From assembly GCF_003315345.1 (NCBI RefSeq), contig NZ_QNRO01000015.1, positions 1 through 64,000 of the forward strand: a stretch of DNA of 64,000 bases, given 5' to 3'. The translations under genes were made by a program, and so were the position numbers. The DNA comes from Marinobacter pelagius. GTDB taxonomy: Bacteria > Pseudomonadota > Gammaproteobacteria > Pseudomonadales > Oleiphilaceae. The notes beneath the pieces are model-generated. The model did not search any database, was not told the DNA's origin, and saw nothing but the letters and a program-made list of their open reading frames with translations. Shown piece by piece: positions 1-64,000 of the stretch; the stretch's first letter is position 1; each line of letters opens with the position of its first letter.

Positions 1-54
1 GACGGCTCTTTGAGCATGGGGCAGCCTCTGAAAAGTCGATACCCCAATTACAAC

Positions 55-121
55 AAACCCCCGCCGCGATGGCGAGGGTTTGTCAGCAATCTGAGCCGCC
101 TCCTGACCGGAGGCGGCTTTT
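55..121 (+). terminator. Intrinsic terminator of a gene upstream of the window
   Basis: GCCGCCTCC (95-103) pairs perfectly with GGAGGCGGC (109-117) around a five-base loop and is followed by a T-rich stretch, a rho-independent terminator for rightward transcription entering from before base 1. A second hairpin lies just before it (AAACCC at 55-60 with GGGTTT at 76-81, plus an inner CGCC/GGCG). Read leftwards, these stems could also help end the rhodanese transcript, but the U-tract on that side is poor. Confidence 0.7.
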
Positions 122-153
122 CAATTTTTAAGTCCTGCCAATTGAGTGGGCAG

Positions 154-534
154 TCAGTCGAAATCAGGCAGTTCCGGTTTCACCACCGGCTTGCCTGCTT
201 CCTGCCAGGCCTCGATTCCTCCGGAAATGGATTGCACGTGGATATAGCCCATTTCTTTCATGGCTTTTGCCGACAGGGCAGAGCGACCACTGTTCTTGCA
301 GTAGATCACCATATTCAGCCCCCGATCTTCCAGGGCGGGATCGTTGGTAAGTTTGAATTCCAGGATGCCCCGGGGAATATTGACGGCGCCCGGAATATGG
401 CCGGCGTGGTACTCGTCGGCTTCCCGGACATCAATCAGCATGTCCGCCTGCTTGATCGCCTCTTCGGATTCCTCCAAAGGTACTTCCCGGATTTCGGTCT
501 TGGCAGCCTGGACCATTTCGTGAACAGTTTTCAT
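154..534 (-). CDS. Single-domain rhodanese (sulfurtransferase)
   Basis: 126 aa, one rhodanese domain with no signal peptide, so probably cytoplasmic. The N-terminal CDC25-like signature is IDVREADEY (about residues 34-42), followed by GHIPGAVNIP. The active-site loop is CKNSGR with the catalytic Cys at 79, which would carry the persulfide. Such proteins move sulfane sulfur between thiols, cyanide or protein partners. The ATG at 534 is the only sensible start. The gene stands alone, facing away from the methyltransferase; its promoter (654-682) and an upstream palindrome match those of the peroxiredoxin gene. The neighbouring persulfide dioxygenase-rhodanese fusion supports a role in handling reactive sulfur. 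The family is certain; the substrate is inferred. Confidence 0.9.
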   Translation of the reverse strand: MKTVHEMVQAAKTEIREVPLEESEEAIKQADMLIDVREADEYHAGHIPGAVNIPRGILEFKLTNDPALEDRGLNMVIYCKNSGRSALSAKAMKEMGYIHVQSISGGIEAWQEAGKPVVKPELPDFD

Positions 535-840
535 CGTGAAATACCTCGTTAATCTCTTGTAGAACGCCGCTGCAAAACGCCGACGACGGTACCGAATAGA
601 CAGGGACCGAGTGTTCCGGTTCAGTTGCCGTTACCCGGTGAGCTTGGAGGTTCAAGATAAATCCCGCGCCGCATTATCTCAAGGAATAAAGATATATCGG
701 TTCAATATAAGAGGTCTATGATCGCTTTTCGGGTGGTTGGAGAGCTGGTACACCGCAGGGTCCCTCGTCTCAAGCTATCCTGTCAGTGATCAGGGCGTTG
801 TTTGATAACAACAAGAAGTTTGGGCAGGGAGCAGAACCCG
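535..840. other. Intergenic region between rhodanese and methyltransferase genes
   Basis: About 300 bases separate the two divergent genes. Besides the rhodanese promoter and palindrome described separately, I see no other convincing motif. The short open frames crossing it have no family resemblance. Confidence 0.5.
654..709 (-). promoter_or_regulatory. Rhodanese promoter with upstream palindromic operator
   Basis: On the minus strand there is a -35 TTGAGA (677-682), a 17-base spacer and a -10 TATCTT (654-659). Exactly 10 bases upstream of the -35 lies TATATCG-GTT-CAATATA (693-709), a 7-3-7 inverted repeat with one mismatched pair. The same layout, including the 10- and 17-base spacings and an identical -10, is found at the peroxiredoxin gene (2228-2283). 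A site upstream of the -35 fits an activator. The regulator is unknown. Confidence 0.6.
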
Positions 841-1518
841 ATGCCGAAAAGCGAGCCATTCGAGCAACACCATGAACGTTATGAATCCTGGTTTGCCCGG
901 CATCTCGAAGCGTACATTTCCGAGTTGCTGGCTACACGGATTTTTGTCCCCGTTGAAGGAAATGGGCTGGAGGTCGGGGTCGGTAGTGGCAGGTTCTCGG
1001 TACCCCTGGGGGTGGAGTACGGGATAGATCCTGCCCCGGCCATGCTCAATTACGCCCGCTCGCGGGGTATGAACGTGGCTGTGGCCAAGGCGGAGCAACT
1101 CCCCTTCAAGACCGGCGTCTTCGATTATGTCCTGGTAGTGACCACCATCTGTTTCGTTGATTCAGCCTCTGAAATGCTTGCCGAAATCCATCGGGTACTG
1201 GTGCCGGAAGGCCGGGTGATCATTGGTTTGATCGACCGGGACAGTGAACTTGGCACCTTGTATCAAAAGCACAAGGAAGAAAGCGTCTTCTATCGCGATG
1301 CGGAGTTTTTCTCGGTATCGGAAGTGGAACGTCTGCTGGAGGGTAACGGGTTTATGTTGGAAGATCGGGTGCAAACGCTTTTCAAGTCACTTCCGGAAAC
1401 CACAGAAATCGAGCCTGCATTGCCCGGAACGGGGCAGGGTGCTTTCGTCGTTCTGGCAGGCAAAAAAAAGCCGGACCTCAAGGTCCGGCAAAGGGCTGTG
1501 AATCAGTCGCCTGAGTAA
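841..1518 (+). CDS. Class I SAM-dependent methyltransferase
   Basis: 225 aa from the ATG at 841, which follows GGGAGC at a good distance; an in-frame upstream start at 802 has no clear ribosome site. SAM-binding motif I is LEVGVGSGRF (about residues 41-50). The acidic end of strand 2 is in YGIDPAP, motif post-I is AKAEQLPF, and FDYVLVVTTICFV followed by the VLVPEGRVIIG strand completes a Methyltransf_11-like fold. The methyl acceptor cannot be told from sequence. An unusual point is that its last 19 codons contain the intrinsic terminator of the convergent peroxiredoxin gene (1462-1489), which fixes the KKKPDLKVRQ stretch of the C-terminus. Confidence 0.85.
   Translation: MPKSEPFEQHHERYESWFARHLEAYISELLATRIFVPVEGNGLEVGVGSGRFSVPLGVEYGIDPAPAMLNYARSRGMNVAVAKAEQLPFKTGVFDYVLVVTTICFVDSASEMLAEIHRVLVPEGRVIIGLIDRDSELGTLYQKHKEESVFYRDAEFFSVSEVERLLEGNGFMLEDRVQTLFKSLPETTEIEPALPGTGQGAFVVLAGKKKPDLKVRQRAVNQSPE
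1462..1489 (-). terminator. Intrinsic terminator of the peroxiredoxin gene, inside the methyltransferase CDS
   Basis: GCCGGACC (1470-1477) and GGTCCGGC (1482-1489) form a perfect eight-pair stem with a TCAA loop. On the minus strand it is followed by eight consecutive T (A1462-1469 on plus). It lies downstream of the leftward peroxiredoxin gene and within the 3' end of the convergent methyltransferase coding sequence. Confidence 0.85.
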
Positions 1519-1531
1519 AGCGATATACCGC

Positions 1532-2185
1532 TTAGAGGGACTTGGTGCAGAAGTAGAAATCCTTGCACTCGTAGTCACCGGACTCGACACGTGAGTTGGC
1601 GCCTTCGGCAGTCTTGGCCGGCGGAACGATGACCTTGTCGCCTTTCTTCCAGCCTTCCGGAGTAGCCACACCGTGCTCGTCACTGGTCTGCAGGGCTTCC
1701 AGCAGGCGCAGGAACTCGGGGATGGAGCGGCCGTTGCTCATCGGGTAGTACACCATGGCCCGCAGGATGCCGTTCGGATCGATGATGAAGGTGGCGCGAA
1801 CCGCGGAGGTGTCGCCGGCACCCGGATGGATCATCCCGTAGGCTTTGGCTACTTCCATCTTCAGGTCTTCGATGATCGGGAACGGGATCTCAACGCCCCA
1901 GTTCTGTTTGATGTTGCGCATCCAGGCAATGTGGGAGTGGATGCTGTCGATGGACAGGCCCAGCAGTTCGCAGTTCATCTTGGCGAATTCCGGCGCCGCT
2001 TGAGCGAAAGCCATGAACTCGGTGGTGCAAACCGGAGTGAAGTCAGCCGGGTGGGAGAACAGAACCAGCCACTTGCCCTTGTAATCGCTCAGGGACTTCT
2101 CGCCGTCGGTAGTCAGGGCTTTGAAATCCGGAGCCGGTTCGTTGATGCGCGGCAGGCCCGCTACAGGTGCTGTTTGAGTTTCCAT
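1532..2185 (-). CDS. Peroxiredoxin, Prx6/archaeal-type with C-terminal CX5C
   Basis: 217 aa AhpC/TSA-family peroxidase. The peroxidatic Cys is C53 in FTPVCTTEF. The long C-terminal extension ends with C207 and C213 (CKDFYFC), the spacing known from thermophilic archaeal enzymes such as Aeropyrum pernix Tpx, where these cysteines take part in the redox cycle. It reduces H2O2 or organic peroxides at the expense of thiols in the cytoplasm. The gene is monocistronic, with its own terminator at 1462-1489 and a good promoter at 2228-2256. It is divergent from the persulfide dioxygenase fusion, and the shared palindrome suggests co-regulation with the rhodanese at 154-534. Confidence 0.92.
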   Translation of the reverse strand: METQTAPVAGLPRINEPAPDFKALTTDGEKSLSDYKGKWLVLFSHPADFTPVCTTEFMAFAQAAPEFAKMNCELLGLSIDSIHSHIAWMRNIKQNWGVEIPFPIIEDLKMEVAKAYGMIHPGAGDTSAVRATFIIDPNGILRAMVYYPMSNGRSIPEFLRLLEALQTSDEHGVATPEGWKKGDKVIVPPAKTAEGANSRVESGDYECKDFYFCTKSL

Positions 2186-2227
2186 AGAAATGTCCTCTTG
2201 AGATTGGGTTGTCAGTTGACGGTTTCC

Positions 2228-2283
2228 AAGATAGGACTAAGCGGTAATTCCTGCAAGGTATAACCTTATATCGGTACGATATA
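2228..2283 (-). promoter_or_regulatory. Peroxiredoxin promoter with perfect palindromic operator
   Basis: Minus-strand -35 TTGCAG (2251-2256), 17-base spacer and -10 TATCTT (2228-2233). Ten bases upstream of the -35 is the perfect inverted repeat TATATCG-GTA-CGATATA (2267-2283). The spacing and -10 are identical to the rhodanese promoter. The site also lies between this gene and the divergent gene at 2458 and could act on both, though no matching -35/-10 is seen on that side. Confidence 0.65.
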
Positions 2284-2457
2284 TTCCATCTATCGTCATT
2301 CGGAACAGGCAAAATGCTCCCTAGGTCACGGAAAAATAAATGGAATTTTTTCGATGGGAGAAATCCCGACCGGCTGTGGTGCAATTAACTGGGGCGTCTA
2401 TACTATTTGCACTGATGAAAAATCCTGTTCCATGGACTGCCTGAAGAGGGACCTATC

Positions 2458-3501
2458 ATGATTTTCCGGCAACTGTTTGACGATGCATCTTCGACCTTTA
2501 CCTATCTTCTGGCAGATGAGAACGAAAAAGAGGCAATTCTGATCGACGCAGTGTTTTCCCAGGCGAAGAGGGACCTGGCACTGCTGGACGAACTCGGTCT
2601 GACACTGGTGCTCGCAGCTGATACCCACGCCCATGCGGATCACATCACCGCCGCCTGGCTCCTCAACCAGAAAACCGGCTGCAGAATTGCCTCCGCCAAA
2701 GCCATAGGAGCGGAGCATGTGGATGTTCCACTCGAGGATGGCCAGGAATTCGGCGTGGCAGGGGTTACACTTCGGGCCATATCGACGCCGGGTCATACCG
2801 ACGGGTGTATGAGCTATGTCATGGCGGATCAGTCAATGGTGTTCACCGGAGATGCCATACTGATCCGGGGTTGTGGCCGCAGTGATTTCCAGCAGGGTAG
2901 TGCCCATAAACTGTTCGAGTCGATCACCAGTAAACTGTTCGCGCTCCCGGTTTCCTGCCTGGTCTATCCGGCGCACGACTATCATGGTCGGAGCGTCAGC
3001 ACTATCGGGGAAGAAAAGGCATTCAATGCTCGCGTAGGTGGAGGGGCGAACGAAACGGACTTCGTGGAATACATGAACGCCATGAAGCTTCCTCATCCCA
3101 AAAAAATCGACGAGGCTCTCCCGGCGAACCTTCGCAGCGGGTGCCCTGAGGATGGAAAGCTGCCAGAAGAGCCGGATTGGGCCGATATCCGGCTGACTTA
3201 CGCCGGGGTCCCGGAAACCGGGGAAGAGTGGCTTGAGCATCACCTTGATGAGGTAACAGTTCTTGACGTCAGGCTTGCTGAGGAAGTCAAAGACTGCCCG
3301 GTCACCGAAGCACTGGTGGATCTTCACATCCCGCTGGACCAGCTAAGGTCGCGAGTGGGCGATGTCCCAAGGGAGAAACCGGTGGTCGCGCTCTGCCGGT
3401 CTGGTCGGCGGTCAGCCATGGCCGTCAATATTCTCAGGGAGAATGGTTTCGAGAAGGTGGCCAGTCTGAGTCGTGGGCTCATGGAAATCACTAGAAATTA
3501 A
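2458..3501 (+). CDS. ETHE1-like persulfide dioxygenase fused to rhodanese
   Basis: 347 aa. The N-terminal metallo-beta-lactamase fold has the metal motif THAHADH (residues 56-62: H57, H59, D61, H62), then STPGHTDG and FTGDAIL, and YPAHDYHG as the third metal region. The C-terminal rhodanese domain (about 245-347) has VLDVRLAEE and the active-site loop CRSGRRSA with C313. This is the layout of persulfide dioxygenase-rhodanese fusions, which oxidise glutathione persulfide to sulfite and move the second sulfur, in the cytoplasm. The ATG at 2458 follows GAGGGACC. A -10-like TATACT sits at 2399-2404, but the -35 is weak. It pairs functionally with the rhodanese and peroxiredoxin nearby. Substrate inferred from family. 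Confidence 0.88.
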   Translation: MIFRQLFDDASSTFTYLLADENEKEAILIDAVFSQAKRDLALLDELGLTLVLAADTHAHADHITAAWLLNQKTGCRIASAKAIGAEHVDVPLEDGQEFGVAGVTLRAISTPGHTDGCMSYVMADQSMVFTGDAILIRGCGRSDFQQGSAHKLFESITSKLFALPVSCLVYPAHDYHGRSVSTIGEEKAFNARVGGGANETDFVEYMNAMKLPHPKKIDEALPANLRSGCPEDGKLPEEPDWADIRLTYAGVPETGEEWLEHHLDEVTVLDVRLAEEVKDCPVTEALVDLHIPLDQLRSRVGDVPREKPVVALCRSGRRSAMAVNILRENGFEKVASLSRGLMEITRN

Positions 3502-3558
3502 TGGGATATATCGTTTATCTCAACCATTTTCTCGAAACTGGGAGAGCCGGGCGCCTGC

Positions 3559-4293
3559 ATGGATGATACCTTCTGGACCGCGCTGACAACGAGCATCCTC
3601 GCCGCACTGGTTACATCCGTCGGCATTTTCACGATTCGCCGTTTTGCGGACTGGGGACATCGAAACACCACCTACTTTATATGCTTTGCGGCGGGTGTTC
3701 TCATTTCGGCCTCCTTTCTCCATATCATCCCTAAATCCTTTTCCATGAACCCGGATGCACCGATCTGGCTATTGTCGGGCTTCATGGGTCTCCATCTTTT
3801 CAATCGTTTTCTGACGGCCTTTGTGTGCGAGAAGAACCCGGCCAGAAAGGACTATGTAATTGGTGTCATCCCGATGCTGGGGATCGGGTTTCACTCGTTC
3901 ATTGACGGTTTCATCTACTCAATCTCATTTACGGTGAGCATCTTCACCGGCTATCTCGCGACGGTGGGGATGGTGCTTCACGAGTTCCCGGAAGGGATCA
4001 TTACCTATCTCCTGCTTGTTCGGGGCGGGGTTGCCCCGAAATTGGCCATGATTCTCGCGTTTATGGCGGCGGCTGCTACAACACCCCTCGGTATGCTCGT
4101 TTCATATCCGCTGGTTAACGACATTGATCAGCAGTCTCACGGCGCCTTGCTCTCGTTGTCCGCAGGCGCTCTTGTCTACGTCGGTGCAACACACCTTCTG
4201 CCCAGAGCGGAGCAGGAACAGAAGAAATTCAGCCTTGTTGCTCTGGCAGGGGGTGTGCTGGTTGCTGTGGTGATTGTCGCGTCCAAGGCGTGA
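3559..4293 (+). CDS. ZIP-family divalent metal transporter
   Basis: 244 aa, almost entirely hydrophobic with about seven to eight membrane spans. Two ZIP metal-site helices are visible: GFHSFIDGF (H112, D116) and HEFPEG (H141, E145). A histidine in THLLPRAEQE near the C-terminus follows the family pattern. ZIP proteins bring Zn, Fe or Mn into the cytoplasm, and the metal here is not readable. It lies 57 bases after the dioxygenase fusion on the same strand and could be co-transcribed. A half-copy of the local palindrome (TATATCG, 3507-3513) lies between them. A REP-like hairpin begins just after the stop codon. Confidence 0.88.
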   Translation: MDDTFWTALTTSILAALVTSVGIFTIRRFADWGHRNTTYFICFAAGVLISASFLHIIPKSFSMNPDAPIWLLSGFMGLHLFNRFLTAFVCEKNPARKDYVIGVIPMLGIGFHSFIDGFIYSISFTVSIFTGYLATVGMVLHEFPEGIITYLLLVRGGVAPKLAMILAFMAAAATTPLGMLVSYPLVNDIDQQSHGALLSLSAGALVYVGATHLLPRAEQEQKKFSLVALAGGVLVAVVIVASKA

Positions 4294-4297
4294 AATT

Positions 4298-4328
4298 GGG
4301 GTCAGATTAAAGCGTTCATCTGACTCCC
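4298..4328. repeat. REP-like inverted repeat, copy 1 (degenerate)
   Basis: GGGGTCAGATTAA, a four-base loop and TTCATCTGACTCC: an imperfect version of the hairpin found twice at 51.6-51.7 kb. It lies immediately downstream of the ZIP transporter gene, as is typical of REP-type elements in intergenic DNA. Confidence 0.6.
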
Positions 4329-4460
4329 GCCTTCTCCGGCTTATCCGCTTTCTTCTTCAGCCCAAAGCCCCCGCCAATCAGAGAGTTGTGCATTTTTCTT
4401 CAGGTACGGGTAACCTTGATTGCGTGTCGAGAGAGCATGCATTCGGACAGGGGAATATTT

Positions 4461-5582
4461 GTGCCCAGATTTCTTCATACCGCAGACTGGCAGATGGGCC
4501 GGTCGTTCAGTCGCTTTGAAACGGAAGATGGCGCGGCGCTGGTGGAAGCCCGTTATGCAGCGATTGAGAGGTTGGCGCAACTGGCCGTCGAGCATCAGTG
4601 CGATGCGGTGCTGGTGGCAGGTGATGTGTTTGACGCCCAAGGCGTATCTGACCGGACGATCCGCCGTGTATTCAATGCGACCAGTGCGTTCAAGGGCCCC
4701 TGGGTCATGCTCCCCGGTAACCACGATGCAGCCCTTGCCGAGAGTGTCTGGACACGGGCCCGGAGGCTCAAGGCGGTACCCGATAACGTTCAGCTGGCCC
4801 TTGAGCCGGGCGTAATCCTGCTGGAAGACCAGAGGATCGCAGTACTCAGCGCTCCCCTGACCCAGCGCCATACCTACAGTGACCTGACCGAAGACTTCAG
4901 CGAGCGCGAGACGCCCGCCGGTCTTCTGCGTGTGGGTCTGGCCCATGGCAGCGTACAAGGTGTTCTGCCGGATGAGGTGGATGCGACCAACCCCATCGCA
5001 CCGGAACGGGCGGAGCAGGCCAACCTTGATTACCTGGCGTTGGGCGACTGGCACGGCGCCAAGCAGATCAACGAGCGAACCTGGTACAGCGGTACGCCGG
5101 AGCCGGAGCGTTTCCGCAACAACGACGCCGGTTATGCCCTGATAGTTGATATTTCCGAGCCTGGCGCGGTGCCTGACATCAAAAGCGTTGATACTGCCCG
5201 CTATCGCTGGCATCAGTGGCGGGAAACGTTATCTGTGCCTTCGGACCTGGACCGGCTGATCGAGCGTCTGGAGGCGCTACCTGAAGCGTCGGTTCTGGAT
5301 ATCCGCCTCGATGGCGCCATTACCCTGGAAGGCCTTCAGCGTCTGGATCACGCACTCTCATTAGCGGAGGCCCGGTTCCGAAGCGTCAGTTGCGACCGTG
5401 GCGCCCTCCAGCTCGAGCCTACCGAGGAAGATATCGCGGCGCTTAAGGCCGATGGCTACCTGGGGGAAACCATCGAGGAGTTGAGGCAGCTTCAGGTGGG
5501 AGACAGCCCGGAACCGGCCAGGGATGCGCTGGCAATCCTCACAGGGCTGCTCAATAGCGGTAAGCAGGAGGTCAGCCAGTGA
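4461..5582 (+). CDS. YhaO-like (SbcD/Mre11-family) DNA repair nuclease
   Basis: 373 aa from the GTG at 4461, which has AGGGGA six bases upstream and begins right at the domain (PRFLHTADWQMG). The in-frame ATG at 4437 lacks a ribosome site. The calcineurin-like phosphoesterase motifs are LHTADWQMG, VLVAGDVFDAQG, MLPGNHDAA, LAHGS and ALGDWHGA, which together hold the two catalytic metal ions. Mre11/SbcD-type enzymes nick or resect DNA ends with an SMC-like partner. That partner follows directly: the GTG of the next gene overlaps this stop by four bases. Resembles the YhaO/YhaN pair of Bacillus more than classical SbcCD. Confidence 0.85.
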   Translation: MPRFLHTADWQMGRSFSRFETEDGAALVEARYAAIERLAQLAVEHQCDAVLVAGDVFDAQGVSDRTIRRVFNATSAFKGPWVMLPGNHDAALAESVWTRARRLKAVPDNVQLALEPGVILLEDQRIAVLSAPLTQRHTYSDLTEDFSERETPAGLLRVGLAHGSVQGVLPDEVDATNPIAPERAEQANLDYLALGDWHGAKQINERTWYSGTPEPERFRNNDAGYALIVDISEPGAVPDIKSVDTARYRWHQWRETLSVPSDLDRLIERLEALPEASVLDIRLDGAITLEGLQRLDHALSLAEARFRSVSCDRGALQLEPTEEDIAALKADGYLGETIEELRQLQVGDSPEPARDALAILTGLLNSGKQEVSQ

Positions 5583-8227
5583 GACTCGAGAGACTCAGGA
5601 TCGAACAGGTTCGCCAGTTCAGGAATCCGATTGCCCTTGAAGGGCTTCAGCCGGGTATCAACCTGATTCACGGGCCGAACGAGTCCGGTAAAAGCACCTT
5701 GGTGCGAGCGATCCGGGCCGCCTTTTTTGAACGGCATCGCTCCAAATCTGTTGAAGATCTGCGCCCCTGGGGCGACTCTGCAGCGGCCCCGTCGATTGAA
5801 CTGGGCTTTGAGCATGGCGGCCACCAATGGTCACTGACCAAAAGCTTCCTCCAGCGTAAACGCTGTGATCTGCAGGTTGATGGCCATAGTTTCAGCGGTG
5901 AAGAGGCCGAAGAGAAACTGGCGGAGTTGCTGGGCTATCAGTTCCCCAAGAAGGGCGCGAGTAAGGAAGAGCACTGGGGTATACCGGGGTTGCTCTGGGT
6001 CGAGCAGGGCACCGGCCAGGATATCGAAAAGGCCGTTGAGCACGCCGGCGATCACCTGAAATCCGCCCTCAACAATCTGGTTGGCGAAGTGGCCAGCACC
6101 GGCGGTGACGATGTGATCCAGGCCGTGGAAAAACAGCGGGCGGAGTTGCTTACCGGAACTGGAAAGCCCCGAGGGGAATATCTGCAGCTGGAAAAGGAGC
6201 GTGCCGAGCTGGAAGCCGAGATTATGGAGTTGCAGACACGGATCGGGCAATACCAGGCCCAGGTGGATCGACTTGGCACACTGGCGGCGGAGTTTGAGAG
6301 AGCGAACCGGGACCGGCCCTGGGAAGAGGCCCGCCGCAGGATGGAGCAGGCTCAGGAACAATTTCGTCAGGTCGAGTCTCTTCAGGCACAGCAGGTCAGA
6401 GAGCAGGAGACACTCGATCATGTGCGCCAGAATCTGAATCTACTCCGCCAGAATCTGGAGCAACTGCAGAGCCAGGGCAAAAAACTGGAACAGCGTGAAA
6501 CCGATCTCCGTAGGGCCCGGGAGACCCTGGCAGAGGAGGAGGCTCGAACCCCCGCTTTCGACAAGGCTCTTCAGGATGCGCGTGAAAGCTATGACGCAGC
6601 AATCAAGACCGTCGAACAGGCCCGCCAGCTGGAAAGTCTGACCAGGCTCAAACAGGAAGTCACTCGGCTGGAAAACCAGCACAAGACTCTCCGGCAAAAC
6701 CTGGACAAGGCCACCGAATTCCAGCAAAAGCTGGACGAGGCCAGAAAGCAGAAGCAGGAGAACAGGGTTGACCCTGATCTGGTGCAACAGGCCAGGGTGA
6801 CCCAGCGCCAACTGGACGAAGAAGCAATCAGGTCCCAGACCATAGCCACACGCCTGACCTGGCAGCTGGAGCAGGGGCACAGCCTTTATCTCAGCGACGA
6901 AAGTATCGAAGGGGAGGGTGAGCGTCGCCTGCTCGAGGAGACCACCCTGGAGATTCCTGGTGTGGGACGCCTTGAAATCACGCCGGGTGGTGAAGATCTG
7001 GCGAGTGTCCGGCGCACCCTGGCGCATCTTGAGCAAACCCTGGGAGAACATCTTCGAGCACTTGGTGTCCGTCAGGTTGAAGATGCGGAACAGAAACTGA
7101 CGCGGTTTCGGGATGCGGAGAACCGCCTGAAGCACACTGGGGATCTGTTGGCGTCGGTTGCGCCGCAGGGGCGAGAACGTCTTCAGAGTGAAACCCGGGA
7201 TACCCTGGCGGAACTGGAGGCTCGAAAGGCGGAGCTCGATGCGCTACGGACGTCATCAGGACTGGCTGACGGCAATCTTCCGGGCCTTGCAGAGGCCGAA
7301 AGGGCCAGGAAAGAGGCGGAACAGCATCTTTCAGAAGCCGAAAGTGCCCGGAGCAAACACCAGACCGCCATCCTGACTGCCAGACAGAATGTGGAGAACG
7401 CCAACCGGGAATGGCAGCAACTCAGGGAGGAATTGAATAATTCCGAAAGCCAGCGCCAGCTTCGTGAACTTGCCGACAAAATCTCGGAATCGGAGAAGCG
7501 GGAAGCGGCAGTATTGGGCAACCTGGAAGCACTGACCAAAAAGATCCGTGAGGCCCGACCGGAACTGCTTCAACAGGACATCCAGCGATTCCGGCAGGCG
7601 GCAGAAACCCAGCAGAAAGCCCAGGAAAACCGGGAGCGGGAACTCCGGGATATAAGGGTCCGGCTGGAAGCCTGGGGGGCAGAAGGCCTTGAGGAGCTGC
7701 TCAGCGAGAAATCCGGGGAGTTTGAGCACATCAATCGCCGCTACGATGAACTTCACCGGCGTGCCCGGGCGCTCAATCTACTTTTGAATGTGCTTATCGG
7801 GAAACGTCAGGCGTTGACCCGTCGCTTGCAGGCACCGCTACAAAAACACCTGGATCACTACCTTTCGGTACTCTTCCCCGAGGCGACGCTGGAGGTGGAT
7901 GAACACTTGATGCCGGGCAGGTTTACCCGTGGTAACGAGCTGGGACAGATGACCGAACTGAGTTTCGGGGCACGGGAGCAGATGGGGCTGATCAGTCGGC
8001 TGGCCTATGCGGACCTGCTGCAGGAAGCGGGGCGGCCGACGCTGATTATCCTGGACGATACCCTGGTGCACTCCGATGCGGAGCGGCTGGATGGCATGAA
8101 ACGGATTCTGTTCGATGCGGCGCAGCGGCATCAGATTCTCTTGTTCACCTGCCATCCGGAATCCTGGCAGGATCTGGGCGTCGAGCCCAGGGATCTGCAG
8201 GCGCTTAAGAGCGAGCCAGTATCCTGA
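5579..8227 (+). CDS. YhaN-like (SbcC/Rad50-type) AAA ATPase
   Basis: 882 aa. Walker A is GPNESGKST (residues 32-40). Very long Glu/Gln/Arg-rich coiled coils run from about 180 to 720. The C-terminal ATPase half has LSFGAREQMG as ABC signature and LIILDDTLVHSD as Walker B/D-loop. No CxxC zinc hook is seen at the coil apex, which separates it from canonical SbcC/Rad50 and fits the YhaN group. It starts with GTG, overlapping the nuclease gene by GTGA, so the two are translationally coupled and presumably form one complex at broken DNA ends. A strong terminator follows at 8233-8259. Confidence 0.87.
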   Translation: MRLERLRIEQVRQFRNPIALEGLQPGINLIHGPNESGKSTLVRAIRAAFFERHRSKSVEDLRPWGDSAAAPSIELGFEHGGHQWSLTKSFLQRKRCDLQVDGHSFSGEEAEEKLAELLGYQFPKKGASKEEHWGIPGLLWVEQGTGQDIEKAVEHAGDHLKSALNNLVGEVASTGGDDVIQAVEKQRAELLTGTGKPRGEYLQLEKERAELEAEIMELQTRIGQYQAQVDRLGTLAAEFERANRDRPWEEARRRMEQAQEQFRQVESLQAQQVREQETLDHVRQNLNLLRQNLEQLQSQGKKLEQRETDLRRARETLAEEEARTPAFDKALQDARESYDAAIKTVEQARQLESLTRLKQEVTRLENQHKTLRQNLDKATEFQQKLDEARKQKQENRVDPDLVQQARVTQRQLDEEAIRSQTIATRLTWQLEQGHSLYLSDESIEGEGERRLLEETTLEIPGVGRLEITPGGEDLASVRRTLAHLEQTLGEHLRALGVRQVEDAEQKLTRFRDAENRLKHTGDLLASVAPQGRERLQSETRDTLAELEARKAELDALRTSSGLADGNLPGLAEAERARKEAEQHLSEAESARSKHQTAILTARQNVENANREWQQLREELNNSESQRQLRELADKISESEKREAAVLGNLEALTKKIREARPELLQQDIQRFRQAAETQQKAQENRERELRDIRVRLEAWGAEGLEELLSEKSGEFEHINRRYDELHRRARALNLLLNVLIGKRQALTRRLQAPLQKHLDHYLSVLFPEATLEVDEHLMPGRFTRGNELGQMTELSFGAREQMGLISRLAYADLLQEAGRPTLIILDDTLVHSDAERLDGMKRILFDAAQRHQILLFTCHPESWQDLGVEPRDLQALKSEPVS

Positions 8228-8232
8228 AAACG

Positions 8233-8259
8233 AAAAAAGGCAGCCGAAGCTGCCTTTTT
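8233..8259. terminator. Bidirectional terminator between yhaN-like and csp genes
   Basis: GGCAGC (8239-8244), CGAA loop, GCTGCC (8249-8254), with six A on the left and five T on the right. It can end both the rightward ATPase transcript and the leftward cold-shock transcript. Confidence 0.88.
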
Positions 8260-8276
8260 CGTGTCTTGGCTGTTAG

Positions 8277-8483
8277 TTACAGACCAACCACGTTTTCCGC
8301 CTGAGGACCTTTCTGGCCCTGGGTCACGGTGAACTCGACCTGCTGGCCTTCAGCCAGAGTCTTGAAACCGCCGCCCTGAATAGCGCTGTAGTGAACGAAT
8401 ACGTCCGGGCCGCTTTCGCGAGTGATGAAGCCGAAGCCTTTGGATTCGTTGAAGAACTTGACGGTGCCGGTAGTAGTAGACAT
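8277..8483 (-). CDS. CspA-family cold-shock protein
   Basis: 68 aa from the ATG at 8483 ([16 protein letters not shown]), preceded by AGGA. A longer frame to 8540 is not needed by the family. RNP1 KGFGFI and RNP2 VFVHYSAI are intact; these bind single-stranded RNA and DNA. The protein acts as an RNA chaperone or transcription antiterminator. It is monocistronic and ends at the shared terminator. The roughly 200 AT-rich bases upstream could give the long leader usual for such genes, but I cannot point to a defined cold-box. Confidence 0.95.
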
Positions 8484-8835
8484 AGATAAAAATCCTGAAT
8501 TCAATATTTTCAATGTGCCGCCAGGAATCGTTGTGATCACTGATCAGCGTTGTGCGGGAAACAAAAAACTGGCGGGATCAAAAACAGGACTTGCTAATGC
8601 TTGGCAGTGTCTTATTGATGAAATGCTTTGCTAAATCTTTCCAACGAGGGCCAATGTACTCCTTCCACCAGGAAAAGCCCAGAACTTTCGCATAGGCATT
8701 TACACGTGCATGCGCGGAGAACAAAGTTTGATCAATAAATCCCTGTAAAACAGAAACTTGAAAAAAAGTATTGACGACAGAACCGTAATCCGTAGAATAC
8801 GCAGCCGTTGACGAGGCAATGCCTCTGAACACATA
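8484..8835. other. Intergenic region between csp and tRNA-Gly
   Basis: Holds the csp leader on the left and the tRNA promoter on the right. In between, minus-strand 8578-8745 encodes a protein-like stretch (…VLGFSWWKEYIGPRW…) that may be a decayed gene end, but it has no recognisable family and its upstream part runs antisense through both tRNAs. Confidence 0.4.
8771..8798 (+). promoter_or_regulatory. Sigma-70 promoter of the tRNA operon
   Basis: TTGACG (8771-8776), 16-base spacer, TAGAAT (8793-8798), 37 bases before the first base of tRNA-Gly. Confidence 0.65.
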
Positions 8836-8911
8836 GCGGGAATAGCTCAGTTGGTAGAGCACAACCTTGCCAAGGTTGGGGTCGCGAGTTCGAATCTCGT
8901 TTCCCGCTCCA
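8836..8911 (+). tRNA. tRNA-Gly (anticodon GCC)
   Basis: 76 bases. The acceptor stem GCGGGAA (8836-8842) pairs with TTCCCGC (8901-8907), and CCA is encoded. The D-loop has AGCTCAGTTGGTAGAGC, the anticodon loop reads CTTGCCAA, and the T-arm carries GTTCGAATC. First gene of a two-tRNA transcript. Confidence 0.97.
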
Positions 8912-8998
8912 ATTTCTCTCCGGTCAGCCGGTTGGAAATCACAATTCAAGTCTCTCAATGCCTCCTGAGAGCAAAAGCCAGTATCACAGGCTTTCCCC

Positions 8999-9072
8999 GG
9001 CGCGGTGGCAGAGTGGTTATGCAGCGGACTGCAACTCCGTGTACGCCGGTTCGATTCCGACCCGCGCCTCCA
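8999..9072 (+). tRNA. tRNA-Cys (anticodon GCA)
   Basis: 74 bases. GGCGCGG (8999-9005) pairs with CCGCGCC (9062-9068); discriminator T (U73, an identity base for Cys) and encoded CCA follow. The anticodon loop is CTGCAAC and the T-loop GTTCGATTCC. In many gammaproteobacteria a leucine tRNA follows this pair, but none is seen here; a short T-run (9074-9078) comes right after. Confidence 0.97.
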
Positions 9073-9229
9073 TTTTTCCTTGAAAGTAAAGGTCTTACCT
9101 CCCTGAATTGTCTTGATAGACGCGATCTCGGGTTTCGAGCTGGTATGGCCGACTGTTTCCTGTGTTTTGTCGGTATCTATTTTGGACAGGACCTGTTGAC
9201 GGAACACAAGCAGGGATAGGGTGGGTTGG

Positions 9230-10936
9230 TCAGAAGTTGCTCAGAAATTTCTCAAATTCATCTGCCGGCATGGGCTTGGCGTAGAGGAAACCCTGGGCGA
9301 TATCGCAACCCAGGCTTGTCACCAGGTTGGCTTGTTCATCTGTTTCAACTCCCTCGACCAAAACACTCAAGCCCAAGCTGTGGCCGACCGTAATCATAGC
9401 CTGCATGATTGCCATGTCCGCATTATTCTTCATGGCGTGTTGAAGAAAACTGCGGTCGATTTTTATTCCGCAAACCGGCAGTCTTCGCAGATAGACGAGT
9501 GATGAATATCCGGTGCCGAAGTCGTCGATCGAGATATGAACTCCAGCCTGCTTAAGTTTTTCCAGTTGTCTCATTTGGCTTTCATCGGTGCCGAAAACCT
9601 CATTCTCAGTCAATTCTACCCCAAGCTGTTCGGGCCTGAGGCTGTAGCGTTGAAGGGTTTCAAGAATATGGTTGGCCAGATGCGGGTTAGTCAGTTGACG
9701 TCCTGACAGGTTGATGTCCACCCGCAGGTTTTTAAAAGGGGTTTTTTGCCAGCCGCTTAGTTGTTTACATGCAGCTTCGATCACCCATTCGCCAATCCGA
9801 TTGATGAGGCCGGACTTTTCCGCCACTGGAATGAACGTGGCCGGGGAGATTGCTTTGGATTGCCCGTTAAAACAGCGCAGAAGGGCCTCGCAGGAGTCGC
9901 TCCTTTTTTCTTGCAAATTGACCTGAGGTTGGAAATACAACTCGAAACCATCGTTGTTGAGGGCATCCCGAAGAAGGCTGGTAATTTCCTGGTAGCGGAC
10001 CAGCCTGTCGTTCATGTCCGGGGTGTAGAAGCAAACGCCATTTTTACCGGCGTCTTTTGCTTCGTACATAGCCGCGTCTGCGTTGCCCATAAGTTCGGCC
10101 ACAGTGGTGCCGTTATGTGGAAACAGGCTTACACCGAAACTGGCAGTAACCTGATAGCAATCATCATTGAGATGAACTTCATGTTCCAGGACGTTAAGCA
10201 ACCTGAGAACAAGTTCGTGTATTCCTTCGGGGCCCTCGAAGTCGAATAGCAGCAGGACAAATTCGTCCCCGCCAAATCGACTCAGCATGTCTCCACCACG
10301 GATTGCCCGTTTAAGAGTCTTGGCGACGGCTTTCAGCAGGTTGTCACCGTGATGATGACTAAGGGTGTCGTTTATAACCTTGAAATTGTCCAGATCGATA
10401 AAAACGACTGCCACCTCCTGCTGCAAACGGTTGGCTTCGTCCAATCTGCTCGACAATTCTGCCTCCATCAAATGCCGGTTCGGTAAGCCGGTCAGATCAT
10501 CGAAGCTGGCGCGCTGGTAAAGTTCATCCCTTGCACGCCTTTGTTCCTCCAGACTGATGTCGATGCAGAACATCTCGCAGTCGCCGGTTTCCTGTTTGAT
10601 CATCACATGGCTTGAGTAAACAGGAACCAAATGCCCGTGCTTGTGCTTGAGCTCAAGTTCCTCGGCGGGGATACCAATATCGTTTTCGAGCCAGTTGCGA
10701 TGCGCGTTGATCACTCCGTCGCGCATGTGTTCGGGAATGATCAGGTCTTCCAATAACTCCCCGTGGGCTTCTTCCCGGGAATAGCCGTAAATACGCGTGC
10801 TTGCTTCATTCCAGTAAATTACCCGTCGCTGTCGGTCATAGCCCTGGACAGCCACCATCGGGAGACTCTCTATCAACTCGTAGAACTTTTCCTCACTTTC
10901 TTCTGAGACTGACCGAGTTCCATTTCTATCTTGCAT
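9230..10936 (-). CDS. PAS-GGDEF-EAL cyclic-di-GMP enzyme
   Basis: 568 aa, no membrane segment. PAS domain at about 20-130; GGDEF domain at about 145-300 with intact RFGGDEF and an RGGD inhibitory I-site five residues before it. The EAL domain (about 320-565) has EALLR, the ELTENE helix, IDDFGTGYSS and EGVE, so the metal-binding residues appear complete. It could both make and degrade c-di-GMP; in such hybrids one activity often dominates and that cannot be read here. The gene is monocistronic and faces away from the formate dehydrogenase genes. The signal sensed by PAS is unknown. Confidence 0.93.
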   Translation of the reverse strand: MQDRNGTRSVSEESEEKFYELIESLPMVAVQGYDRQRRVIYWNEASTRIYGYSREEAHGELLEDLIIPEHMRDGVINAHRNWLENDIGIPAEELELKHKHGHLVPVYSSHVMIKQETGDCEMFCIDISLEEQRRARDELYQRASFDDLTGLPNRHLMEAELSSRLDEANRLQQEVAVVFIDLDNFKVINDTLSHHHGDNLLKAVAKTLKRAIRGGDMLSRFGGDEFVLLLFDFEGPEGIHELVLRLLNVLEHEVHLNDDCYQVTASFGVSLFPHNGTTVAELMGNADAAMYEAKDAGKNGVCFYTPDMNDRLVRYQEITSLLRDALNNDGFELYFQPQVNLQEKRSDSCEALLRCFNGQSKAISPATFIPVAEKSGLINRIGEWVIEAACKQLSGWQKTPFKNLRVDINLSGRQLTNPHLANHILETLQRYSLRPEQLGVELTENEVFGTDESQMRQLEKLKQAGVHISIDDFGTGYSSLVYLRRLPVCGIKIDRSFLQHAMKNNADMAIMQAMITVGHSLGLSVLVEGVETDEQANLVTSLGCDIAQGFLYAKPMPADEFEKFLSNF

Positions 10937-11245
10937 TTTGAATGATAATCCCCCTGATTGGCGCTAAATGCAGCGACAGATGACGCCTCATATAGGTTGA
11001 GAGTAGCTCGGCACTCACAGGTTATCTAGCAGCATCCATATATCGGTAGGGCGACAAACGGCCGACACCGCTCATCGAGCGTGGGCTTGATGTCGGATAC
11101 CTTGAAGATTTGAGGCCTGGGCCGACTACCTATCCGGATTTACGATCCTCTGGTGGCACCACACCCTGATATGCTTCAATGACGGGTAACCAGTCAGGCC
11201 AGCCGACATGGCTGTCTTTCATACTTCGGGGCCTGGTCAAAAACA
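10937..11245. other. Intergenic region upstream of formate dehydrogenase
   Basis: About 310 bases between divergent genes. It contains one half-copy (TATATCGGTA, 11039-11048) of the palindrome seen at 693 and 2267, but the other arm is not conserved and no matching -35/-10 follows. Nothing else recognised. Confidence 0.4.
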
Positions 11246-12961
11246 ATGAGAACAGACGAAAAGAAGGTCAAACCCCGGCGCGCTTCTCCTCGTGGCCGCC
11301 AACTGGAACCCTCGGCATTGTCGGAGCTGCGGGACCTGATTGGTGACGAACGTGTCGATTCGTCATTGCGCCACCGCGATCGCCTTATCGAGCACCTGCA
11401 TGTAATGCAGGACGCAGATGGTTACCTCCCCATGCCCCGCCTCCGGGCCCTTGCGACTTTCATGAACCTGCCCATGGCCGTCATTTATGAAACGGCCACG
11501 TTCTACGCCCATTTCGACGTCATTCACGATGAACAAACCCCACCGCCGGATATAACTCTGAGGGTGTGTGATTCGCTTTCCTGCCAGCTGGCGGGCGCAG
11601 GGGCACTGCACGAGGCACTGGCTGATGGGACTGACCCGAGCCAGGTGCGTGTGGTCCGTGCGCCCTGCATGGGGCGCTGCGATACAGCACCCGTGGTGGC
11701 CGTGGGACAACATCATGTATGCAACGCCACTGCCCAGACGGTTGGCGCGGCAGTCGAACAAAAGCAGGTTCAACCCGACGAAATCCATTGGCAGAAGCTG
11801 GCGGATTACCGCTCGGTAGGTGGCTATCAATTACTCGCCGATTGCCACGAAGGCCGGGTGAGCATTGAATCGCTGATGCAGGAACTGGAACATGCAAGTC
11901 TGCGCGGTCTCGGCGGTGCCGGGTTCCCCACGTTCCGTAAATGGCAGGCCGTGCGGGCCGAAGCCGGGCCCCGTTACGCGGTGATCAATGCCGACGAGGG
12001 TGAACCGGGCACCTTCAAAGATCGTTATTACCTGGAACGAGAACCCCACGTCTTCCTGGAAGGTGCACTGGTTAGCGCCTGGGCGGTTGAGGCGAAGGCT
12101 CTCTACATTTACCTGCGGGATGAATATCCCGGCCTCCTCGGTGTGCTGAAAGACGCCGTTGCCGAGCTGGAAGCTGCCGGCATCGTAGAACCCGGTTTCG
12201 TGATCCTGCGGCGGGGCGCAGGCGCGTACATCTGCGGCGAGGAGTCCGCTCTGATCGAGTCCCTCGAGGGCAAACCCGGCAAGCCACGCCATCGCCCGCC
12301 GTTCGTTGCCCAGAAGGGGCTGTTTAACCAGCCCACCCTGGTTAACAACGTCGAGACGGTTTACTGGATTCCGCGCATCCACGCCCAGGGCGCCGACTGG
12401 TTCGCCAACCAGGGGCGGCATGGTCGTCGCGGCCTACGAAGCTTTTCAGTCTCCGGGCGAGTCGCCCGGCCTGGGGTTCACCTTGCCCCAGCGGGCATCA
12501 CCCTGAATGAGTTGATAGAGGAATACTGCGACGGCATGGCGGAAGGGCATCGCCTGCTGGCATATCTGCCCGGCGGGGCCTCAGGCGGCATACTGCCCGC
12601 CAGCAAAGCAGGCATTCCCCTGGATTTCGATACGCTGCAGGAGCACGGCTGCTTCATCGGCTCTGCTGCCGTGATCGTTTTGTCTGACCAGGACGATCTG
12701 GCTGCGGTAGCCCGCAACCTTCTGAGCTTTTTCGCCGATGAGTCATGCGGCCAGTGCACGCCCTGCCGTGTTGGCACCGAGAAAATGCTCACGTTATTGG
12801 AGCGCGATACCTGGGATGAGCGGACGCTCCAGCAGCTGGCCAGAGTAATGGCGGATGCTTCCATCTGCGGTCTGGGCCAGGCCGCGCCCAATCCGGTACT
12901 CAGTCTGCTGCGAGACTTCCGCAGCGAACTCGCCAGCAGCAACCTGATAGCGAAAGGTTAG
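11246..12961 (+). CDS. NAD-dependent formate dehydrogenase, fused gamma-beta (NuoE-NuoF-like) subunit
   Basis: 571 aa. The N-terminal NuoE/FdsG-like thioredoxin-fold domain has the [2Fe-2S] ligands CDSLSC and CMGRC. It is fused to a NuoF/FdsB-like domain with the FMN/NADH site RGLGGAGFPTFRKW, then INADEGEPGTFKDR, and the [4Fe-4S] motif ESCGQCTPCRVGTEKM with a later Cys (ASICGLG). It passes electrons from the molybdenum subunit to NAD+. In many soluble formate dehydrogenases (FdsG, FdsB) these are two proteins, so the fusion is notable but known from other two-gene loci. The molybdenum subunit gene follows after 11 bases. Cytoplasmic. Confidence 0.88.
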   Translation: MRTDEKKVKPRRASPRGRQLEPSALSELRDLIGDERVDSSLRHRDRLIEHLHVMQDADGYLPMPRLRALATFMNLPMAVIYETATFYAHFDVIHDEQTPPPDITLRVCDSLSCQLAGAGALHEALADGTDPSQVRVVRAPCMGRCDTAPVVAVGQHHVCNATAQTVGAAVEQKQVQPDEIHWQKLADYRSVGGYQLLADCHEGRVSIESLMQELEHASLRGLGGAGFPTFRKWQAVRAEAGPRYAVINADEGEPGTFKDRYYLEREPHVFLEGALVSAWAVEAKALYIYLRDEYPGLLGVLKDAVAELEAAGIVEPGFVILRRGAGAYICGEESALIESLEGKPGKPRHRPPFVAQKGLFNQPTLVNNVETVYWIPRIHAQGADWFANQGRHGRRGLRSFSVSGRVARPGVHLAPAGITLNELIEEYCDGMAEGHRLLAYLPGGASGGILPASKAGIPLDFDTLQEHGCFIGSAAVIVLSDQDDLAAVARNLLSFFADESCGQCTPCRVGTEKMLTLLERDTWDERTLQQLARVMADASICGLGQAAPNPVLSLLRDFRSELASSNLIAKG

Positions 12962-12972
12962 GGGAGGCACCC

Positions 12973-15864
12973 ATGAGCCATCGAAAAGCAGCCGTGAGCG
13001 ATGCGACCACAAGCTTCACCCTGACACTGGATGACGCTGAAGTTCAGGCCTTCTCCGGCGAAACCCTGTGGCAGGTGGCCAAGCGCGCTGGTGAGACTAT
13101 CCCCCACTTATGCTTCAAAGACACCCCGGGTTACCGCGCGGATGGCAATTGCCGCGCCTGCATGGTGGAAGTGGAGGGTGAGCGGGTGCTCGCCGCAAGC
13201 TGTATCCGCGAGGCCACGCCCGGCATGGTGGTACGAAGTGCGGGTTCCACGAGAGCCCAGGAAGCCAGGAAGGGCGTGCTGGAATTGCTGCTGGCCGATC
13301 AACCTCCGCGAGATAGCAGCCCCGATCGTTCAAGTCATCTGTGGGAAACCTCGGACCAACTGGCGATTGATGCCGCTGCGGTGCGCCAACGCCTCCCGGC
13401 CCATTCAGAGCGAGAAGAACCAACGGTTCACCATGTTTCGCCGCGGTCGGATTCGCTGGCCCACGCCCGGGGCCATGACGCCACTCACTCTGCCATGAAC
13501 GTGAATCTGGACGCCTGCATCACCTGCGGCTTGTGCGAGCGCGCCTGCCGCGAGGTGCAGGGCAACGATGTCATCGGCCTGGCACACCGTGGCGCTGCAT
13601 CCAAGGTGGTGTTCGATTTCGATGATCCCATGGGGGACAGCACCTGCGTTGCCTGCGGCGAATGCGTGCAGGCCTGCCCGACGGGGGCGCTGATGCCCGC
13701 TACCATGATCGATGCCGAGGGTCGAGGAGACTCCGCCATGGCCGATCGCACGGTGGACTCCATCTGCCCCTATTGCGGGGTGGGCTGCCAGCTGACCTAT
13801 CACTTGAAAGACGAGCCTGCCCATGCCTCAGATGGCGCAGTAAATCAGCAAGGACGAATCCTCTTTGTGGAGGGCAGGGACGGGCCCTCAAACCAGGGCC
13901 GGCTCTGTGTGAAGGGCCGTTTCGGCTTCGATTATCCATCACACTCGGCACGTCTTACCCGGCCGCTGATCCGTCGGGAGGGTGTCCCCAAGGGGCTTGA
14001 TCCCGATTTTGATCCGGCCAATCCGTTAACCCACTTTCGAGAAGCAAGCTGGGAAGAAGCACTGAATCTGGCAGCAAACGGATTAACCCAACTTAAAGCA
14101 GAGCACGGCCCCGACGCGCTCGCGGGCTTTGGCAGCGCCAAGTGTTCCAACGAAGAAGCCTGGCTGTTCCAGAAACTGATACGTACAGGCTTTGGTTCCA
14201 ACAATGTTGACCACTGCACCCGGCTCTGCCACGCCAGCTCCGTGGCTGCGTTGATGGAGTGTCTGGGCTCTGGCGCGGTCACCGCCTCGTTCATGCAGGC
14301 GCTTCAGGCGGATGTGGTGATCCTCACCGGCTGCAACCCTGCCGTTAATCATCCAGTGGCCGCCACCTACTTCAAACAGGCGGCGCGAAACGGCACCAAA
14401 CTGATCATCATTGATCCCCGGGGCCAGTCGCTGGACGCCTACGCCTGGCGCAGCCTGCGTTTTTCTCCGGGAGGCGACGTGGCACTTTTCAACGCCATGC
14501 TCCACGTGATTATCGATGAGGGGCTGTTTGACCAGACCTACATCGATGCCCACACCGAGGGCTTCGAGGCGCTGGCAGCAAATGTCGCGGACATGACCCC
14601 GGAGGTGATGAGCTCCCTCTGTGGCGTTGAACCCGAAGCGATTCGCGAGGTGGCCCGGGCCTACGCGGGCGCCGATCGGGCGATGATCTTCTGGGGCATG
14701 GGCATTTCCCAGCATGTGCACGGTACCGACAACGCCCGCTGCCTGATCTCAATGGCCCTTGCCTGCGGCCACACGGGACGGCCCGGTACTGGTCTGCATC
14801 CCTTGCGGGGGCAAAACAACGTTCAGGGCGCCTCAGACGCTGGTCTCATCCCCATGGTGCTGCCTGACTACCATCCGGTGGGCGATGCACAGCTGCGCGC
14901 CGCTTTCGAGGAGCTCTGGAGCACTAAACTTGATCCCGAACCGGGGCTCACCGTTGTCGAGATTATGAAAGCCATTCTGGCGGGGACCATCAAGGGCATG
15001 TACATCCTTGGCGAAAATCCTGCGATGTCCGACCCGGATCTGACCCACGCCCGCGCCTCGCTCGCTGCTCTCGAGCACCTGGTGGTGCAGGACCTGTTCG
15101 TCACCGAGACTGCCCAGTTTGCCGACGTCATCCTGCCAGCTGCCGCCTGGTCGGAAAAGTCAGGTACCGTCACCAATACCAACCGGCAGGTGCAAATGGG
15201 CCGTGCCGCTCTGGCGCCGCCCGGGGAGGCAAAACCCGACTGGTGGATTATCCAGGAAATGGCCCGGCGTTTCGGGCTGGGGTGGAACTACGCGGGCCCC
15301 GAGCAAGTATTCTCCGAGATGAAGCAGGGCATGCATTCGCTCGATCATATCTCCTGGGCTCGCCTGGAACGCGAAGGTTCCGTGACCTATCCATGCCCCG
15401 CCGACGACGCATCAGGGCACGACGTTGTCTTCTCCGAGGCCTTCCCGCGCGTTGGGGGGCGGGCCAAATTCTCGCCGACCCGGCCGCTGCCGCCCGATGA
15501 GCCGGTGGATGAGACGTATCCCATCGTTTTAACCACCGGGCGCCTCCTGGAGCACTGGCACACTGGCGCCATGACCCGTCGCAGTCGGGTACTGGATGAG
15601 CGGGAGCCAGAAGCAGCGGCCTTCCTGGCACCCGCTGAGTTGGTTCGCCTTGGCGTCGAATCTGGAGACCCCATCCATATCGCCACCCGGCGCGGCAGCA
15701 TCACCCTGACGGCGCGAGCCGATCAGGCTATGCCTGAGGGCATGGTGTTTGTACCCTTCGCGTTCGTGGAAGCTGCGGCCAACCTGCTTACTAACCCGGC
15801 GCTGGACCCGGACGGGAAAATCCCGGAGTTCAAGTATGCGGCCTGCCGACTGAGCCCGGCTTAA
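12973..15864 (+). CDS. fdsA: NAD-dependent formate dehydrogenase, molybdenum alpha subunit
   Basis: 963 aa. Order of domains: NuoG-like [2Fe-2S] ferredoxin (HLCFKD…GNCRACMVEV); His/Cys cluster region; two [4Fe-4S] sets CITCGLCERAC and CVACGECVQACPTGA; the bis-MGD domain cluster CPYCGVGC…GRLCVKG; then the molybdopterin body. The catalytic site is RLCH with Cys419 and His420, so this is the cysteine and not the selenocysteine form. It oxidises formate to CO2. No fdsC/fdhD sulfurtransferase or fdsD gene lies beside it, unlike many fds operons; those may be elsewhere. Strong ribosome site GGGGAGG before the ATG. No leader peptide, so cytoplasmic. Confidence 0.92.
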   Translation: MSHRKAAVSDATTSFTLTLDDAEVQAFSGETLWQVAKRAGETIPHLCFKDTPGYRADGNCRACMVEVEGERVLAASCIREATPGMVVRSAGSTRAQEARKGVLELLLADQPPRDSSPDRSSHLWETSDQLAIDAAAVRQRLPAHSEREEPTVHHVSPRSDSLAHARGHDATHSAMNVNLDACITCGLCERACREVQGNDVIGLAHRGAASKVVFDFDDPMGDSTCVACGECVQACPTGALMPATMIDAEGRGDSAMADRTVDSICPYCGVGCQLTYHLKDEPAHASDGAVNQQGRILFVEGRDGPSNQGRLCVKGRFGFDYPSHSARLTRPLIRREGVPKGLDPDFDPANPLTHFREASWEEALNLAANGLTQLKAEHGPDALAGFGSAKCSNEEAWLFQKLIRTGFGSNNVDHCTRLCHASSVAALMECLGSGAVTASFMQALQADVVILTGCNPAVNHPVAATYFKQAARNGTKLIIIDPRGQSLDAYAWRSLRFSPGGDVALFNAMLHVIIDEGLFDQTYIDAHTEGFEALAANVADMTPEVMSSLCGVEPEAIREVARAYAGADRAMIFWGMGISQHVHGTDNARCLISMALACGHTGRPGTGLHPLRGQNNVQGASDAGLIPMVLPDYHPVGDAQLRAAFEELWSTKLDPEPGLTVVEIMKAILAGTIKGMYILGENPAMSDPDLTHARASLAALEHLVVQDLFVTETAQFADVILPAAAWSEKSGTVTNTNRQVQMGRAALAPPGEAKPDWWIIQEMARRFGLGWNYAGPEQVFSEMKQGMHSLDHISWARLEREGSVTYPCPADDASGHDVVFSEAFPRVGGRAKFSPTRPLPPDEPVDETYPIVLTTGRLLEHWHTGAMTRRSRVLDEREPEAAAFLAPAELVRLGVESGDPIHIATRRGSITLTARADQAMPEGMVFVPFAFVEAAANLLTNPALDPDGKIPEFKYAACRLSPA

Positions 15865-16006
15865 TTCTTATCCCCGTCTGTGCCTCCCGTTTTCAGCTAC
15901 ACTTATTAGTCTGAATGCTTGTTCGGTTTTGAGGTCGCCGGATCGCGTCTGCCGTTAGCTATCGGGGAGCGCTGGGCGGCCGGAAATGCCAGGTCAGAGG
16001 GAAAGG

Positions 16007-17278
16007 ATGCAGCTATCTCCGGAAACCCGTCTTAAGGCCATACTGGATGGCACCGGTGCAGGCACCTGGGAATGGAACCTGGACACCAACGATGTCATCT
16101 TTAACGAGCGTTGGGCAGGCATGTTGGGGTATACCCTCGATGAACTTGCTCCGGTGACCTTTGGTACCTGGGAACGCCTGTGCCATCCGGCCGATCTCGC
16201 TCTGGCGTGGAAAGCCCTACAGAAATACCTGGATGGCAAAGGGCCTCAGTTTGAGTGTGTCATCCGGATGCGGCACAAAGATGGTGACTGGCGTTACATC
16301 CATACCCGCGGAATGCTGCTAAACGGTACGCATACTGATCAACCACGCTGGCTCATGGGAACCCATCTCGATGTAACCGAAGAGAAGGTCACCGAGCACC
16401 GGCTGTCGCAGCTGGCAGAGTCTCTGCCGGGCCTTATTTATACCTTTGTCATGGAACCGGACGGCGGCTACTACTTCACGTATATGAGCAGGAAGGTCGA
16501 GGATTTCTTTGGAATTACACCGGAGGAAGCCTGTTCCGATGCTGAGTTGCTTTTCCAGCATATTCACCCTGAAGATCGCGAGGCCGTTCATGATTCCATT
16601 GCCAACTCGTTCAGCACTCTCGAACAATGGGAATGCGATTACCGGGTCATCAACAGCGGAATGACCGGTTGGCTTCGGGGCGTGGCCAAGCCAGAGCAGG
16701 AGCCGGATGGCAAGGTGGTCTGGCAGGGCATGGTGATGAACATTGACGATGAAAAACGCCTGGAGCTGGAGCTCGAAAGACTGTCCGTCACCGATGAGCT
16801 TACCGGGCTATTCAATCGTCGCTACTTCCTGCGCAAACTGGAAGAGACCGCTGCTCAGCAGGATCGCTATGGCGGGGAGTTTTCCCTGGTTGCAGTGGAT
16901 CTCGACCACTTCAAGGCAATCAACGATGCTTACGGTCACCCGGTCGGGGATGCGGTCCTGAAGAGGTTCGGTGAGCTGATCCAGCGCAGAGTGCGAAAAT
17001 CCGACGTGGTCGCCCGGACCGGGGGTGAGGAATTTCTCATACTGATGCCACAGACGTCCCTGGAGAACGCGGCCCAGGTGGCGGAAGATCTCCGGCGCGC
17101 CATTGAAAACGAGAGCTTTGTCGGTGATGAGAGTCAGGATTTCCGGGTCACCCTGAGCGCCGGGGTGGTCAGCTGCATGGACGAGGTTGTGACGGTTCGT
17201 GATTTGCTTTCAATCTGTGACCGATCCCTTTATCGGGCAAAGCGAAAGGGACGTAACCGTGTGATGGTTCATCAATGA
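16007..17278 (+). CDS. PAS-PAS-GGDEF diguanylate cyclase
   Basis: 423 aa from the ATG at 16007, which has GAGGG five bases upstream; the in-frame ATG at 15986 is a weaker alternative. Two PAS/PAC repeats (about 10-130 and 135-255; GTWEWNLDTNDVIFNERWAG is a PAS_3-type start) precede a GGDEF domain with RTGGEEF and an RKSD I-site five residues earlier. It should make c-di-GMP from two GTP and be product-inhibited. No membrane segment, so a soluble sensor of unknown ligand. A phosphoribosyltransferase gene follows almost immediately. Confidence 0.92.
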   Translation: MQLSPETRLKAILDGTGAGTWEWNLDTNDVIFNERWAGMLGYTLDELAPVTFGTWERLCHPADLALAWKALQKYLDGKGPQFECVIRMRHKDGDWRYIHTRGMLLNGTHTDQPRWLMGTHLDVTEEKVTEHRLSQLAESLPGLIYTFVMEPDGGYYFTYMSRKVEDFFGITPEEACSDAELLFQHIHPEDREAVHDSIANSFSTLEQWECDYRVINSGMTGWLRGVAKPEQEPDGKVVWQGMVMNIDDEKRLELELERLSVTDELTGLFNRRYFLRKLEETAAQQDRYGGEFSLVAVDLDHFKAINDAYGHPVGDAVLKRFGELIQRRVRKSDVVARTGGEEFLILMPQTSLENAAQVAEDLRRAIENESFVGDESQDFRVTLSAGVVSCMDEVVTVRDLLSICDRSLYRAKRKGRNRVMVHQ

Positions 17279-17288
17279 GGTGTCAGGG

Positions 17289-17957
17289 ATGGCAGATACG
17301 CGCTTCAGGGACAGGAAGGAAGCCGGTGCCAGGTTGGCGGAGGTGCTGGCAGAAATGGATGTTGAGTCAAATGCCGTGGTTCTGGGGCTTCCCCGGGGAG
17401 GTGTTCCCGTCGGCTACGAAATTGCCCGTCAGCTGCACCTGCAGCTGGATTTCCTGAATATCCGCAAGCTCGGGGTGCCCTGGCAGCCGGAAGTTGCCAT
17501 GGGTGCCGTGGGTGAGGATGGGATTCCACATCTGAATTCGGAGCTGGTGCGTTCCCTGGCGATCACTTCGGAGCAGATAAAACGGGTAAGGGATCTGGAA
17601 CTCAGCGTCATCTACGAGCGCAAAAAGGCCTACCGGGGCTATGCTCCGACAGCGGATCTTCAAGGCCGGCAGGTGATCCTGGTCGACGATGGCATCGCAA
17701 CCGGCGCCACCATGGACCTGGCGATCGAAATGGTCAGAAACGCCGGAGCCAGATCACTGATTGTGGCCATTCCGGCCGGGCCGGAAGGCACGACCGACAA
17801 ATACGGGGACATGGTAGATCACTGCATCTGCCTGCAGGAGCCGGCAGACTTCAACTATGTTGGCCAGTTCTACCTCAATTTTGCTCCGGTGACGGATGAG
17901 GAAGTGTGCGAGCTGTTGCGGGCAAGCTTTGAGGATCTCAATCGGGGAGCGTCATGA
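17289..17957 (+). CDS. Phosphoribosyltransferase-family protein
   Basis: 222 aa from the ATG at 17289, with GAGGTG six bases before it; a GTG at 17280 is possible. The type I PRTase PRPP loop VILVDDGIATGATM is clear, and LPRGGVPVGYEIA near the N-terminus is typical of the stand-alone PRTase group often seen beside hydrolases. The hood region gives no hint of the nucleobase, so the substrate is unknown. It starts 10 bases after the diguanylate cyclase stop, probably in one operon, and its last 20 bases overlap the convergent MASE3 gene. Confidence 0.85.
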   Translation: MADTRFRDRKEAGARLAEVLAEMDVESNAVVLGLPRGGVPVGYEIARQLHLQLDFLNIRKLGVPWQPEVAMGAVGEDGIPHLNSELVRSLAITSEQIKRVRDLELSVIYERKKAYRGYAPTADLQGRQVILVDDGIATGATMDLAIEMVRNAGARSLIVAIPAGPEGTTDKYGDMVDHCICLQEPADFNYVGQFYLNFAPVTDEEVCELLRASFEDLNRGAS

Positions 17958-20814
17958 CACCATTGGTCAGAAGGCGCTGAAACGCGGCGGCAGGCATCGG
18001 CTTGCCGAGGTGATAGCCCTGCACTTCGTCACAGGCCAGTCGGTCGAGCTGCTCCAGCTGGGCCGCATTCTCTACGCCTTCGGCGATCACTTTCAGACCC
18101 AGGCTGTGGGCCATGCGAATGATCGCAAGCACGACTGATGAGTTATTGGGATCCGAGCCCATGTCATGGATGAACGAGCGATCGATCTTGAGTTTGTCCA
18201 CCGCGAAGCGGTTGAGGTAGGCAAGGCTGGAATAGCCGGTGCCAAAGTCGTCGATGGCAAGATGGATGTCGCGCTGTTTCAGCCCCTGAATCGTGTTAAC
18301 CACCCGTTTGTGGTCGCCGATCAGCACGGATTCGGTCAGTTCCAGTTCCAGGTAACGACCCTCGAAGTCGGTCTCGTCCAGTATCCCGCCAACCTTGTCG
18401 CACAGGTCACCCCGCTGGAACTGGATCGCAGACAGGTTGACCGCCACAGTAATCGGCGGCATGCCCTGATCCATCCAGGCTTTGCCTTGCCGGCAGGCCT
18501 CCCGCAGTACCCATTCGCCAATCTCTACAATCAGGCCGCTCTCTTCGGCAATGGGGATGAAACGCGACGGAGATACCCATTGCAGCTCCGGGTTGTTCCA
18601 GCGCAAGATCGCCTCTGCACCGGTGATCTTGCGCGTGGCGAGATCCATCTGGGGCTGGTAATAGACTTCCATTTCCTTTCTTTCCAGTGCTCCGCGCAGC
18701 TTGGCCAGCAGGTTCTGCCGCTCAAAGGCCTTCTCCTGCATGGTGGTATCGAACCGGCGGAAGGTGTTTCTTCCCTCCATCTTGGCCGCGTACATGGCGG
18801 TATCGGCATTGCGGGATAGCGTGGTGAAGTCATCACCGTCATCCGGGAACAGGGCGACCCCCATGGAGACAGAAGTCGCCAGATGGTGTCCTTCTACTGC
18901 GAAACTGTTGGCGAACAACTGGTGAAGCCTCTCCATTTCATGCACACAGGCTTTCTCTTCGGGCCCGAGTTTGGCTAACACCATGAATTCATCCCCTGAG
19001 GCGCGAGCGATGACATGGGTTTCCGGGGGGAGGGTGCCCAGCCGGCGGGCGACTTCCTTCAGCAGGTTATCGCCGACGGTGTGGCCCAGGGAATCATTGA
19101 TGTCCTTGAAGTTGTCCAGATCCAGGTAAACCAGGGCGTAGCGACTGTGCCCGGTTCTGGCTTGCGCGAGGCGGTCGTTGACCAGTTCCTCGAACCGGGC
19201 GCGATTCGGGAGCCTGGTCAGGGGGTCGTAGTGGGCGAGGAACTCAATACGGGCCAGGTTGGACTTGCGCTTGGTGATGTCACGCACGAAGGAGAAAAAG
19301 CCCGAGGTGAACGTGCCATCAAAGACGTGGGCGCTGATTTCCACATCCCGGATGCTGCCATCTTTATGGCGCCAGCGGCTTTCCAGGCGCCCGGAGCCCT
19401 CAACCATGACCTCATCCAGTGAGCGTTCAATGGCTGCGGCATCGAGGTCCACTTCCAGGTCACGTATGTTCATCTCCAGCAGCTCGATCTGGGAGTATCC
19501 CGTGATCTCTTCCGTTGCACGATTGACCTGGATGAAGTTTGCCTCGTAATCCATCACCAGCAGGCCATCCATGGCGGCCTGGACCATCAGCTCGTAGTTG
19601 GCCTGGGTCCGGCGATGGTCGGTGACGTCGGTTGCGATGGCTCCGCTTCCGCATAGCTGGCCGTTTTCATCGAGGATCGGGAAGTGCACGGCCTCGAACA
19701 TCCTCGGCTCATTCTCGAAGTTTACGATGTCGGTTACGGTGATTGGCCTGGCCTGCTCGCGCGCTCGCTGGTCCTGGCGGCTGATCGATGCCGCCGCTGC
19801 GGGCGGAAATACGTCAAAAATGCTTTTGCCAAGGATATGTTGACCCTCAAGACCCAGTAGCTTCCGGAATGCAGGATTGGTCAGCGTCACGCGGCCCTCC
19901 GCATCCATCAAATAGATGAGTGCCGGCGAATGTTCAATGAAGGTTCTTGTCAGGGATTCGCTGCGGGCAAGCTGCGCGGTGCGTTCGGCAACCAGTTCCG
20001 ACAGGTGCTCTTCGTGGCGTTTCAGGTCCCGGAAGAGAAACTGGTAGGGCCTGATCAGGCCGGTCACCAGTACGCCCCGGTAAATCAGGTAGGCAGAAAC
20101 CAGCAGGAGATAATGGCCTAGTTCATTGGCAAAGCCATAAACACTGACATATCGGGTGAGTGTCAGTGTCGCCAGGATGTTGAATACCAGAGAGGTCTGG
20201 ATCAGGTAGAAGACCGGTGTGGCGAATCGCCGTCTCTGTCGGTAGAGCCATGCCATGGTAATCGCGAAGATCCCGGCAATGATGTACTCGGAGGTGATCT
20301 TGAAGGGCGTCAGGCCGGTGTCTTTCAGGTAACTGTCCGGAAATAGTCCGGAGAATACGGCAAGTCCCAGAATTACGGTGGCCGAGCCAAAGACCGCGAA
20401 GGGTAACATCAGGCTGATACGCCACCTCACAGCCATCACCCCGATCAGGAAAGCAACCGCTTCGAGGTAGCGGAAGGCGATCCACAACTGGGTCGGCAGA
20501 TTGCCGTCATGCTCGGGGAAAATGCCGATGCCCTTGTAGCTGATGGTATGAAGTAGCTCAAGGGATGCGATGAAGATCGCGGCGGTGCCGATGACCCCGA
20601 GAAAGCTGTTGGTGGCCCAGTGCCGGGTGTGCCAGGCAAGCGCAAACAGCCCCGCCAGCACCACAATACGGAGCATCTCCACCAGGGTATGGAAAAGCAG
20701 GAAATCGTTGCGGGCAATGAGGTGCAGGGAAGCCAGGACAACAACAAGCCCGACGACTTGCGGGAGGGCAATCGGCAGGTCGGTTCGTTGGGCTTGGCTC
20801 TGGTACCGTGGCAT
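17938..20814 (-). CDS. MASE3-PAS-PAS-GGDEF-EAL membrane c-di-GMP enzyme
   Basis: 958 aa. N-terminal region (about 15-265) with seven or so membrane helices and the MASE3-like NLPTQLWIAFRYLEA. Then two PAS domains (about 290-410 and 415-530), GGDEF (about 540-700) and EAL (about 710-958). The cyclase motif is ASGDEF, with Ser in place of the first Gly, and there is no RxxD I-site, so cyclase activity is doubtful. The EAL domain reads EAILRW, ELTESV, IDDFGTGYSS and EGVE with the metal ligands present. Best guess is a membrane-bound phosphodiesterase, with the GGDEF domain perhaps regulatory. Its 3' end overlaps the PRTase gene. Confidence 0.92.
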   Translation of the reverse strand: MPRYQSQAQRTDLPIALPQVVGLVVVLASLHLIARNDFLLFHTLVEMLRIVVLAGLFALAWHTRHWATNSFLGVIGTAAIFIASLELLHTISYKGIGIFPEHDGNLPTQLWIAFRYLEAVAFLIGVMAVRWRISLMLPFAVFGSATVILGLAVFSGLFPDSYLKDTGLTPFKITSEYIIAGIFAITMAWLYRQRRRFATPVFYLIQTSLVFNILATLTLTRYVSVYGFANELGHYLLLVSAYLIYRGVLVTGLIRPYQFLFRDLKRHEEHLSELVAERTAQLARSESLTRTFIEHSPALIYLMDAEGRVTLTNPAFRKLLGLEGQHILGKSIFDVFPPAAAASISRQDQRAREQARPITVTDIVNFENEPRMFEAVHFPILDENGQLCGSGAIATDVTDHRRTQANYELMVQAAMDGLLVMDYEANFIQVNRATEEITGYSQIELLEMNIRDLEVDLDAAAIERSLDEVMVEGSGRLESRWRHKDGSIRDVEISAHVFDGTFTSGFFSFVRDITKRKSNLARIEFLAHYDPLTRLPNRARFEELVNDRLAQARTGHSRYALVYLDLDNFKDINDSLGHTVGDNLLKEVARRLGTLPPETHVIARASGDEFMVLAKLGPEEKACVHEMERLHQLFANSFAVEGHHLATSVSMGVALFPDDGDDFTTLSRNADTAMYAAKMEGRNTFRRFDTTMQEKAFERQNLLAKLRGALERKEMEVYYQPQMDLATRKITGAEAILRWNNPELQWVSPSRFIPIAEESGLIVEIGEWVLREACRQGKAWMDQGMPPITVAVNLSAIQFQRGDLCDKVGGILDETDFEGRYLELELTESVLIGDHKRVVNTIQGLKQRDIHLAIDDFGTGYSSLAYLNRFAVDKLKIDRSFIHDMGSDPNNSSVVLAIIRMAHSLGLKVIAEGVENAAQLEQLDRLACDEVQGYHLGKPMPAAAFQRLLTNGVMTLPD

Positions 20815-20929
20815 AGGCCTTCTGCAATCAGACTTTCAAGGGTTCAAGTCTATACCACTGTGAAATTTTCGGCTCGGTTCTGATGGAAAATACTGACTCT
20901 CTGGAGACGATGATCAGGCAAGTGAATTA

Positions 20930-22489
20930 TCAGCGGGGATAGCCTGTTATTTCACGGATTTTTCGGTAGATGGGCTGCAATCTGGGGTACATGGCGAGGT
21001 ACACCTCGGAGTAGAGCCGGTTATACAGCGCGTGGGTCTCCGGATCGGGCTCGAAGCATTCACCAACACGGGTCATGGCCGAGACGGCGGTTTCAAAGTC
21101 CGGGTGCAGACCCAGCCCCACGGCCGCGTCGATAGCTGCGCCCAGGCCAGACGTTTCATAAGTGTGGGGGCGTTCGGCGGGCAGTCCGAAAATATCCGCA
21201 GTCAATTGCATGGCCGCATCGCTCTGGGAGCCGCCCCCGGCTACCCGAAGTATGCGGACGGGCACACCACTGCGCTGCTCAATCCGCTCCTTGCCTTCGC
21301 GCAGGGCGTAGGCGAGGCCCTCCAGGATTGCCCGGTAGATGTGGGCCCGGGTATGAACGTCACCAAAACCGATGATGGCACCCTTGGCTTCCGGTCCCGG
21401 CTGGCGCACACCCGGGGACCAGTAGGGTTGCAGCATGAGTCCCATGGAGCCAGGAGGCACATCCCGCACCAGTTCATCGAAGAGAACCTCCGGCTCAAGG
21501 CCTTCCTGTTCGGCAATTTTCCGTTCCCTCAGACCGAACTCTCGCTTGAACCAACTGACCATCCAGAATCCACGGTAGATCATCACCTCCGTGGAATAAT
21601 GCCCGGGCAGGGCAGCCGGATAGGGCGGCATCAGGCGCACAGGCTCCACGTATCGTGGGCTGGTGGTGTTGATCGTTGCCGTTGTGCCGTAGCTCATGCA
21701 GCCAATGTCCGGGGTCAGACCGCCGGATCCCAGAACTTCACAGGCTTTGTCTGAGGCGGCTGCAATGACGGGAAGTCCCGCCGGTACGCCCAGGTGGCGG
21801 GCGGCCTCCGGGAGCAGTTCGCCGAGTGTGTCGCCGGGAGCCACCAGTTCCGGCAGCTGGTCCGGTCTCACGGGCATGGTTTGCCACTTGAAATCATGGC
21901 TGCCTGTCCAGCGGTGTTTCTTGTAGTCAAACGGCAAATAACCTACCTGGCTGCCGGTCGAGTCACGGTATTGGCCGGTCAGGCGAAAGGTGAGATAACC
22001 GGACAGCAGCAGGAATTTGTGGGTTTTTGCCCAGATTTCCGGCTGGTTCTGGGCAATCCAGTTGGCCTGGGTTTTCTCTCGAAAGCGGGCAATCGTGTCG
22101 TCCAGGCGGGTCAGTTTGAACAGCCAGCCCCAGGGGCCCTTGACCGGCCCGTCAACCCGGGCGTGGCGCTGGTCCAGCCAGATAATTGCAGGGCGCAGGG
22201 GACGACCATCCCGATCCAGGTTGATGACGGTTCCCCGCTGGGTGGTGACGGTGACGCCGGCCACCCGGTCGGGACTGGCATCGCTGCTTTGCCAGAGTTT
22301 GTCGCAGGCTGCTCCGAGGCTCTCCCAGAAATAATCCGGATGCTGCTCGGCCCAGCCGGGTTGTTCCGAAAAATAGGGCTCGATTTCCTGCTTGCCCTTG
22401 CCAACCAGATTGCCCTGGGTGTCGAACAGCAGCGCCCGAACGCTCTGGGTGCCGTTATCGATGGCCAGGATCAGAGGTGTTTCGGTCAT
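20930..22489 (-). CDS. FGGY-family carbohydrate kinase
   Basis: 519 aa from the ATG at 22489, one base after the preceding stop and with TGAGG upstream; a GTG at 22501 is also in frame. The N-terminal ATPase fold begins with LAIDNGTQSVRALLFD. The second half has the FGGY signature region with RAILEGLAYALREG and a VAGGGSQSD adenosine site. It phosphorylates a sugar, polyol or glycerol-like substrate with ATP; which one is not readable. Third gene of a tight operon after an alkyl-DHAP-synthase-like enzyme and a GlpD-like dehydrogenase, which points to a glycerol-type substrate. Confidence 0.88.
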   Translation of the reverse strand: MTETPLILAIDNGTQSVRALLFDTQGNLVGKGKQEIEPYFSEQPGWAEQHPDYFWESLGAACDKLWQSSDASPDRVAGVTVTTQRGTVINLDRDGRPLRPAIIWLDQRHARVDGPVKGPWGWLFKLTRLDDTIARFREKTQANWIAQNQPEIWAKTHKFLLLSGYLTFRLTGQYRDSTGSQVGYLPFDYKKHRWTGSHDFKWQTMPVRPDQLPELVAPGDTLGELLPEAARHLGVPAGLPVIAAASDKACEVLGSGGLTPDIGCMSYGTTATINTTSPRYVEPVRLMPPYPAALPGHYSTEVMIYRGFWMVSWFKREFGLRERKIAEQEGLEPEVLFDELVRDVPPGSMGLMLQPYWSPGVRQPGPEAKGAIIGFGDVHTRAHIYRAILEGLAYALREGKERIEQRSGVPVRILRVAGGGSQSDAAMQLTADIFGLPAERPHTYETSGLGAAIDAAVGLGLHPDFETAVSAMTRVGECFEPDPETHALYNRLYSEVYLAMYPRLQPIYRKIREITGYPR

Positions 22490-22490
22490 G

Positions 22491-24071
22491 TCAGGCCTCA
22501 CCCTCCGCCGGCAAACTGTAAGCTTGGTGATACAATTTCAGGTAGCGCGTTTCTTCCTGTTCCCATTGTTGGTCGGACCAGCCAAGCAACGGCTGACAAT
22601 AGCGTCTTATCTCCGGCAGCAGCTCCGATGCGCCGCCGGGCAACACCAGCCCCAGGCGGGTCCGGCGCAGCAGCAGGTCATCGAGATGAACCACCTGCTC
22701 ATGCTGGCAGGCCCAGGCGAGCTCCGCCCACAGCACTCCGGTATGGGCGACGGATGCCGGGTTGGCGGCTGCACAAAGGGTCTCGGTGTTGGCGCCATGC
22801 CAGCCCTGCAAGCGTTGCCAGGTCAGGAACGGTATGCCGGACGGGCGGTTTGGTAGCGACGGCCGGGTGAACACCGGGCTTGAATCGTGGCGTAGAATGT
22901 TCCGGCGCTGCTCGCCCAGACCCAGTTCAAGTGCTTCCCGGGCAATGCGCCGGAAAGTCGTGAGCTTACCGCCGGCAATGCTCACCAGGCCGTTGTCCTC
23001 GAGCAGCACATGCTCCCGGCTCTCCTTTGACGCGGCCTTGCCGGTCCCATCGGTGACCACGGGCCGCACCCCGGCCCAGGTGGACAGAATATCCTTGTGC
23101 TCCAGTCCGGAGGACGGGAAAAGCCGCCCGGCAATCGCCATCAGGTAGTCCACTTCTTGCGGGGTAATGCCGGGCTCGTTATTTAAATCGCCCTGGTGAT
23201 CGAGATCGGTGGTGCCAAGTACTGTGGTTCCCGCCCAGGGAAAGGCAAACACCGGCCTCCGGTCGTCCGGATGCAGCAGCGAGACGGCACAGGACACCGG
23301 CAACCGGTGCCAGGGCACCACCAGGTGACTTCCCCGTAGTGGCCGAATATGGAGAGGTTCCGAGGCGTTTACTTGTTGCTGAAGCGTCGAGGCCCAGGCG
23401 CCCGTGGCGTTGATGACCAGAGGTGTTTTGACCGTCACTGTATGTCCGTCCTCGGTATCCACCAGCTCAATACCGCTAATCCGGCCCTCATGCCGGCGCA
23501 GGGTTCTGGCCTCCGTATAGTTCAGACAGACTGCGCCGTCCCGCCGGGCTTCCTCCAATACCCGGAGCACGAGGCGGGCATCATCGGTCACTCCATCCAT
23601 GAACAGGCTGGCGCCGTTCAGGTCCTTTGCGGTGAGCCCGGGTACCCATTGCAGGGCTTCGTGATGATTCAGGTACCGCCGCGTTCTTTGGCCGGCGATG
23701 CGGTCGTAAATGCCAAGTAGCAGCTGAAACAGCCTCGGGCCGGGAAAGGTTTTGCGAAAGTGGGGCATGACAAAGGGCAGTGGATCCACCAGCCCCGGCG
23801 CCTCTTGCATCAGGCGCTGTCGTTCGGTAACCGATTCCCGGGCCAACCGGAGGTTGCCGCTGCCAAGGTAGCGCAGGCCTCCGTGGACCATCTTGGAGGA
23901 ACGGCTGGACGTGCCCCAGGCAAAGTCCTTCTGTTCCACCAGCAGGGTCCGAAGGCTGCTGCCCGCCGCTTCCCGGGCCACGCCGGCACCGGTGATTCCG
24001 CCACCGACCACAACCACATCGAATTCGGGATTGGCAGTGGTCAGGTCGGCAAGGCTTCCCTTTCTGGCCAT
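22491..24071 (-). CDS. GlpD-like FAD-dependent glycerol-3-phosphate dehydrogenase
   Basis: 526 aa. The FAD-binding N-terminus is VVVVGGGITGAGVAREAAG. The family signature GTSSRSSKMVHGGLRYL is near residue 60, and FAFPWAGTTVLGTTD and SIAGGKLTTFR follow, with a C-terminal alpha-helical domain. Family members oxidise glycerol 3-phosphate to DHAP and feed electrons to quinone at the membrane. Middle gene of the operon (3 bases after the FAD oxidase, 1 base before the kinase). The absence of glpF or glpR beside it and the unusual partner suggest it is not the housekeeping glp operon. Confidence 0.88.
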   Translation of the reverse strand: MARKGSLADLTTANPEFDVVVVGGGITGAGVAREAAGSSLRTLLVEQKDFAWGTSSRSSKMVHGGLRYLGSGNLRLARESVTERQRLMQEAPGLVDPLPFVMPHFRKTFPGPRLFQLLLGIYDRIAGQRTRRYLNHHEALQWVPGLTAKDLNGASLFMDGVTDDARLVLRVLEEARRDGAVCLNYTEARTLRRHEGRISGIELVDTEDGHTVTVKTPLVINATGAWASTLQQQVNASEPLHIRPLRGSHLVVPWHRLPVSCAVSLLHPDDRRPVFAFPWAGTTVLGTTDLDHQGDLNNEPGITPQEVDYLMAIAGRLFPSSGLEHKDILSTWAGVRPVVTDGTGKAASKESREHVLLEDNGLVSIAGGKLTTFRRIAREALELGLGEQRRNILRHDSSPVFTRPSLPNRPSGIPFLTWQRLQGWHGANTETLCAAANPASVAHTGVLWAELAWACQHEQVVHLDDLLLRRTRLGLVLPGGASELLPEIRRYCQPLLGWSDQQWEQEETRYLKLYHQAYSLPAEGEA

Positions 24072-24074
24072 GGG

Positions 24075-25679
24075 TTACTCCACCAGTGTTTTGGGGTTGA
24101 GCAGGGTGTCCGGGTCAAGCTGGTTGCACAGGGTCCGGATGGCTTCCATGCCCAGCTCACCTTTTTCGACCGGTAGGTAGCGCGCATGGTCCTTGCCCAC
24201 GCCATGTTGATGGCTGATGGTGCCGCCATTGTTGACGATCAGCTCGGAGGTGGAGTGCTTCAGTTGCTGCCAGCGCTGCAGGGTCTGTTCATAATTGTCT
24301 CCAACCCGGAACACGTATGTGGTGTAGATGCTGCAGCCCTGGCCGTAGAAATGGGAGAGGTGCGTGAACACGTGGGTCCGTTCCTGCTCGCCTGAAAGGC
24401 CGTCACGTAGATTGGATTCAATAAGGTGCATCAGGTTGTCCACGTTAGACCAGTCAGTGGCGGTTTCCAGGGTGTCCACCGCATAGCCGATTTGCCAGAG
24501 CGCCTCGCGCAGGTAGGGCATGGTGAAGCGTTTTTCCGCCCACTTTTCGCCCATCCGGGTGCCGGTGTAGACGCCGGAATATTCCTTGCAGATGGCTTTG
24601 ACCTGGGCGAGTGACGCCTTGCACTGGTGCTGGGTGCCGGTAACCCCGAAGGTCATCATGCATTTGCCCTGGCCAGCGCCCCGGAAGGCGAGAAAGCGCT
24701 CCAGCAGTCCGATCAGGGCCGGATGACCGGCCAAAGCCAGCTGGGTTTCCGTTTCCACCGGGTTACTGAGGCGCAGCATGGAGAGCTGGGTTCGTTGCTG
24801 GACCAGTTTCCGGCAGGCGGTGCGGGCAATGTCCCAGTCGGGGAAGAAGGCCACATGGAAGCTTTCGTGGTCCGCCAGTTCGCTGACCCGGACCTTCACC
24901 TCGGTGATGATGCCCATGCGGCCTTCCGAGCCCAGGATCATCTCCCGGATGTCGGGGCCGGCGCTGGAGGCAGGGATAGTCGGTATTTCCAGGGTACCCT
25001 TTAGTGTCTCGATCCGGCCACCGGCAAACAGCTGCTCGATCCGGCCGTAACGCAGGGATTGCTGGCCGCTGGAGCGGGAAGCCACCCAGCCGCCGATCGT
25101 GGAGAGTTCGAAGGACTGCGGAAAGTGGCCGAGGGTGTAGCCGTGGGCACGAAGCTGGGATTCCACCAGGGGGCCGGGAGTGCCGGCATCGAACGTCGCA
25201 ATCTGGCTTTCCCGGTCCAGATCGGTGAGCTGGTTCATGTTGGCGAGACTGACGGTCAGCACCGGCTTGTCGGTGTCGGCGGGATTGATATGACCGGCGA
25301 CGCTGGTGCCCCCGCCGTAGGGAATAAGCTGAACGCCATGGTTTCGGGCATAGTTGAGCAGTGCCTGGACATCCTCGCTGGATCGGGGCTGGGCAACACC
25401 GTCCGGGAACCGGCCAATGTCGCCGCTACGCATGGCCAGCCAGTCGGGCAGGCTCTGGCCCCGGGCATGGCGGACGCGGGTTTCCGGAGAAAGGTCGATC
25501 AGATGCTGGATCTCCGGGCCGGGGGAAATCCGGGATTCGGGCACGCCGGCACAAACCGCTTCAAGGGTTGCGTCATTCAACGGTTGTCCCTGCCCGATGC
25601 GTTCATTCAGGAAGGCCTGGCCTTCTTTTGGCAGCTCAAATGCAAACTGGTCGTCGCCCCAGCCGTTCCAGCGTCTCAT
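24075..25679 (-). CDS. Alkyl-DHAP-synthase-like FAD-binding oxidase
   Basis: 534 aa from the ATG at 25679 (MRRWNGWGDD, the usual beginning of this family), with GGAG upstream; a longer frame to 25742 is unlikely. The FAD_binding_4 domain has YGGGTSVAGH and the IGGWVASRSSGQQS region. The C-terminal FAD-linked oxidase domain ends with the HQHGVGKDHARYL motif, close to the HHHGVGK of alkyldihydroxyacetonephosphate synthase. In eukaryotes that enzyme swaps an acyl for an alkyl chain to make the ether bond; the bacterial relatives' reaction is not established. First gene of the operon with a GlpD-like enzyme and an FGGY kinase. Confidence 0.85.
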   Translation of the reverse strand: MRRWNGWGDDQFAFELPKEGQAFLNERIGQGQPLNDATLEAVCAGVPESRISPGPEIQHLIDLSPETRVRHARGQSLPDWLAMRSGDIGRFPDGVAQPRSSEDVQALLNYARNHGVQLIPYGGGTSVAGHINPADTDKPVLTVSLANMNQLTDLDRESQIATFDAGTPGPLVESQLRAHGYTLGHFPQSFELSTIGGWVASRSSGQQSLRYGRIEQLFAGGRIETLKGTLEIPTIPASSAGPDIREMILGSEGRMGIITEVKVRVSELADHESFHVAFFPDWDIARTACRKLVQQRTQLSMLRLSNPVETETQLALAGHPALIGLLERFLAFRGAGQGKCMMTFGVTGTQHQCKASLAQVKAICKEYSGVYTGTRMGEKWAEKRFTMPYLREALWQIGYAVDTLETATDWSNVDNLMHLIESNLRDGLSGEQERTHVFTHLSHFYGQGCSIYTTYVFRVGDNYEQTLQRWQQLKHSTSELIVNNGGTISHQHGVGKDHARYLPVEKGELGMEAIRTLCNQLDPDTLLNPKTLVE

Positions 25680-25796
25680 GGCAGTACTCCGTCTGAATTC
25701 TTGGTCCGGTTGGCATTCTAGCGGTTCAGACCCGTCAGTCATTGTCGGGTGACGACATTCGGGGTGTCATTTGCCGCCATTCCATTGTCGGACCCG

Positions 25797-26456
25797 TTAC
25801 GGCCTGAGGGACTGGTCCAGGCGTTTGTTGAGTTCCTTCCAGCGCGAGAGTTTTTCGGATTCCCCCGCCCTCGTCTGCCTGCCACCGGATTTGTTGAGCC
25901 AGAGACCCTCTCCGTTAAAGCTGTAAACCGGTTTCAGATCAGTGCGTTCTGACGCAGGCTTGATGTCGTTTATGAGGTTATCAAGAATCAGCGGATCGGC
26001 ATCTGGCTCAGGGTACCAGGCCAGAACCATGTGGGCCTGATTCAGTTCAAGGGCTTTTACATAAATGATCCGGAGCTGGCTGTCCGGGATACCCATGGAC
26101 TTGAGAGTGAGATACTTCGCGATGGAAAAGTCCTCGCAATCACCGGCGTTGGTGGTCAGCAGTTCTGTCGGGGTCGCCCAGTAATCCTCTTCGCCCCAGT
26201 GGCGGATATCGCTGACAAAATTGACCCGGTTGAAGAACGAATTGACCAGTCGGAGCTGGCGGTCAACCGGGGCATTGGCCGCCAGGTCATGCAAACGTTG
26301 CCAGTCTGCCAGGCGTTGGTGGGCTTCCTGGCCAAATTCCTGAAGTACATAGTTCATCAGGCGATTGCTCAGCTCCAGGGCGCTGACCAGCGAAACGGCA
26401 AGCAGCAAGGGGACCCAGCCGGAGCGGCGGTACAGTCCTGGCGCTGCCGTGGTCAT
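25797..26456 (-). CDS. LapG-like periplasmic transglutaminase-type cysteine protease
   Basis: 219 aa. An N-terminal hydrophobic segment (about 12-30) follows RRSGW, a signal sequence or anchor. The bacterial transglutaminase-like cysteine protease domain shows the catalytic set NAGDCEDFS (Cys), QAHMVLAW (His) and LILDNL (Asp). LapG of Pseudomonas cuts the N-terminus of large adhesins and is held by the c-di-GMP receptor LapD. No lapD or adhesin gene is adjacent. Instead it lies 8 bases after gspC, on the same strand, so it is probably co-transcribed with a secretion gene. Confidence 0.82.
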   Translation of the reverse strand: MTTAAPGLYRRSGWVPLLLAVSLVSALELSNRLMNYVLQEFGQEAHQRLADWQRLHDLAANAPVDRQLRLVNSFFNRVNFVSDIRHWGEEDYWATPTELLTTNAGDCEDFSIAKYLTLKSMGIPDSQLRIIYVKALELNQAHMVLAWYPEPDADPLILDNLINDIKPASERTDLKPVYSFNGEGLWLNKSGGRQTRAGESEKLSRWKELNKRLDQSLRP

Positions 26457-26464
26457 GGCTGGAC

Positions 26465-27112
26465 CTAGTTATTGTTCCGGAGGCGTTCCCGGAGCTGTTC
26501 GAGACGCCGGCGGATTTCCTCACGCCGTTGCTCATCGGCGCTCGGGGTGGTGGGCGAGGTCGTGGTCGGGCCTGACCCGGAGGCTGTTGTGTCGGCTTGC
26601 TCGGCCTGATCGTCAGCGGTGAACGACATACCCGAACGATTGGCCTCTTCAGGGAAGTACAGATTCTCCAGCTTGCCTGAGCGTTCGATTATCACCCGGT
26701 TAGGGAATACGGACCGCAGGGTGGCATTGCCCGGCAGTTCGTCGCCCACCAGGTAGACCTCGGTCTTGCTCTTGTCGTCCTCGATCAGGGCGCTGCCGGG
26801 AAATTCACCGCTGGCGGCAAGCACACCGCGCAGGAAAAGCCGGAGATTGGTCTCGGGCAGGTTTTCGGTATCCAATTCGGCCGGTGCGTTATCAGCATTC
26901 GGGGAACCAAACAGGGTGAGGGTTGCCAAATCTACATCGGGAACATCCCGGGTACCCGGCATGGACTGTTGAGCGGGCTGGCCGGTGGCCGAGAGGGTTG
27001 GCTGGCTTTCTGTCTGCCAGAAACGGTATCCCTGCCAGGCGGTGACGGCCAGCATGGCTGCTCCGGCAACCGTCGCGAGAACCATGGGGAGCCGTGGGTG
27101 AATTGACAGCAT
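26465..27112 (-). CDS. gspC: Type II secretion protein GspC
   Basis: 215 aa. Short cytoplasmic start, one membrane helix (MVLATVAGAAMLAVTAWQGY), then the periplasmic homology region beginning LATLTLFGSPN and running through LFLRGVLA, SALIEDD and YLVGDELPGNATL. GspC links the inner-membrane platform to the secretin GspD. The C-terminal PDZ domain of classical GspC is missing; instead a Ser/Thr linker and a charged RREEIRRRLEQLRERLR helix close the protein. It is divergent from gspE-M and 8 bases ahead of the LapG-like gene. Confidence 0.85.
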   Translation of the reverse strand: MLSIHPRLPMVLATVAGAAMLAVTAWQGYRFWQTESQPTLSATGQPAQQSMPGTRDVPDVDLATLTLFGSPNADNAPAELDTENLPETNLRLFLRGVLAASGEFPGSALIEDDKSKTEVYLVGDELPGNATLRSVFPNRVIIERSGKLENLYFPEEANRSGMSFTADDQAEQADTTASGSGPTTTSPTTPSADEQRREEIRRRLEQLRERLRNNN

Positions 27113-27318
27113 CGATCATCCTGAGTGCTTGGTGGGCCATTAAAAGGGCCACAGGTTATCAGACTGCAACGTTTTAGTGGCAGTATAGTGTATAGAGTTA
27201 TTCAGCGGGTCCATATCCTGTGGTAGCCTTTCAGAATTAGTTGAATCAAAAAGGGTTTCCGGGCTGATGAGCCCCGGGTTTCCGACGAGAAGATTGCCTG
27301 ACGAAAACGAGGACGACC

Positions 27319-28827
27319 TTGACCACCGAGACCGAAGTTCAGCCGCAGGATGCTCCGCTGGGACGTCTTCCGTTTACCTTTGCCAAGCGCAACGGGGTGA
27401 TCCTGACGCGTTCCGAAGACGGCGAGCCGGTAATCCTGGTGCGTCCCGGTGCGTCCCATTCGGCGGTTGCGGAGGCCAATCGTCTCAGCGGTGGCCGGGC
27501 CAGGTTCTCTGCCATCGATCCCGCGCGCTTCGATCAGGCGCTGAATGCGGCCTATCAGAGTGATTCCGCCGAAGCCATGCAGATGGTCGAGGGCATCGGC
27601 GACGACATGGACCTGGCGTCCCTCGCGGATTCGGTGCCGGAGACCGAAGACCTGCTGGAGCAGGAAGACGATGCCCCGATTATCCGGCTGATCAACGCCA
27701 TCCTGACCGAGGCGGTCAAGACCAATGCCTCGGACGTTCATATCGAGACTTACGAGAAACAACTGGTGGTGCGCTTCCGGATCGATGGGGTGTTGAGGGA
27801 GGTGGTGCAGCCCAAGCGGGCGCTGGCGCCGCTGCTGGTGTCCCGGATCAAGGTCATGGCCAAGCTCGACATCGCCGAGAAAAGGATTCCCCAGGACGGC
27901 CGGATTGCCCTGCGGGTGGCCGGTCGGGAAGTGGATATCCGGGTTTCCACCATGCCGTCCTCCAGCGGCGAGCGGGTGGTACTACGCTTGCTGGACAAAC
28001 AGGCCGGCTCCATCCGTCTGGAATCGCTCGGTATGGCCGGACAGGACCTCAAGGTTCTCCGCAAACTGATCTATCGTCCCTACGGTATCCTGCTGGTGAC
28101 CGGTCCCACCGGTTCCGGTAAATCCACCACGCTGTATGCCTCGCTGCAGGAGATCAACGACCGCAGCCGGAATATTCTCACCGTTGAGGATCCGATCGAG
28201 TACAACCTGCCCGGTATCGGCCAGACCCAGGTCAATACCAAGGTGGACATGACGTTCGCTCGGGGCTTGAGGGCGATCCTGCGCCAGGACCCGGATGTGG
28301 TCATGATTGGTGAGATCCGGGACCTGGAAACCGCCGAGATCGCGGTGCAGGCCAGTCTGACCGGCCACCTGGTGCTTTCGACACTGCACACCAACACGGC
28401 GGTTGGCGCCATTACCCGTCTGATGGACATGGGAATCGAACCCTTCCTGATTTCGTCGAGCCTGGTGGGCATCGTCGCCCAGCGCCTGGTTCGGGTGCTC
28501 TGCCGTGAATGTCGGGAGCCGTACACTCCGAGTGAGGAGCATTGCGAGTTCCTGCAGCAGGACCCGGCCAATCCGCCGACGATTTATCGTGCCAACGGTT
28601 GTGAACACTGCAACCAGTTGGGCTACCGGGGACGTATCGGTATCTATGAGGTGGTGGAGATCAACGAGGAAATCAGTTCGCTCATCCACAAGCGCGCCGG
28701 TGAGCTTGAGCTGGAAAAAGAAGCTCGCAAGGGCGGTCCGAGTATTCATGCGGATGGGGTTCAGAAGATTCTGGATGGCGTCACCACGGTTGAAGAGGTT
28801 CTCCGTGTAACCCACCGGAGCCAGTAA
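27319..28827 (+). CDS. gspE: Type II secretion ATPase GspE
   Basis: 502 aa from a TTG start at 27319, about seven bases after AGGA; no better start lies in frame. The N1E-like domain is short. The ATPase core has Walker A GPTGSGKSTTLY (from about residue 261), the Asp box EDPIEYN, Walker B MIGEIRD and the His box. The zinc tetracysteine CREC…CEHC is at about 395/398 and 428/431. It powers pseudopilus assembly as a hexamer bound to GspL at the inner membrane. First gene of gspE-M. Confidence 0.96.
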   Translation: MTTETEVQPQDAPLGRLPFTFAKRNGVILTRSEDGEPVILVRPGASHSAVAEANRLSGGRARFSAIDPARFDQALNAAYQSDSAEAMQMVEGIGDDMDLASLADSVPETEDLLEQEDDAPIIRLINAILTEAVKTNASDVHIETYEKQLVVRFRIDGVLREVVQPKRALAPLLVSRIKVMAKLDIAEKRIPQDGRIALRVAGREVDIRVSTMPSSSGERVVLRLLDKQAGSIRLESLGMAGQDLKVLRKLIYRPYGILLVTGPTGSGKSTTLYASLQEINDRSRNILTVEDPIEYNLPGIGQTQVNTKVDMTFARGLRAILRQDPDVVMIGEIRDLETAEIAVQASLTGHLVLSTLHTNTAVGAITRLMDMGIEPFLISSSLVGIVAQRLVRVLCRECREPYTPSEEHCEFLQQDPANPPTIYRANGCEHCNQLGYRGRIGIYEVVEINEEISSLIHKRAGELELEKEARKGGPSIHADGVQKILDGVTTVEEVLRVTHRSQ

Positions 28828-28830
28828 CCC

Positions 28831-30042
28831 ATGCCAGCATACGAATACAAGGCACTGGATGCCCGAGGCAAACAGAAACAAGGTGTGCTCGAGGCAGATG
28901 CGCCGAGAGCTGTGCGCCAGCAACTCCGTGAAAAGGGCTTGACGCCGCTGGCGGTTGAGCCGGCGGTGGAAAAACAGCGCCGCGCCAGTCCGCTCAGTGG
29001 CCGGGGTTCACTGACCGCCTCCGATCTCGCACTGGTGACCCGTCAGCTGGCCACGCTGATCCAGTCCGGGATACCGGTGGAACAGGCACTCAGTGCAGCG
29101 GCACAGCAATCCGCCAGGCCGAGGATCCGCAGCATGCTCATTGCCATCCGGGCAAAGGTCATGGAGGGCTATAGCCTCGCAGACAGCCTCGGCGAATTCC
29201 CGAAGGCCTTTCCCCGCCTTTATCGCTCCACGGTCGCCGCCGGCGAGCATGCCGGGCACCTGGACCTGGTGCTGAACCGCCTGGCGGATTACACGGAGAA
29301 CCGGCAGGAAGCCCGTCAGAAAATCCAGCTGGCGGCGATCTACCCGATCATTCTCAGCTTCGTGGCCATCGCCATCGTGGTCTTCCTGCTGACCTACGTG
29401 GTTCCGGACATCATCGAGGTGTTCCTGAAACAGGGGCAGGAGCTGCCGGCATTGACCATGGCCATGCTGGCAATGTCGGAATTTCTCGGCACTTATGGTG
29501 TCTACCTTTTGATCATCCTGATAGTGGCACTGATCGGCTTTCGAGTTGCCTTGCGCAAACCCGGTTTCCGGAAGCGGTTCCACAAGCGTTTACTCCATTT
29601 GCCACTGGTTTCCGGCATGGTGCGGGGGGTGAATACCGCCCGTTATGCCAGCACGCTGAGTATTCTGACCACCAGTGGTGTGCCGTTGGTGGAAGCCATG
29701 CGAATCGCCGGTGAGGTATTATCCAACGATTACCTTCGGGAACGGTTACGGGATGCTGCCCGCAAGGTGAGCGAAGGCGGGTCGTTGCACCGGTCACTGG
29801 ACCAGACCGGTTATTTCCCGCCGATGATGCTGCACATGATTGCCAGCGGCGAGGCCAGTGGCGAACTTGATAGTATGCTGGAACGAACTGCCCGGATGCA
29901 GGAAAACACCCTGCAATCCAAGATTGCCGCCATTGTCGGCCTGTTTGAGCCCATGATGCTGCTGGTGATGGGTGTGGTGGTGCTGATCATCGTTCTGGCG
30001 ATCATGCTGCCCATACTGAACATGAGTAACCTGGTTGGCTGA
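28831..30042 (+). CDS. gspF: Type II secretion inner-membrane platform protein GspF
   Basis: 403 aa. Two T2SSF cytoplasmic helical domains (about 70-190 and 270-395), each followed by membrane segments, including FVAIAIVVFLLTYVVPDII and the C-terminal MGVVVLIIVLAIMLPILNM. N-terminal PAYEYKALDARGKQKQGVLEAD is typical. It starts 3 bases after gspE. Confidence 0.96.
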   Translation: MPAYEYKALDARGKQKQGVLEADAPRAVRQQLREKGLTPLAVEPAVEKQRRASPLSGRGSLTASDLALVTRQLATLIQSGIPVEQALSAAAQQSARPRIRSMLIAIRAKVMEGYSLADSLGEFPKAFPRLYRSTVAAGEHAGHLDLVLNRLADYTENRQEARQKIQLAAIYPIILSFVAIAIVVFLLTYVVPDIIEVFLKQGQELPALTMAMLAMSEFLGTYGVYLLIILIVALIGFRVALRKPGFRKRFHKRLLHLPLVSGMVRGVNTARYASTLSILTTSGVPLVEAMRIAGEVLSNDYLRERLRDAARKVSEGGSLHRSLDQTGYFPPMMLHMIASGEASGELDSMLERTARMQENTLQSKIAAIVGLFEPMMLLVMGVVVLIIVLAIMLPILNMSNLVG

Positions 30043-30109
30043 TATCCGGGCCAGTGGCCCGGCAGTACTTTTTCCGGGAAAGGAATCCATAGCAACGACG
30101 AGTGAAAAA

Positions 30110-30562
30110 ATGACGAGCAAGACTATGCACAAACAGTCCAAACAACGCGGCTTCACCCTGATCGAGATCATGGTGGTCATGGTGATCCTGGGCCTGCTGG
30201 TAGCGATCGTGGCCCCCAATATCATGGGCCGGAGTGACCAGGCTAAAGTCACCATCGCCGAGACCCAGCTCAAGAACATCCAGAGCGCCCTCGACCTGTA
30301 CCGCCTGGACAACAGCCATTACCCGTCCACCCAGCAGGGCCTGGAAGCACTGGTGTCAAAGCCCAGCGGCAGCCCGGAGCCTAATAACTGGAACCCGGAC
30401 GGCTATCTCAAGAGTGTTCCGGAAGATCCCTGGGGCAACCAGTTCCAGTATGTCAGCCCCGGTACCGAGGGTCCCTACGATCTGTACTCCTATGGTGCTG
30501 ACGGCCAGGAAGGCGGTGACGGCGATGCCGCCGATATCAGCGTCTGGAAAACCAAGGGCTGA
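30110..30562 (+). CDS. gspG: Major pseudopilin GspG
   Basis: 150 aa from the ATG at 30110; an ATG at 30125 also fits. The class III leader ends KQRG and is cut before FTLIEIMVVMVILGLLVAIV. The C-terminal part has the calcium-binding-loop region of GspG (DPWGNQFQYVSPG…YDLYSYGADGQEGG). Major subunit of the pseudopilus. Needs a GspO/PilD peptidase that is not in this window. Confidence 0.96.
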   Translation: MTSKTMHKQSKQRGFTLIEIMVVMVILGLLVAIVAPNIMGRSDQAKVTIAETQLKNIQSALDLYRLDNSHYPSTQQGLEALVSKPSGSPEPNNWNPDGYLKSVPEDPWGNQFQYVSPGTEGPYDLYSYGADGQEGGDGDAADISVWKTKG

Positions 30563-30568
30563 TCGGCT

Positions 30569-31096
30569 GTGCAGTACAGGACAACGCAAAGCGGTTTTAC
30601 GCTGATAGAGATCCTCGTTGTCCTGATCGTGGTAGGGCTCCTGGCCTCCCTCGCGGTATTCACCATGGGAGGCAGTTCCCAGCAGAGGGAACTGAAGAAT
30701 GAGGTCCGGGAGCTTTACCTGCTGATGCAGACCGCCTCCGAACAGGCGGTGCTCAACAATCTCGAGATGGGTGTCCGGCTGGAAGAGGGTGGTTACCAGT
30801 TCGTGGCCTTCCAGGACCGGAACGCGGAATGGAAAGCTTCCGGGGAACGGATTTTCCAGCCCAGGGCGTTCCCGGATTGGCTGGTGGCGACCGAATACAT
30901 TGAGAACGACGCCCCCAGGCTGGCGTCCGACGAGGATCGCCAGCTGCCCGATATCGTGTTTTTTTCCAGTGGTGAATCCACGCCCTTCCAGATCGAGTTT
31001 ACCGTGGGCTCGGACACCGACTACATGCATGTGCTGGAGTCTGACGGAGTTACCGGAATCCATTGGCGCAAACCCGGCTCAGAGGACGAGCTCTGA
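30569..31096 (+). CDS. gspH: Minor pseudopilin GspH
   Basis: 175 aa, GTG start at 30569, six bases after gspG. Prepilin leader MQYRTTQSG cut before FTLIEILVVLIVVGLLASLAV, followed by the GspH/FimT globular domain. Its stop overlaps the gspI start by one base (TGATG). Confidence 0.93.
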   Translation: MQYRTTQSGFTLIEILVVLIVVGLLASLAVFTMGGSSQQRELKNEVRELYLLMQTASEQAVLNNLEMGVRLEEGGYQFVAFQDRNAEWKASGERIFQPRAFPDWLVATEYIENDAPRLASDEDRQLPDIVFFSSGESTPFQIEFTVGSDTDYMHVLESDGVTGIHWRKPGSEDEL

Positions 31097-31470
31097 TGGA
31101 ACGCTCCCGCGGTTTTACCCTTATTGAGGTTCTGGTTGCGTTGCTCGTTTTCGGCCTGATTGCCACCGCGGCCGCCGAGGTGGGCAGCCAGTATATTTCC
31201 AGCTTCGAACGAATCCGTGACAAGACCCTGGCCGGATGGATCGCGGACAATCGCATCAACGCTATCCGACTCCAGGAAGAATTGCCGGGAATATCCGAGA
31301 ACTCCACCGATACCGAGTACGGCCCGTTTCGATGGAAGGTCACCACCTCGGTGAAAGCAACGGCGGAACCCAGTATGCGCCGGATCGAGGTGTCAGTAGC
31401 CAAGTACACGGACGAGCGAAGTGATCCGGTGCCACTTCACACGCTGTCGGCATTCGTGGGGGAACAGTAA
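31096..31470 (+). CDS. gspI: Minor pseudopilin GspI
   Basis: 124 aa. The ATG at 31096 overlaps the gspH stop; upstream in-frame starts would place extra sequence before the leader MERSRG, cut before FTLIEVLVALLVFGLI. Forms the pseudopilus tip with GspJ and GspK. Confidence 0.93.
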   Translation: MERSRGFTLIEVLVALLVFGLIATAAAEVGSQYISSFERIRDKTLAGWIADNRINAIRLQEELPGISENSTDTEYGPFRWKVTTSVKATAEPSMRRIEVSVAKYTDERSDPVPLHTLSAFVGEQ

Positions 31471-32237
31471 TGCGGCAGTCCGGCTTCACCCTCATGGAAG
31501 TGCTGATTGCCGTGACCATCACCGCGGTAATCGGTCTCGGTGTCTGGCAGGTCATCAATGGTGTGGTCAATTCAAGGGACCGCGTCAACGAACTGGCCGA
31601 GGAGTTCGATCGCATCCAGCGCGCCATGCTGCTCCTGGAGCGGGATATCACCCAGGTGGTGAATCGTTCCGCCCGGGATGTTTATGGTGACTTCCAGCCT
31701 GCACTAACCAGCCGCGAGGAAGGGTATGCCCTGTTGCTGACCCGCCAGGGCTGGCGTAACCCGCTGGGTCTGCGCCGCAGCGGGTTGCAAAGGGCGGGTT
31801 GGGAATATACCGGTACCGAGCTCTTCCGTCGCTACTGGCCCACGGTGGACCAGGGTCAGGAAGACAACAGCGAGAATGTTTTCCTTCTTGAAGACGTTAC
31901 CGCCTTTGAGGTGCGTTTCATGAACAGCGAACGCAGCTGGCAGGAAGACTGGCCGTCGGATGATGACCTGGCTGGCCTGAATCCCGGGGATCGCCCGGAG
32001 TTCCCGTTTCCGCTGGGTATTGAGGTCACCATAGAACACGAGCGGTTTGGCGAGCTGGTCCGTACCTTTGCGCTGCCGGACTTTGATCCGGCGGCAGCCC
32101 AGGGCCTGGTCAACCAGGCAAACGAAGCCGCCGCTGAAACAGACGAGGAAGAAGAGGGCGAACAACAACCCGCACAGCCGCCGGAGCAACAACCCGGCCA
32201 GGAAACCACTATCCAGCCGGGTGGGGCTGCGGGATGA
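31470..32237 (+). CDS. gspJ: Minor pseudopilin GspJ
   Basis: 255 aa. Leader MRQSG cut before FTLMEVLIAVTITAVIGLGVW; then the GspJ domain with LLLERDITQVVNRSARD. The C-terminus ends in a Glu/Gln/Pro-rich low-complexity tail (about 205-255) not needed for the fold. ATG overlaps the gspI stop by one base. Confidence 0.94.
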   Translation: MRQSGFTLMEVLIAVTITAVIGLGVWQVINGVVNSRDRVNELAEEFDRIQRAMLLLERDITQVVNRSARDVYGDFQPALTSREEGYALLLTRQGWRNPLGLRRSGLQRAGWEYTGTELFRRYWPTVDQGQEDNSENVFLLEDVTAFEVRFMNSERSWQEDWPSDDDLAGLNPGDRPEFPFPLGIEVTIEHERFGELVRTFALPDFDPAAAQGLVNQANEAAAETDEEEEGEQQPAQPPEQQPGQETTIQPGGAAG

Positions 32238-33247
32238 TAGTGTTTCGGGACCGCCCATCCGGAGACCGGCAGCGTGGTGTCGCCCTGGTGATGGTGTTAC
32301 TGGCCATGGCGCTGGTGGTGATGCTTGCCTCAGGCATGACCCAGCAACTTAACATCCGGGTATTCCAGGCCGGGCATTATCTGGCCCAACAGCAGGGGCA
32401 GAGTATTGCCCTGGGTGCCGAGGCCTTTGCCCGACGTATCCTGGTCCGGGATTTCGAAGAGGACAAGGAGGACGGCTCGATGGTCGATAGCCTTGATGAG
32501 TTCTGGGCGATGAACGCGGCCATCCTTCCGCTGGATGATGGCAACAGTGTGGCTGAGGTACAGATTGATGATCTTGGCGGCCGGTTCAACCTGAACGATC
32601 TTGTTACTCCCGCCGGGCAGGTGGACACGCTGGCGAAGGATCGTTTCACCCGGCTCCTTATGGTCCTGGGCGTCACCAGTATCACCGCCGATGCCCTGAT
32701 CGACTGGATTGACAGCAATGACCAGACCATCAGCGCCTATGGCGCCGAAGATGGCGAGTACCTGATGGCCGATCCCGGTTATCGTGCCGGTAACCAGCCG
32801 TTTGTTGACGTCACGGAGCTGCGACTGATCGAGGGCATGACCGAGGAAATCTACCAGGCATTGCGGCCACATGTGGCGGCTCTGCCAGTCAGTGGCGCAG
32901 GGATCAACGTCAACACCGCGACCGGTCCCGTGCTGCAATCCCTGCACGAGGAATTATCCGAGGCCGCAATTGCTTCCGTGCTGGAAAAACGGGAAGAGGA
33001 ATCTTTCAGTAATCTTCAGGATTTCCTCGCCTTGCCGGAATTTGCCGGCCTGGGACTCAAGACCACAGGGCTGACGCTGCAAACCCGTTTTTTTGAAGTT
33101 GTTTCACGGATTACCTACGATAATCGTGTCGTAAACATGGTCAGCACCGTATTCCGTAACGGGGAAGGTGAGGTCCGGACGGTTCACAGGGATACCGGAC
33201 AGAAAAACCGAATTACCAAAGAGCCCTTTACCATTTCAGAAGGATAG
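32234..33247 (+). CDS. gspK: Minor pseudopilin GspK
   Basis: 337 aa. Leader ends RQRG, cut before VALVMVLLAMALVVMLASGM; as usual for GspK, residue +5 is not Glu. The saddle domain has ALIDWIDSNDQ and INVNTATGPVLQSLHEELSE, the helix-hairpin-helix-like part. It overlaps gspJ by ATGA and caps the pseudopilus tip. Confidence 0.95.
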   Translation: MIVFRDRPSGDRQRGVALVMVLLAMALVVMLASGMTQQLNIRVFQAGHYLAQQQGQSIALGAEAFARRILVRDFEEDKEDGSMVDSLDEFWAMNAAILPLDDGNSVAEVQIDDLGGRFNLNDLVTPAGQVDTLAKDRFTRLLMVLGVTSITADALIDWIDSNDQTISAYGAEDGEYLMADPGYRAGNQPFVDVTELRLIEGMTEEIYQALRPHVAALPVSGAGINVNTATGPVLQSLHEELSEAAIASVLEKREEESFSNLQDFLALPEFAGLGLKTTGLTLQTRFFEVVSRITYDNRVVNMVSTVFRNGEGEVRTVHRDTGQKNRITKEPFTISEG

Positions 33248-33249
33248 CC

Positions 33250-34554
33250 ATGTCTTATCGCCTTTTTGTCCGGCCGGTCCCGCCGTTTGCGGATGTCGAT
33301 GAGAATCCGGATGCCCAGCTGTTCAACTGGGTGCTACAGGATGCCACCGGCGATGCCCAGGCCAGGGGTACCGGGGATAACCGCGACACCATCGAACAAA
33401 CCCTTGCCCAGAACGCCCTGGAAAACGTGCTGTTCGTGGGTCTGATACCCGGCGAGGACGCGCTTTTCTGCATCGCCGATATCCCGGCCAAACAGAGCCG
33501 GTTCATCCTTCAGGCTTTGCCCTATGCGGTGGAGGAGCAGATCGCTCAGGACATCGACACTGTTCACCTGGCCCTGGGCAAGCATACTGATGAAGGCTAC
33601 CGGGTCGCTGCTATCGATCGGGAACGGTTGGGCAACTGGATCACTCTGTTCTCCGGGTGGGAGAATGCCCGTCTCGATGCCATCTATCCGGATGCGTCAC
33701 TGCTGCCAGCCACCGAGGGCGGCTGGAGCATCTGCCTTGACGGCGAGGTGGCCATGCTGGTCAGCGACCGTGGCGAGTGGCTGAGCATGCAGGCGGCCAA
33801 CCTTGGCATGTTCGCCCACACCCTGGCTGTGCCCCCAACCGAAGAAGTGATGGCCGAAGTCCCGGTTACCGTGTACGGAACGCAGGACGAACTGGAGTAT
33901 CACCAGTCAGTCATCGCGGAACTGACAGCACCGGGGCGGCTTGCGGTCCGGCAGGAGCATCTCGATCTGATGCCGTTGGAGCTGCTTGCCCATGCCCACC
34001 ATCATCATCGCTGTCAGCCGATCAACCTTTGCCAGGGGGCATATTCAGTCAAGGCTGGCAAAGACAGTCCCTTCAAACCCTGGAAGCCACTGATTGCCGT
34101 GGCTTCAATCTGGTTTGTCATTCAAGTGGCGTTTGAGGCCGGAATGGGCTTTTATTACCAGGGGCAGGCGGAAGAACTTGAAGAGCGGGCCATGGCCATC
34201 TATCGCGATGCCTTTCCCAATGACCGTCGCACCCATGCCGGCAATGTCCGTCGGGTTCTTGAAGGGCAGCTGCGGGTTGCTGGATCCCGTGGACCGGAAC
34301 TCGACTTTATCGCGTTGATGAAATACACCGGTCAGCAATACTCGCAGTTACCGTCCTCCGGTTCGGTTACCTTCAACTCGGTCAATTACAGCAAGGATCG
34401 GGGCGAACTGGTAGTGGATATCCGTGCCGACAGTTACGATCGCCTGAGCGCGCTTCGGAACGGTTTGTCGGGGCAGGGGCTTGAGGCCCAGATAGGGTCG
34501 GTCGTCAATGAAGCCGGCGGCGCCCGTGGTCGTTTGACGGTATCGGGAGGATAA
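33250..34554 (+). CDS. gspL: Type II secretion platform protein GspL
   Basis: 434 aa. The N-terminal cytoplasmic actin-like domain has the QSRFILQALPYAVEEQIAQD helix typical of GspL. One membrane span at about 280-300 (IAVASIWFVIQVAFEAGMGF) is followed by a periplasmic ferredoxin-like domain. It recruits GspE to the membrane and pairs with GspM. Two bases after gspK. Confidence 0.94.
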   Translation: MSYRLFVRPVPPFADVDENPDAQLFNWVLQDATGDAQARGTGDNRDTIEQTLAQNALENVLFVGLIPGEDALFCIADIPAKQSRFILQALPYAVEEQIAQDIDTVHLALGKHTDEGYRVAAIDRERLGNWITLFSGWENARLDAIYPDASLLPATEGGWSICLDGEVAMLVSDRGEWLSMQAANLGMFAHTLAVPPTEEVMAEVPVTVYGTQDELEYHQSVIAELTAPGRLAVRQEHLDLMPLELLAHAHHHHRCQPINLCQGAYSVKAGKDSPFKPWKPLIAVASIWFVIQVAFEAGMGFYYQGQAEELEERAMAIYRDAFPNDRRTHAGNVRRVLEGQLRVAGSRGPELDFIALMKYTGQQYSQLPSSGSVTFNSVNYSKDRGELVVDIRADSYDRLSALRNGLSGQGLEAQIGSVVNEAGGARGRLTVSGG

Positions 34555-34558
34555 CCGA

Positions 34559-35089
34559 ATGTTGGAACGTTTGAAGGAACAGCCTGCCGTCTCCAAGCTG
34601 ATTGCGCAGTACGACCAGTTGCCCCGTCGTGACCAGCAGGCTCTGAGCGCGCTGGCGATCGCCATACTGGTGGGGATTCTCTATTTCGGGGTGTGGCAGC
34701 CGGTCGCCGGATTCCATGACCGCTCCCTGAGCGCCCGCGATAACGCAGCGGAACTGCTGGGTTGGATGCAGGCGAACGAACCGGTGATCCAGGGATTGGC
34801 GGGGACTTCATCGTCCACCTCCCAGGCTGCGGTGGACAAGCCGGCCGATGGCCGGGCCCTGATGGCCCTGGTGACCAGTTCCGCCCGCGAGGCGGGCCTG
34901 GCATTGCAGCGTTTTGAACCCAGTGGTGACGATGCAATCCGTGTCTGGCTGGACGGCGTACCCTACGCCGACGTCGCAGCCTGGCTGGAACGGCTTAACA
35001 CAGAAAACGGCGTGGTTATCGACCAGGCTGCCATGGACCGGGGCAATGACCCGGGTAAAGTTTCAGTTCGTTTGACACTGACCATCTGA
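34559..35089 (+). CDS. gspM: Type II secretion platform protein GspM
   Basis: 176 aa. Short cytoplasmic start with YDQLPRRDQQALSALAIAILVGILYFGVW as the single membrane span, then a periplasmic coil and ferredoxin-like domain. Last recognisable gsp gene; no gspN follows. Four bases after gspL. Confidence 0.92.
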   Translation: MLERLKEQPAVSKLIAQYDQLPRRDQQALSALAIAILVGILYFGVWQPVAGFHDRSLSARDNAAELLGWMQANEPVIQGLAGTSSSTSQAAVDKPADGRALMALVTSSAREAGLALQRFEPSGDDAIRVWLDGVPYADVAAWLERLNTENGVVIDQAAMDRGNDPGKVSVRLTLTI

Positions 35090-35103
35090 GAAAGGGGAAG
35101 GCG

Positions 35104-35775
35104 ATGACTGACGGCAAAGACAACAATAACAATCCTGAGCCGGTAATTGTGCGTCTGGACGACACCGCCCGGAACGAAGCACAATCCATTCTTTACCATG
35201 CCTACCGGAATGAGCCGACGTTCCAGTACCTGTTCGATCACCGACGGCCCGGCTATGACCAGCGTGTCCGCGCCACTGTACGGGAATTGATCGACCTTTA
35301 CTTTGAGTATAATCAGGACGCTATCGGCGTAATGGTGGATAATACGCTGGTGGCGGTGGCTTTCGTGGGAGAGCCCGAACTACGGATGAACCTGGCCGAA
35401 CAGTTCAGCTGGCGCATCCGCATGGTGTTGACTACCGGTTTTGCCTCTACACGCCGCTACCTCGATTATCACGAGAAAATACGAAATATGCTGCCCCAGC
35501 CCCAGGCGCATCAACTGCCGTTGATGGGGGTGGATCCGAAATACCAGAATCATGGCTATGGCCGGTTACTGCTGAAGACGGTTGAACGGCTTTGTAGTGA
35601 AAATCCCCGGGGCAGCGGCCTGGTGCTGGATACCGGCAATAGCCGATATCTGCCGTTCTACGAATCCGAAGGGTTCAGGAGCCTTGGCAAGATTCGTCTG
35701 GGTGACTACGAGGACCATGTGCTGTTCCGGGAACTGAAATCGGAAAGCAAAGCAGCAGCCTCTGGACCCGGTTGA
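35104..35775 (+). CDS. GNAT-family N-acetyltransferase
   Basis: 223 aa. The acetyl-CoA site is visible as LPLMGVDPKYQNHGYGRLLLKTV (the Q/RxxGxG/A motif is QNHGYG), followed by LDTGNSRYLPFYESEGF. The N-terminal half is divergent. The acceptor is unknown. It follows gspM after 14 bases, so may be read from the gsp operon, but nothing ties it to secretion. GAAAGGGGAAGGCG precedes the ATG. Confidence 0.85.
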   Translation: MTDGKDNNNNPEPVIVRLDDTARNEAQSILYHAYRNEPTFQYLFDHRRPGYDQRVRATVRELIDLYFEYNQDAIGVMVDNTLVAVAFVGEPELRMNLAEQFSWRIRMVLTTGFASTRRYLDYHEKIRNMLPQPQAHQLPLMGVDPKYQNHGYGRLLLKTVERLCSENPRGSGLVLDTGNSRYLPFYESEGFRSLGKIRLGDYEDHVLFRELKSESKAAASGPG

Positions 35776-35801
35776 AGTCATTTTCATCAACAGGAGAAAC
35801 T

Positions 35802-37163
35802 GTGTCTGACAGTCTGGATTATGATCTGATCGTTATCGGCGCCGGTTCCGGCGGTGTCCGCCTGGCCCGGATGTCCGCCCAGCGAGGGGCTAGGGTAGCC
35901 GTAGTCGAGTCCCGATATCTGGGTGGAACCTGTGTCAACGTCGGCTGTGTCCCGAAAAAGCTGTTTGTCTACGGCGCGCACGTGCACGATGAACTGGAAG
36001 ACGCCGCTGGCTATGGCTGGAACGTTCCCCTGAGTGATGTCAGTTTTGACTGGTCCACACTCGTGGCCAACAAGAACGCTGAAATCGAACGCCTCAACGG
36101 CATCTATGGCCGTCTTCTCGAAAATGCCGGGGTAACGATTATCCAGGGCACTGCTACCCTCCGGGATGCCCATACCGTTCAGGTTGGCGATACCTCCTAC
36201 CGGACCAAAAACATAACCGTAGCCACGGGCAGTTGGCCGGTCATTCCCGACGTACCGGGCAAAGAACACATTCTCACTTCGAACGAAATGTTCTACCTGC
36301 CGCAACTACCGAAACACGCGGTGGTCTGGGGTGGCGGCTACATAGCGGTGGAGTTTGCCGGCATCCTGGCCGGTCTGGGGGTGGAAACCACCTTGCTCTA
36401 CCGGGGAGAACTGTTCCTGCGCGGGTTTGATGACGACATTCGTCATTTCACCGAGCAGGAGATGCGCAAAAAAGGCGTCAACCTGCAGTTTGGCACCACG
36501 ATCGAGGCTGTCGAACCCAACGATACGCACTACCAGGTCAAGCTCAGCACGGGCGAAACCCTGGACACCGGCCTTGTCATGGCGGCGACCGGGCGCCGGG
36601 CGCTGGTTGATGGTCTTGGTCTGACGGACCTGGGCGTTGAGCTGAGTGCCTCGGGACATATTGTGGTGGATGACGTTTTCCAGACCGCCATTCCTTCAAT
36701 TACGGCACTTGGCGACGTGATTGGAACTCCTCAGTTGACACCGGTGGCCCTGGCACAGGCCATGGTGCTGTCCCGTCGCCTGTTCGGAGACGGGCAGGGC
36801 GAGATGGACTACACCGCCATTCCAACTGCAGTTTTCTGTCAGCCAAATATCGGAACAGTCGGCCTCACCGAGTTCGAAGCCCGAGATAAAGGTCACAAGC
36901 TGAGAATCTACCGTTCCGAGTTCCGACCGATGAAATACACTCTGAGTGGCCGCGACGAGCGGTGCCTCATGAAACTGGTTGTTGACGACGACTCCGACAA
37001 GGTGCTCGGTGCTCACATGGTGGGTCCGGATGCCGGTGAGATCATCCAGGGCCTGGCGGTTGCGATCAAGGCGGGGGCAACCAAGGCCGAGTTTGATGCC
37101 ACCATGGGAATACACCCGACCTCTGCTGAAGAATTCGTCACCATGAGAGAGCCTGTCGCCTGA
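35802..37163 (+). CDS. gor: Glutathione-disulfide reductase
   Basis: 453 aa from the GTG at 35802, five bases after AGGAGA; in-frame starts further up lack a ribosome site. FAD site IVIGAGSGGVRLARM; the redox-active disulfide GGTCVNVGCVPKK with C44 and C49; NADPH site VWGGGYIAVEFAGIL; C-terminal HPTSAEEFVTM with the catalytic His. It keeps glutathione reduced in the cytoplasm. The CVNVGC loop favours glutathione reductase over dihydrolipoamide dehydrogenase. It follows the GNAT gene by 26 bases. Confidence 0.92.
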   Translation: MSDSLDYDLIVIGAGSGGVRLARMSAQRGARVAVVESRYLGGTCVNVGCVPKKLFVYGAHVHDELEDAAGYGWNVPLSDVSFDWSTLVANKNAEIERLNGIYGRLLENAGVTIIQGTATLRDAHTVQVGDTSYRTKNITVATGSWPVIPDVPGKEHILTSNEMFYLPQLPKHAVVWGGGYIAVEFAGILAGLGVETTLLYRGELFLRGFDDDIRHFTEQEMRKKGVNLQFGTTIEAVEPNDTHYQVKLSTGETLDTGLVMAATGRRALVDGLGLTDLGVELSASGHIVVDDVFQTAIPSITALGDVIGTPQLTPVALAQAMVLSRRLFGDGQGEMDYTAIPTAVFCQPNIGTVGLTEFEARDKGHKLRIYRSEFRPMKYTLSGRDERCLMKLVVDDDSDKVLGAHMVGPDAGEIIQGLAVAIKAGATKAEFDATMGIHPTSAEEFVTMREPVA

Positions 37164-37169
37164 CAGTCC

Positions 37170-37196
37170 GGGCCGGCCTGCCGAGAGGGCTGGCCC
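37170..37196. terminator. Possible terminator between gor and histidine kinase
   Basis: GGGCCGGC (37170-37177) pairs with GCTGGCCC (37189-37196) with one G-U. It is followed by CTCCTTTCATT, a weak T-rich tract. It lies between two convergent stops and could serve both. Confidence 0.5.
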
Positions 37197-37202
37197 CTCC
37201 TT

Positions 37203-39158
37203 TCATTCTTCCCGAATGACGGTCCAGCGGCCCAGAACTTCCTGAAGATTCTCCTTCCGGACCGGTTTGGCCAGGAAATCATTCATTCCGCTACCAAGAC
37301 AGATGGATTCCGTCGCCGGCAGCACGTCCGCCGTCAGCGCAATGATCGGAATACCCTGCTGGCCGTTACTGCGTTCCCATTCCCGGATACGGCGAGTTGC
37401 CTCGTAGCCATCCATGACCGGCATCTGGCAGTCCATCAGGATCAGGTCATAGCCGGTATGATTGCGCTGGACGATATTCACCGCTTCTTCGCCGTTTGCC
37501 GCCGTGTCAGTACGAAATCCCAGGCGATTCAGCATCGCCGACGCCACGCGCTGGTTTACCGGGTTGTCTTCCACCACCAGGGCATGGGATACCCCTTCGT
37601 CCGGGCTACGGGCAGAGGCTGCTTTCCTGGTGGCTCCCGAGATGACTGTCGGCCCCAGCTCGAACGGCAACTCAAAGCGGAAGCTGGAGCCCTGGCCGAG
37701 GTCGCTCTCAACCTGGATGTGACCACCCATCAGTTCCACCAGTCGCTGGACCAGTGAAAGGCCAAGGCCGGTGCCGCCATATCGGCGGGTGCTGCCGGAA
37801 TCCAGCTGTTCGAAGGAATTGAAGATGTCATGCATGCGCTCGGCTGGCATACCCGTTCCCGAGTCGTTTACAGCACAGTTGAGCACAATGGTGTTCTCCT
37901 CCAGGGGAAAACAGCCCGCCCGGACAGTGATGGTGCCCTCGGAGGTAAACTTTATTGCGTTGTCCAGCAGGCCCGCGATGATCTGCCGCATTCTTCCTGC
38001 ATCACCAACGACAAGGGCTTTCTCGGGCCACTCGCCATATAACTCTACGCTTAGAGAGAGACCGTGCTGCTCGGCCTGGTGGCGGTAGGAGGCCGCGCAG
38101 TTGTTGATGACATTACAGAGATCAAACTCACGGTTTTCCAACCGTATCTCGCCGCCATCCATCTGGGCATAGTCGAGGATGTCGCTGATAACGGTCAGCA
38201 GGTCTTCGGTGGATTGTCGGGCCGTTGTCAGGTAGTCCCGCTGCCGGCTGCTCAGCGGTTCCTCCTCAATCAGGTCGACCATTCCCAGAACGCCATTAAG
38301 GGGGGTACGTAGTTCATGGCTCATGGTGGCAAGGAACTCGGATTTCGCCTGGTTGGCGGCTACCGCTTTCTCCCGGGCTGACTCCGATGCTGCCAGCACC
38401 TGATCATGGTTTGCCTTGAGGGTTGCAAGATGTTCAGCGAGCTTATTAAGTTTATTCTCTATCAGATTGATATCACGGGAACTTCCGGAAGTTCTCGAAA
38501 CGGCCTTAGCGTAATCACGGTTGATCAGACGGTCGATCCGTTCCGACAGAGCCTGAATGGGCGAGAGAATATTGCCGAGGAAGTGCCGGACCACCAGGAC
38601 TGTAAACAGCAGCAGTGAGGAACCAACGGCGATAGAGGTCCACAGGATTTCCTGTTGTCTTGCCTGCAGCGCAAGCGTACTGACGCCGACCTCAATGGTA
38701 CCGACCCTCAGTGCCCCTGAATCAAATCCGAACTCTGGTGCAAACCACTCGTTTGCGTCATTGGCCCCGATCTTCAGAGGCACTTGCAGGATCTCCGCTT
38801 CGAATGTCAGGTAGTCTCCGGCTTCTACTGGCGGGGGCTCACTGGTGGCCCGGACCATGCCGATTTCCTCTCCCATGACATCTGTTACCCGAACCCAGGC
38901 CGCGTTACTGTATTTCAGGGATTGGGAAAGAATCTGTTCCAGCGCAATGCTGTTGCCCGACACCACCGGATACTCCAGCGCGGGAGCGAGGCTGTCAGCG
39001 AGCATTTGTCCGCTCGCCATCAGGTCCCTGCGCGCGTCCTCGAGCCGGACCGAGGTGAAAAATACCATCAGTACGATGAACATCACCACGGCGGGCAGGG
39101 CGCCCAAAAGCAAAAGTTTGCGGGAAAGGGAAATCCTGGTGGTTGTGGCCCTGCTCAT
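37203..39158 (-). CDS. Hybrid sensor histidine kinase (BarA-like layout)
   Basis: 651 aa. Membrane helix at about 13-33, a periplasmic sensor of about 150 residues, a second helix near 178-198 and a HAMP-like linker. HisKA follows with SHELRTP (H281), then HATPase_c with the GTGLGLSLVQRLV G-box, and a receiver domain with LILMDCQMPVMDG (D576). No Hpt domain and no partner response regulator gene next to it, so the phosphoryl acceptor is elsewhere. Its ATG overlaps the stop of the periplasmic binding protein by four bases, strong evidence that the two work together. Confidence 0.93.
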   Translation of the reverse strand: MSRATTTRISLSRKLLLLGALPAVVMFIVLMVFFTSVRLEDARRDLMASGQMLADSLAPALEYPVVSGNSIALEQILSQSLKYSNAAWVRVTDVMGEEIGMVRATSEPPPVEAGDYLTFEAEILQVPLKIGANDANEWFAPEFGFDSGALRVGTIEVGVSTLALQARQQEILWTSIAVGSSLLLFTVLVVRHFLGNILSPIQALSERIDRLINRDYAKAVSRTSGSSRDINLIENKLNKLAEHLATLKANHDQVLAASESAREKAVAANQAKSEFLATMSHELRTPLNGVLGMVDLIEEEPLSSRQRDYLTTARQSTEDLLTVISDILDYAQMDGGEIRLENREFDLCNVINNCAASYRHQAEQHGLSLSVELYGEWPEKALVVGDAGRMRQIIAGLLDNAIKFTSEGTITVRAGCFPLEENTIVLNCAVNDSGTGMPAERMHDIFNSFEQLDSGSTRRYGGTGLGLSLVQRLVELMGGHIQVESDLGQGSSFRFELPFELGPTVISGATRKAASARSPDEGVSHALVVEDNPVNQRVASAMLNRLGFRTDTAANGEEAVNIVQRNHTGYDLILMDCQMPVMDGYEATRRIREWERSNGQQGIPIIALTADVLPATESICLGSGMNDFLAKPVRKENLQEVLGRWTVIREE

Positions 39159-40129
39159 TTTTCAGAACCCTCATACTGCGACCATACCTGATCCAGCTCC
39201 CGTTCGAGGGTTTCCTTGTCAGGTAATGGAATGTTCAGGGATCGTGCCACCTGGCTGTTAATCTCCACGCTGTATTGATCAGGGTAGTCAGGAGCCGGCA
39301 ACTCACCGCTGCCAAAGTAATGATGCAGGTGTTCCGCAGCGGCTTTCGCCATGGCAGGGAAAGGTGCGTACCCCGATGCCAGTGAGCCGGCCTTGACATA
39401 GGCCTGGCTCGGGCCAATGACGATCCGGTTGCGCCGGTAGGTGGTCAACAGAATGTGTTTGATGGTGCTGGGGTTGTAGATCCGGTCATCGGGTCCGGCG
39501 AGCAGGAAATCGCCGTAGCTCAAAGCCCTGACCAGGGTCGGAATAAGATCCTGCTCGGTGTCAACGATGAAGACCCTGGGCTGAAGGCCCATGGCAGGCA
39601 ATTTATCGACGACCGGCTCGTAAAGCCCGGCCGTCTCGGTACTGGCAATGATGGCTACCTTGGTCGCGTGCGGCAGGACTGCCTTGCCGATCAATGCCTG
39701 CAGTTCCAGAGGCACATCGTAATAAACCGCTGATATCTGGCCCGGGTTGCGTGCCACATAATCCTTGATGAAAGACCGCTCCACCAACATCGCCAGAAGC
39801 GGGGCACGGCGGTTGGCCTGGCGCACCCTGGAAAAGGCCGAGGGACCGATGGTCACGATCGGTGCATCATCCGGAGTCGCGGTCTGGCCATTGGTCAGTG
39901 GACGGACCGCGGCTTTATCTCCCAACGCATCCTCCAGCAGCCGGGTCATATGCTGGTCCAGGGCGGGATTGCCGGAACTTGCGATATAAACGGTGTTGAC
40001 TGCCAGATCCTGTGCCTGGGCAACAGTCGACAAGAAGACAGTGAGAATTGCAAGCAGAAACAGTACCGGCGGCCAGGTGACCGCAGCATGATCATGGTGA
40101 CTTGTCTGGAACCAACTCGCTCGCTTCAT
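39155..40129 (-). CDS. Periplasmic ABC-type substrate-binding protein
   Basis: 324 aa. Signal peptide ending at TVAQAQ (about 40), then a two-lobed periplasmic binding fold of the ABC_sub_bind (TrpX/YtrF-like) kind: VYIASSGNPALDQHMTRLL, IVTIGPSAFSRV and KVAIIASTETAGL. No permease or ATPase gene is nearby. It sits between a TonB receptor gene (35 bases upstream) and the histidine kinase gene it overlaps, so it more likely presents a ligand to the kinase than to a transporter. Ligand unknown. Confidence 0.8.
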   Translation of the reverse strand: MKRASWFQTSHHDHAAVTWPPVLFLLAILTVFLSTVAQAQDLAVNTVYIASSGNPALDQHMTRLLEDALGDKAAVRPLTNGQTATPDDAPIVTIGPSAFSRVRQANRRAPLLAMLVERSFIKDYVARNPGQISAVYYDVPLELQALIGKAVLPHATKVAIIASTETAGLYEPVVDKLPAMGLQPRVFIVDTEQDLIPTLVRALSYGDFLLAGPDDRIYNPSTIKHILLTTYRRNRIVIGPSQAYVKAGSLASGYAPFPAMAKAAAEHLHHYFGSGELPAPDYPDQYSVEINSQVARSLNIPLPDKETLERELDQVWSQYEGSEK

Positions 40130-40164
40130 ACCATCCCGGGTAAAACGCTGTCCCTGATTATCGT

Positions 40165-42369
40165 TCAGAAGCGGATCCCCGCTTCAACAAAAAACTGGTT
40201 CTGGTCTTCAATGTTATTGTCGCTGCTCAGATCAGGCTCTTCGTCAATATAGTGTTGCATCGTCAGTGCCAGCTCGCCGGTAAAATCCGACCGGTAAAAG
40301 CTCTTCGCCAGTCTCATATCCAGGCGCTGGAACTCGGACGCGCGCAGCTCGTCAGCCCAGTACATGGCGCCGGAGAGAGTGAAGCCCAGGGGAAGCTCCC
40401 GGATTGCCGCCAAACTGCCGGAATGCCGGACAGACAATCGCCCGAGCAATTCCACATTGTAGGTCTTTTCCTCTTCATCGTAATCGGCTGGCCCGGTGTA
40501 CCAGCCGTCCTGATCCAGGTAACCATAGGTCGCCCGGAGCGTTGTCTTCGGATATTGTAGCGCCGCTTCCACTTCAAAGCCTTTCTGGTCCAGGGCTACA
40601 TTATTGTCGAGGGTCCAGTCATCAAATTGGATGACTCCGCTGATCATGTCCCGCAGTTTGTCCTTGAAAGCCCGGACTTCGAGCTGGAATGATCCCTGAT
40701 CAATCGGGAACTGGCCAAAATAGCTGATTTCGCGGGAAGTAATCCGCTCTTCCTCGAGTTCCTCTCCGAGTGTCACAAGTTCCGGGTGCTCCCAAATATC
40801 AACGCTTTCGACCCGATAGCCCTCGTACTCCGCCCAGATCTCAGGCTCCACGTCACGCAGGGTGAAACCATAATCCGGATCCTGTTCGAAGCCATCGGGC
40901 GTCCGGACTGCCCGGGAATAGACGAGCCGCAGTGCGTGGTTGTCGTTCAGGGTGAAGTTGGCCGCCACCCTTGGTGAGAAATAGCCCTCATGGGTGGTGG
41001 TGGTCCGCTCGTAGTTGCCGCCGGTATTGAGCGTTAGCCAGTTTATCGGGGTGTATTCCAGGTTAGCGAAAACCCGACTCTGGTAGTTGTTGCCCCGGCC
41101 GTTGAAGTACGTCTCCGAGCGGTAGGTATCGGCCCGGTAGCCCAGTCCGGAGACCAGTTTCAGGTCGGGGTTGAAAATCAGAGTGTCCTGGACTTCAAGC
41201 TCCAGCCTGGAATCTTCGGAATCCGCGTTGACGCGGGCACTGAGCGGCGGATTGCCTTCATCATCGGTCCGAAGACATTCGTCTTCATTCGCAAAGACGT
41301 CGATGCCGTTCTCGAGACAGGTCAGTACACCGGAAGGGATCAGGATCGGCCAACGCTGGCGTCGGTCGAAGTTCTCATAGCTGGCCTGAATATGAAAAAA
41401 ATGGGATTCGGAAGGAGAGACGTTCAACCTGGTCTGAAGATAGTAGTCCCTGACATCAATATCCGGGTTCGCAGTTGCACCTAATTCACCATTCTTGAAG
41501 ACATCTTCCTCGTTAACACCATCCACAACGCCGGCCCGCAGTTCCGTATTGATGCCGGGACGGATTTCGAGCCGAGAATCGTAGTTGAAGACATTGATGT
41601 CGTGTCCATCGTGGAAGGGATAAGGTCCGTATTCACCCGTTACCGGATCTCGCTCCAGCTGGTAATCGAATCCCTCAAATTTCCGCTTCTCATAAGCCAG
41701 CCGCCAATCATAGTTGCCACCGGCATCACCTACCGAACCAAAAGTGCGAATGTATTGTCGGGAACCTCTGACCACGCGGGCTTCAACGCCAGCAGTATCG
41801 GCGGGATCACGGGTAATGATATTGATGGTACCCAGGAAGGCATTGATCCCATAAGCCGCGGAGTTGGGCCCTCGGGCCACTTCGACACGCTCGATCAGTT
41901 CGAGAGGTACTGGCATGGTTTGCCAGTCCATGTCGGAGAGGGTCGCACGGTGCGCTGTCCGGCCGTCGACCAGGACCTGCATGCGACGCTGCTCATAGTG
42001 CACAGTGCCATGATAGGTGGTGACCGGCGTGCTGCTGCCTACTTCAGCAACGACCATGCCCGGAACCAGCCGGAAGATTTCCACCAGGCTCATGATGCCC
42101 AGATCCCGGATCATGTCCCCTTCGATGACCGTCGTGGTCCCCGGAACACGGACTTTGGGCTGCCTTAACCGGGTTGTGGTGAGAACTTCCGGGACGGCAT
42201 CCGAAAAACCGTAAAACCCTTCGGAGAAATCGGCCGGCAGCTCTTCCTGGGGCCATGCCGCAGAGGAACCAAGGGCACACGCGATTCCCACAAGTACGGC
42301 CAGTCCATGACCTCTGAAAAACGGTGTGTGGTGGGCACTACTTGAGGAACAGTAATTCGTAACGGGCAT
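40165..42369 (-). CDS. TonB-dependent outer-membrane receptor
   Basis: 734 aa. A signal peptide (cleavage near SSAAWPQE), a possible TonB box around PEVLTTTRL, then the plug domain (VPGTTTVIEGDMIRD…MQVLVDGR…IERVEVARGPNSAAYG). A 22-strand-type barrel of about 500 residues ends in the aromatic EAGIRF. It imports or senses a scarce ligand across the outer membrane using TonB. The ligand is not readable. First gene of the receptor-binder-kinase unit. I see no convincing Fur box upstream, so iron control is not indicated. Confidence 0.92.
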   Translation of the reverse strand: MPVTNYCSSSSAHHTPFFRGHGLAVLVGIACALGSSAAWPQEELPADFSEGFYGFSDAVPEVLTTTRLRQPKVRVPGTTTVIEGDMIRDLGIMSLVEIFRLVPGMVVAEVGSSTPVTTYHGTVHYEQRRMQVLVDGRTAHRATLSDMDWQTMPVPLELIERVEVARGPNSAAYGINAFLGTINIITRDPADTAGVEARVVRGSRQYIRTFGSVGDAGGNYDWRLAYEKRKFEGFDYQLERDPVTGEYGPYPFHDGHDINVFNYDSRLEIRPGINTELRAGVVDGVNEEDVFKNGELGATANPDIDVRDYYLQTRLNVSPSESHFFHIQASYENFDRRQRWPILIPSGVLTCLENGIDVFANEDECLRTDDEGNPPLSARVNADSEDSRLELEVQDTLIFNPDLKLVSGLGYRADTYRSETYFNGRGNNYQSRVFANLEYTPINWLTLNTGGNYERTTTTHEGYFSPRVAANFTLNDNHALRLVYSRAVRTPDGFEQDPDYGFTLRDVEPEIWAEYEGYRVESVDIWEHPELVTLGEELEEERITSREISYFGQFPIDQGSFQLEVRAFKDKLRDMISGVIQFDDWTLDNNVALDQKGFEVEAALQYPKTTLRATYGYLDQDGWYTGPADYDEEEKTYNVELLGRLSVRHSGSLAAIRELPLGFTLSGAMYWADELRASEFQRLDMRLAKSFYRSDFTGELALTMQHYIDEEPDLSSDNNIEDQNQFFVEAGIRF

Positions 42370-42512
42370 GGGTGTCGTTCTATAATCTGCCGGAAAAGAG
42401 CACAGGTTAGGCCTGCTTCGTTAATTTTTTGTTATACATCTATCCTAAGTGACGATACATATTTTGTCTCCACTTTTGCCGTCTTTCTTTTGATCCTGGG
42501 GGTGTGCACCGA

Positions 42513-43184
42513 ATGAGTTGCTGGGAAATACTCGGAATTGAACCGACTAATGACCGGAACCGGATTCAGCAGGCTTATGAGCAGCAGCTCAAGTTTGCCT
42601 CCGCGGATGAGGCCGAAGCGCTCCGCAGAGCGTTTCAGGAGGCCAGCGGCGAGTCGGCACCGGAATCTACTGCCGTCGTTACGTCGGAGCCGGGTTATCG
42701 CTATGCGCAAGAGGAAGATCGTGGGGAAGCCGTTGAGGCGGCTCCTGTCAGGGAAAGGCCTCTGGACGCGGAGGAAGGCCAGATCGTCCGGGAGGTGGTC
42801 ATCCAGATCAAGGCCTTGCTGAATGACTCCCAGCGGAGCAAGGATGTCGGTATCTGGAAGGCGATTCTGTGCGAACCGCCTGCCGACAAGCCGGTGTTGC
42901 GCCGGGAAATTGCCGGTCAGCTGGAGCCGCAGCTTCGACCGATGGCGGAAAACGGCAGCCTGGCAGCCCCGGTCACCCGTTTTCTGGGCGAGTGGTTCGA
43001 CTGGTACAGCCTGCAGGACGTGCCGGAGGAGCCGGTTGATGACCGGAACTTCCCGGAACCCGGGATGGCAGAGGGTCAGCCGGAACAGCCGCCACAAATG
43101 GTCAATTTCTGGCCGGCTGTCATCGGCTGGATTGTCGGACTGGTGATCCTGGCGTCAATTTTCGGCGGTATGGGCGGGGGATGA
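42513..43184 (+). CDS. J-domain-like protein with C-terminal membrane anchor
   Basis: 223 aa from the ATG at 42513, with GGGGGT nine bases upstream; GTG at 42504 is the alternative. The start CWEILGIEPTNDRNRIQQAYEQQLK… looks like the first helices of a J-domain, but the HPD tripeptide that stimulates DnaK is absent. A middle acidic region follows, then about 110 residues of helices, and one membrane span (FWPAVIGWIVGLVILASIF) with a GGMGGG tail. Function unknown. Its 3' end overlaps the convergent symporter gene by 30 bases. Divergent from the TonB receptor. Confidence 0.75.
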   Translation: MSCWEILGIEPTNDRNRIQQAYEQQLKFASADEAEALRRAFQEASGESAPESTAVVTSEPGYRYAQEEDRGEAVEAAPVRERPLDAEEGQIVREVVIQIKALLNDSQRSKDVGIWKAILCEPPADKPVLRREIAGQLEPQLRPMAENGSLAAPVTRFLGEWFDWYSLQDVPEEPVDDRNFPEPGMAEGQPEQPPQMVNFWPAVIGWIVGLVILASIFGGMGGG

Positions 43185-44165
43185 TTCCCGCGCCTGTTCG
43201 ATTTTCTCCCGATATTTTTTGGCCAGAATGGCCCCGACAATCACCTGGATCTGGTTGTAGCACATGATCGGCAACACGATCATGCCGAAGCCGGGGTGAC
43301 CGGAAAACAACACCTTGGCCATAGGCAGCCCTGATGCCAGGCTTTTCTTTGATCCGCAGAACACCACGGCAGTCTCATCTTCCAGGCTGAAACCGAATCG
43401 CCGCACCAGGAACCGCGCCATCAGCATAAAGAAGCCCAGAAGTGCAAAACACAGGGCGACAGCAAAGACGATGGCCTGCAACGGCAGGTTCTGCCAGAGC
43501 CCGCTTACCACAGAATGGGAAAACGCGGAGTACACGATCAGCCAGATCACGCATTGATCATAGCGCGCCATGAGTTTCTCGTTCCGGGCCAGGTAACCTC
43601 CCAGCCAGGGTCGCATGGCATGGCCCACTGCAAACGGCAGCAACAGCTGTATCACGATATCCTTCAGCGCCTCGGTTACCGAAAACCCTCCCGCACCGGA
43701 TGTACTGACCAGCAGCAATAACAGGAACGGTGTCAGCATCATGCCGAACACATTGGAGGCTGCCGCGCTGCAGATCGCCGCCGGCACGTTGCCCTTGGCC
43801 ATCGCGGTATAGGCAATGGAAGAGGAGACCGCTGACGGGAGTACACCCAGATAAAGGAAACCAAGCCCAAGGTCCTTCGGCATCCACGTGGGAATGATGT
43901 CCGACAGCGCGTTGATGGGCAGAACGGCCAGCGGAAAGAAGACGAAGGTGAGGGCTGTTATCAGGATGTGCAGGCGCCAGTGGGTCGCCCCGGCAACGAT
44001 CTGCTCACGGGACAGTGCCGCGCCGTGGAAAAAGAACAGGAGAGCCACGGCAACAGTGCCGGCCGTTGCCAGCCAGTCAGCAGCAGAGCCGGTGGCAGGA
44101 AGGAAAGAGGCAAGAACAATGGCTCCCAGCAACAGCAGGGTAAAGGTATCAATGCGCAACTTCAT
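43155..44165 (-). CDS. Bile-acid:sodium symporter-family transporter (YfeH-like)
   Basis: 336 aa with about nine to ten membrane helices. Family marks include FFFHGAALSREQI, LGVLPSAVSSSIAYTAMAKGN (the crossover region) and VVFCGSKKSLASGLPMA. Members of this SBF-like group move organic anions with sodium; the natural substrate of YfeH-type proteins is not known. It overlaps the FadR-type regulator gene by four bases, so regulator and transporter are probably co-expressed. Confidence 0.88.
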   Translation of the reverse strand: MKLRIDTFTLLLLGAIVLASFLPATGSAADWLATAGTVAVALLFFFHGAALSREQIVAGATHWRLHILITALTFVFFPLAVLPINALSDIIPTWMPKDLGLGFLYLGVLPSAVSSSIAYTAMAKGNVPAAICSAAASNVFGMMLTPFLLLLLVSTSGAGGFSVTEALKDIVIQLLLPFAVGHAMRPWLGGYLARNEKLMARYDQCVIWLIVYSAFSHSVVSGLWQNLPLQAIVFAVALCFALLGFFMLMARFLVRRFGFSLEDETAVVFCGSKKSLASGLPMAKVLFSGHPGFGMIVLPIMCYNQIQVIVGAILAKKYREKIEQARESSPAHTAEN

Positions 44166-44845
44166 GAAACAGCAGCTCCAGGATTGAGGGCATCAAGGCT
44201 GGGTTGCAGTAGTTCCCGGGCCAGTTGCCCGGCCTTCTGGGCTTCACCGCGACGGATGGCAGCCAGCAGCAGTTCGTGGTCTTCCTGGGAAGGTTCTGGA
44301 AGATCCGCATCCATCTCCGTGCGCTCGATGGTCTGGCTGATCCCGTGGGAAAAATAACCATAGAGCTCCAGCAGGGCAGGGTTGTGGGAGGCCATGACCA
44401 CGGCATAGTGAAACCGCTCATCGTGTTTGATGCGCTCCTCAAGATTGTTGGCGGAGCGCGCGCGGGCATCGAGAGCATCGGCCATGCGTTTGAGGTCGTC
44501 TTCCGTACGCCGCAGTGACGCCAGCTTGGCGGCTTCGGATTCGAGCATGATGCGGACCTCCAGTTGATCGGCCAGCTCCGTGCGGGCAATACGCCGCAGC
44601 GTTTCGCCGGCATCCCGGGTGGCGCGCACATAGGTACCGTCGCCCTGACGGGTTTCCAGCATACCCACGTGTACCAGAACACGCACCGCCTCCCGGACGG
44701 TGTTACGGCTTACGCCGAGGGATTCGGACAGCTCCGACTCGACCGGGAGCTTGTCTCCAAGAGCCCAGTCTCCCTTCTCGATGGCCTGCCTGAGGCTCTC
44801 GATAGCGGTTTCCACCAGGGAACCTTTCCGGATTCTTTCCAGCAT
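44162..44845 (-). CDS. GntR-family (FadR/FCD) transcriptional regulator
   Basis: 227 aa. N-terminal winged helix with LPVESELSESLGVSRNTVREAVRVL and the wing GMLETRQGDGTYV. The C-terminal FCD ligand domain is at about 90-215, with the metal-site histidines plausible in DERFHYAVV and DHELLLAAI. Such regulators bind small carboxylates. It precedes the symporter gene with a four-base overlap. A repeated ATCAGATG at and just upstream of the start codon (44844-44851, 44863-44870) may be its own operator. Confidence 0.9.
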   Translation of the reverse strand: MLERIRKGSLVETAIESLRQAIEKGDWALGDKLPVESELSESLGVSRNTVREAVRVLVHVGMLETRQGDGTYVRATRDAGETLRRIARTELADQLEVRIMLESEAAKLASLRRTEDDLKRMADALDARARSANNLEERIKHDERFHYAVVMASHNPALLELYGYFSHGISQTIERTEMDADLPEPSQEDHELLLAAIRRGEAQKAGQLARELLQPSLDALNPGAAVS

Positions 44846-44870
44846 CAGATGATCATCCTTCTATCAGATG
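44844..44870 (-). promoter_or_regulatory. Possible autoregulatory site of the FadR-type regulator
   Basis: Direct repeat ATCAGATG at 44844-44851 and 44863-44870 (19 bases start to start), with the palindrome GATGATCATC at 44848-44857 in between. The first copy covers the regulator's start codon. Purely a pattern call. Confidence 0.3.
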
Positions 44871-44932
44871 AACCAATCATCCTATGAATTAACCGAAAAC
44901 TCAACGGCAGCGGAACTGCCGTTAAGGGATAG

Positions 44933-46411
44933 TCAGTTGGAGGGGTTCAGGAACTGGTAGTCGGCGGTCTCCACGTGCCGGGTGGCAAACCGGTAGGTGA
45001 AGGTGAACCCCGGCCAGTTCACGGTGTTCCTGCCATTCTCATCCAGGTACCAGGAGGTACAGCCGGTATCCCAGACGGTTCCTTCAAGTCCGGTCTGAAC
45101 AACCCGGGAGAAGCGCTCCTGGCGATCCTCGCGCACATCCATGGCGGCTCCCGGGTACTTGTCCAGTGCCTTCAGGCAATCGAGAACGTAGCGGAACTGG
45201 GATTCGAGCATATAGAGAATGGAGTTGTGGGCCAGATTGGTGTTGGGCCCGTAGAGCATGAACATGTTGGGAAAACCGCTGACTGTGATGCCTTTGAAGG
45301 CCACCGCGCCGTCCTTCCAGGCTTCATTCAGGTTCCTGCCGTTGCGCCCGATAATGTTGATTGGTGACAGGAACTCCGATGCCCGGAAACCGGTCGCCAG
45401 TATGATGGCATCGGCCGGGTAGTGAGCGCCGTCGGCGGTGACCACACCATCCGGTGCGACCTCACGGATAGGATCGGTGACCAGGTTTACGTTGGTCTGG
45501 TTGATGGCCGGGTACCAGTCGTTGGAGATCAGGATACGCTTACAGCCAATCTGGTAATCGGGAATGATCTTCCGGAGCTTTTCCGGGTCAGTAACCCGTT
45601 TTTGTGCTTCCTTACGCGCCTGTCGGGCAAAGATCTCCAGAAGTCCATTGAAACGGGTGAACGCGAGCGCCCGGGTTTCGTTCTTCCAGTAGATCAGGTA
45701 CCGGTAAAGCCGGTCCCAGATCGGCAGTTTGCTGAACAGCCACTGCTCCCACGGCCTGAACGGGCGATCCGGCTTGGGCAGGACCCAGGCGGCGCTGCGC
45801 TGGAAGAGGCTGAGGGTGTTCGCCTGTTTGGCGACTTCGGGCACAAACTGGATGGCGCTCGCGCCGGTGCCGATCACGGCGACCTTCTTGCCGGTAAGAT
45901 CGTAATCGTGGTCCCAGCGGGCGGAATGGAACATCCTGCCCCGGAACTGATCCAGGCCTTCGATGTTGGGCCGGGCGGGTTGGTTCAGTTGGCCCGTCGC
46001 GGTGATGAGAATGCGGGAGGTGAGCCTTTCCCCGGAGGTCAGGGATACGTTCCAGCGGTTCAGCCGCTGATCAAACTCCGCTTCTGCAACCTCCGAGTTG
46101 AAGCGGATGTGTTCGCCAAGCCCGTATTTTTCAACACAGTGCTCCAAGTAACCCAGTATTTCGCTCTGCAGGCCAAATTTGCGGGACCAGTCGTGCTTGG
46201 GCTCAAAGGAGTAGGAATAGAAATGGGACTGGACGTCGCAGGCGGCGCCGGGATAGGTATTGTCGCGCCAGGTACCGCCCACGCGGCCCGCTTTTTCCAG
46301 CAGGGTTATGTTGTGGTAGCCCGCTCTCTTGAGCTGAATCGCCATCCCCAATCCGCCAAAACCGGTACCGATGATAAGTATGGACGGGGACTCGGTGTTT
46401 GCTCTTTGCAT
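44933..46411 (-). CDS. Baeyer-Villiger-type flavin monooxygenase
   Basis: 492 aa. First Rossmann site GTGFGGLGMAIQL for FAD, then RVGGTWRDNTYPGAACDV as in cyclohexanone and phenylacetone monooxygenases. The Baeyer-Villiger fingerprint FRGRMFHSARWD fits FxGxxxHxxxWD exactly, and the NADPH site is VIGTGASAIQFVPEV. It inserts oxygen next to a ketone, or oxidises sulfur or nitrogen, using NADPH and O2. The substrate is unknown. It lies downstream of a LysR gene on the same strand (107-base gap) and upstream of the FadR-type regulator. Confidence 0.9.
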   Translation of the reverse strand: MQRANTESPSILIIGTGFGGLGMAIQLKRAGYHNITLLEKAGRVGGTWRDNTYPGAACDVQSHFYSYSFEPKHDWSRKFGLQSEILGYLEHCVEKYGLGEHIRFNSEVAEAEFDQRLNRWNVSLTSGERLTSRILITATGQLNQPARPNIEGLDQFRGRMFHSARWDHDYDLTGKKVAVIGTGASAIQFVPEVAKQANTLSLFQRSAAWVLPKPDRPFRPWEQWLFSKLPIWDRLYRYLIYWKNETRALAFTRFNGLLEIFARQARKEAQKRVTDPEKLRKIIPDYQIGCKRILISNDWYPAINQTNVNLVTDPIREVAPDGVVTADGAHYPADAIILATGFRASEFLSPINIIGRNGRNLNEAWKDGAVAFKGITVSGFPNMFMLYGPNTNLAHNSILYMLESQFRYVLDCLKALDKYPGAAMDVREDRQERFSRVVQTGLEGTVWDTGCTSWYLDENGRNTVNWPGFTFTYRFATRHVETADYQFLNPSN

Positions 46412-46518
46412 GGTTCTCGCTGCCCGGATGTTGTTATTTTCATGGACTCATCCCGAGTATACGGCGACCGACGAAAGGAATGTATGACTTATTCGCACAT
46501 CGGCGTTGGTCAGAATTC

Positions 46519-47418
46519 TCAATCGGGCAGGGAGGTTAGCAGCTCATCTGCCGGTTGGGTCAGCAGTTCGGAAACCAGTGATGGCTGGAACTGGCGCCGG
46601 ATGCTGATGGCATAGAACTCCTCGTAAACCCCGGGTAAGGCCCCGTAATCACGCAGCACCCCGGCACGTAACTCATCACGGACCACAACCGGCGGCAATA
46701 CTGCAAAATTGCGAGTATCACGGGTGAGCAGTCGCATCATTGCCATGTCATCCACTTCCGCAATGATATTCGGGTAAAAGCCGTGGTATTCGCAGATCTG
46801 GTCGAAGGCCTGTCGAATATGGTTGTCCGGTCCCGGCACGATCAGGTTCCTGCCGTGTAGGAATTTAGGCAATTCAGGCGTGGAGGCATCACCGGGCGGA
46901 CCAATGACGCTCACGGGTTGCCGGGCAAGGCGCCTTGAGCGCCAGGGGTTCTGGTCATCACCCTGGACCGGCTGATTGGAGAGAATCAGATCCAGCCGGT
47001 GGGCGGACAAACGTCTGAGCAGATCATCGAGGCTGCCGCTCTGGAGCTTCAGTTCCAGATCCTTCCGCCCCAGCAGCGGCCTCAGAAATCCCTCCTGGAA
47101 GTTCCTGGACAGGGTGGCAACCGCGCCGACCTTGAGGATCTCCCGGTTGGTCTGAGTGCCGGAACGGAACAGTGCCGCCAGTTCCTCTCCCTGCCGGAAA
47201 ATGTCCTCGGCATAGTTGAAGGCAACCCGTCCCGCCTCTGACAGCCGCAATCGGCGTCCTTCCCGGATGAAAAGATCATGCCCAAGACTTTCTTCCAGCT
47301 TGCGGATCTGGCCGGACAAGGCTGATTGGGAGATATGGAGTGACTCTGCGGCCTTGGTCAGATGGCCAACCCGGGCCACTGTCCAGAAATAGTAAAGATG
47401 GTGGTAGTTCAGTCGCAT
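46519..47418 (-). CDS. LysR-family regulator (NhaR-like), divergent from dabBA
   Basis: 299 aa. N-terminal helix-turn-helix MRLNYHHLYYFWTVARVGHLTKAAESLHISQSALSGQIRKLEE reads like the NhaR subgroup; the LysR substrate domain follows. It is divergent from dabB with 115 bases between. In carbon-concentrating bacteria such LysR genes often flank DAB operons, so control of dabBA is likely. An inverted repeat GGTTT-N9-AAACC (47457-47475) in the gap is a candidate operator. The effector is unknown. Confidence 0.9.
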   Translation of the reverse strand: MRLNYHHLYYFWTVARVGHLTKAAESLHISQSALSGQIRKLEESLGHDLFIREGRRLRLSEAGRVAFNYAEDIFRQGEELAALFRSGTQTNREILKVGAVATLSRNFQEGFLRPLLGRKDLELKLQSGSLDDLLRRLSAHRLDLILSNQPVQGDDQNPWRSRRLARQPVSVIGPPGDASTPELPKFLHGRNLIVPGPDNHIRQAFDQICEYHGFYPNIIAEVDDMAMMRLLTRDTRNFAVLPPVVVRDELRAGVLRDYGALPGVYEEFYAISIRRQFQPSLVSELLTQPADELLTSLPD

Positions 47419-47456
47419 CGAAGCATTCCCGAAACAATCGATCTGTTTAAGTGAAC

Positions 47457-47475
47457 GGTTTGATATTTATAAACC
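47457..47475. promoter_or_regulatory. Candidate LysR operator between LysR gene and dabB
   Basis: GGTTT and AAACC arms nine bases apart, in an AT-rich spacer, of the T-N11-A style LysR proteins prefer. ATCGAT also occurs on either side at 47437-47442 and 47482-47487. Placed midway between the divergent starts. Confidence 0.45.
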
Positions 47476-47533
47476 ATTTTTATCGATGCTGCACTCCCTG
47501 CAAACTTACTGCACGCAATGAAGGGAGTAAATC

Positions 47534-49150
47534 ATGATGCAGAGCCTCAGTTTTTTATCCATCCCGGTATTGATCGGGTGGTTGTTGCTGCCAATCAGTT
47601 TCTTTGTCGTTGCAGTGTTCAGTAACTGGACAAGCAACCCTCTCAAAACCCGTCATTGCTGGCGAATTTCCGAGGGCCTGCTGCTGGGAACCCCGGGAAT
47701 CACCGGCATCGTGGGCGTAATGTTGCTACTGGATGCCTGGCTTATTGATACCGGCCTGCCGGAGGCGGGGGCCCGTCTTGGCCTGTACCCCGATGCACTG
47801 GCTGTCTGGATGGGGCTGATGGTGGCGTTCATCGGGTGGGTCATTCTCCGATACGCGCGGGATTACCTGGCCGGCGACCCGGCGAAAGATACCTTTTTGC
47901 CCTGGTTCCTGACCACGCTTGCCTGCGTACTCCTGCTCGTATTCACCGACCACATGCTGGTCCTGGCGGGCGCCTGGATCGGTGTCAGCCTGGCACTCCA
48001 TCAACTGTTGACCCTGTATGGTGACCGACCCGAGGCGCGCCTGGCCGCTGCCCAGAAATTTATTGCGAGCAGGCTTGGGGATATCTGCGTCATCGCCAGT
48101 GTCCTTCTGCTGTGGAACCACTACGGCACGTTCCGGCTCCCCGAGATGATGGCGGGAGAGGCGGTTGTCGGCCAGTCCTCTGCATCGCTGACCTATGCCT
48201 CATTGCTCCTGGCCATTGCCGCGATTCTGAAATGTGCCCAGATTCCCTTCCACGGCTGGCTGCTGCGGGTCATGGAAGCTCCGACCCCGGTTTCTGCCTT
48301 GTTGCACGCGGGTGTCATCAACCTGGGTGGTTTTCTGTGGCTGCGACTGTTCCCGGTATTTGAGGGATTCACCGCCGGACATGCGCTGTTGCTGGTGGTA
48401 GGCGGGGGAACTGCCCTGATTGCGGTGCTCACCATGATGACCCAGACGTCCGTCAAACACGCCCTGGCCTGGTCCACCATTTCCCAGATGGGCTTCATGC
48501 TGTTCGAGATTGCTCTCGGGGCCTATGTGCTCGCACTGCTGCACCTGCTCGCGCATTCCCTGTACAAAGCGCATTCGTTCCTGGCCTCGGGCCGGACGGT
48601 CAAGGTCTCCGCCATCTCGTTCCACTCCGGCTCAGCAACTGGGGGCAATATCATGCTGGCCGGTGCCGGTGCGGCACTCGCCACCTTGATCCTCTGGCTC
48701 TGGCCTGATCTCGTTGAGGGCAAATCGGTGCTTGCCGGCCTGCTGGTCCTCGCGGTTACCAGCGTGATCATGGGCATTCCAGACGGTGCCAGCGCCAAAA
48801 CACGGGCGCTGGTCATGACCATGGCCCTCATGCTGGTGCCGCTTTACGGTGCACTGCATGCCGTCCTTGGGGGGGCATTCGGAGCGCACGAAGCGATGGT
48901 GCCGCCACTCGAGGCTTCCATTGTTGCCTGGGGAATCCTGATTGCACTGGCACTGCTCTCTGTGCTGATCCTGGTTGCCAGCCGGGCCAGGGCGGTCCGT
49001 GTTCTCCAGGCTCGATTCAGCCAGGGGCTGCGTCTGGAACAGCCTTTTGAGCAGATCACCCGCAAGCTTGCCAGTGATGCGCTGAACGTTCCACACAAAA
49101 CTCGCGACCACCTGTCCGGTTATCCCGCTACTGCAGGAGAAAGATCATGA
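47534..49150 (+). CDS. dabB: DabB, proton-conducting membrane subunit of DAB inorganic-carbon pump
   Basis: 538 aa, NuoL/MrpA-type proton channel with about 14 helices. Key charged helix residues typical of the family are present around LLHAGVINLGGFLWLRL, KHALAWSTISQMGFM and HLLAHSLYKAHSFL. It is shorter than NuoL (no long lateral helix) and is not in a nuo or mrp operon. In DAB systems DabB lets cations in to drive DabA's one-way hydration of CO2 to bicarbonate. AAGGGAG precedes the ATG at 47534. Its stop overlaps the dabA start by four bases. Confidence 0.9.
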   Translation: MMQSLSFLSIPVLIGWLLLPISFFVVAVFSNWTSNPLKTRHCWRISEGLLLGTPGITGIVGVMLLLDAWLIDTGLPEAGARLGLYPDALAVWMGLMVAFIGWVILRYARDYLAGDPAKDTFLPWFLTTLACVLLLVFTDHMLVLAGAWIGVSLALHQLLTLYGDRPEARLAAAQKFIASRLGDICVIASVLLLWNHYGTFRLPEMMAGEAVVGQSSASLTYASLLLAIAAILKCAQIPFHGWLLRVMEAPTPVSALLHAGVINLGGFLWLRLFPVFEGFTAGHALLLVVGGGTALIAVLTMMTQTSVKHALAWSTISQMGFMLFEIALGAYVLALLHLLAHSLYKAHSFLASGRTVKVSAISFHSGSATGGNIMLAGAGAALATLILWLWPDLVEGKSVLAGLLVLAVTSVIMGIPDGASAKTRALVMTMALMLVPLYGALHAVLGGAFGAHEAMVPPLEASIVAWGILIALALLSVLILVASRARAVRVLQARFSQGLRLEQPFEQITRKLASDALNVPHKTRDHLSGYPATAGERS

Positions 49151-51576
49151 CCGCTAAACTCGCCGTTGCCCTGGCGGCCCCCGAGAAAGAGGTAACCGCC
49201 TTGCTGTCGGGAATCTGCCAGACGATTGCACCGATTTGGCCGCTGGATCGCTGGATTGCTGTGAATCCCTGGTGGGGTTTGCGGGACATGCCGATCATCG
49301 GTGCAGCGCGGAAGCTTCAGCGCAATGCCGGCATAGGAATGCTGATGCCCGCCGAGTTCTACCTGAGCGCCCTGGAGAGCGGTCGGATCCGGGAGGAGGA
49401 CCTTCTGGAGGCTATTTCGGAGCGGGGGCTGGAGGTGTCTGGCGATGCCGTCATTGGTGCCCTGAAACGCAGTCCCGGTGGCACGCGGCAGGTGTTTTCC
49501 GCGCTGGAACATTTTCCGGTGCCGGATTCCCGGCCGTCCCCGGCGGCGGAGGTCAGGGAACAGGTTGGCCGTGTCTGCGCACGATTTTTTGACCAGAGGC
49601 AGTCCCGGTGGCGCTCTGAGGATGACTCCGGAAGTCTGTTCGCATTCTGGTTGGATCAGACCCGCATCGATCCCTGGCCCGGCAAGGGAACGGAGCTTGG
49701 AGTTACTCGCGAAGCACTCGCCGGACTCCCAACAGATTGGCGTCAGGCGGCCGAACGGATCATCGAAGATCTGCCCTATACCGAGGGTGAACTTGAGGCC
49801 CTGGGTCACAGCCTGCTATGTGGTCTGCCGGGATGGGCTTCCTGGTGCCGGGGTGTTGACTGGCGCGCGGGACTGGAGGGCCGGACCTCGGACGTCTGCG
49901 CCGAACTTCTGACGATTCTTCTGGCCTGGGAGTGGCTTGCGATCGAGCGCCTGCCGGTGAAGCGCAAGGCAGCATGGCAGCGCAGCCGGGGAGCCTGGAC
50001 GGACACGGCAAGCGATTCATCAGCACTTGATCTTCTGGAAATGAGCCCCTGGCTGTTCCAGCGGGCATTCGAACTGGCGTGGGCCCGAAGCCTGGAGGAC
50101 AGGCTGATCAAAGCCGCATCTCACCACGAGAAGGACAAGGTAACGCCACCGGCCATTCAGGCGGCGTTCTGTATTGACGTTCGTTCCGAGGTGTTCCGGC
50201 GCCATCTGGAAGCAGGAAGACCGGGAATCCAGACCATCGGCTTTGCCGGATTCTTCGGCGTTCCTGTGACCCATCAAGAGCCGGGGCCCAGGGAAGATGA
50301 GCCGCGGCTTCCGGGTCTGCTGGCACCCAGTTACCGGTTCAATGAATCCACCGGCAACCTGACGGACGATATGGATCTGAACCGTCGCCTGGACCAACGG
50401 GAGATGACCAGGGAATCTGTTCGGAAGGGCAAGTATTCCAGTCTTTCCACCTTTACCCTGGTGGAAACCACCGGGCTTGCCTGGGCATGGAAACTGATCC
50501 GTGACAGCCTGCACAGGAATTCCGCTTCGGCTGCTAGAGAAGAAGGCCTCGGGGAAGGGCGCCTGTGCCATGTGCACGGAGGTGATCCGGTCCGGGATGA
50601 GGAAAGAGTCGCGATTGTCGAGAACCTTTTGCGGGGCATGTCCCTCACCAGCAACTTTGGCAGCCTGCTGTTACTGGTCGGTCACGGGACCCACACCGAC
50701 AACAACCCCAACGAGGCCGGACTGGCCTGTGGTGCCTGCGGTGGCAAGAATGGAGGTATCAATGCGAGGATCGCTGTCGAGCTGCTCAACGACCGGATTG
50801 TTCGCGAGGGGCTGGCAGAGCGGGGCATCCGCATTCCGGATTACTGCTGGGCGCTGGCGGCGGAGCATTGCACGGTCACCGACAAGGTCAGGATCATCGG
50901 CCGTGACCGGGTGCCGGACTCACACCTGATCCGGCTTGAGGAGCTGGAGCGGGCCCTGGCGGAGGCCGGCCACGAGACCCGCCGTGAGCGGGCCACCAGC
51001 CTGGGCCTCAACGGGACAATGGATAAACAGCTCGAGCAAGAGCTGAGCAGACGAACCAGGAACTGGGCCGAAATCCGGCCGGAATGGGGCCTGGCCAACA
51101 ATGCGGCGATCATCTTCGCCAAACGCCAGCGCAGCCGCGGTGCCAATCTTGGCGGCCGCTGCTTCCTCCACGACTATGATCCGGCCCAGGATGAGGAAGG
51201 CAAGATCCTGGAAGTACTGATGACTGCCCCGATGGTGGTGGCGAACTGGATCAACCTCCAGTACTTCGCCTCCGTCACCGCGCCCACGGTCTACGGTGCC
51301 GGCAACAAGCTGCTGCATTCCGTGGTTGGAGGCAATCTCGGAGTAATCGAAGGTAACGGCACAGATCTGCGGATCGGCTTGCCAATCCAGTCCGTCCACG
51401 ACGGCCGCCTCTGGAGGCACGAACCCATGCGCCTGACGGTAGTGATAGACGCCCCGGAAGCCCGTATCCGGGCGGTACTGGAAAAGCATCCGGACGTGGC
51501 AGCGCTGGTCAACAACCACTGGTTGTGGCTATACCAGCTTGGCAGTGGGGGAGAGTTGATTCCCTGGAAGGGATAA
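49147..51576 (+). CDS. dabA: DabA, carbonic-anhydrase-like subunit (DUF2309)
   Basis: 809 aa, soluble. The zinc site and active-site residues of the beta-carbonic-anhydrase-like core are readable: C342 and D344 in AAFCIDVRSEVFRRH, H513 in LVGHGTHTDN, and C528 in GLACGACGG. The C-D pair and the 15-residue H-to-C spacing match characterised DabA proteins. It should bind DabB at the membrane face and turn CO2 into bicarbonate in an energy-coupled way. In a heterotroph this would supply bicarbonate for carboxylases when CO2 is low. Translationally coupled to dabB. Confidence 0.93.
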   Translation: MTAKLAVALAAPEKEVTALLSGICQTIAPIWPLDRWIAVNPWWGLRDMPIIGAARKLQRNAGIGMLMPAEFYLSALESGRIREEDLLEAISERGLEVSGDAVIGALKRSPGGTRQVFSALEHFPVPDSRPSPAAEVREQVGRVCARFFDQRQSRWRSEDDSGSLFAFWLDQTRIDPWPGKGTELGVTREALAGLPTDWRQAAERIIEDLPYTEGELEALGHSLLCGLPGWASWCRGVDWRAGLEGRTSDVCAELLTILLAWEWLAIERLPVKRKAAWQRSRGAWTDTASDSSALDLLEMSPWLFQRAFELAWARSLEDRLIKAASHHEKDKVTPPAIQAAFCIDVRSEVFRRHLEAGRPGIQTIGFAGFFGVPVTHQEPGPREDEPRLPGLLAPSYRFNESTGNLTDDMDLNRRLDQREMTRESVRKGKYSSLSTFTLVETTGLAWAWKLIRDSLHRNSASAAREEGLGEGRLCHVHGGDPVRDEERVAIVENLLRGMSLTSNFGSLLLLVGHGTHTDNNPNEAGLACGACGGKNGGINARIAVELLNDRIVREGLAERGIRIPDYCWALAAEHCTVTDKVRIIGRDRVPDSHLIRLEELERALAEAGHETRRERATSLGLNGTMDKQLEQELSRRTRNWAEIRPEWGLANNAAIIFAKRQRSRGANLGGRCFLHDYDPAQDEEGKILEVLMTAPMVVANWINLQYFASVTAPTVYGAGNKLLHSVVGGNLGVIEGNGTDLRIGLPIQSVHDGRLWRHEPMRLTVVIDAPEARIRAVLEKHPDVAALVNNHWLWLYQLGSGGELIPWKG

Positions 51577-51616
51577 AACCGGTGAAGCCCGCAGGGACGC
51601 AGTCCGGCGTGGGGTT

Positions 51617-51646
51617 GGGGTCAGATGAAGGCTTTCATCAGACCCC
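51617..51646. repeat. REP-like inverted repeat, copy 2
   Basis: GGGGTCAGATGAA arm with TTTCATCAGACCCC after a short loop; one base is missing from the right arm compared with copy 3. Lies between dabA and fabH. Confidence 0.7.
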
Positions 51647-51710
51647 GATGCCAGAGGACCCAATGCCGGACCACTCCCGAAGAACCGCCCCAATTCCGCA
51701 GTCCAACTCA

Positions 51711-51740
51711 GGGGTCAGATGAAAGCCTTCATCTGACCCC
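51711..51740. repeat. REP-like inverted repeat, copy 3 (perfect)
   Basis: GGGGTCAGATGAA and its exact complement TTCATCTGACCCC with an AGCC loop, a 13-pair stem. With copies 1 and 2 it forms a sequence family. No T-run follows, so it is not a standard terminator, though it could protect the 3' ends of the convergent dabA and fabH messages. Confidence 0.75.
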
Positions 51741-51757
51741 ATCTTCAATCAACCGCC

Positions 51758-52726
51758 TCAATACCGAAGCAACGCCGACCCCCAGGTAAACCCACCCCCA
51801 AAGGCCTCCAGTAACACCACCTCATTCCGCTTGATCCGCCCGTCGCGAACAGCTACATCGAGCGCCAGGGGAATGGAGGCGGCCGAGGTATTGCCATGTT
51901 GGTCCACCGTCACGACGACCTGATCCATCGGCAATTTCAATTTCCTGGCGGTAGCTGAAATGATCCGCAAATTGGCCTGATGTGGCACCAGCCAATCCAC
52001 GTCACTCTTTTCCATATTATTGGCTTCAAGGGTCTCATCGACGATCTTGCCCAGGGTATTCACCGCTACCTTGAATACTTCGTTGCCCTTCATCTCCACG
52101 AATGCAAGGCCGGCTTTCACCCGCTCGAAGTCGTCGGCAATACCGCACGGAACATGCAGCAGTTCTTCATATTGACCATCCGCATGGATATGGGTCGAGA
52201 GAATCCCGGTTTCCTCGTTGGCCTCAAGGATCACCGCGCCGGCACCGTCACCGAACAACACGCAGGTGCCCCGGTCTTCCCAATTGAGGATGCGTGAGAA
52301 TACTTCCGCGCCAATCACCAGCGCCTTCTTGCTGCTGCCGGTCTTGATGAACTTGTCCGCAACGGACAGGGCATAGACAAAACCACTGCATACGGCCTGG
52401 ATATCAAAAGCCGGACAGCCATGAATACCCAGACGGGCCTGCAGAATGCAAGCGGAACTCGGGAAGATCTTGTCGGGGGTAGAAGTGGCGAACACGATGA
52501 GATCAATATCGTCAGCCTTGATGCCAGCCGCTTCAATCGCCCGTAGTGCAGCCTGTTCGGCCAGATCGACCGTGGTCTGTCCGTCTTCCGCAATGTGGCG
52601 CTGCTCGATACCGGTACGTTCCCGAATCCACTGGTCGGAAGTATCCACCAGAGACTCCATGTCCTTATTGGTCAGGATCTTCTCCGGAAGATAGGAGCCG
52701 GTGCCAACGATTCGGGCGTAAGTCAT
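51758..52726 (-). CDS. fabH: Beta-ketoacyl-ACP synthase III (FabH)
   Basis: 322 aa. Catalytic Cys113 in QAVCSGF, His in VPHQANLRI and Asn in [10 protein letters not shown]: the complete Cys-His-Asn triad. Length and the [15 protein letters not shown] start match FabH. It joins acetyl-CoA to malonyl-ACP to begin fatty-acid synthesis. It stands alone rather than in the usual plsX-fabH-fabD cluster, so may be an extra copy with a different primer preference. Confidence 0.94.
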
Positions 52727-52912
52727 GCTTGTTATTCCTCAGGTGTACGGTGTTGCTGACTGGCATTGGATGCAATAGTGCCATCCTATACCCTGGCAGC
52801 TCCGGAGGTTATTAGCGATTTGTCAAAGACCCCACAGGAATGTTCCAGTTCTACTATGATGAGGGAAGAGCCAAACGCTCGCTCAAATTCAGTCAACCGG
52901 AGGCAAATCACT

Positions 52913-53155
52913 ATGGGCATTACCAGCCACGAACTCCACAAGGAATTTCCCGAATACAAGGACCGGATCGAGGAACTCAAAGCCAACGACATGAAATTCA
53001 GTGAGAAACTCACCCGATACTCCGAGTTGGACCAGGAAATCGAAGGGCTGGAACAAAGAGGTGGACCCATCAGTGATGACAAAATGCACCGACTGAAAGC
53101 ATGGCGAGCCCAACTGAAGGATGAGCTCTATCAGACATTAACAAACGGTAAGTAA
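52913..53155 (+). CDS. YdcH-like DUF465 small protein
   Basis: 80 aa from the ATG at 52913 with GGAGG nine bases before it; the longer frame from 52766 has no support. Entirely helical and charged, with the HELHKEFPEYKDRIEELKAND start and a LKDELYQTL end typical of YdcH/DUF465. Function unknown. Convergent with the MFS gene, 20 bases apart. Confidence 0.88.
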   Translation: MGITSHELHKEFPEYKDRIEELKANDMKFSEKLTRYSELDQEIEGLEQRGGPISDDKMHRLKAWRAQLKDELYQTLTNGK

Positions 53156-53175
53156 ATTCCGCTCACCCTTAGCCC

Positions 53176-54378
53176 CTATGCGGTACTGGTGGCGCCAGCC
53201 GTTGAAAGCTGGCGCCAGGCCATGAAGAAAATCATCAGTCCCGCCACCGCAGTGGTCGCACCGACATAACCCGTGGATTCCCACCCGAAGCCCGCAGTAA
53301 TTGCCAGACCACCCAACCAGGGCCCCAAGGCGTTGGCCACGTTGAAGGCAGCGTGGTGGGAAGCGGCAGCGAGGGTCTGGGCGCCGCTGGCCACGTCCAT
53401 CAGGTGAGTCTGCAGGGCAGGCCCAAGCCCGACCATCAGCGCCACCAGGAAACACATCCCCATCATTAGCCAGAGGTTGTCAGTGGCGAGCGGGAATAGC
53501 AGGAGCGTGCCGGTAGCCCACAACAGCAACCAGCCGACACCTCTGAACTGAAGGCGGTCAAAGATCCATCCACCCAGGATGTTTCCGGTGAATCCGCCCA
53601 GCCCGAAGATGAAAAGAACGACCGGAATCCAGCCATCCGACACTTCAGTAACTTCCAGAAGAGTTGGCGCCAGATAGCTGAATACACAGAACATTCCGGA
53701 AAACCCGATCGCGCCTATGGCCAGCGGATACCAGATTTCTGCGCGCCCGAATGCGCGGACCTCATGCAACGGGCTGCTGCGTTCCTCGTTACGATCAACC
53801 GGGAGAAAACTGTACACCGACACCCCGGTCACCAGGGCCACCAGACCCACGAAGGCAAAGGCATAGCGCCATTCCACGCTTTGTCCCATGAGGGTTGCCA
53901 GGGGATTGCCGATCAGCAGAGCCAGGGTCAGGCCGATCATGACCCGACTGACCGCCTTGGCCCGCTGGTTCACGGGCACCAGGGACGCAGCAACCAGTGC
54001 CGCTACACCAAAATAGGCCCCATGGGGCAGGCCGGCGATAAACCGGGAGACCAGAAGCGTGCTGTAATCGCCCGCGACCGCGCTGGCCAGGTTGCCCAGG
54101 GCATAGAACCCCATTAATGCGATCAATAAATGACGCCGGAAAAAGCGCGCGCCGATGATGGCCAGCAAGGGAGCGCCTACCACCACACCCATAGCGTAGG
54201 CACTGATGAGATGACCAACCTGAGGCTCGCTCACTCCCAGGTCGCTGGCCACGTTCGGCATGAGCCCCATGAGCGCGAACTCGCCGGTGCCAATGGCGAA
54301 TCCACCCAGGGCGAGGGCAACCTGGATCAGGATTGCCTGTGTCGGGGTGATGGATTGCGCTGCGTTCCTGGCTGACAT
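53176..54378 (-). CDS. MFS transporter (AraJ / DHA1-like exporter)
   Basis: 400 aa from the ATG at 54378, which has AAAGGA upstream; a frame from 54414 is possible. Twelve membrane helices. The motif GTGEFALMGLMPNVASDLGVS in helix 1 and the loop-2/3 region GARFFRRHLLI are those of the AraJ/YdeA drug:H+ exporter group. Substrate unknown. Same strand as the MscS-type gene upstream but with a gap of 130 bases or so. Confidence 0.88.
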   Translation of the reverse strand: MSARNAAQSITPTQAILIQVALALGGFAIGTGEFALMGLMPNVASDLGVSEPQVGHLISAYAMGVVVGAPLLAIIGARFFRRHLLIALMGFYALGNLASAVAGDYSTLLVSRFIAGLPHGAYFGVAALVAASLVPVNQRAKAVSRVMIGLTLALLIGNPLATLMGQSVEWRYAFAFVGLVALVTGVSVYSFLPVDRNEERSSPLHEVRAFGRAEIWYPLAIGAIGFSGMFCVFSYLAPTLLEVTEVSDGWIPVVLFIFGLGGFTGNILGGWIFDRLQFRGVGWLLLWATGTLLLFPLATDNLWLMMGMCFLVALMVGLGPALQTHLMDVASGAQTLAAASHHAAFNVANALGPWLGGLAITAGFGWESTGYVGATTAVAGLMIFFMAWRQLSTAGATSTA

Positions 54379-54511
54379 GGGTTTCCTTTGGAAAGTGGAG
54401 GGGAAACCGAGCATTGTCGCGGAGATTGGGGCTGATTTTTATAGGCAATTCCGCGAACTGATAAGTCTCGATGGAGAGTGCCTAAAGGCCGCAACAGTGA
54501 ATTCGGGATTC

Positions 54512-55366
54512 TCAAGCGTTCTTGCCAGAAAACGCTCGGTTCGCGAAAACCTCTGAGAGAATGGCCTGCTCAACATGACTCCGCTGCCCGGATTTCACGG
54601 GTAGTCGGACGATAAGATGGATTTCCCCGGCCGCCGGGACCTGAATGCTGACCTTCGGGTCAACGGAGGGCACCTCCAGCCCGCGCGAAATACCAACCTT
54701 GTTCATGTATTTTCGGACAGTTTCCAGGTAAGGCTCGCATTGGCGCCTGGCTGATTCGAGAAGGGCTTGTTGAGCTGCAGGCCAGTCATCCTCCCGCTTG
54801 AAAGGCACGGTGAAAGCGTGAAAGTCCCAATTATCGGTGAAGCTCTCGTTGATCACAGGTTCCGACACGAACAGGGCATTAGGTATAACGATCATACGGC
54901 CGGTACGCTGATGGCCGGTCTTCCCCGGGCCGACCTCCATGATTGTCGTTGCGAGTAGCGTCTGGTCGATCACGTCGCCACGGAAATCCTTTACCTGGAT
55001 GCGATCCCCCAGATTGAACGACCTGGCGCCGCCTTTGAGGATCGCACCGGACATACACAGAATCAGCTCCTTGGTGGCGATGACAACAGCTGCGGCGATC
55101 GCAACGATGGAAAGGGCGAGGGCGCGGATTTGTTCACCCCAGATCAACGCAAGGCCCAGTATCCCAAGCAGCAGAAAACCGTTTCGTGAGTTAACCAGCA
55201 ATCGCCCCCGTAGTTCGGAGGAAGTCACGTTCTTTCTTATGAAACGGGCGGTGAGGGTCCGCAGGATAATGATGGCGATGACCAACAGCGCGGTGCTGAC
55301 GAGCAGGCGAAACATGGAACCCGGTACTGAGAAATTTTCCGGTAGCCAGCTTAGACTTTCCAACAT
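54512..55366 (-). CDS. MscS-family mechanosensitive channel
   Basis: 284 aa from the ATG at 55366; GTG at 55405 is also in frame and neither has a strong ribosome site. Three hydrophobic helices (about 20-120) precede the beta domain, with FNLGDRIQVKDFRGDVIDQTLLATTI as the MscS signature. The pore helix (LALSIVAIAAAVVIATKELI) is Ala-rich as in MscS. The C-terminal domain is short. It likely releases solutes on hypo-osmotic shock, or tunes cation flux. Confidence 0.85.
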   Translation of the reverse strand: MLESLSWLPENFSVPGSMFRLLVSTALLVIAIIILRTLTARFIRKNVTSSELRGRLLVNSRNGFLLLGILGLALIWGEQIRALALSIVAIAAAVVIATKELILCMSGAILKGGARSFNLGDRIQVKDFRGDVIDQTLLATTIMEVGPGKTGHQRTGRMIVIPNALFVSEPVINESFTDNWDFHAFTVPFKREDDWPAAQQALLESARRQCEPYLETVRKYMNKVGISRGLEVPSVDPKVSIQVPAAGEIHLIVRLPVKSGQRSHVEQAILSEVFANRAFSGKNA

Positions 55367-55438
55367 ATTCGAGGTTCGTTCCACTTGGGGGCAGCCCAAA
55401 CCCACGATCCCTGTGGGTTTGAGTCAATGCGGTTCAGG

Positions 55439-56059
55439 TCAGTTCTTCTGGGAAGAATAGTTCTGCATCAGATTAGCATAGTGCGGCAAGTGCCTGGCCA
55501 GAATACCGCCAAAACCTTCGATGTCGTTGCGCCAGTCGCGGTGCAACTCGCAACCGACGCTGAACCAGTTCATCAGCTGGGCGCCAGCCTGCTCCATCCG
55601 ACTCCAGGCTGCGTCCCGGGTGGTCTGATTGAAGGTTCCGGAAGCATCGGTTACGACAAACACCTCATAACCCTCTTCCAGTGCTGACAGGGTGGGGAAT
55701 GCCACACAAACGTCGGTCACCACACCGGCAATTAGCAGTTGCTTCTTGCCAGTAGCCTTAACTGCCTTGACGAAATCTTCGTTGTCCCACGCATTGATCT
55801 GGCCGGGGCGCGCGAAATAGGGTGCGTCAGCGAATGCTTCTTTCAGTTCCGGAACCATCGGGCCATTGGGGCCGTCTTCAAAGCTGGTGGTCAGGATTGT
55901 CGGAATGTCGAAGAACCGGGCAATATCCGCCAGGGCCAGGACGTTGTTCTTGAAATCATCCGGACTGAAATCCCGGACCAGGGAGAGCAGACCAGACTGG
56001 TGGTCCACCATCAGCAGAGTTACGTCATCCTTGTTCAACCGGTTGTACTTGAACGCCAT
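55439..56059 (-). CDS. YcaC-like cysteine hydrolase (isochorismatase family)
   Basis: 206 aa from the ATG at 56059, seven bases after GGAG; ATG codons slightly upstream sit on the ribosome site. Asp19 (MVDHQSG), a Lys in the KATGKK region, and Cys118 after the cis-peptide VVTDVCVA make the catalytic set. The positions equal those of E. coli YcaC. The reaction of YcaC is not settled. Divergent from a LysR gene (142-base gap) that probably controls it. Confidence 0.88.
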   Translation of the reverse strand: MAFKYNRLNKDDVTLLMVDHQSGLLSLVRDFSPDDFKNNVLALADIARFFDIPTILTTSFEDGPNGPMVPELKEAFADAPYFARPGQINAWDNEDFVKAVKATGKKQLLIAGVVTDVCVAFPTLSALEEGYEVFVVTDASGTFNQTTRDAAWSRMEQAGAQLMNWFSVGCELHRDWRNDIEGFGGILARHLPHYANLMQNYSSQKN

Positions 56060-56201
56060 GGTCATTCTCCTCATTTTGCTATGTGATTGAGTAGCGGCTG
56101 TGGCCGCCGGCTGCGTTGATGGGAGAATCATAGGAACCACTGACTGGACTGAGTAGACGGCAAAAACCATACTCTCTGTTCTATAAACAGGACGATGTCA
56201 C

Positions 56202-57137
56202 ATGCAGGATCTCAACGACCTTTACTTCTTTGTACAGGTGATCGATCACGGTGGTTTTGCGCCGGCGGGCCGCGCACTGGGAATTCCGAAATCCAAGCTG
56301 AGTCGTCGTATTTCAGTGCTTGAGGATCGGCTGGATACCAGACTGATCAACCGGTCTACGCGGCATTTTTCCGTTACCGAGTTGGGGCAGGAGTATTACC
56401 GTCATTGTGTTGCAATGCTGGTGGAGGCAGAAGCCGCACAGGAGGTTATTGACCAATCGCGTGCCGAGCCGAGGGGAGTGGTTCGATTGAGTTGCCCTCC
56501 CGGTCTGATCTACTTCCACGTTGGGCAGTTACTGGTGCGTTTCATGGCCCGGTATCCCCACGTGAAGATTGAGATTGATGCAACCAGTCGCCGGGTTGAT
56601 GTGATCAAGGAAGGCTACGATGTAGCCCTGAGAGTCCGCTTCCCACCGCTCGAAGATAGCGAACTTGCCATGAAGGTGCTGTCGAAGAGCCCACAGTGCC
56701 TGATGGCATCCCCGGACTTTTTCGATACTTATCCAAAACCCGCCGTTCCTGACGATCTGGCCGATATGCCCAGTCTCGATTTTGAACAAGCGGACGGCAA
56801 ACACGTGTGGTGCCTCGACGGACCGGAGGGCGCTACCGCCCAGGTGCACCACTCGCCACGGCTTGTAACGGATGATGTATTCACGCTCAGACAGGCGGCG
56901 ATGGAAGGGCTTGGTATTGTTCGTATGCCGTTGATAGTTGGCGGTCGTGACCTTGTGGAGCGTCGATTGATCAACGTTTTACCTGGCTGGCAGCCCCGCG
57001 GCGGCATTCTTCATGCGGTGTTCCCTTCCCGGCGGGGCCTGCTGCCTGCGGTCAGGGCTTTGTTGGATTTTTTAGGAGACTCGATGGCCGACGTGGACTT
57101 TTCCATACCCGGTGAAGCTCATCTGGCGCTCGAATAA
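56202..57137 (+). CDS. LysR-family regulator (DHA-type, PecT/CrgA-like)
   Basis: 311 aa. Helix-turn-helix MQDLNDLYFFVQVIDHGGFAPAGRALGIPKSKLSRRISVLEDRLDTRLINRSTR; effector domain with GVVRLSCPPGLIYFHVGQLLVRFM and VDVIKEGYDVALRV. Such proteins commonly activate a divergent oxidoreductase or hydrolase gene in response to aromatic or quinone stress; here the divergent gene is the YcaC-like hydrolase. Followed by a hairpin (57157-57178) without a T-run. Confidence 0.9.
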   Translation: MQDLNDLYFFVQVIDHGGFAPAGRALGIPKSKLSRRISVLEDRLDTRLINRSTRHFSVTELGQEYYRHCVAMLVEAEAAQEVIDQSRAEPRGVVRLSCPPGLIYFHVGQLLVRFMARYPHVKIEIDATSRRVDVIKEGYDVALRVRFPPLEDSELAMKVLSKSPQCLMASPDFFDTYPKPAVPDDLADMPSLDFEQADGKHVWCLDGPEGATAQVHHSPRLVTDDVFTLRQAAMEGLGIVRMPLIVGGRDLVERRLINVLPGWQPRGGILHAVFPSRRGLLPAVRALLDFLGDSMADVDFSIPGEAHLALE

Positions 57138-57422
57138 ACTCAGTAGCTAGACGGCCTCACCGGAGGCGAAGCCGGTGACCTCTTCAAAGATCGGCGTCAA
57201 CCACCTGGTACATCCAAATCCGCGAGAACTGGTCAATGCTGTCTATTACCGAAATACGACTTTGTCTTCACGCATTCAGGTCTTTCTCGATTTCTTGGAG
57301 GCCCGTTGGAGCCCCTTATTGGAATAGTCTGTTTTCGTGCTAACGGGGTGTTCAAAAATTGATCTGCAATAACCCCGATAAAGCAATTACGCCTCACACG
57401 ATCATCCAAGAGGGAATTGAGG

Positions 57423-57914
57423 ATGAAGAGAAAAAGGATTGTGGCAGGAAGCCTTATAGCCTCGTCCACACTGGTTGCCATGATGTGCCTGACATTACCT
57501 GCCGTGGCACAACAAACCATTGTTTACCCGGCAAAAGGTCAAACAGCCGAGCAACAAGCCCGTGACGAAGCCGAATGTTATGCATGGGCCAAGCAGTCCA
57601 CAGGCGTTGATCCCGCAGCCATAGCCTAGGCATCCACTGCTGTCCCGGCACAGACGGCTCCGACAACCGGAGCCGGCGGGGAGCGTCTCCGCGGCGCTGC
57701 GCGTGGTGCTGCAGGTGGCGCAATCATCGGTGAAATCGCTGATGACGATGCGGGTAAAGGCGCTGCAGTGGGAGCTGTAGCCGGAGCCATGGCCGGTGGC
57801 GCCAAAGCGAGGCAGAAACAGGCGGCCGAACAGGAAGCCCAGCAACAGCAAATGGCTGACTACTATCGAGCTTTCGCTGCGTGTATGGAAGGTCGTGGTT
57901 ACACCGTCAAGTGA
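57423..57914 (+). pseudogene. Glycine-zipper envelope protein gene interrupted by an amber codon
   Basis: The ATG at 57423 follows AGAGGGAA. It encodes a signal peptide (RKRIVAGSLIASSTLVAMM…PAVAQ) and a start QTIVYPAKGQTAEQQARDEAECYAWAKQ typical of glycine-zipper lipoprotein-like proteins. An in-frame TAG stands at 57627-57629. The same frame then runs on for 94 codons: a glycine zipper (RGAARGAAGGAIIGEIADD, GKGAAVGAVAGAMAGGAK), a Gln-rich linker, and the family's usual end YYRAFAACMEGRGYTVK with a stop at 57912-57914. A single CAG-to-TAG change would explain it. Either a recent pseudogene or read through by a suppressor. Confidence 0.8.
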
Positions 57915-58604
57915 ACCGGATGATGTGAGCAAGCACTAGACTGTTCGTTTCCGCCCCTCGGTCCGCAGTGGCAACCATGGCTTGCTCATAGATCCGCTGG
58001 ACCTGCCTTTTACAAATCGCATCTCCTTTTTTGGAAGGAAGGACCGGTGTGGATTCGCCGGGAACGGGCAGGGGGGAAGTGAGCCCCTGATGCAGACGCA
58101 ATCTCTTGAGATAGCCAAGGTAGGCATCCGGGAGGGTGACCTGACGGGTCTTGTCGCCCTTGCCGAAAACCGAATAGGCCCAGTAGGGCTCGCCATCCAC
58201 GATGGTTCGCCTGAAGTCTTCGAAGGTTGGCGTCCGCATTTGGCCGCGATCCACGGGCCGGGGTGCCAGTTCGCTGACCCGGAGGAACAGGCTTTTCATC
58301 GTGACGATCACGAAAAGATGACGTTCGAACTTGGCATCGGCGCTGGCCAGTTCGGTCAGCGTTTCCAGCAGGTAAGACCATTGCCAGTCGGTAAGCCGGC
58401 GCACCTCGACATCACGGTCCTGGTTCAGGTTTGGCTTGGCATTCCGATCCCGTTTGCGAACGTCCTGCAGTGGGTTTCGCTGCAGGTAATCACGACGTAC
58501 CAGGTATTTGAAGAGCGTTTGCAAGTTGGTGTGACTGGCGTTGAGGCTGGCCTGGGTTACGGAATAGGGCGTCTTCGTGTCTTTGGAGCGAAGGGCCGGC
58601 TACA
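57907..58604 (-). pseudogene. Tyrosine recombinase remnant, truncated at both ends
   Basis: The reading frame from about 58604 down encodes the SAM-like N-terminal domain (TPYSVTQASLNASHTNLQTL…LVRRDYLQRNPL) and the first catalytic arginine (SLFLRVSELAPR). It runs to EQAMVATADR, where homology to the second integrase stops abruptly at 57958 and the frame drifts into unrelated codons. The HxxR box and catalytic tyrosine are missing. Upstream the frame is closed by a TAG at about 58605. This piece marks the left edge of the island. Confidence 0.8.
57958..58063 (-). repeat. Direct repeat, left copy (integrase segment)
   Basis: 106 bases that align without gaps to 63895-64000; by hand I count about 98 identical positions. 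Both encode PGESTP…KKGDAI…KRQVQRIYEQAMVATADR of the recombinase. Confidence 0.8.
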
Positions 58605-59790
58605 AGCATCTCTCAAATGATGAAGTGAGAATTCTGCGACTCAGCTGACTGTCACCGACGTTTGACGACGGTGTATTAGCTGCGGAAATCAGGCCAGATT
58701 GGTATTCTACAGCTGTGCATTCGCAGAACTCATTTTTTGAGGCCTTGTCGCCGTTGGGCTGCTGATTGAGAATCAGATCAGCCGAACCCATGCAGCTTTC
58801 GTAAGCATAATTATACGTTTTAATGGGATCAACGCATTGCGCTAAGGCGTTAGTATAATCGTCGTATTCCTGGTTCTTGGGCTTACCAGAATGAATTTTT
58901 TTGTATTTTCGTTCTATACAGTCACAGTCAAACCTTCTAGCTGTTGATGATGTACCATAACGGCACTGCTCGATTTGATCTGCAATGTATCGAGATATTA
59001 ATGGTTCCGGTTCGCTAGAATTTTTGTTATTTTTGAATTCTGTGCAGTCTCTTGTTTGCTGATCACAAATTTCGCCCCATTTTTTAAATTGGATTGAATT
59101 AATTTCCTGATTTTTCAGCTTATTAAGAACCGAATCACGACAAATTGAGTGAAGTTCAATGCATGACTTATCATGTGTAGGTCGGTCAAATACAAGTTCT
59201 GGTGGGAAGTTTTTACTACTAACTGCAGCTTGACTTGTTTGTGGGTTTTTGACAGGTATATTCTTTCGTTCGTGATTCTGGTTTTTTAGGTCTTGGGTAG
59301 CTGACGAATCTCGACCCAATATTTGTCGCCTATCCTGGCTCAGATAGCCAAGCAGTTCGGCGGTAACATTTCCGTCAACAGATAGCCCTTTATCCATCTT
59401 ATAAGCCCGGATTCCTTTTTCAGTATTTCGGCCATATATACCGTCAGCTTGCCCCACATTGTATCCGAGTTGATTGAGCATCTGCTGGGCTGACGCTACA
59501 TGACTGGGGCTTTTGTTATAATTAGCAAAGTAGGCTGGGGCATTTGTTGAGTTAACGGAGGGCGGCTTAGTTTCGCTCGATTCCTCCATTTTGTCTTCTG
59601 GAGCCGTCTTTGGAACTGGTTTTGTATCCCCATTTTTTCCAAACTGCGATATGTCCTCAGCTGTTTGTCGCAACTTATCTGCGGATTCGGCCAGTTCATC
59701 GAAAAAACCTGCGTTTGCAGGGGGCATGCTGAAAAGCCACAAAGCGGTAACGGCGGCAAAGGGAAAGCACCTGGTAAATGAACTCAACAT
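58600..59790 (-). CDS. Secreted, cysteine-rich peptidoglycan-binding-domain protein
   Basis: 396 aa. GGAGGA stands six bases before the ATG. Signal peptide to about residue 27 (PPANAGFF). A PG_binding_1 domain is at about 98-155 (ASAQQMLNQLGYNVGQADGIYGRNTEKGIRAYKMDKGLSVDG). The C-terminal 180 residues have no known domain but about a dozen cysteines (CIELHSIC, CDQQTRDC, CDCIERKY, CECTAV), suggesting disulfides in the periplasm. AT-rich codon use unlike the chromosome around it. Probably binds the cell wall; role unknown. Its stop touches the integrase remnant. Confidence 0.75.
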   Translation of the reverse strand: MLSSFTRCFPFAAVTALWLFSMPPANAGFFDELAESADKLRQTAEDISQFGKNGDTKPVPKTAPEDKMEESSETKPPSVNSTNAPAYFANYNKSPSHVASAQQMLNQLGYNVGQADGIYGRNTEKGIRAYKMDKGLSVDGNVTAELLGYLSQDRRQILGRDSSATQDLKNQNHERKNIPVKNPQTSQAAVSSKNFPPELVFDRPTHDKSCIELHSICRDSVLNKLKNQEINSIQFKKWGEICDQQTRDCTEFKNNKNSSEPEPLISRYIADQIEQCRYGTSSTARRFDCDCIERKYKKIHSGKPKNQEYDDYTNALAQCVDPIKTYNYAYESCMGSADLILNQQPNGDKASKNEFCECTAVEYQSGLISAANTPSSNVGDSQLSRRILTSSFERCL

Positions 59791-59893
59791 GGCTATTCCT
59801 CCATTGAATAGCTGCTTTTTCTGTTACTCCGAAAATCCTATTGCGGAGCAAGATGCTAATGCCTGAGGTATCGGGAGTTTGCTTGCTATAGTC

Positions 59894-60403
59894 CTATCCA
59901 ATTGGCAGTAAATTCAGGTGAAAGGCCACCATCACAGCTATTGCAAGTCCTGTGCAGCTCATGATCGTATATCTAAGTTTTCGAACAAACTTTGGATACC
60001 GTTTAAGTAAAGTTGCTAAGACGAGGGGGATGGGGGATACGATAAGAACATGTGCCCACCACTGCATCTCTGGTAAATATAGGTAATCAAGATAAGCAAC
60101 CCCTGCCAGGCTCCCCCAAAAAATTAGCCCAAGAAAGCTTTGGTCATTTGAAATCGCTTGCAATTTTGACTGTTGTTTTCGGAGCGCTTTACGTTCAGAT
60201 TGAGTGAGTTTAACGGCCGATTTTTCCTGTTCGACAAAATCTTGGCTCACAGCATTCCGGTCAGTGGCTACTGACGGCGTTGGAGAGAAATTCGATTTGT
60301 AGTGCTGAGCGCCAAGGCTGCTATGAGTATTGTACCCAACTCCAAATGCCTGCCCTGCCAGGTAATCATTCAGCTTCCGCTGCTCACTGTCGTCATAAGG
60401 CAT
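59894..60403 (-). CDS. Hypothetical two-helix membrane protein
   Basis: 169 aa, no family recognised. The first 90 residues are polar, with a KLTQSERKALRKQQSKLQ basic helix. Hydrophobic stretches follow: SFLGLIFWGSLAGVAYLDYLYL, WWAHVLIVSPIPLVLATLL and TGLAIAVMVAFHLNLLPI, so two or three spans. AT-rich. Same strand as the peptidoglycan-binding gene, 103 bases upstream of it. Confidence 0.6.
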   Translation of the reverse strand: MPYDDSEQRKLNDYLAGQAFGVGYNTHSSLGAQHYKSNFSPTPSVATDRNAVSQDFVEQEKSAVKLTQSERKALRKQQSKLQAISNDQSFLGLIFWGSLAGVAYLDYLYLPEMQWWAHVLIVSPIPLVLATLLKRYPKFVRKLRYTIMSCTGLAIAVMVAFHLNLLPIG

Positions 60404-60736
60404 CGCATGCCCTCCTCAACAGTAATCCCTTAGTTTTCTACAGGGAGTATGTTCCCTTAAAGGCTAACGCTCAACAAATTGCTAGACGGATATTTGCTTA
60501 AAAAAATACGGATAGAAGGTATGGCAATTTTAACGGCAAAGAATAATGAATTAGAGATTAGTAAGTTGTAAATTCAAACCCGAATCCATCATCAGAAGTT
60601 GTTGATAGTCAGCGCCTGTCTATAATATTTCTATTGCTGTGTGTTTTCAGTTTTTACAACAAAGTGTCAATAAGTCGGCCATAAGCATGCACATCATAGC
60701 AGTTGGCAATGCCCTAGGGCTGAATGGAGGGCTGTG
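60404..60736. other. AT-rich intergenic region with a promoter
   Basis: 333 bases between divergent genes. It holds a rightward promoter-like TTGTTG (60599-60604), 16-base spacer, TATAAT (60621-60626), 110 bases before the next gene. Nothing else recognised. Confidence 0.5.
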
Positions 60737-62674
60737 ATGAAACGTTTGATGGTGATCTGGCTTTTACTTTGCACTCTCGACGTGCGCGCCAGCGAATCTC
60801 TAACAGGCGTATGGTCAGGATACTACCGTTGCAGCAATACGCCTATTCGTCTAGACCTCTTTTTGGTCCAGGAGAATACCCAGCTTCAAGGCTTATTCGT
60901 GTTTTACTTGGACAGCGGAGATAGACCCAGCGGCGCTTTTAACATATCAGGCCAGAAGGACGAAAAGGCACGAACGCTGGTGCTTGAACCCGGTGAGTGG
61001 GAGAAGCGTCCTATCGGCTTCACCGCTGTTGGTCTTACCGGTCGATATGAAGGCAATCAAATCACAGGTACCATTTCCTTCAATCAATGCGGCAACTTCC
61101 AAGTAACGAAAGATCCAGAACGCACTGAGGAATTGTTGGCGCGGACCGAACGCTCCAAGCGGCTTTGGAATGAGGCTCCGACTGCGTTGGCAGAAGCTGC
61201 GAACGAAACACAGCGGTGCATAGCGGTTGCCAAGTGGGCCTCCAAGCTTAAAGCCGAATATCCTGAGCTGGATCTACGCCACACACCCCTCAACCAAGTT
61301 TTCGCAAAAGCAGCGCCACTATTTTCAGACGCTGACTTCAAGCCAGTCTGGGGTCAGTCATACACCGATTATAGTAAGAACGAACGCAAACGGATTTACT
61401 ACGATATCTTGAGCCCCTGCTTAAAGAATCAGGAGCTGAGCGGATATTTTCAGGGTTACAGCCACATTGTTACCCGTCCGTTCATTCTGGACCGTGGTGA
61501 TTTTTCTCACGCGGAAGTGGTTCTGCGAGTACAAATCATCTCCCAGGGGAGGCAATGGCTTCGAGATAGATCGTCAGATTTGAATCGACTGCCCCCAAAT
61601 GAAGCGGGATACGCTTCATGGGAACAAATCCAGGTTGCTTCGGATGACAAACTCGCGGATTTATGGCCCAGCGAGCGCGCGGAATTCGAGCAACGCCTGG
61701 CAAATTCTCTAGAGAGCCTCGCTCCGGAAATTCTCGCTGGCCGTGTAGATAGAGCCGTAGCTGAGGCCACAGATTTTGGGGCGATATCACGCCTTGATCG
61801 ATTACTGGAAGAAAACGGAGCGCTTGTTGATTCGGTAACCGAAGATCAGTTGGCTCACCACAGAACTATCATCGCCCGAAGGCAGGAACAGTTACTCAGC
61901 TCCGAAGTCTCGAGGGATGTTGAGGTACTATCCAATCTCTCGTCGAATCTGGATGGATTGGCGCAGTCCACTAAGTGGTTTCGGATGTTTCAAGGTAAAT
62001 ATCAGGCCATGGAGGGAGCGACTATCGCCCAAGCCATCCAAAAATTTCGGTTGCAACGCCGATTTCTCTTACAGAGCACACAATCCCAACTGATTCAGAA
62101 GGTTGAAAACGCCGATAAAGTCACGCAGCTCGATCAACTAGTAGCAAATTACATAGGCCTGTCTGGCGATCGAAACGAGCCGACCCTTGGTCCTGTTTGG
62201 ACCAGTATTGATCATCGGCGGCAACAGCTTTTGATTAAGCAGCAAAGAGCCGCGTTAAACCAGAGTTACTGTGAACGTTTCAAGAACCCGGAAGATGCCG
62301 TCGAGTCTCCCTCGGAGCGGGATGTGTGCGTTGCCCTGGCAACGACAATCGATGATATGAACACCAGTTACAAAGAGTTGGGCCGTAAATGCCGGGCCCG
62401 AGAGTTCGGGAATAACCCCATTCTGGCCACACAGTGTTTGAGCTTATGTGTGGCTTCCGCGGGGGGATGCGATTTGTCTTTCAAAATGACCCATTTTGAA
62501 AATCTCGGTTGTGCTGCTGCCGAAGGTCAAGTTGGTTGGATCTGTGATTACTATTTAAAGTTCACTGGCAATGATGCGTTGATGAAAGAAGTGTTATCGA
62601 CTATTGCCCCCAACGGCGGTCTAGGGCAAGGCCGTTTCATTAATGCTGGGGATCAATGGATCCACGTTCGATAA
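60737..62674 (+). CDS. Large secreted protein of unknown family
   Basis: 645 aa from the ATG at 60737, five bases after GGAGGG; a GTG at 60734 is also possible. Signal peptide MKRLMVIWLLLCTLDVRAS. The first 130 residues after it form a beta-rich domain (LTGVWSGYYRCSNTPIRLDLFLVQENTQLQGLF…GRYEGNQITGTISFNQCG) that resembles small-molecule or lipid-binding sandwich folds. Then about 400 residues are helical and charged, and the last 110 hold eight or so cysteines (CRAREFG…CLSLCVASAGGCDL). No motif I can name. Likely periplasmic or surface. Confidence 0.7.
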   Translation: MKRLMVIWLLLCTLDVRASESLTGVWSGYYRCSNTPIRLDLFLVQENTQLQGLFVFYLDSGDRPSGAFNISGQKDEKARTLVLEPGEWEKRPIGFTAVGLTGRYEGNQITGTISFNQCGNFQVTKDPERTEELLARTERSKRLWNEAPTALAEAANETQRCIAVAKWASKLKAEYPELDLRHTPLNQVFAKAAPLFSDADFKPVWGQSYTDYSKNERKRIYYDILSPCLKNQELSGYFQGYSHIVTRPFILDRGDFSHAEVVLRVQIISQGRQWLRDRSSDLNRLPPNEAGYASWEQIQVASDDKLADLWPSERAEFEQRLANSLESLAPEILAGRVDRAVAEATDFGAISRLDRLLEENGALVDSVTEDQLAHHRTIIARRQEQLLSSEVSRDVEVLSNLSSNLDGLAQSTKWFRMFQGKYQAMEGATIAQAIQKFRLQRRFLLQSTQSQLIQKVENADKVTQLDQLVANYIGLSGDRNEPTLGPVWTSIDHRRQQLLIKQQRAALNQSYCERFKNPEDAVESPSERDVCVALATTIDDMNTSYKELGRKCRAREFGNNPILATQCLSLCVASAGGCDLSFKMTHFENLGCAAAEGQVGWICDYYLKFTGNDALMKEVLSTIAPNGGLGQGRFINAGDQWIHVR

Positions 62675-62884
62675 CCTATGAAAAGGCTGTGGTCTGTAAC
62701 ATCAATGTGCGCCTTGTACTTCAGGTCGAGAGTGCTTCCATCGTCCTGGGGGCTCAAGCGCTGACAAATTCCAAGGTGTTAGCCACTTCATTCACATCAT
62801 GGTTTGCTAGATAAGTTCTCTGTTTGTCCTACAGTGAAAGTTACTGGCCAGTGTATCCGCCAAAACTTCAGGATGAGGTGTTAC

Positions 62885-63529
62885 ATGGAGTTAAACAGCA
62901 AGCTCAAGGAAATTCTCACACCAGCCTATGCACCATGCGCCGGATTTTCAGGTGCATGTGAAAGCATGCGTTGGGATCCACGAGAAGGGCATGTGCCCAG
63001 GGGATTTTTAGGTGCACATGGCAACTTGGAAGAAATTGAACTTGTTCTTGTGTTCGCCGAACCTGGCGATCCTCACGACGACGAAGTTCACAGTGGAATT
63101 GAGTCCGCGCATGAGAAAGCGATGAGGGCGTTTTCAGAAGGCACTGACCTGTTTCACCGAAACGTCAGGCTGATACTGAATTTATGCTGGCCAGAATTAA
63201 ATTTTGAACAACAGATTAAAAAGACATGGATGACGAACTCCGTTTTGTGTTCAGCCCCGGTTGAATCGGGCCCGGTGCGCGTTGCGTGCGAACGAAATTG
63301 CGGAACTCGCTACCTGTTGCCTCAACTTGAGCTGCTCAATCACTGCGTGATAGTTGCGTTGGGGGCCAAGGCTCGGGATCGAATGCGCGCACTCGGCATT
63401 GAGTCCTTTATCCCAGCTGTTGCTGCTGCGCCTCCGGGCTGTAACCTTAAAGAAGCGAAGTCCTCCTGGCAGGCAATCGCTGATGAAATACACAGGCGCA
63501 ATGCTGCATGCCACGCCGGCCTAAAATAA
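62885..63529 (+). CDS. Uracil-DNA glycosylase superfamily-like protein
   Basis: 214 aa from the ATG at 62885 with GAGG seven bases upstream; the frame extends to 62804 without support. LVLVFAEPGDPHDD aligns with the GEAPG(x)nE motif of family 4/5 uracil-DNA glycosylases. The segment VACERNCGTRYLLPQLELLNHCVIVALGAKARDRM matches the C…(Y/F)L..qi…P.vivaLG.xA part of the family. Cysteines at CAGFSGAC and CERNC could hold an iron-sulfur cluster, but the spacing is not canonical. Either a divergent DNA glycosylase or a relative with another job. Island gene. Confidence 0.5.
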   Translation: MELNSKLKEILTPAYAPCAGFSGACESMRWDPREGHVPRGFLGAHGNLEEIELVLVFAEPGDPHDDEVHSGIESAHEKAMRAFSEGTDLFHRNVRLILNLCWPELNFEQQIKKTWMTNSVLCSAPVESGPVRVACERNCGTRYLLPQLELLNHCVIVALGAKARDRMRALGIESFIPAVAAAPPGCNLKEAKSSWQAIADEIHRRNAACHAGLK

Positions 63530-63669
63530 TCTCCAACATTACGACCGATCGTTAGAATCATTTTTGATTGAGGCTATTGTCAGGAACTGGATTTTGCCAA
63601 TTCTGGCTGGACCTAATTCGGAGGCAGGGTCAATACCGACAGTACGAGAATTGTTTTTCTCAAGTCCAT

Positions 63670-64000
63670 TCAAACCAGCCGTCTCCGGCCCTCGGTTCGA
63701 CGCCGTGCCTGTTCTGAATTCACGTAAACCGATTCGGTGAAAGTCGCATTGGCGTGCCCGAGTTCCTCACTGATGTGGCGAATATCGCCACCTGCTTCAA
63801 TCGCTTGGCTGGCACCGGTATGCCGAAGATAGTGGGTCTCGGATCGGATCGCCAGCATCTGTTTGGCTTCGTCGATGAAGCCTTCTCGTTCCATTCGGTC
63901 CGCAGTGGCAACCATGGCTTGCTCATAGATTCGCTGGACCTGTCTTTTACCGATCGCATCTCCCTTTTTGGAAGGAAGAATGGGTGTGGATTCGCCGGGA
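63670..64000 (-). CDS. Tyrosine recombinase/integrase, C-terminal part (continues past window end)
   Basis: Frame open from the window edge to the stop at 63670. It contains the HYLRHTG box (His and Arg), the GHANATFTESVYV region with the catalytic tyrosine, and a basic tail RRRTEGRRRLV. The catalytic end looks complete; the N-terminal half lies beyond base 64000. Its first 106 visible bases repeat 57958-58063, so it is a sister copy of the broken gene at the left edge of the island. It may be the active recombinase. Confidence 0.85.
   Translation of the reverse strand, partial: PGESTPILPSKKGDAIGKRQVQRIYEQAMVATADRMEREGFIDEAKQMLAIRSETHYLRHTGASQAIEAGGDIRHISEELGHANATFTESVYVNSEQARRRTEGRRRLV
63895..64000 (-). 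repeat. Direct repeat, right copy (integrase segment)
   Basis: Right-hand partner of 57958-58063; the match may continue beyond the window. Confidence 0.8.

Follow-up and report, generated by a model that had tools for sequence, protein, structure and literature searches.

A conserved operator-like element at sulfide and sulfane-sulfur oxidation genes of Marinobacter points to a probable repressor encoded away from its targets

It is probable that a 16-bp palindrome, frequently accompanied by ATAT 12 bases upstream, is the site of a repressor that is encoded away from its targets and that controls the oxidation of sulfide and sulfane sulfur in Marinobacter and in some other marine Gammaproteobacteria. 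Two copies lie in the window, by which is meant the whole stretch of 64,000 nucleotides analysed here, the start of contig C15 in a draft genome of Marinobacter pelagius (4.13 Mb, 55 contigs). The element, its conservation, its targets and its varying place within promoters were all computed: a shared site stands at several genes of the sulfide and sulfane-sulfur pathway and is conserved across species, and it is a real, conserved operator-like unit of what appears to be a sulfide-oxidation regulon. When sulfide is absent, the repressor, presumably one protein for all of the sites, would sit on or beside the -35 hexamer, the -10 hexamer or the start of transcription and block RNA polymerase; sulfide, persulfide or polysulfide would release it, and sqr, persulfide dioxygenase (PDO), rhodanese, peroxiredoxin (prx), sox and related genes would then be made together. 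Gammaproteobacteria able to detoxify or burn sulfide are common in the sea, and among the open-licence papers listed no account was found of how Marinobacter senses sulfide. The operator would delimit a regulon and would predict the PDO, sqr, sox, rhodanese and peroxiredoxin genes that act in concert, and it could be used directly as bait to capture the sensor protein.

Table 1. Features of the window and operator sites in the same genome, C15:683 and C15:2257 being the two in the window (window positions count from its first letter; contig sites are given as contig:position).
Feature	Position	Strand	Remarks
Single-domain rhodanese	154..534	-	Pfam PF00581, 75.7 bits vs cut-off 22.2
Putative rhodanese promoter	654..682	-	-10 TATCTT 659-654, -35 TTGAGA 682-677; read by eye
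16-bp putative operator GATATATCTTTATTCC, rhodanese	683..698	-	PWM 16.4 bits; ATAT at -10, not -12
17-bp palindrome at rhodanese	693..709	.	6-bp overlap with 16-mer
Methyltransferase, small	853-1518	+	diverges from rhodanese, adjoining operator
1-Cys peroxiredoxin (prx)	1532..2185	-	NCBIfam NF009668, 302 bits vs cut-off 211; PF10417
Putative prx promoter	2228..2256	-	-10 TATCTT 2233-2228, -35 TTGCAG 2256-2251; read by eye
28-bp putative operator, prx	2257..2284	-	16-mer GATATAAGGTTATACC 2272-2257, ATAT 2284-2281; exact 28-mer match; PWM 21.8 bits
17-bp palindrome at prx	2267..2283	.	6-bp overlap with 16-mer
PDO-rhodanese fusion	2458..3501	+	divergent from prx; PF00753 + PF00581
ZIP transporter	3559-4293	+
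Operator site	C4:62687		PDO-SulP
Operator site	C9:36116		sqr|PDO, divergent
Operator site	C9:41963		exported rhodanese upstream of octaheme tetrathionate-reductase-family cytochrome (627 bits vs cut-off 375)
Operator site	C11:130771		PDO-BLH-sqr-SulP-cydA
Operator site	C15:683		rhodanese
Operator site	C15:2257		prx
Operator site	C15:79587		soxC|soxH-like; cluster SoxC 687 vs 420, SoxB 852 vs 550

The original prediction held that the rhodanese and prx promoters of the window share one order and spacing, namely -10 TATCTT, 17 nt, TTGxxx, 10 nt and a 17-bp palindrome, and this is exactly what the sequence contains, with the 10-nt stretches at 683-692 (rhodanese) and 2257-2266 (prx). Allowing up to two mismatches, TATATCGNNNCRATATA matches only these two places in the whole window (4 strand matches against 0.17 expected; none of 100 shuffles reached 4). 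At the same tolerance the whole genome holds three places, against three per strand for a backwards control, so that the palindrome was worth following not because of its count but because the third place, C9:36126, shares its function in lying inside the divergent sqr|PDO promoter. With up to one mismatch it matched in only 3 of 61 Marinobacter genomes, and at the sites outside this genome (G007 and G020) no sulfur gene was recognised among the flanking open reading frames by reading. After the scans of this genome and of the 61 genus genomes the 17-bp palindrome was rejected as the conserved unit: its left arm keeps only ATAT, and the CG is variable. A strict form, GGWATAANNTTATWCC, was too narrow as well, being found in 3 of 100 genomes, in one of which (G073) it is the cydA promoter. 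The true conserved unit takes in the 10 bases that had been read as spacer; the 17-bp palindrome is real without being that unit.

What the orthologue promoters have in common is a palindrome of 16 bp, GNTMTAWSSWTAKANC, in many cases preceded by ATAT at a distance of 12 bases. These promoters were drawn from 100 genomes of the genus (the 30 best rhodanese loci, 30 sqr loci and all 8 prx loci), one sqr locus cut at a contig end (L053) being left out. An iterated PWM was built over 101 promoters, a site being a score above 10 bits, and by this measure, in the same promoters that trained the PWM, sites are found in 28 of 29 sqr, 12 of 12 PDO operon, 8 of 8 prx and 13 of 30 rhodanese promoters. 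ATAT stands at exactly -12 to -9 in 26 of the 28 sqr and in all 13 PDO promoters with a site, counts that leave out promoters below 10 bits and include one related PDO gene. On the sense strand the 16-mer reads GATATAAGGTTATACC at prx, GATATAACGTTATACC at sqr, GGAATATCCTTATTCC at other prx genes, GGTATAACCTTATTCC at other rhodaneses and GATCTATGCTTATAAC at the PDO operon. Non-conservation upstream of orthologous genes had been named as grounds for giving the motif up, and the outcome is divided, for the prx site is present throughout, in a gene of the window type that itself occurs in only 8 of the 100 genomes, and the rhodanese site is missing (below 2 bits) from the five orthologues closest in sequence (L007-L011). 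At one of these, L009 (genome G009), the rhodanese lies directly downstream of prx, whose promoter has the site.

Exact ATAT-N8-RNTMTAWNNWTAKANY gave 115 matches, spread over 77 of the 100 Marinobacter genomes, where the backwards 28-mer gave 2, each in a genome of its own, and a PDO or sqr start lies within 350 nt in 27 of 30 fetched loci (the exceptions being L201, L206 and L219). By a cross-count, 43 of the 47 genomes in which sqr was found (E up to 1e-60) have the 28-mer operator, as do 34 of the other 53. The 16-mer alone, with one mismatch, finds 6 sites in this genome against 7 for its control, so that specificity requires the 28-mer or the gene context; four of the six are at targets listed in Table 1, and C1:437693 and C12:17288 look accidental. 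The thought that these repeats are promoter AT-richness, UP elements or chance, with no dedicated protein behind them, draws on the facts that all parts are AT-rich and near promoters and that raw counts for the loose form are near control. It is hardly credible in view of the 115 matches against 2 for a pattern of equal composition, the confinement of targets to one pathway, and the fixed spacing from ATAT to the 16-mer across promoters of differing geometry.

The small regulon originally proposed stands as a set of sulfur and thiol genes with a common cis-element, and falls as to its size, since it is much larger than two genes. The labels sqr and PDO were given on profile scores that fall under the curated NCBIfam cut-offs (190 against 525; 562 and 409 against 625). 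Among named records, the sequences nearest to the sqr of this genome come from Marinobacter. The commonest target of the 28-mer is PDO followed by a SulP transporter, an arrangement represented once in the training set; targets outside that set are PDO-SulP in most of these genomes, the divergent soxC|soxH-like pair and the rhodanese-octaheme operon. For the PDO-rhodanese fusion of the window, which scores 98.5 bits with the NCBIfam Blh model, below the cut-off of 625, no operator of its own was seen, the prx operator about 170 bp upstream being the only one. Further loci came to notice by the way. An exact operator precedes a c-type cytochrome gene pair, possibly thiosulfate-oxidising, at L238 (G099:C1:2083771), and another precedes a gene that reads as encoding a YeiH-like membrane protein and is divergent from one that reads as TDT-like, of the sulfite exporter type (L201/L234, G007:C12:140646). 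A PAS-type sensor gene, probably GGDEF, was read before the PDO-SulP operon at the Marinobacter loci L227, L228, L231, L233 and L235. Plasmid records with sqr number 118, and the 50 among the matches listed all belong to other genera.

The place of the element bears on the sign of regulation. At the window prx, the window rhodanese and two other prx genes (L075, L076), 23 nt lie between the end of the 16-mer and the putative -10; the distance is 18 nt in five prx promoters and 11 nt in sqr and the PDO operon. At 23 PDO loci, 27-58 nt separate the end of the 28-mer from the start codon, and in promoters of the PDO-SulP type it overlaps the putative -10, TATATC inside the 28-mer reading as that hexamer with TTTCAC 17 nt upstream. 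Of the 13 rhodaneses with a site, 10 have it directly after TATCCT and ending 21-24 nt before ATG, and rhodanese promoters without a site keep a similar core. The putative core promoter is overlapped by the site or precedes it at PDO-SulP, at sqr/PDO and at the 10 rhodaneses, and the site only abuts the -35 at the window prx and rhodanese. Such variation in place with respect to the -35, the -10 and the start codon would suit a repressor better than an activator; because all of the -10 and -35 hexamers were read by eye and are putative, the mechanism of repression is something we infer. The original prediction had placed an activator just upstream of the -35, and its sign of regulation is probably wrong. 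An activator so placed, sensing sulfide or peroxide, would suit the window prx and rhodanese and the two other prx genes with 23 nt to the -10, at all of which the site ends next to the -35, and seems unlikely when the same element overlaps the putative -10 of PDO-SulP (at the 23 PDO loci just described) and follows the putative -10 in the 10 rhodaneses.

The substrates of the confidently assigned targets, or of genes adjoining them, are sulfide, persulfide, thiosulfate or sulfite, and this list points to sulfide or sulfane sulfur as the likely signal. Where reactive sulfur or peroxide had been suggested, the sulfur is well supported by the target list, and the peroxide loses ground only in that the targets do not need it. 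That OxyR or another established global redox regulator senses sulfane sulfur here is very unlikely: a peroxiredoxin is among the targets, and redox regulators are known to sense sulfane sulfur, yet no catalase or ahpC was recognised at the six genome sites with up to one mismatch, and the OxyR site is unlike an even 16-bp palindrome, which counts against it. Just downstream of the operator at L044 and at other sqr promoters lies an FNR/ANR-like TTGAT-N4-ATCAA, perfect in 4 promoters and with at most one mismatch in 16 of 29, so that control by oxygen may be layered on the sqr promoters.

Three kinds of sulfide-sensing regulator were sought in this genome, SqrR/BigR-like ArsR proteins, CsoR/CstR and FisR, and none was found, in the case of FisR among the matches listed. 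The four matches to PF01022, the one model used for ArsR in this one genome and one that a diverged ArsR could escape, proved when their sequences were read to be a phosphatase-ArsR fusion of the arsenic type, an ArsR-methyltransferase and two AsnC/Lrp-like proteins. PF02583 gave no match for CsoR/CstR in this genome, and 6 of 14 control genomes match. The FisR query, named for its sigma-54 domain and because its gene adjoins PDO, aligned in G000-G018 (19 Marinobacter genomes), among the matches listed, from residue 142 or later and hence over the common ATPase part only; in two other families the same query aligned over residues 15/22-473 at 61-63% identity. The best match to a sigma-54 promoter had 2-4 mismatches of 10 in 40 promoters of sqr and the PDO operon, and none had fewer than 2.

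The closest known systems include SqrR, BigR and YgaV, of the ArsR family, which repress sqr, PDO (Blh) or related genes and are released by sulfide or polysulfide (PMC7315123, PMC12423496, PMC5823870, PMC9774250; see also PMC8014003); the SqrR box is given as ATTC-N8-GAAT (PMC9774250). The target genes are the same in Marinobacter, where repression is our own inference; however, that box occurs in 1 of 69 operator stretches here, and no ArsR of SqrR/BigR build was found in this genome. SoxR/sHdrR of Hyphomicrobium, described as exerting sulfane-sulfur-responsive repression of sox genes (PMC12423496), belongs to the same ArsR subfamily as SqrR, and such a protein was not found in this genome with PF01022. 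FisR is a sigma-54 activator of sqr-PDO operons (PMC7315123). Although its target genes are those of the Marinobacter element, FisR acts at sigma-54 promoters next to its own operon, and the promoters here read as sigma-70-like. CstR of Staphylococcus, of the CsoR family, is a persulfide-sensing repressor of sulfide oxidation genes, and a CsoR-family protein was found with PF02583 in none of this genome's contigs.

One regulator gene near the sites had been anticipated, and none was recognised beside the sites inspected. When the neighbours of the targets were read by eye, no regulator was common to all, kinase-regulator pairs, LysR (in one genus) and PAS/GGDEF proteins being seen; those neighbours aside, no transcription-factor gene that would suggest autoregulation was recognised among the nearest open reading frames of strong sites at the fetched loci. 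It is rather improbable that the binder is one of these neighbours, either a response regulator paired with a membrane kinase or a LysR protein, such as some genera encode next to PDO, and that it might act in both directions. By eye, genes for an OmpR-type regulator and a kinase do lie in line behind operator-bearing PDO/SulP/YeeE genes at the Halomonadaceae-like loci L123, L124 and L270-L272, and two genomes belonging to one other genus have a LysR gene immediately before the operator and PDO operon (L274 8450-9367; L275 8508-9497), but neither is found beside the targets in the Marinobacter loci read, and the two-component pair that adjoins sqr-SulP in G093 and G073 has a Cpx-like look. OmpR regulators, moreover, usually bind direct repeats and LysR proteins odd-length T-N11-A sites, which counts against both. 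DsbG/DsbD-like genes were seen near the OmpR-type regulator and kinase at L123, L124, L270, L271 and L272. To return to the repressor encoded away from its targets, the chances seem evenly balanced that it is of a kind other than SqrR/BigR, CstR and FisR and not yet linked to sulfide, a master switch for the oxidation of sulfide, persulfide and thiosulfate across Marinobacter, parts of the Halomonadaceae and other marine Gammaproteobacteria; it would read the 28-bp operator (ATAT, 8 bases and the 16-bp palindrome), perhaps as more than one dimer.

The element reaches beyond Marinobacter. Among 80 sqr loci from many taxa, 16 have a site above 12 bits. Strong sites at sqr or PDO occur in Marinobacter, Porticoccus, Kushneria, MFB021 and Idiomarina, with a further strong site in Tamilnaduibacter where no gene start was called nearby; weaker ones occur in Marinobacterium, Vreelandella, one Marinomonas, a Saccharospirillaceae and an uncultured gammaproteobacterium. 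No site was found at the Pseudomonas, alphaproteobacterial and Chromohalobacter sqr loci of these 80, nor at those of one Halomonas and two other Marinomonas. The Tamilnaduibacter, MFB021, Kushneria and Vreelandella sites have ATAT at -12, and the Porticoccus and Idiomarina sites checked lack it. A slightly stricter 28-mer matched in 36 of 391 genomes of the order (13 of 19 Marinobacter and 23 of 372 others), and since its control gave 10 matches in 9 genomes, chance matches make up a large share outside Marinobacter. By rule, 10 of 22 loci from other genera lie near PDO, prx, soxC, rhodanese or cydA, two of them weak at 149 and 323 nt (L255 and L258), and reading adds soxC (L254) and PDO (L257) among the 22.

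Several smaller observations concern the genomic setting. At an operator-like site in G073, cydA has a divergent neighbour that encodes a different small methyltransferase. A lone half-site-like GGATATATCGTTTATCTC, to which the PWM gave no score, lies between the PDO-rhodanese fusion and the ZIP transporter at 3504-3523 of the window. Contig C11 ends within cydA of the PDO-BLH-sqr-SulP-cydA operon (G000:C11:136444, L085), and a comparable PDO-BLH-sqr-SulP cluster of the relative G038 continues without a break into rhodanese and PDO-rhodanese genes (L039); because that cluster is continuous, the start of the window may join the end of C11, as a single sulfide island split by the assembly.
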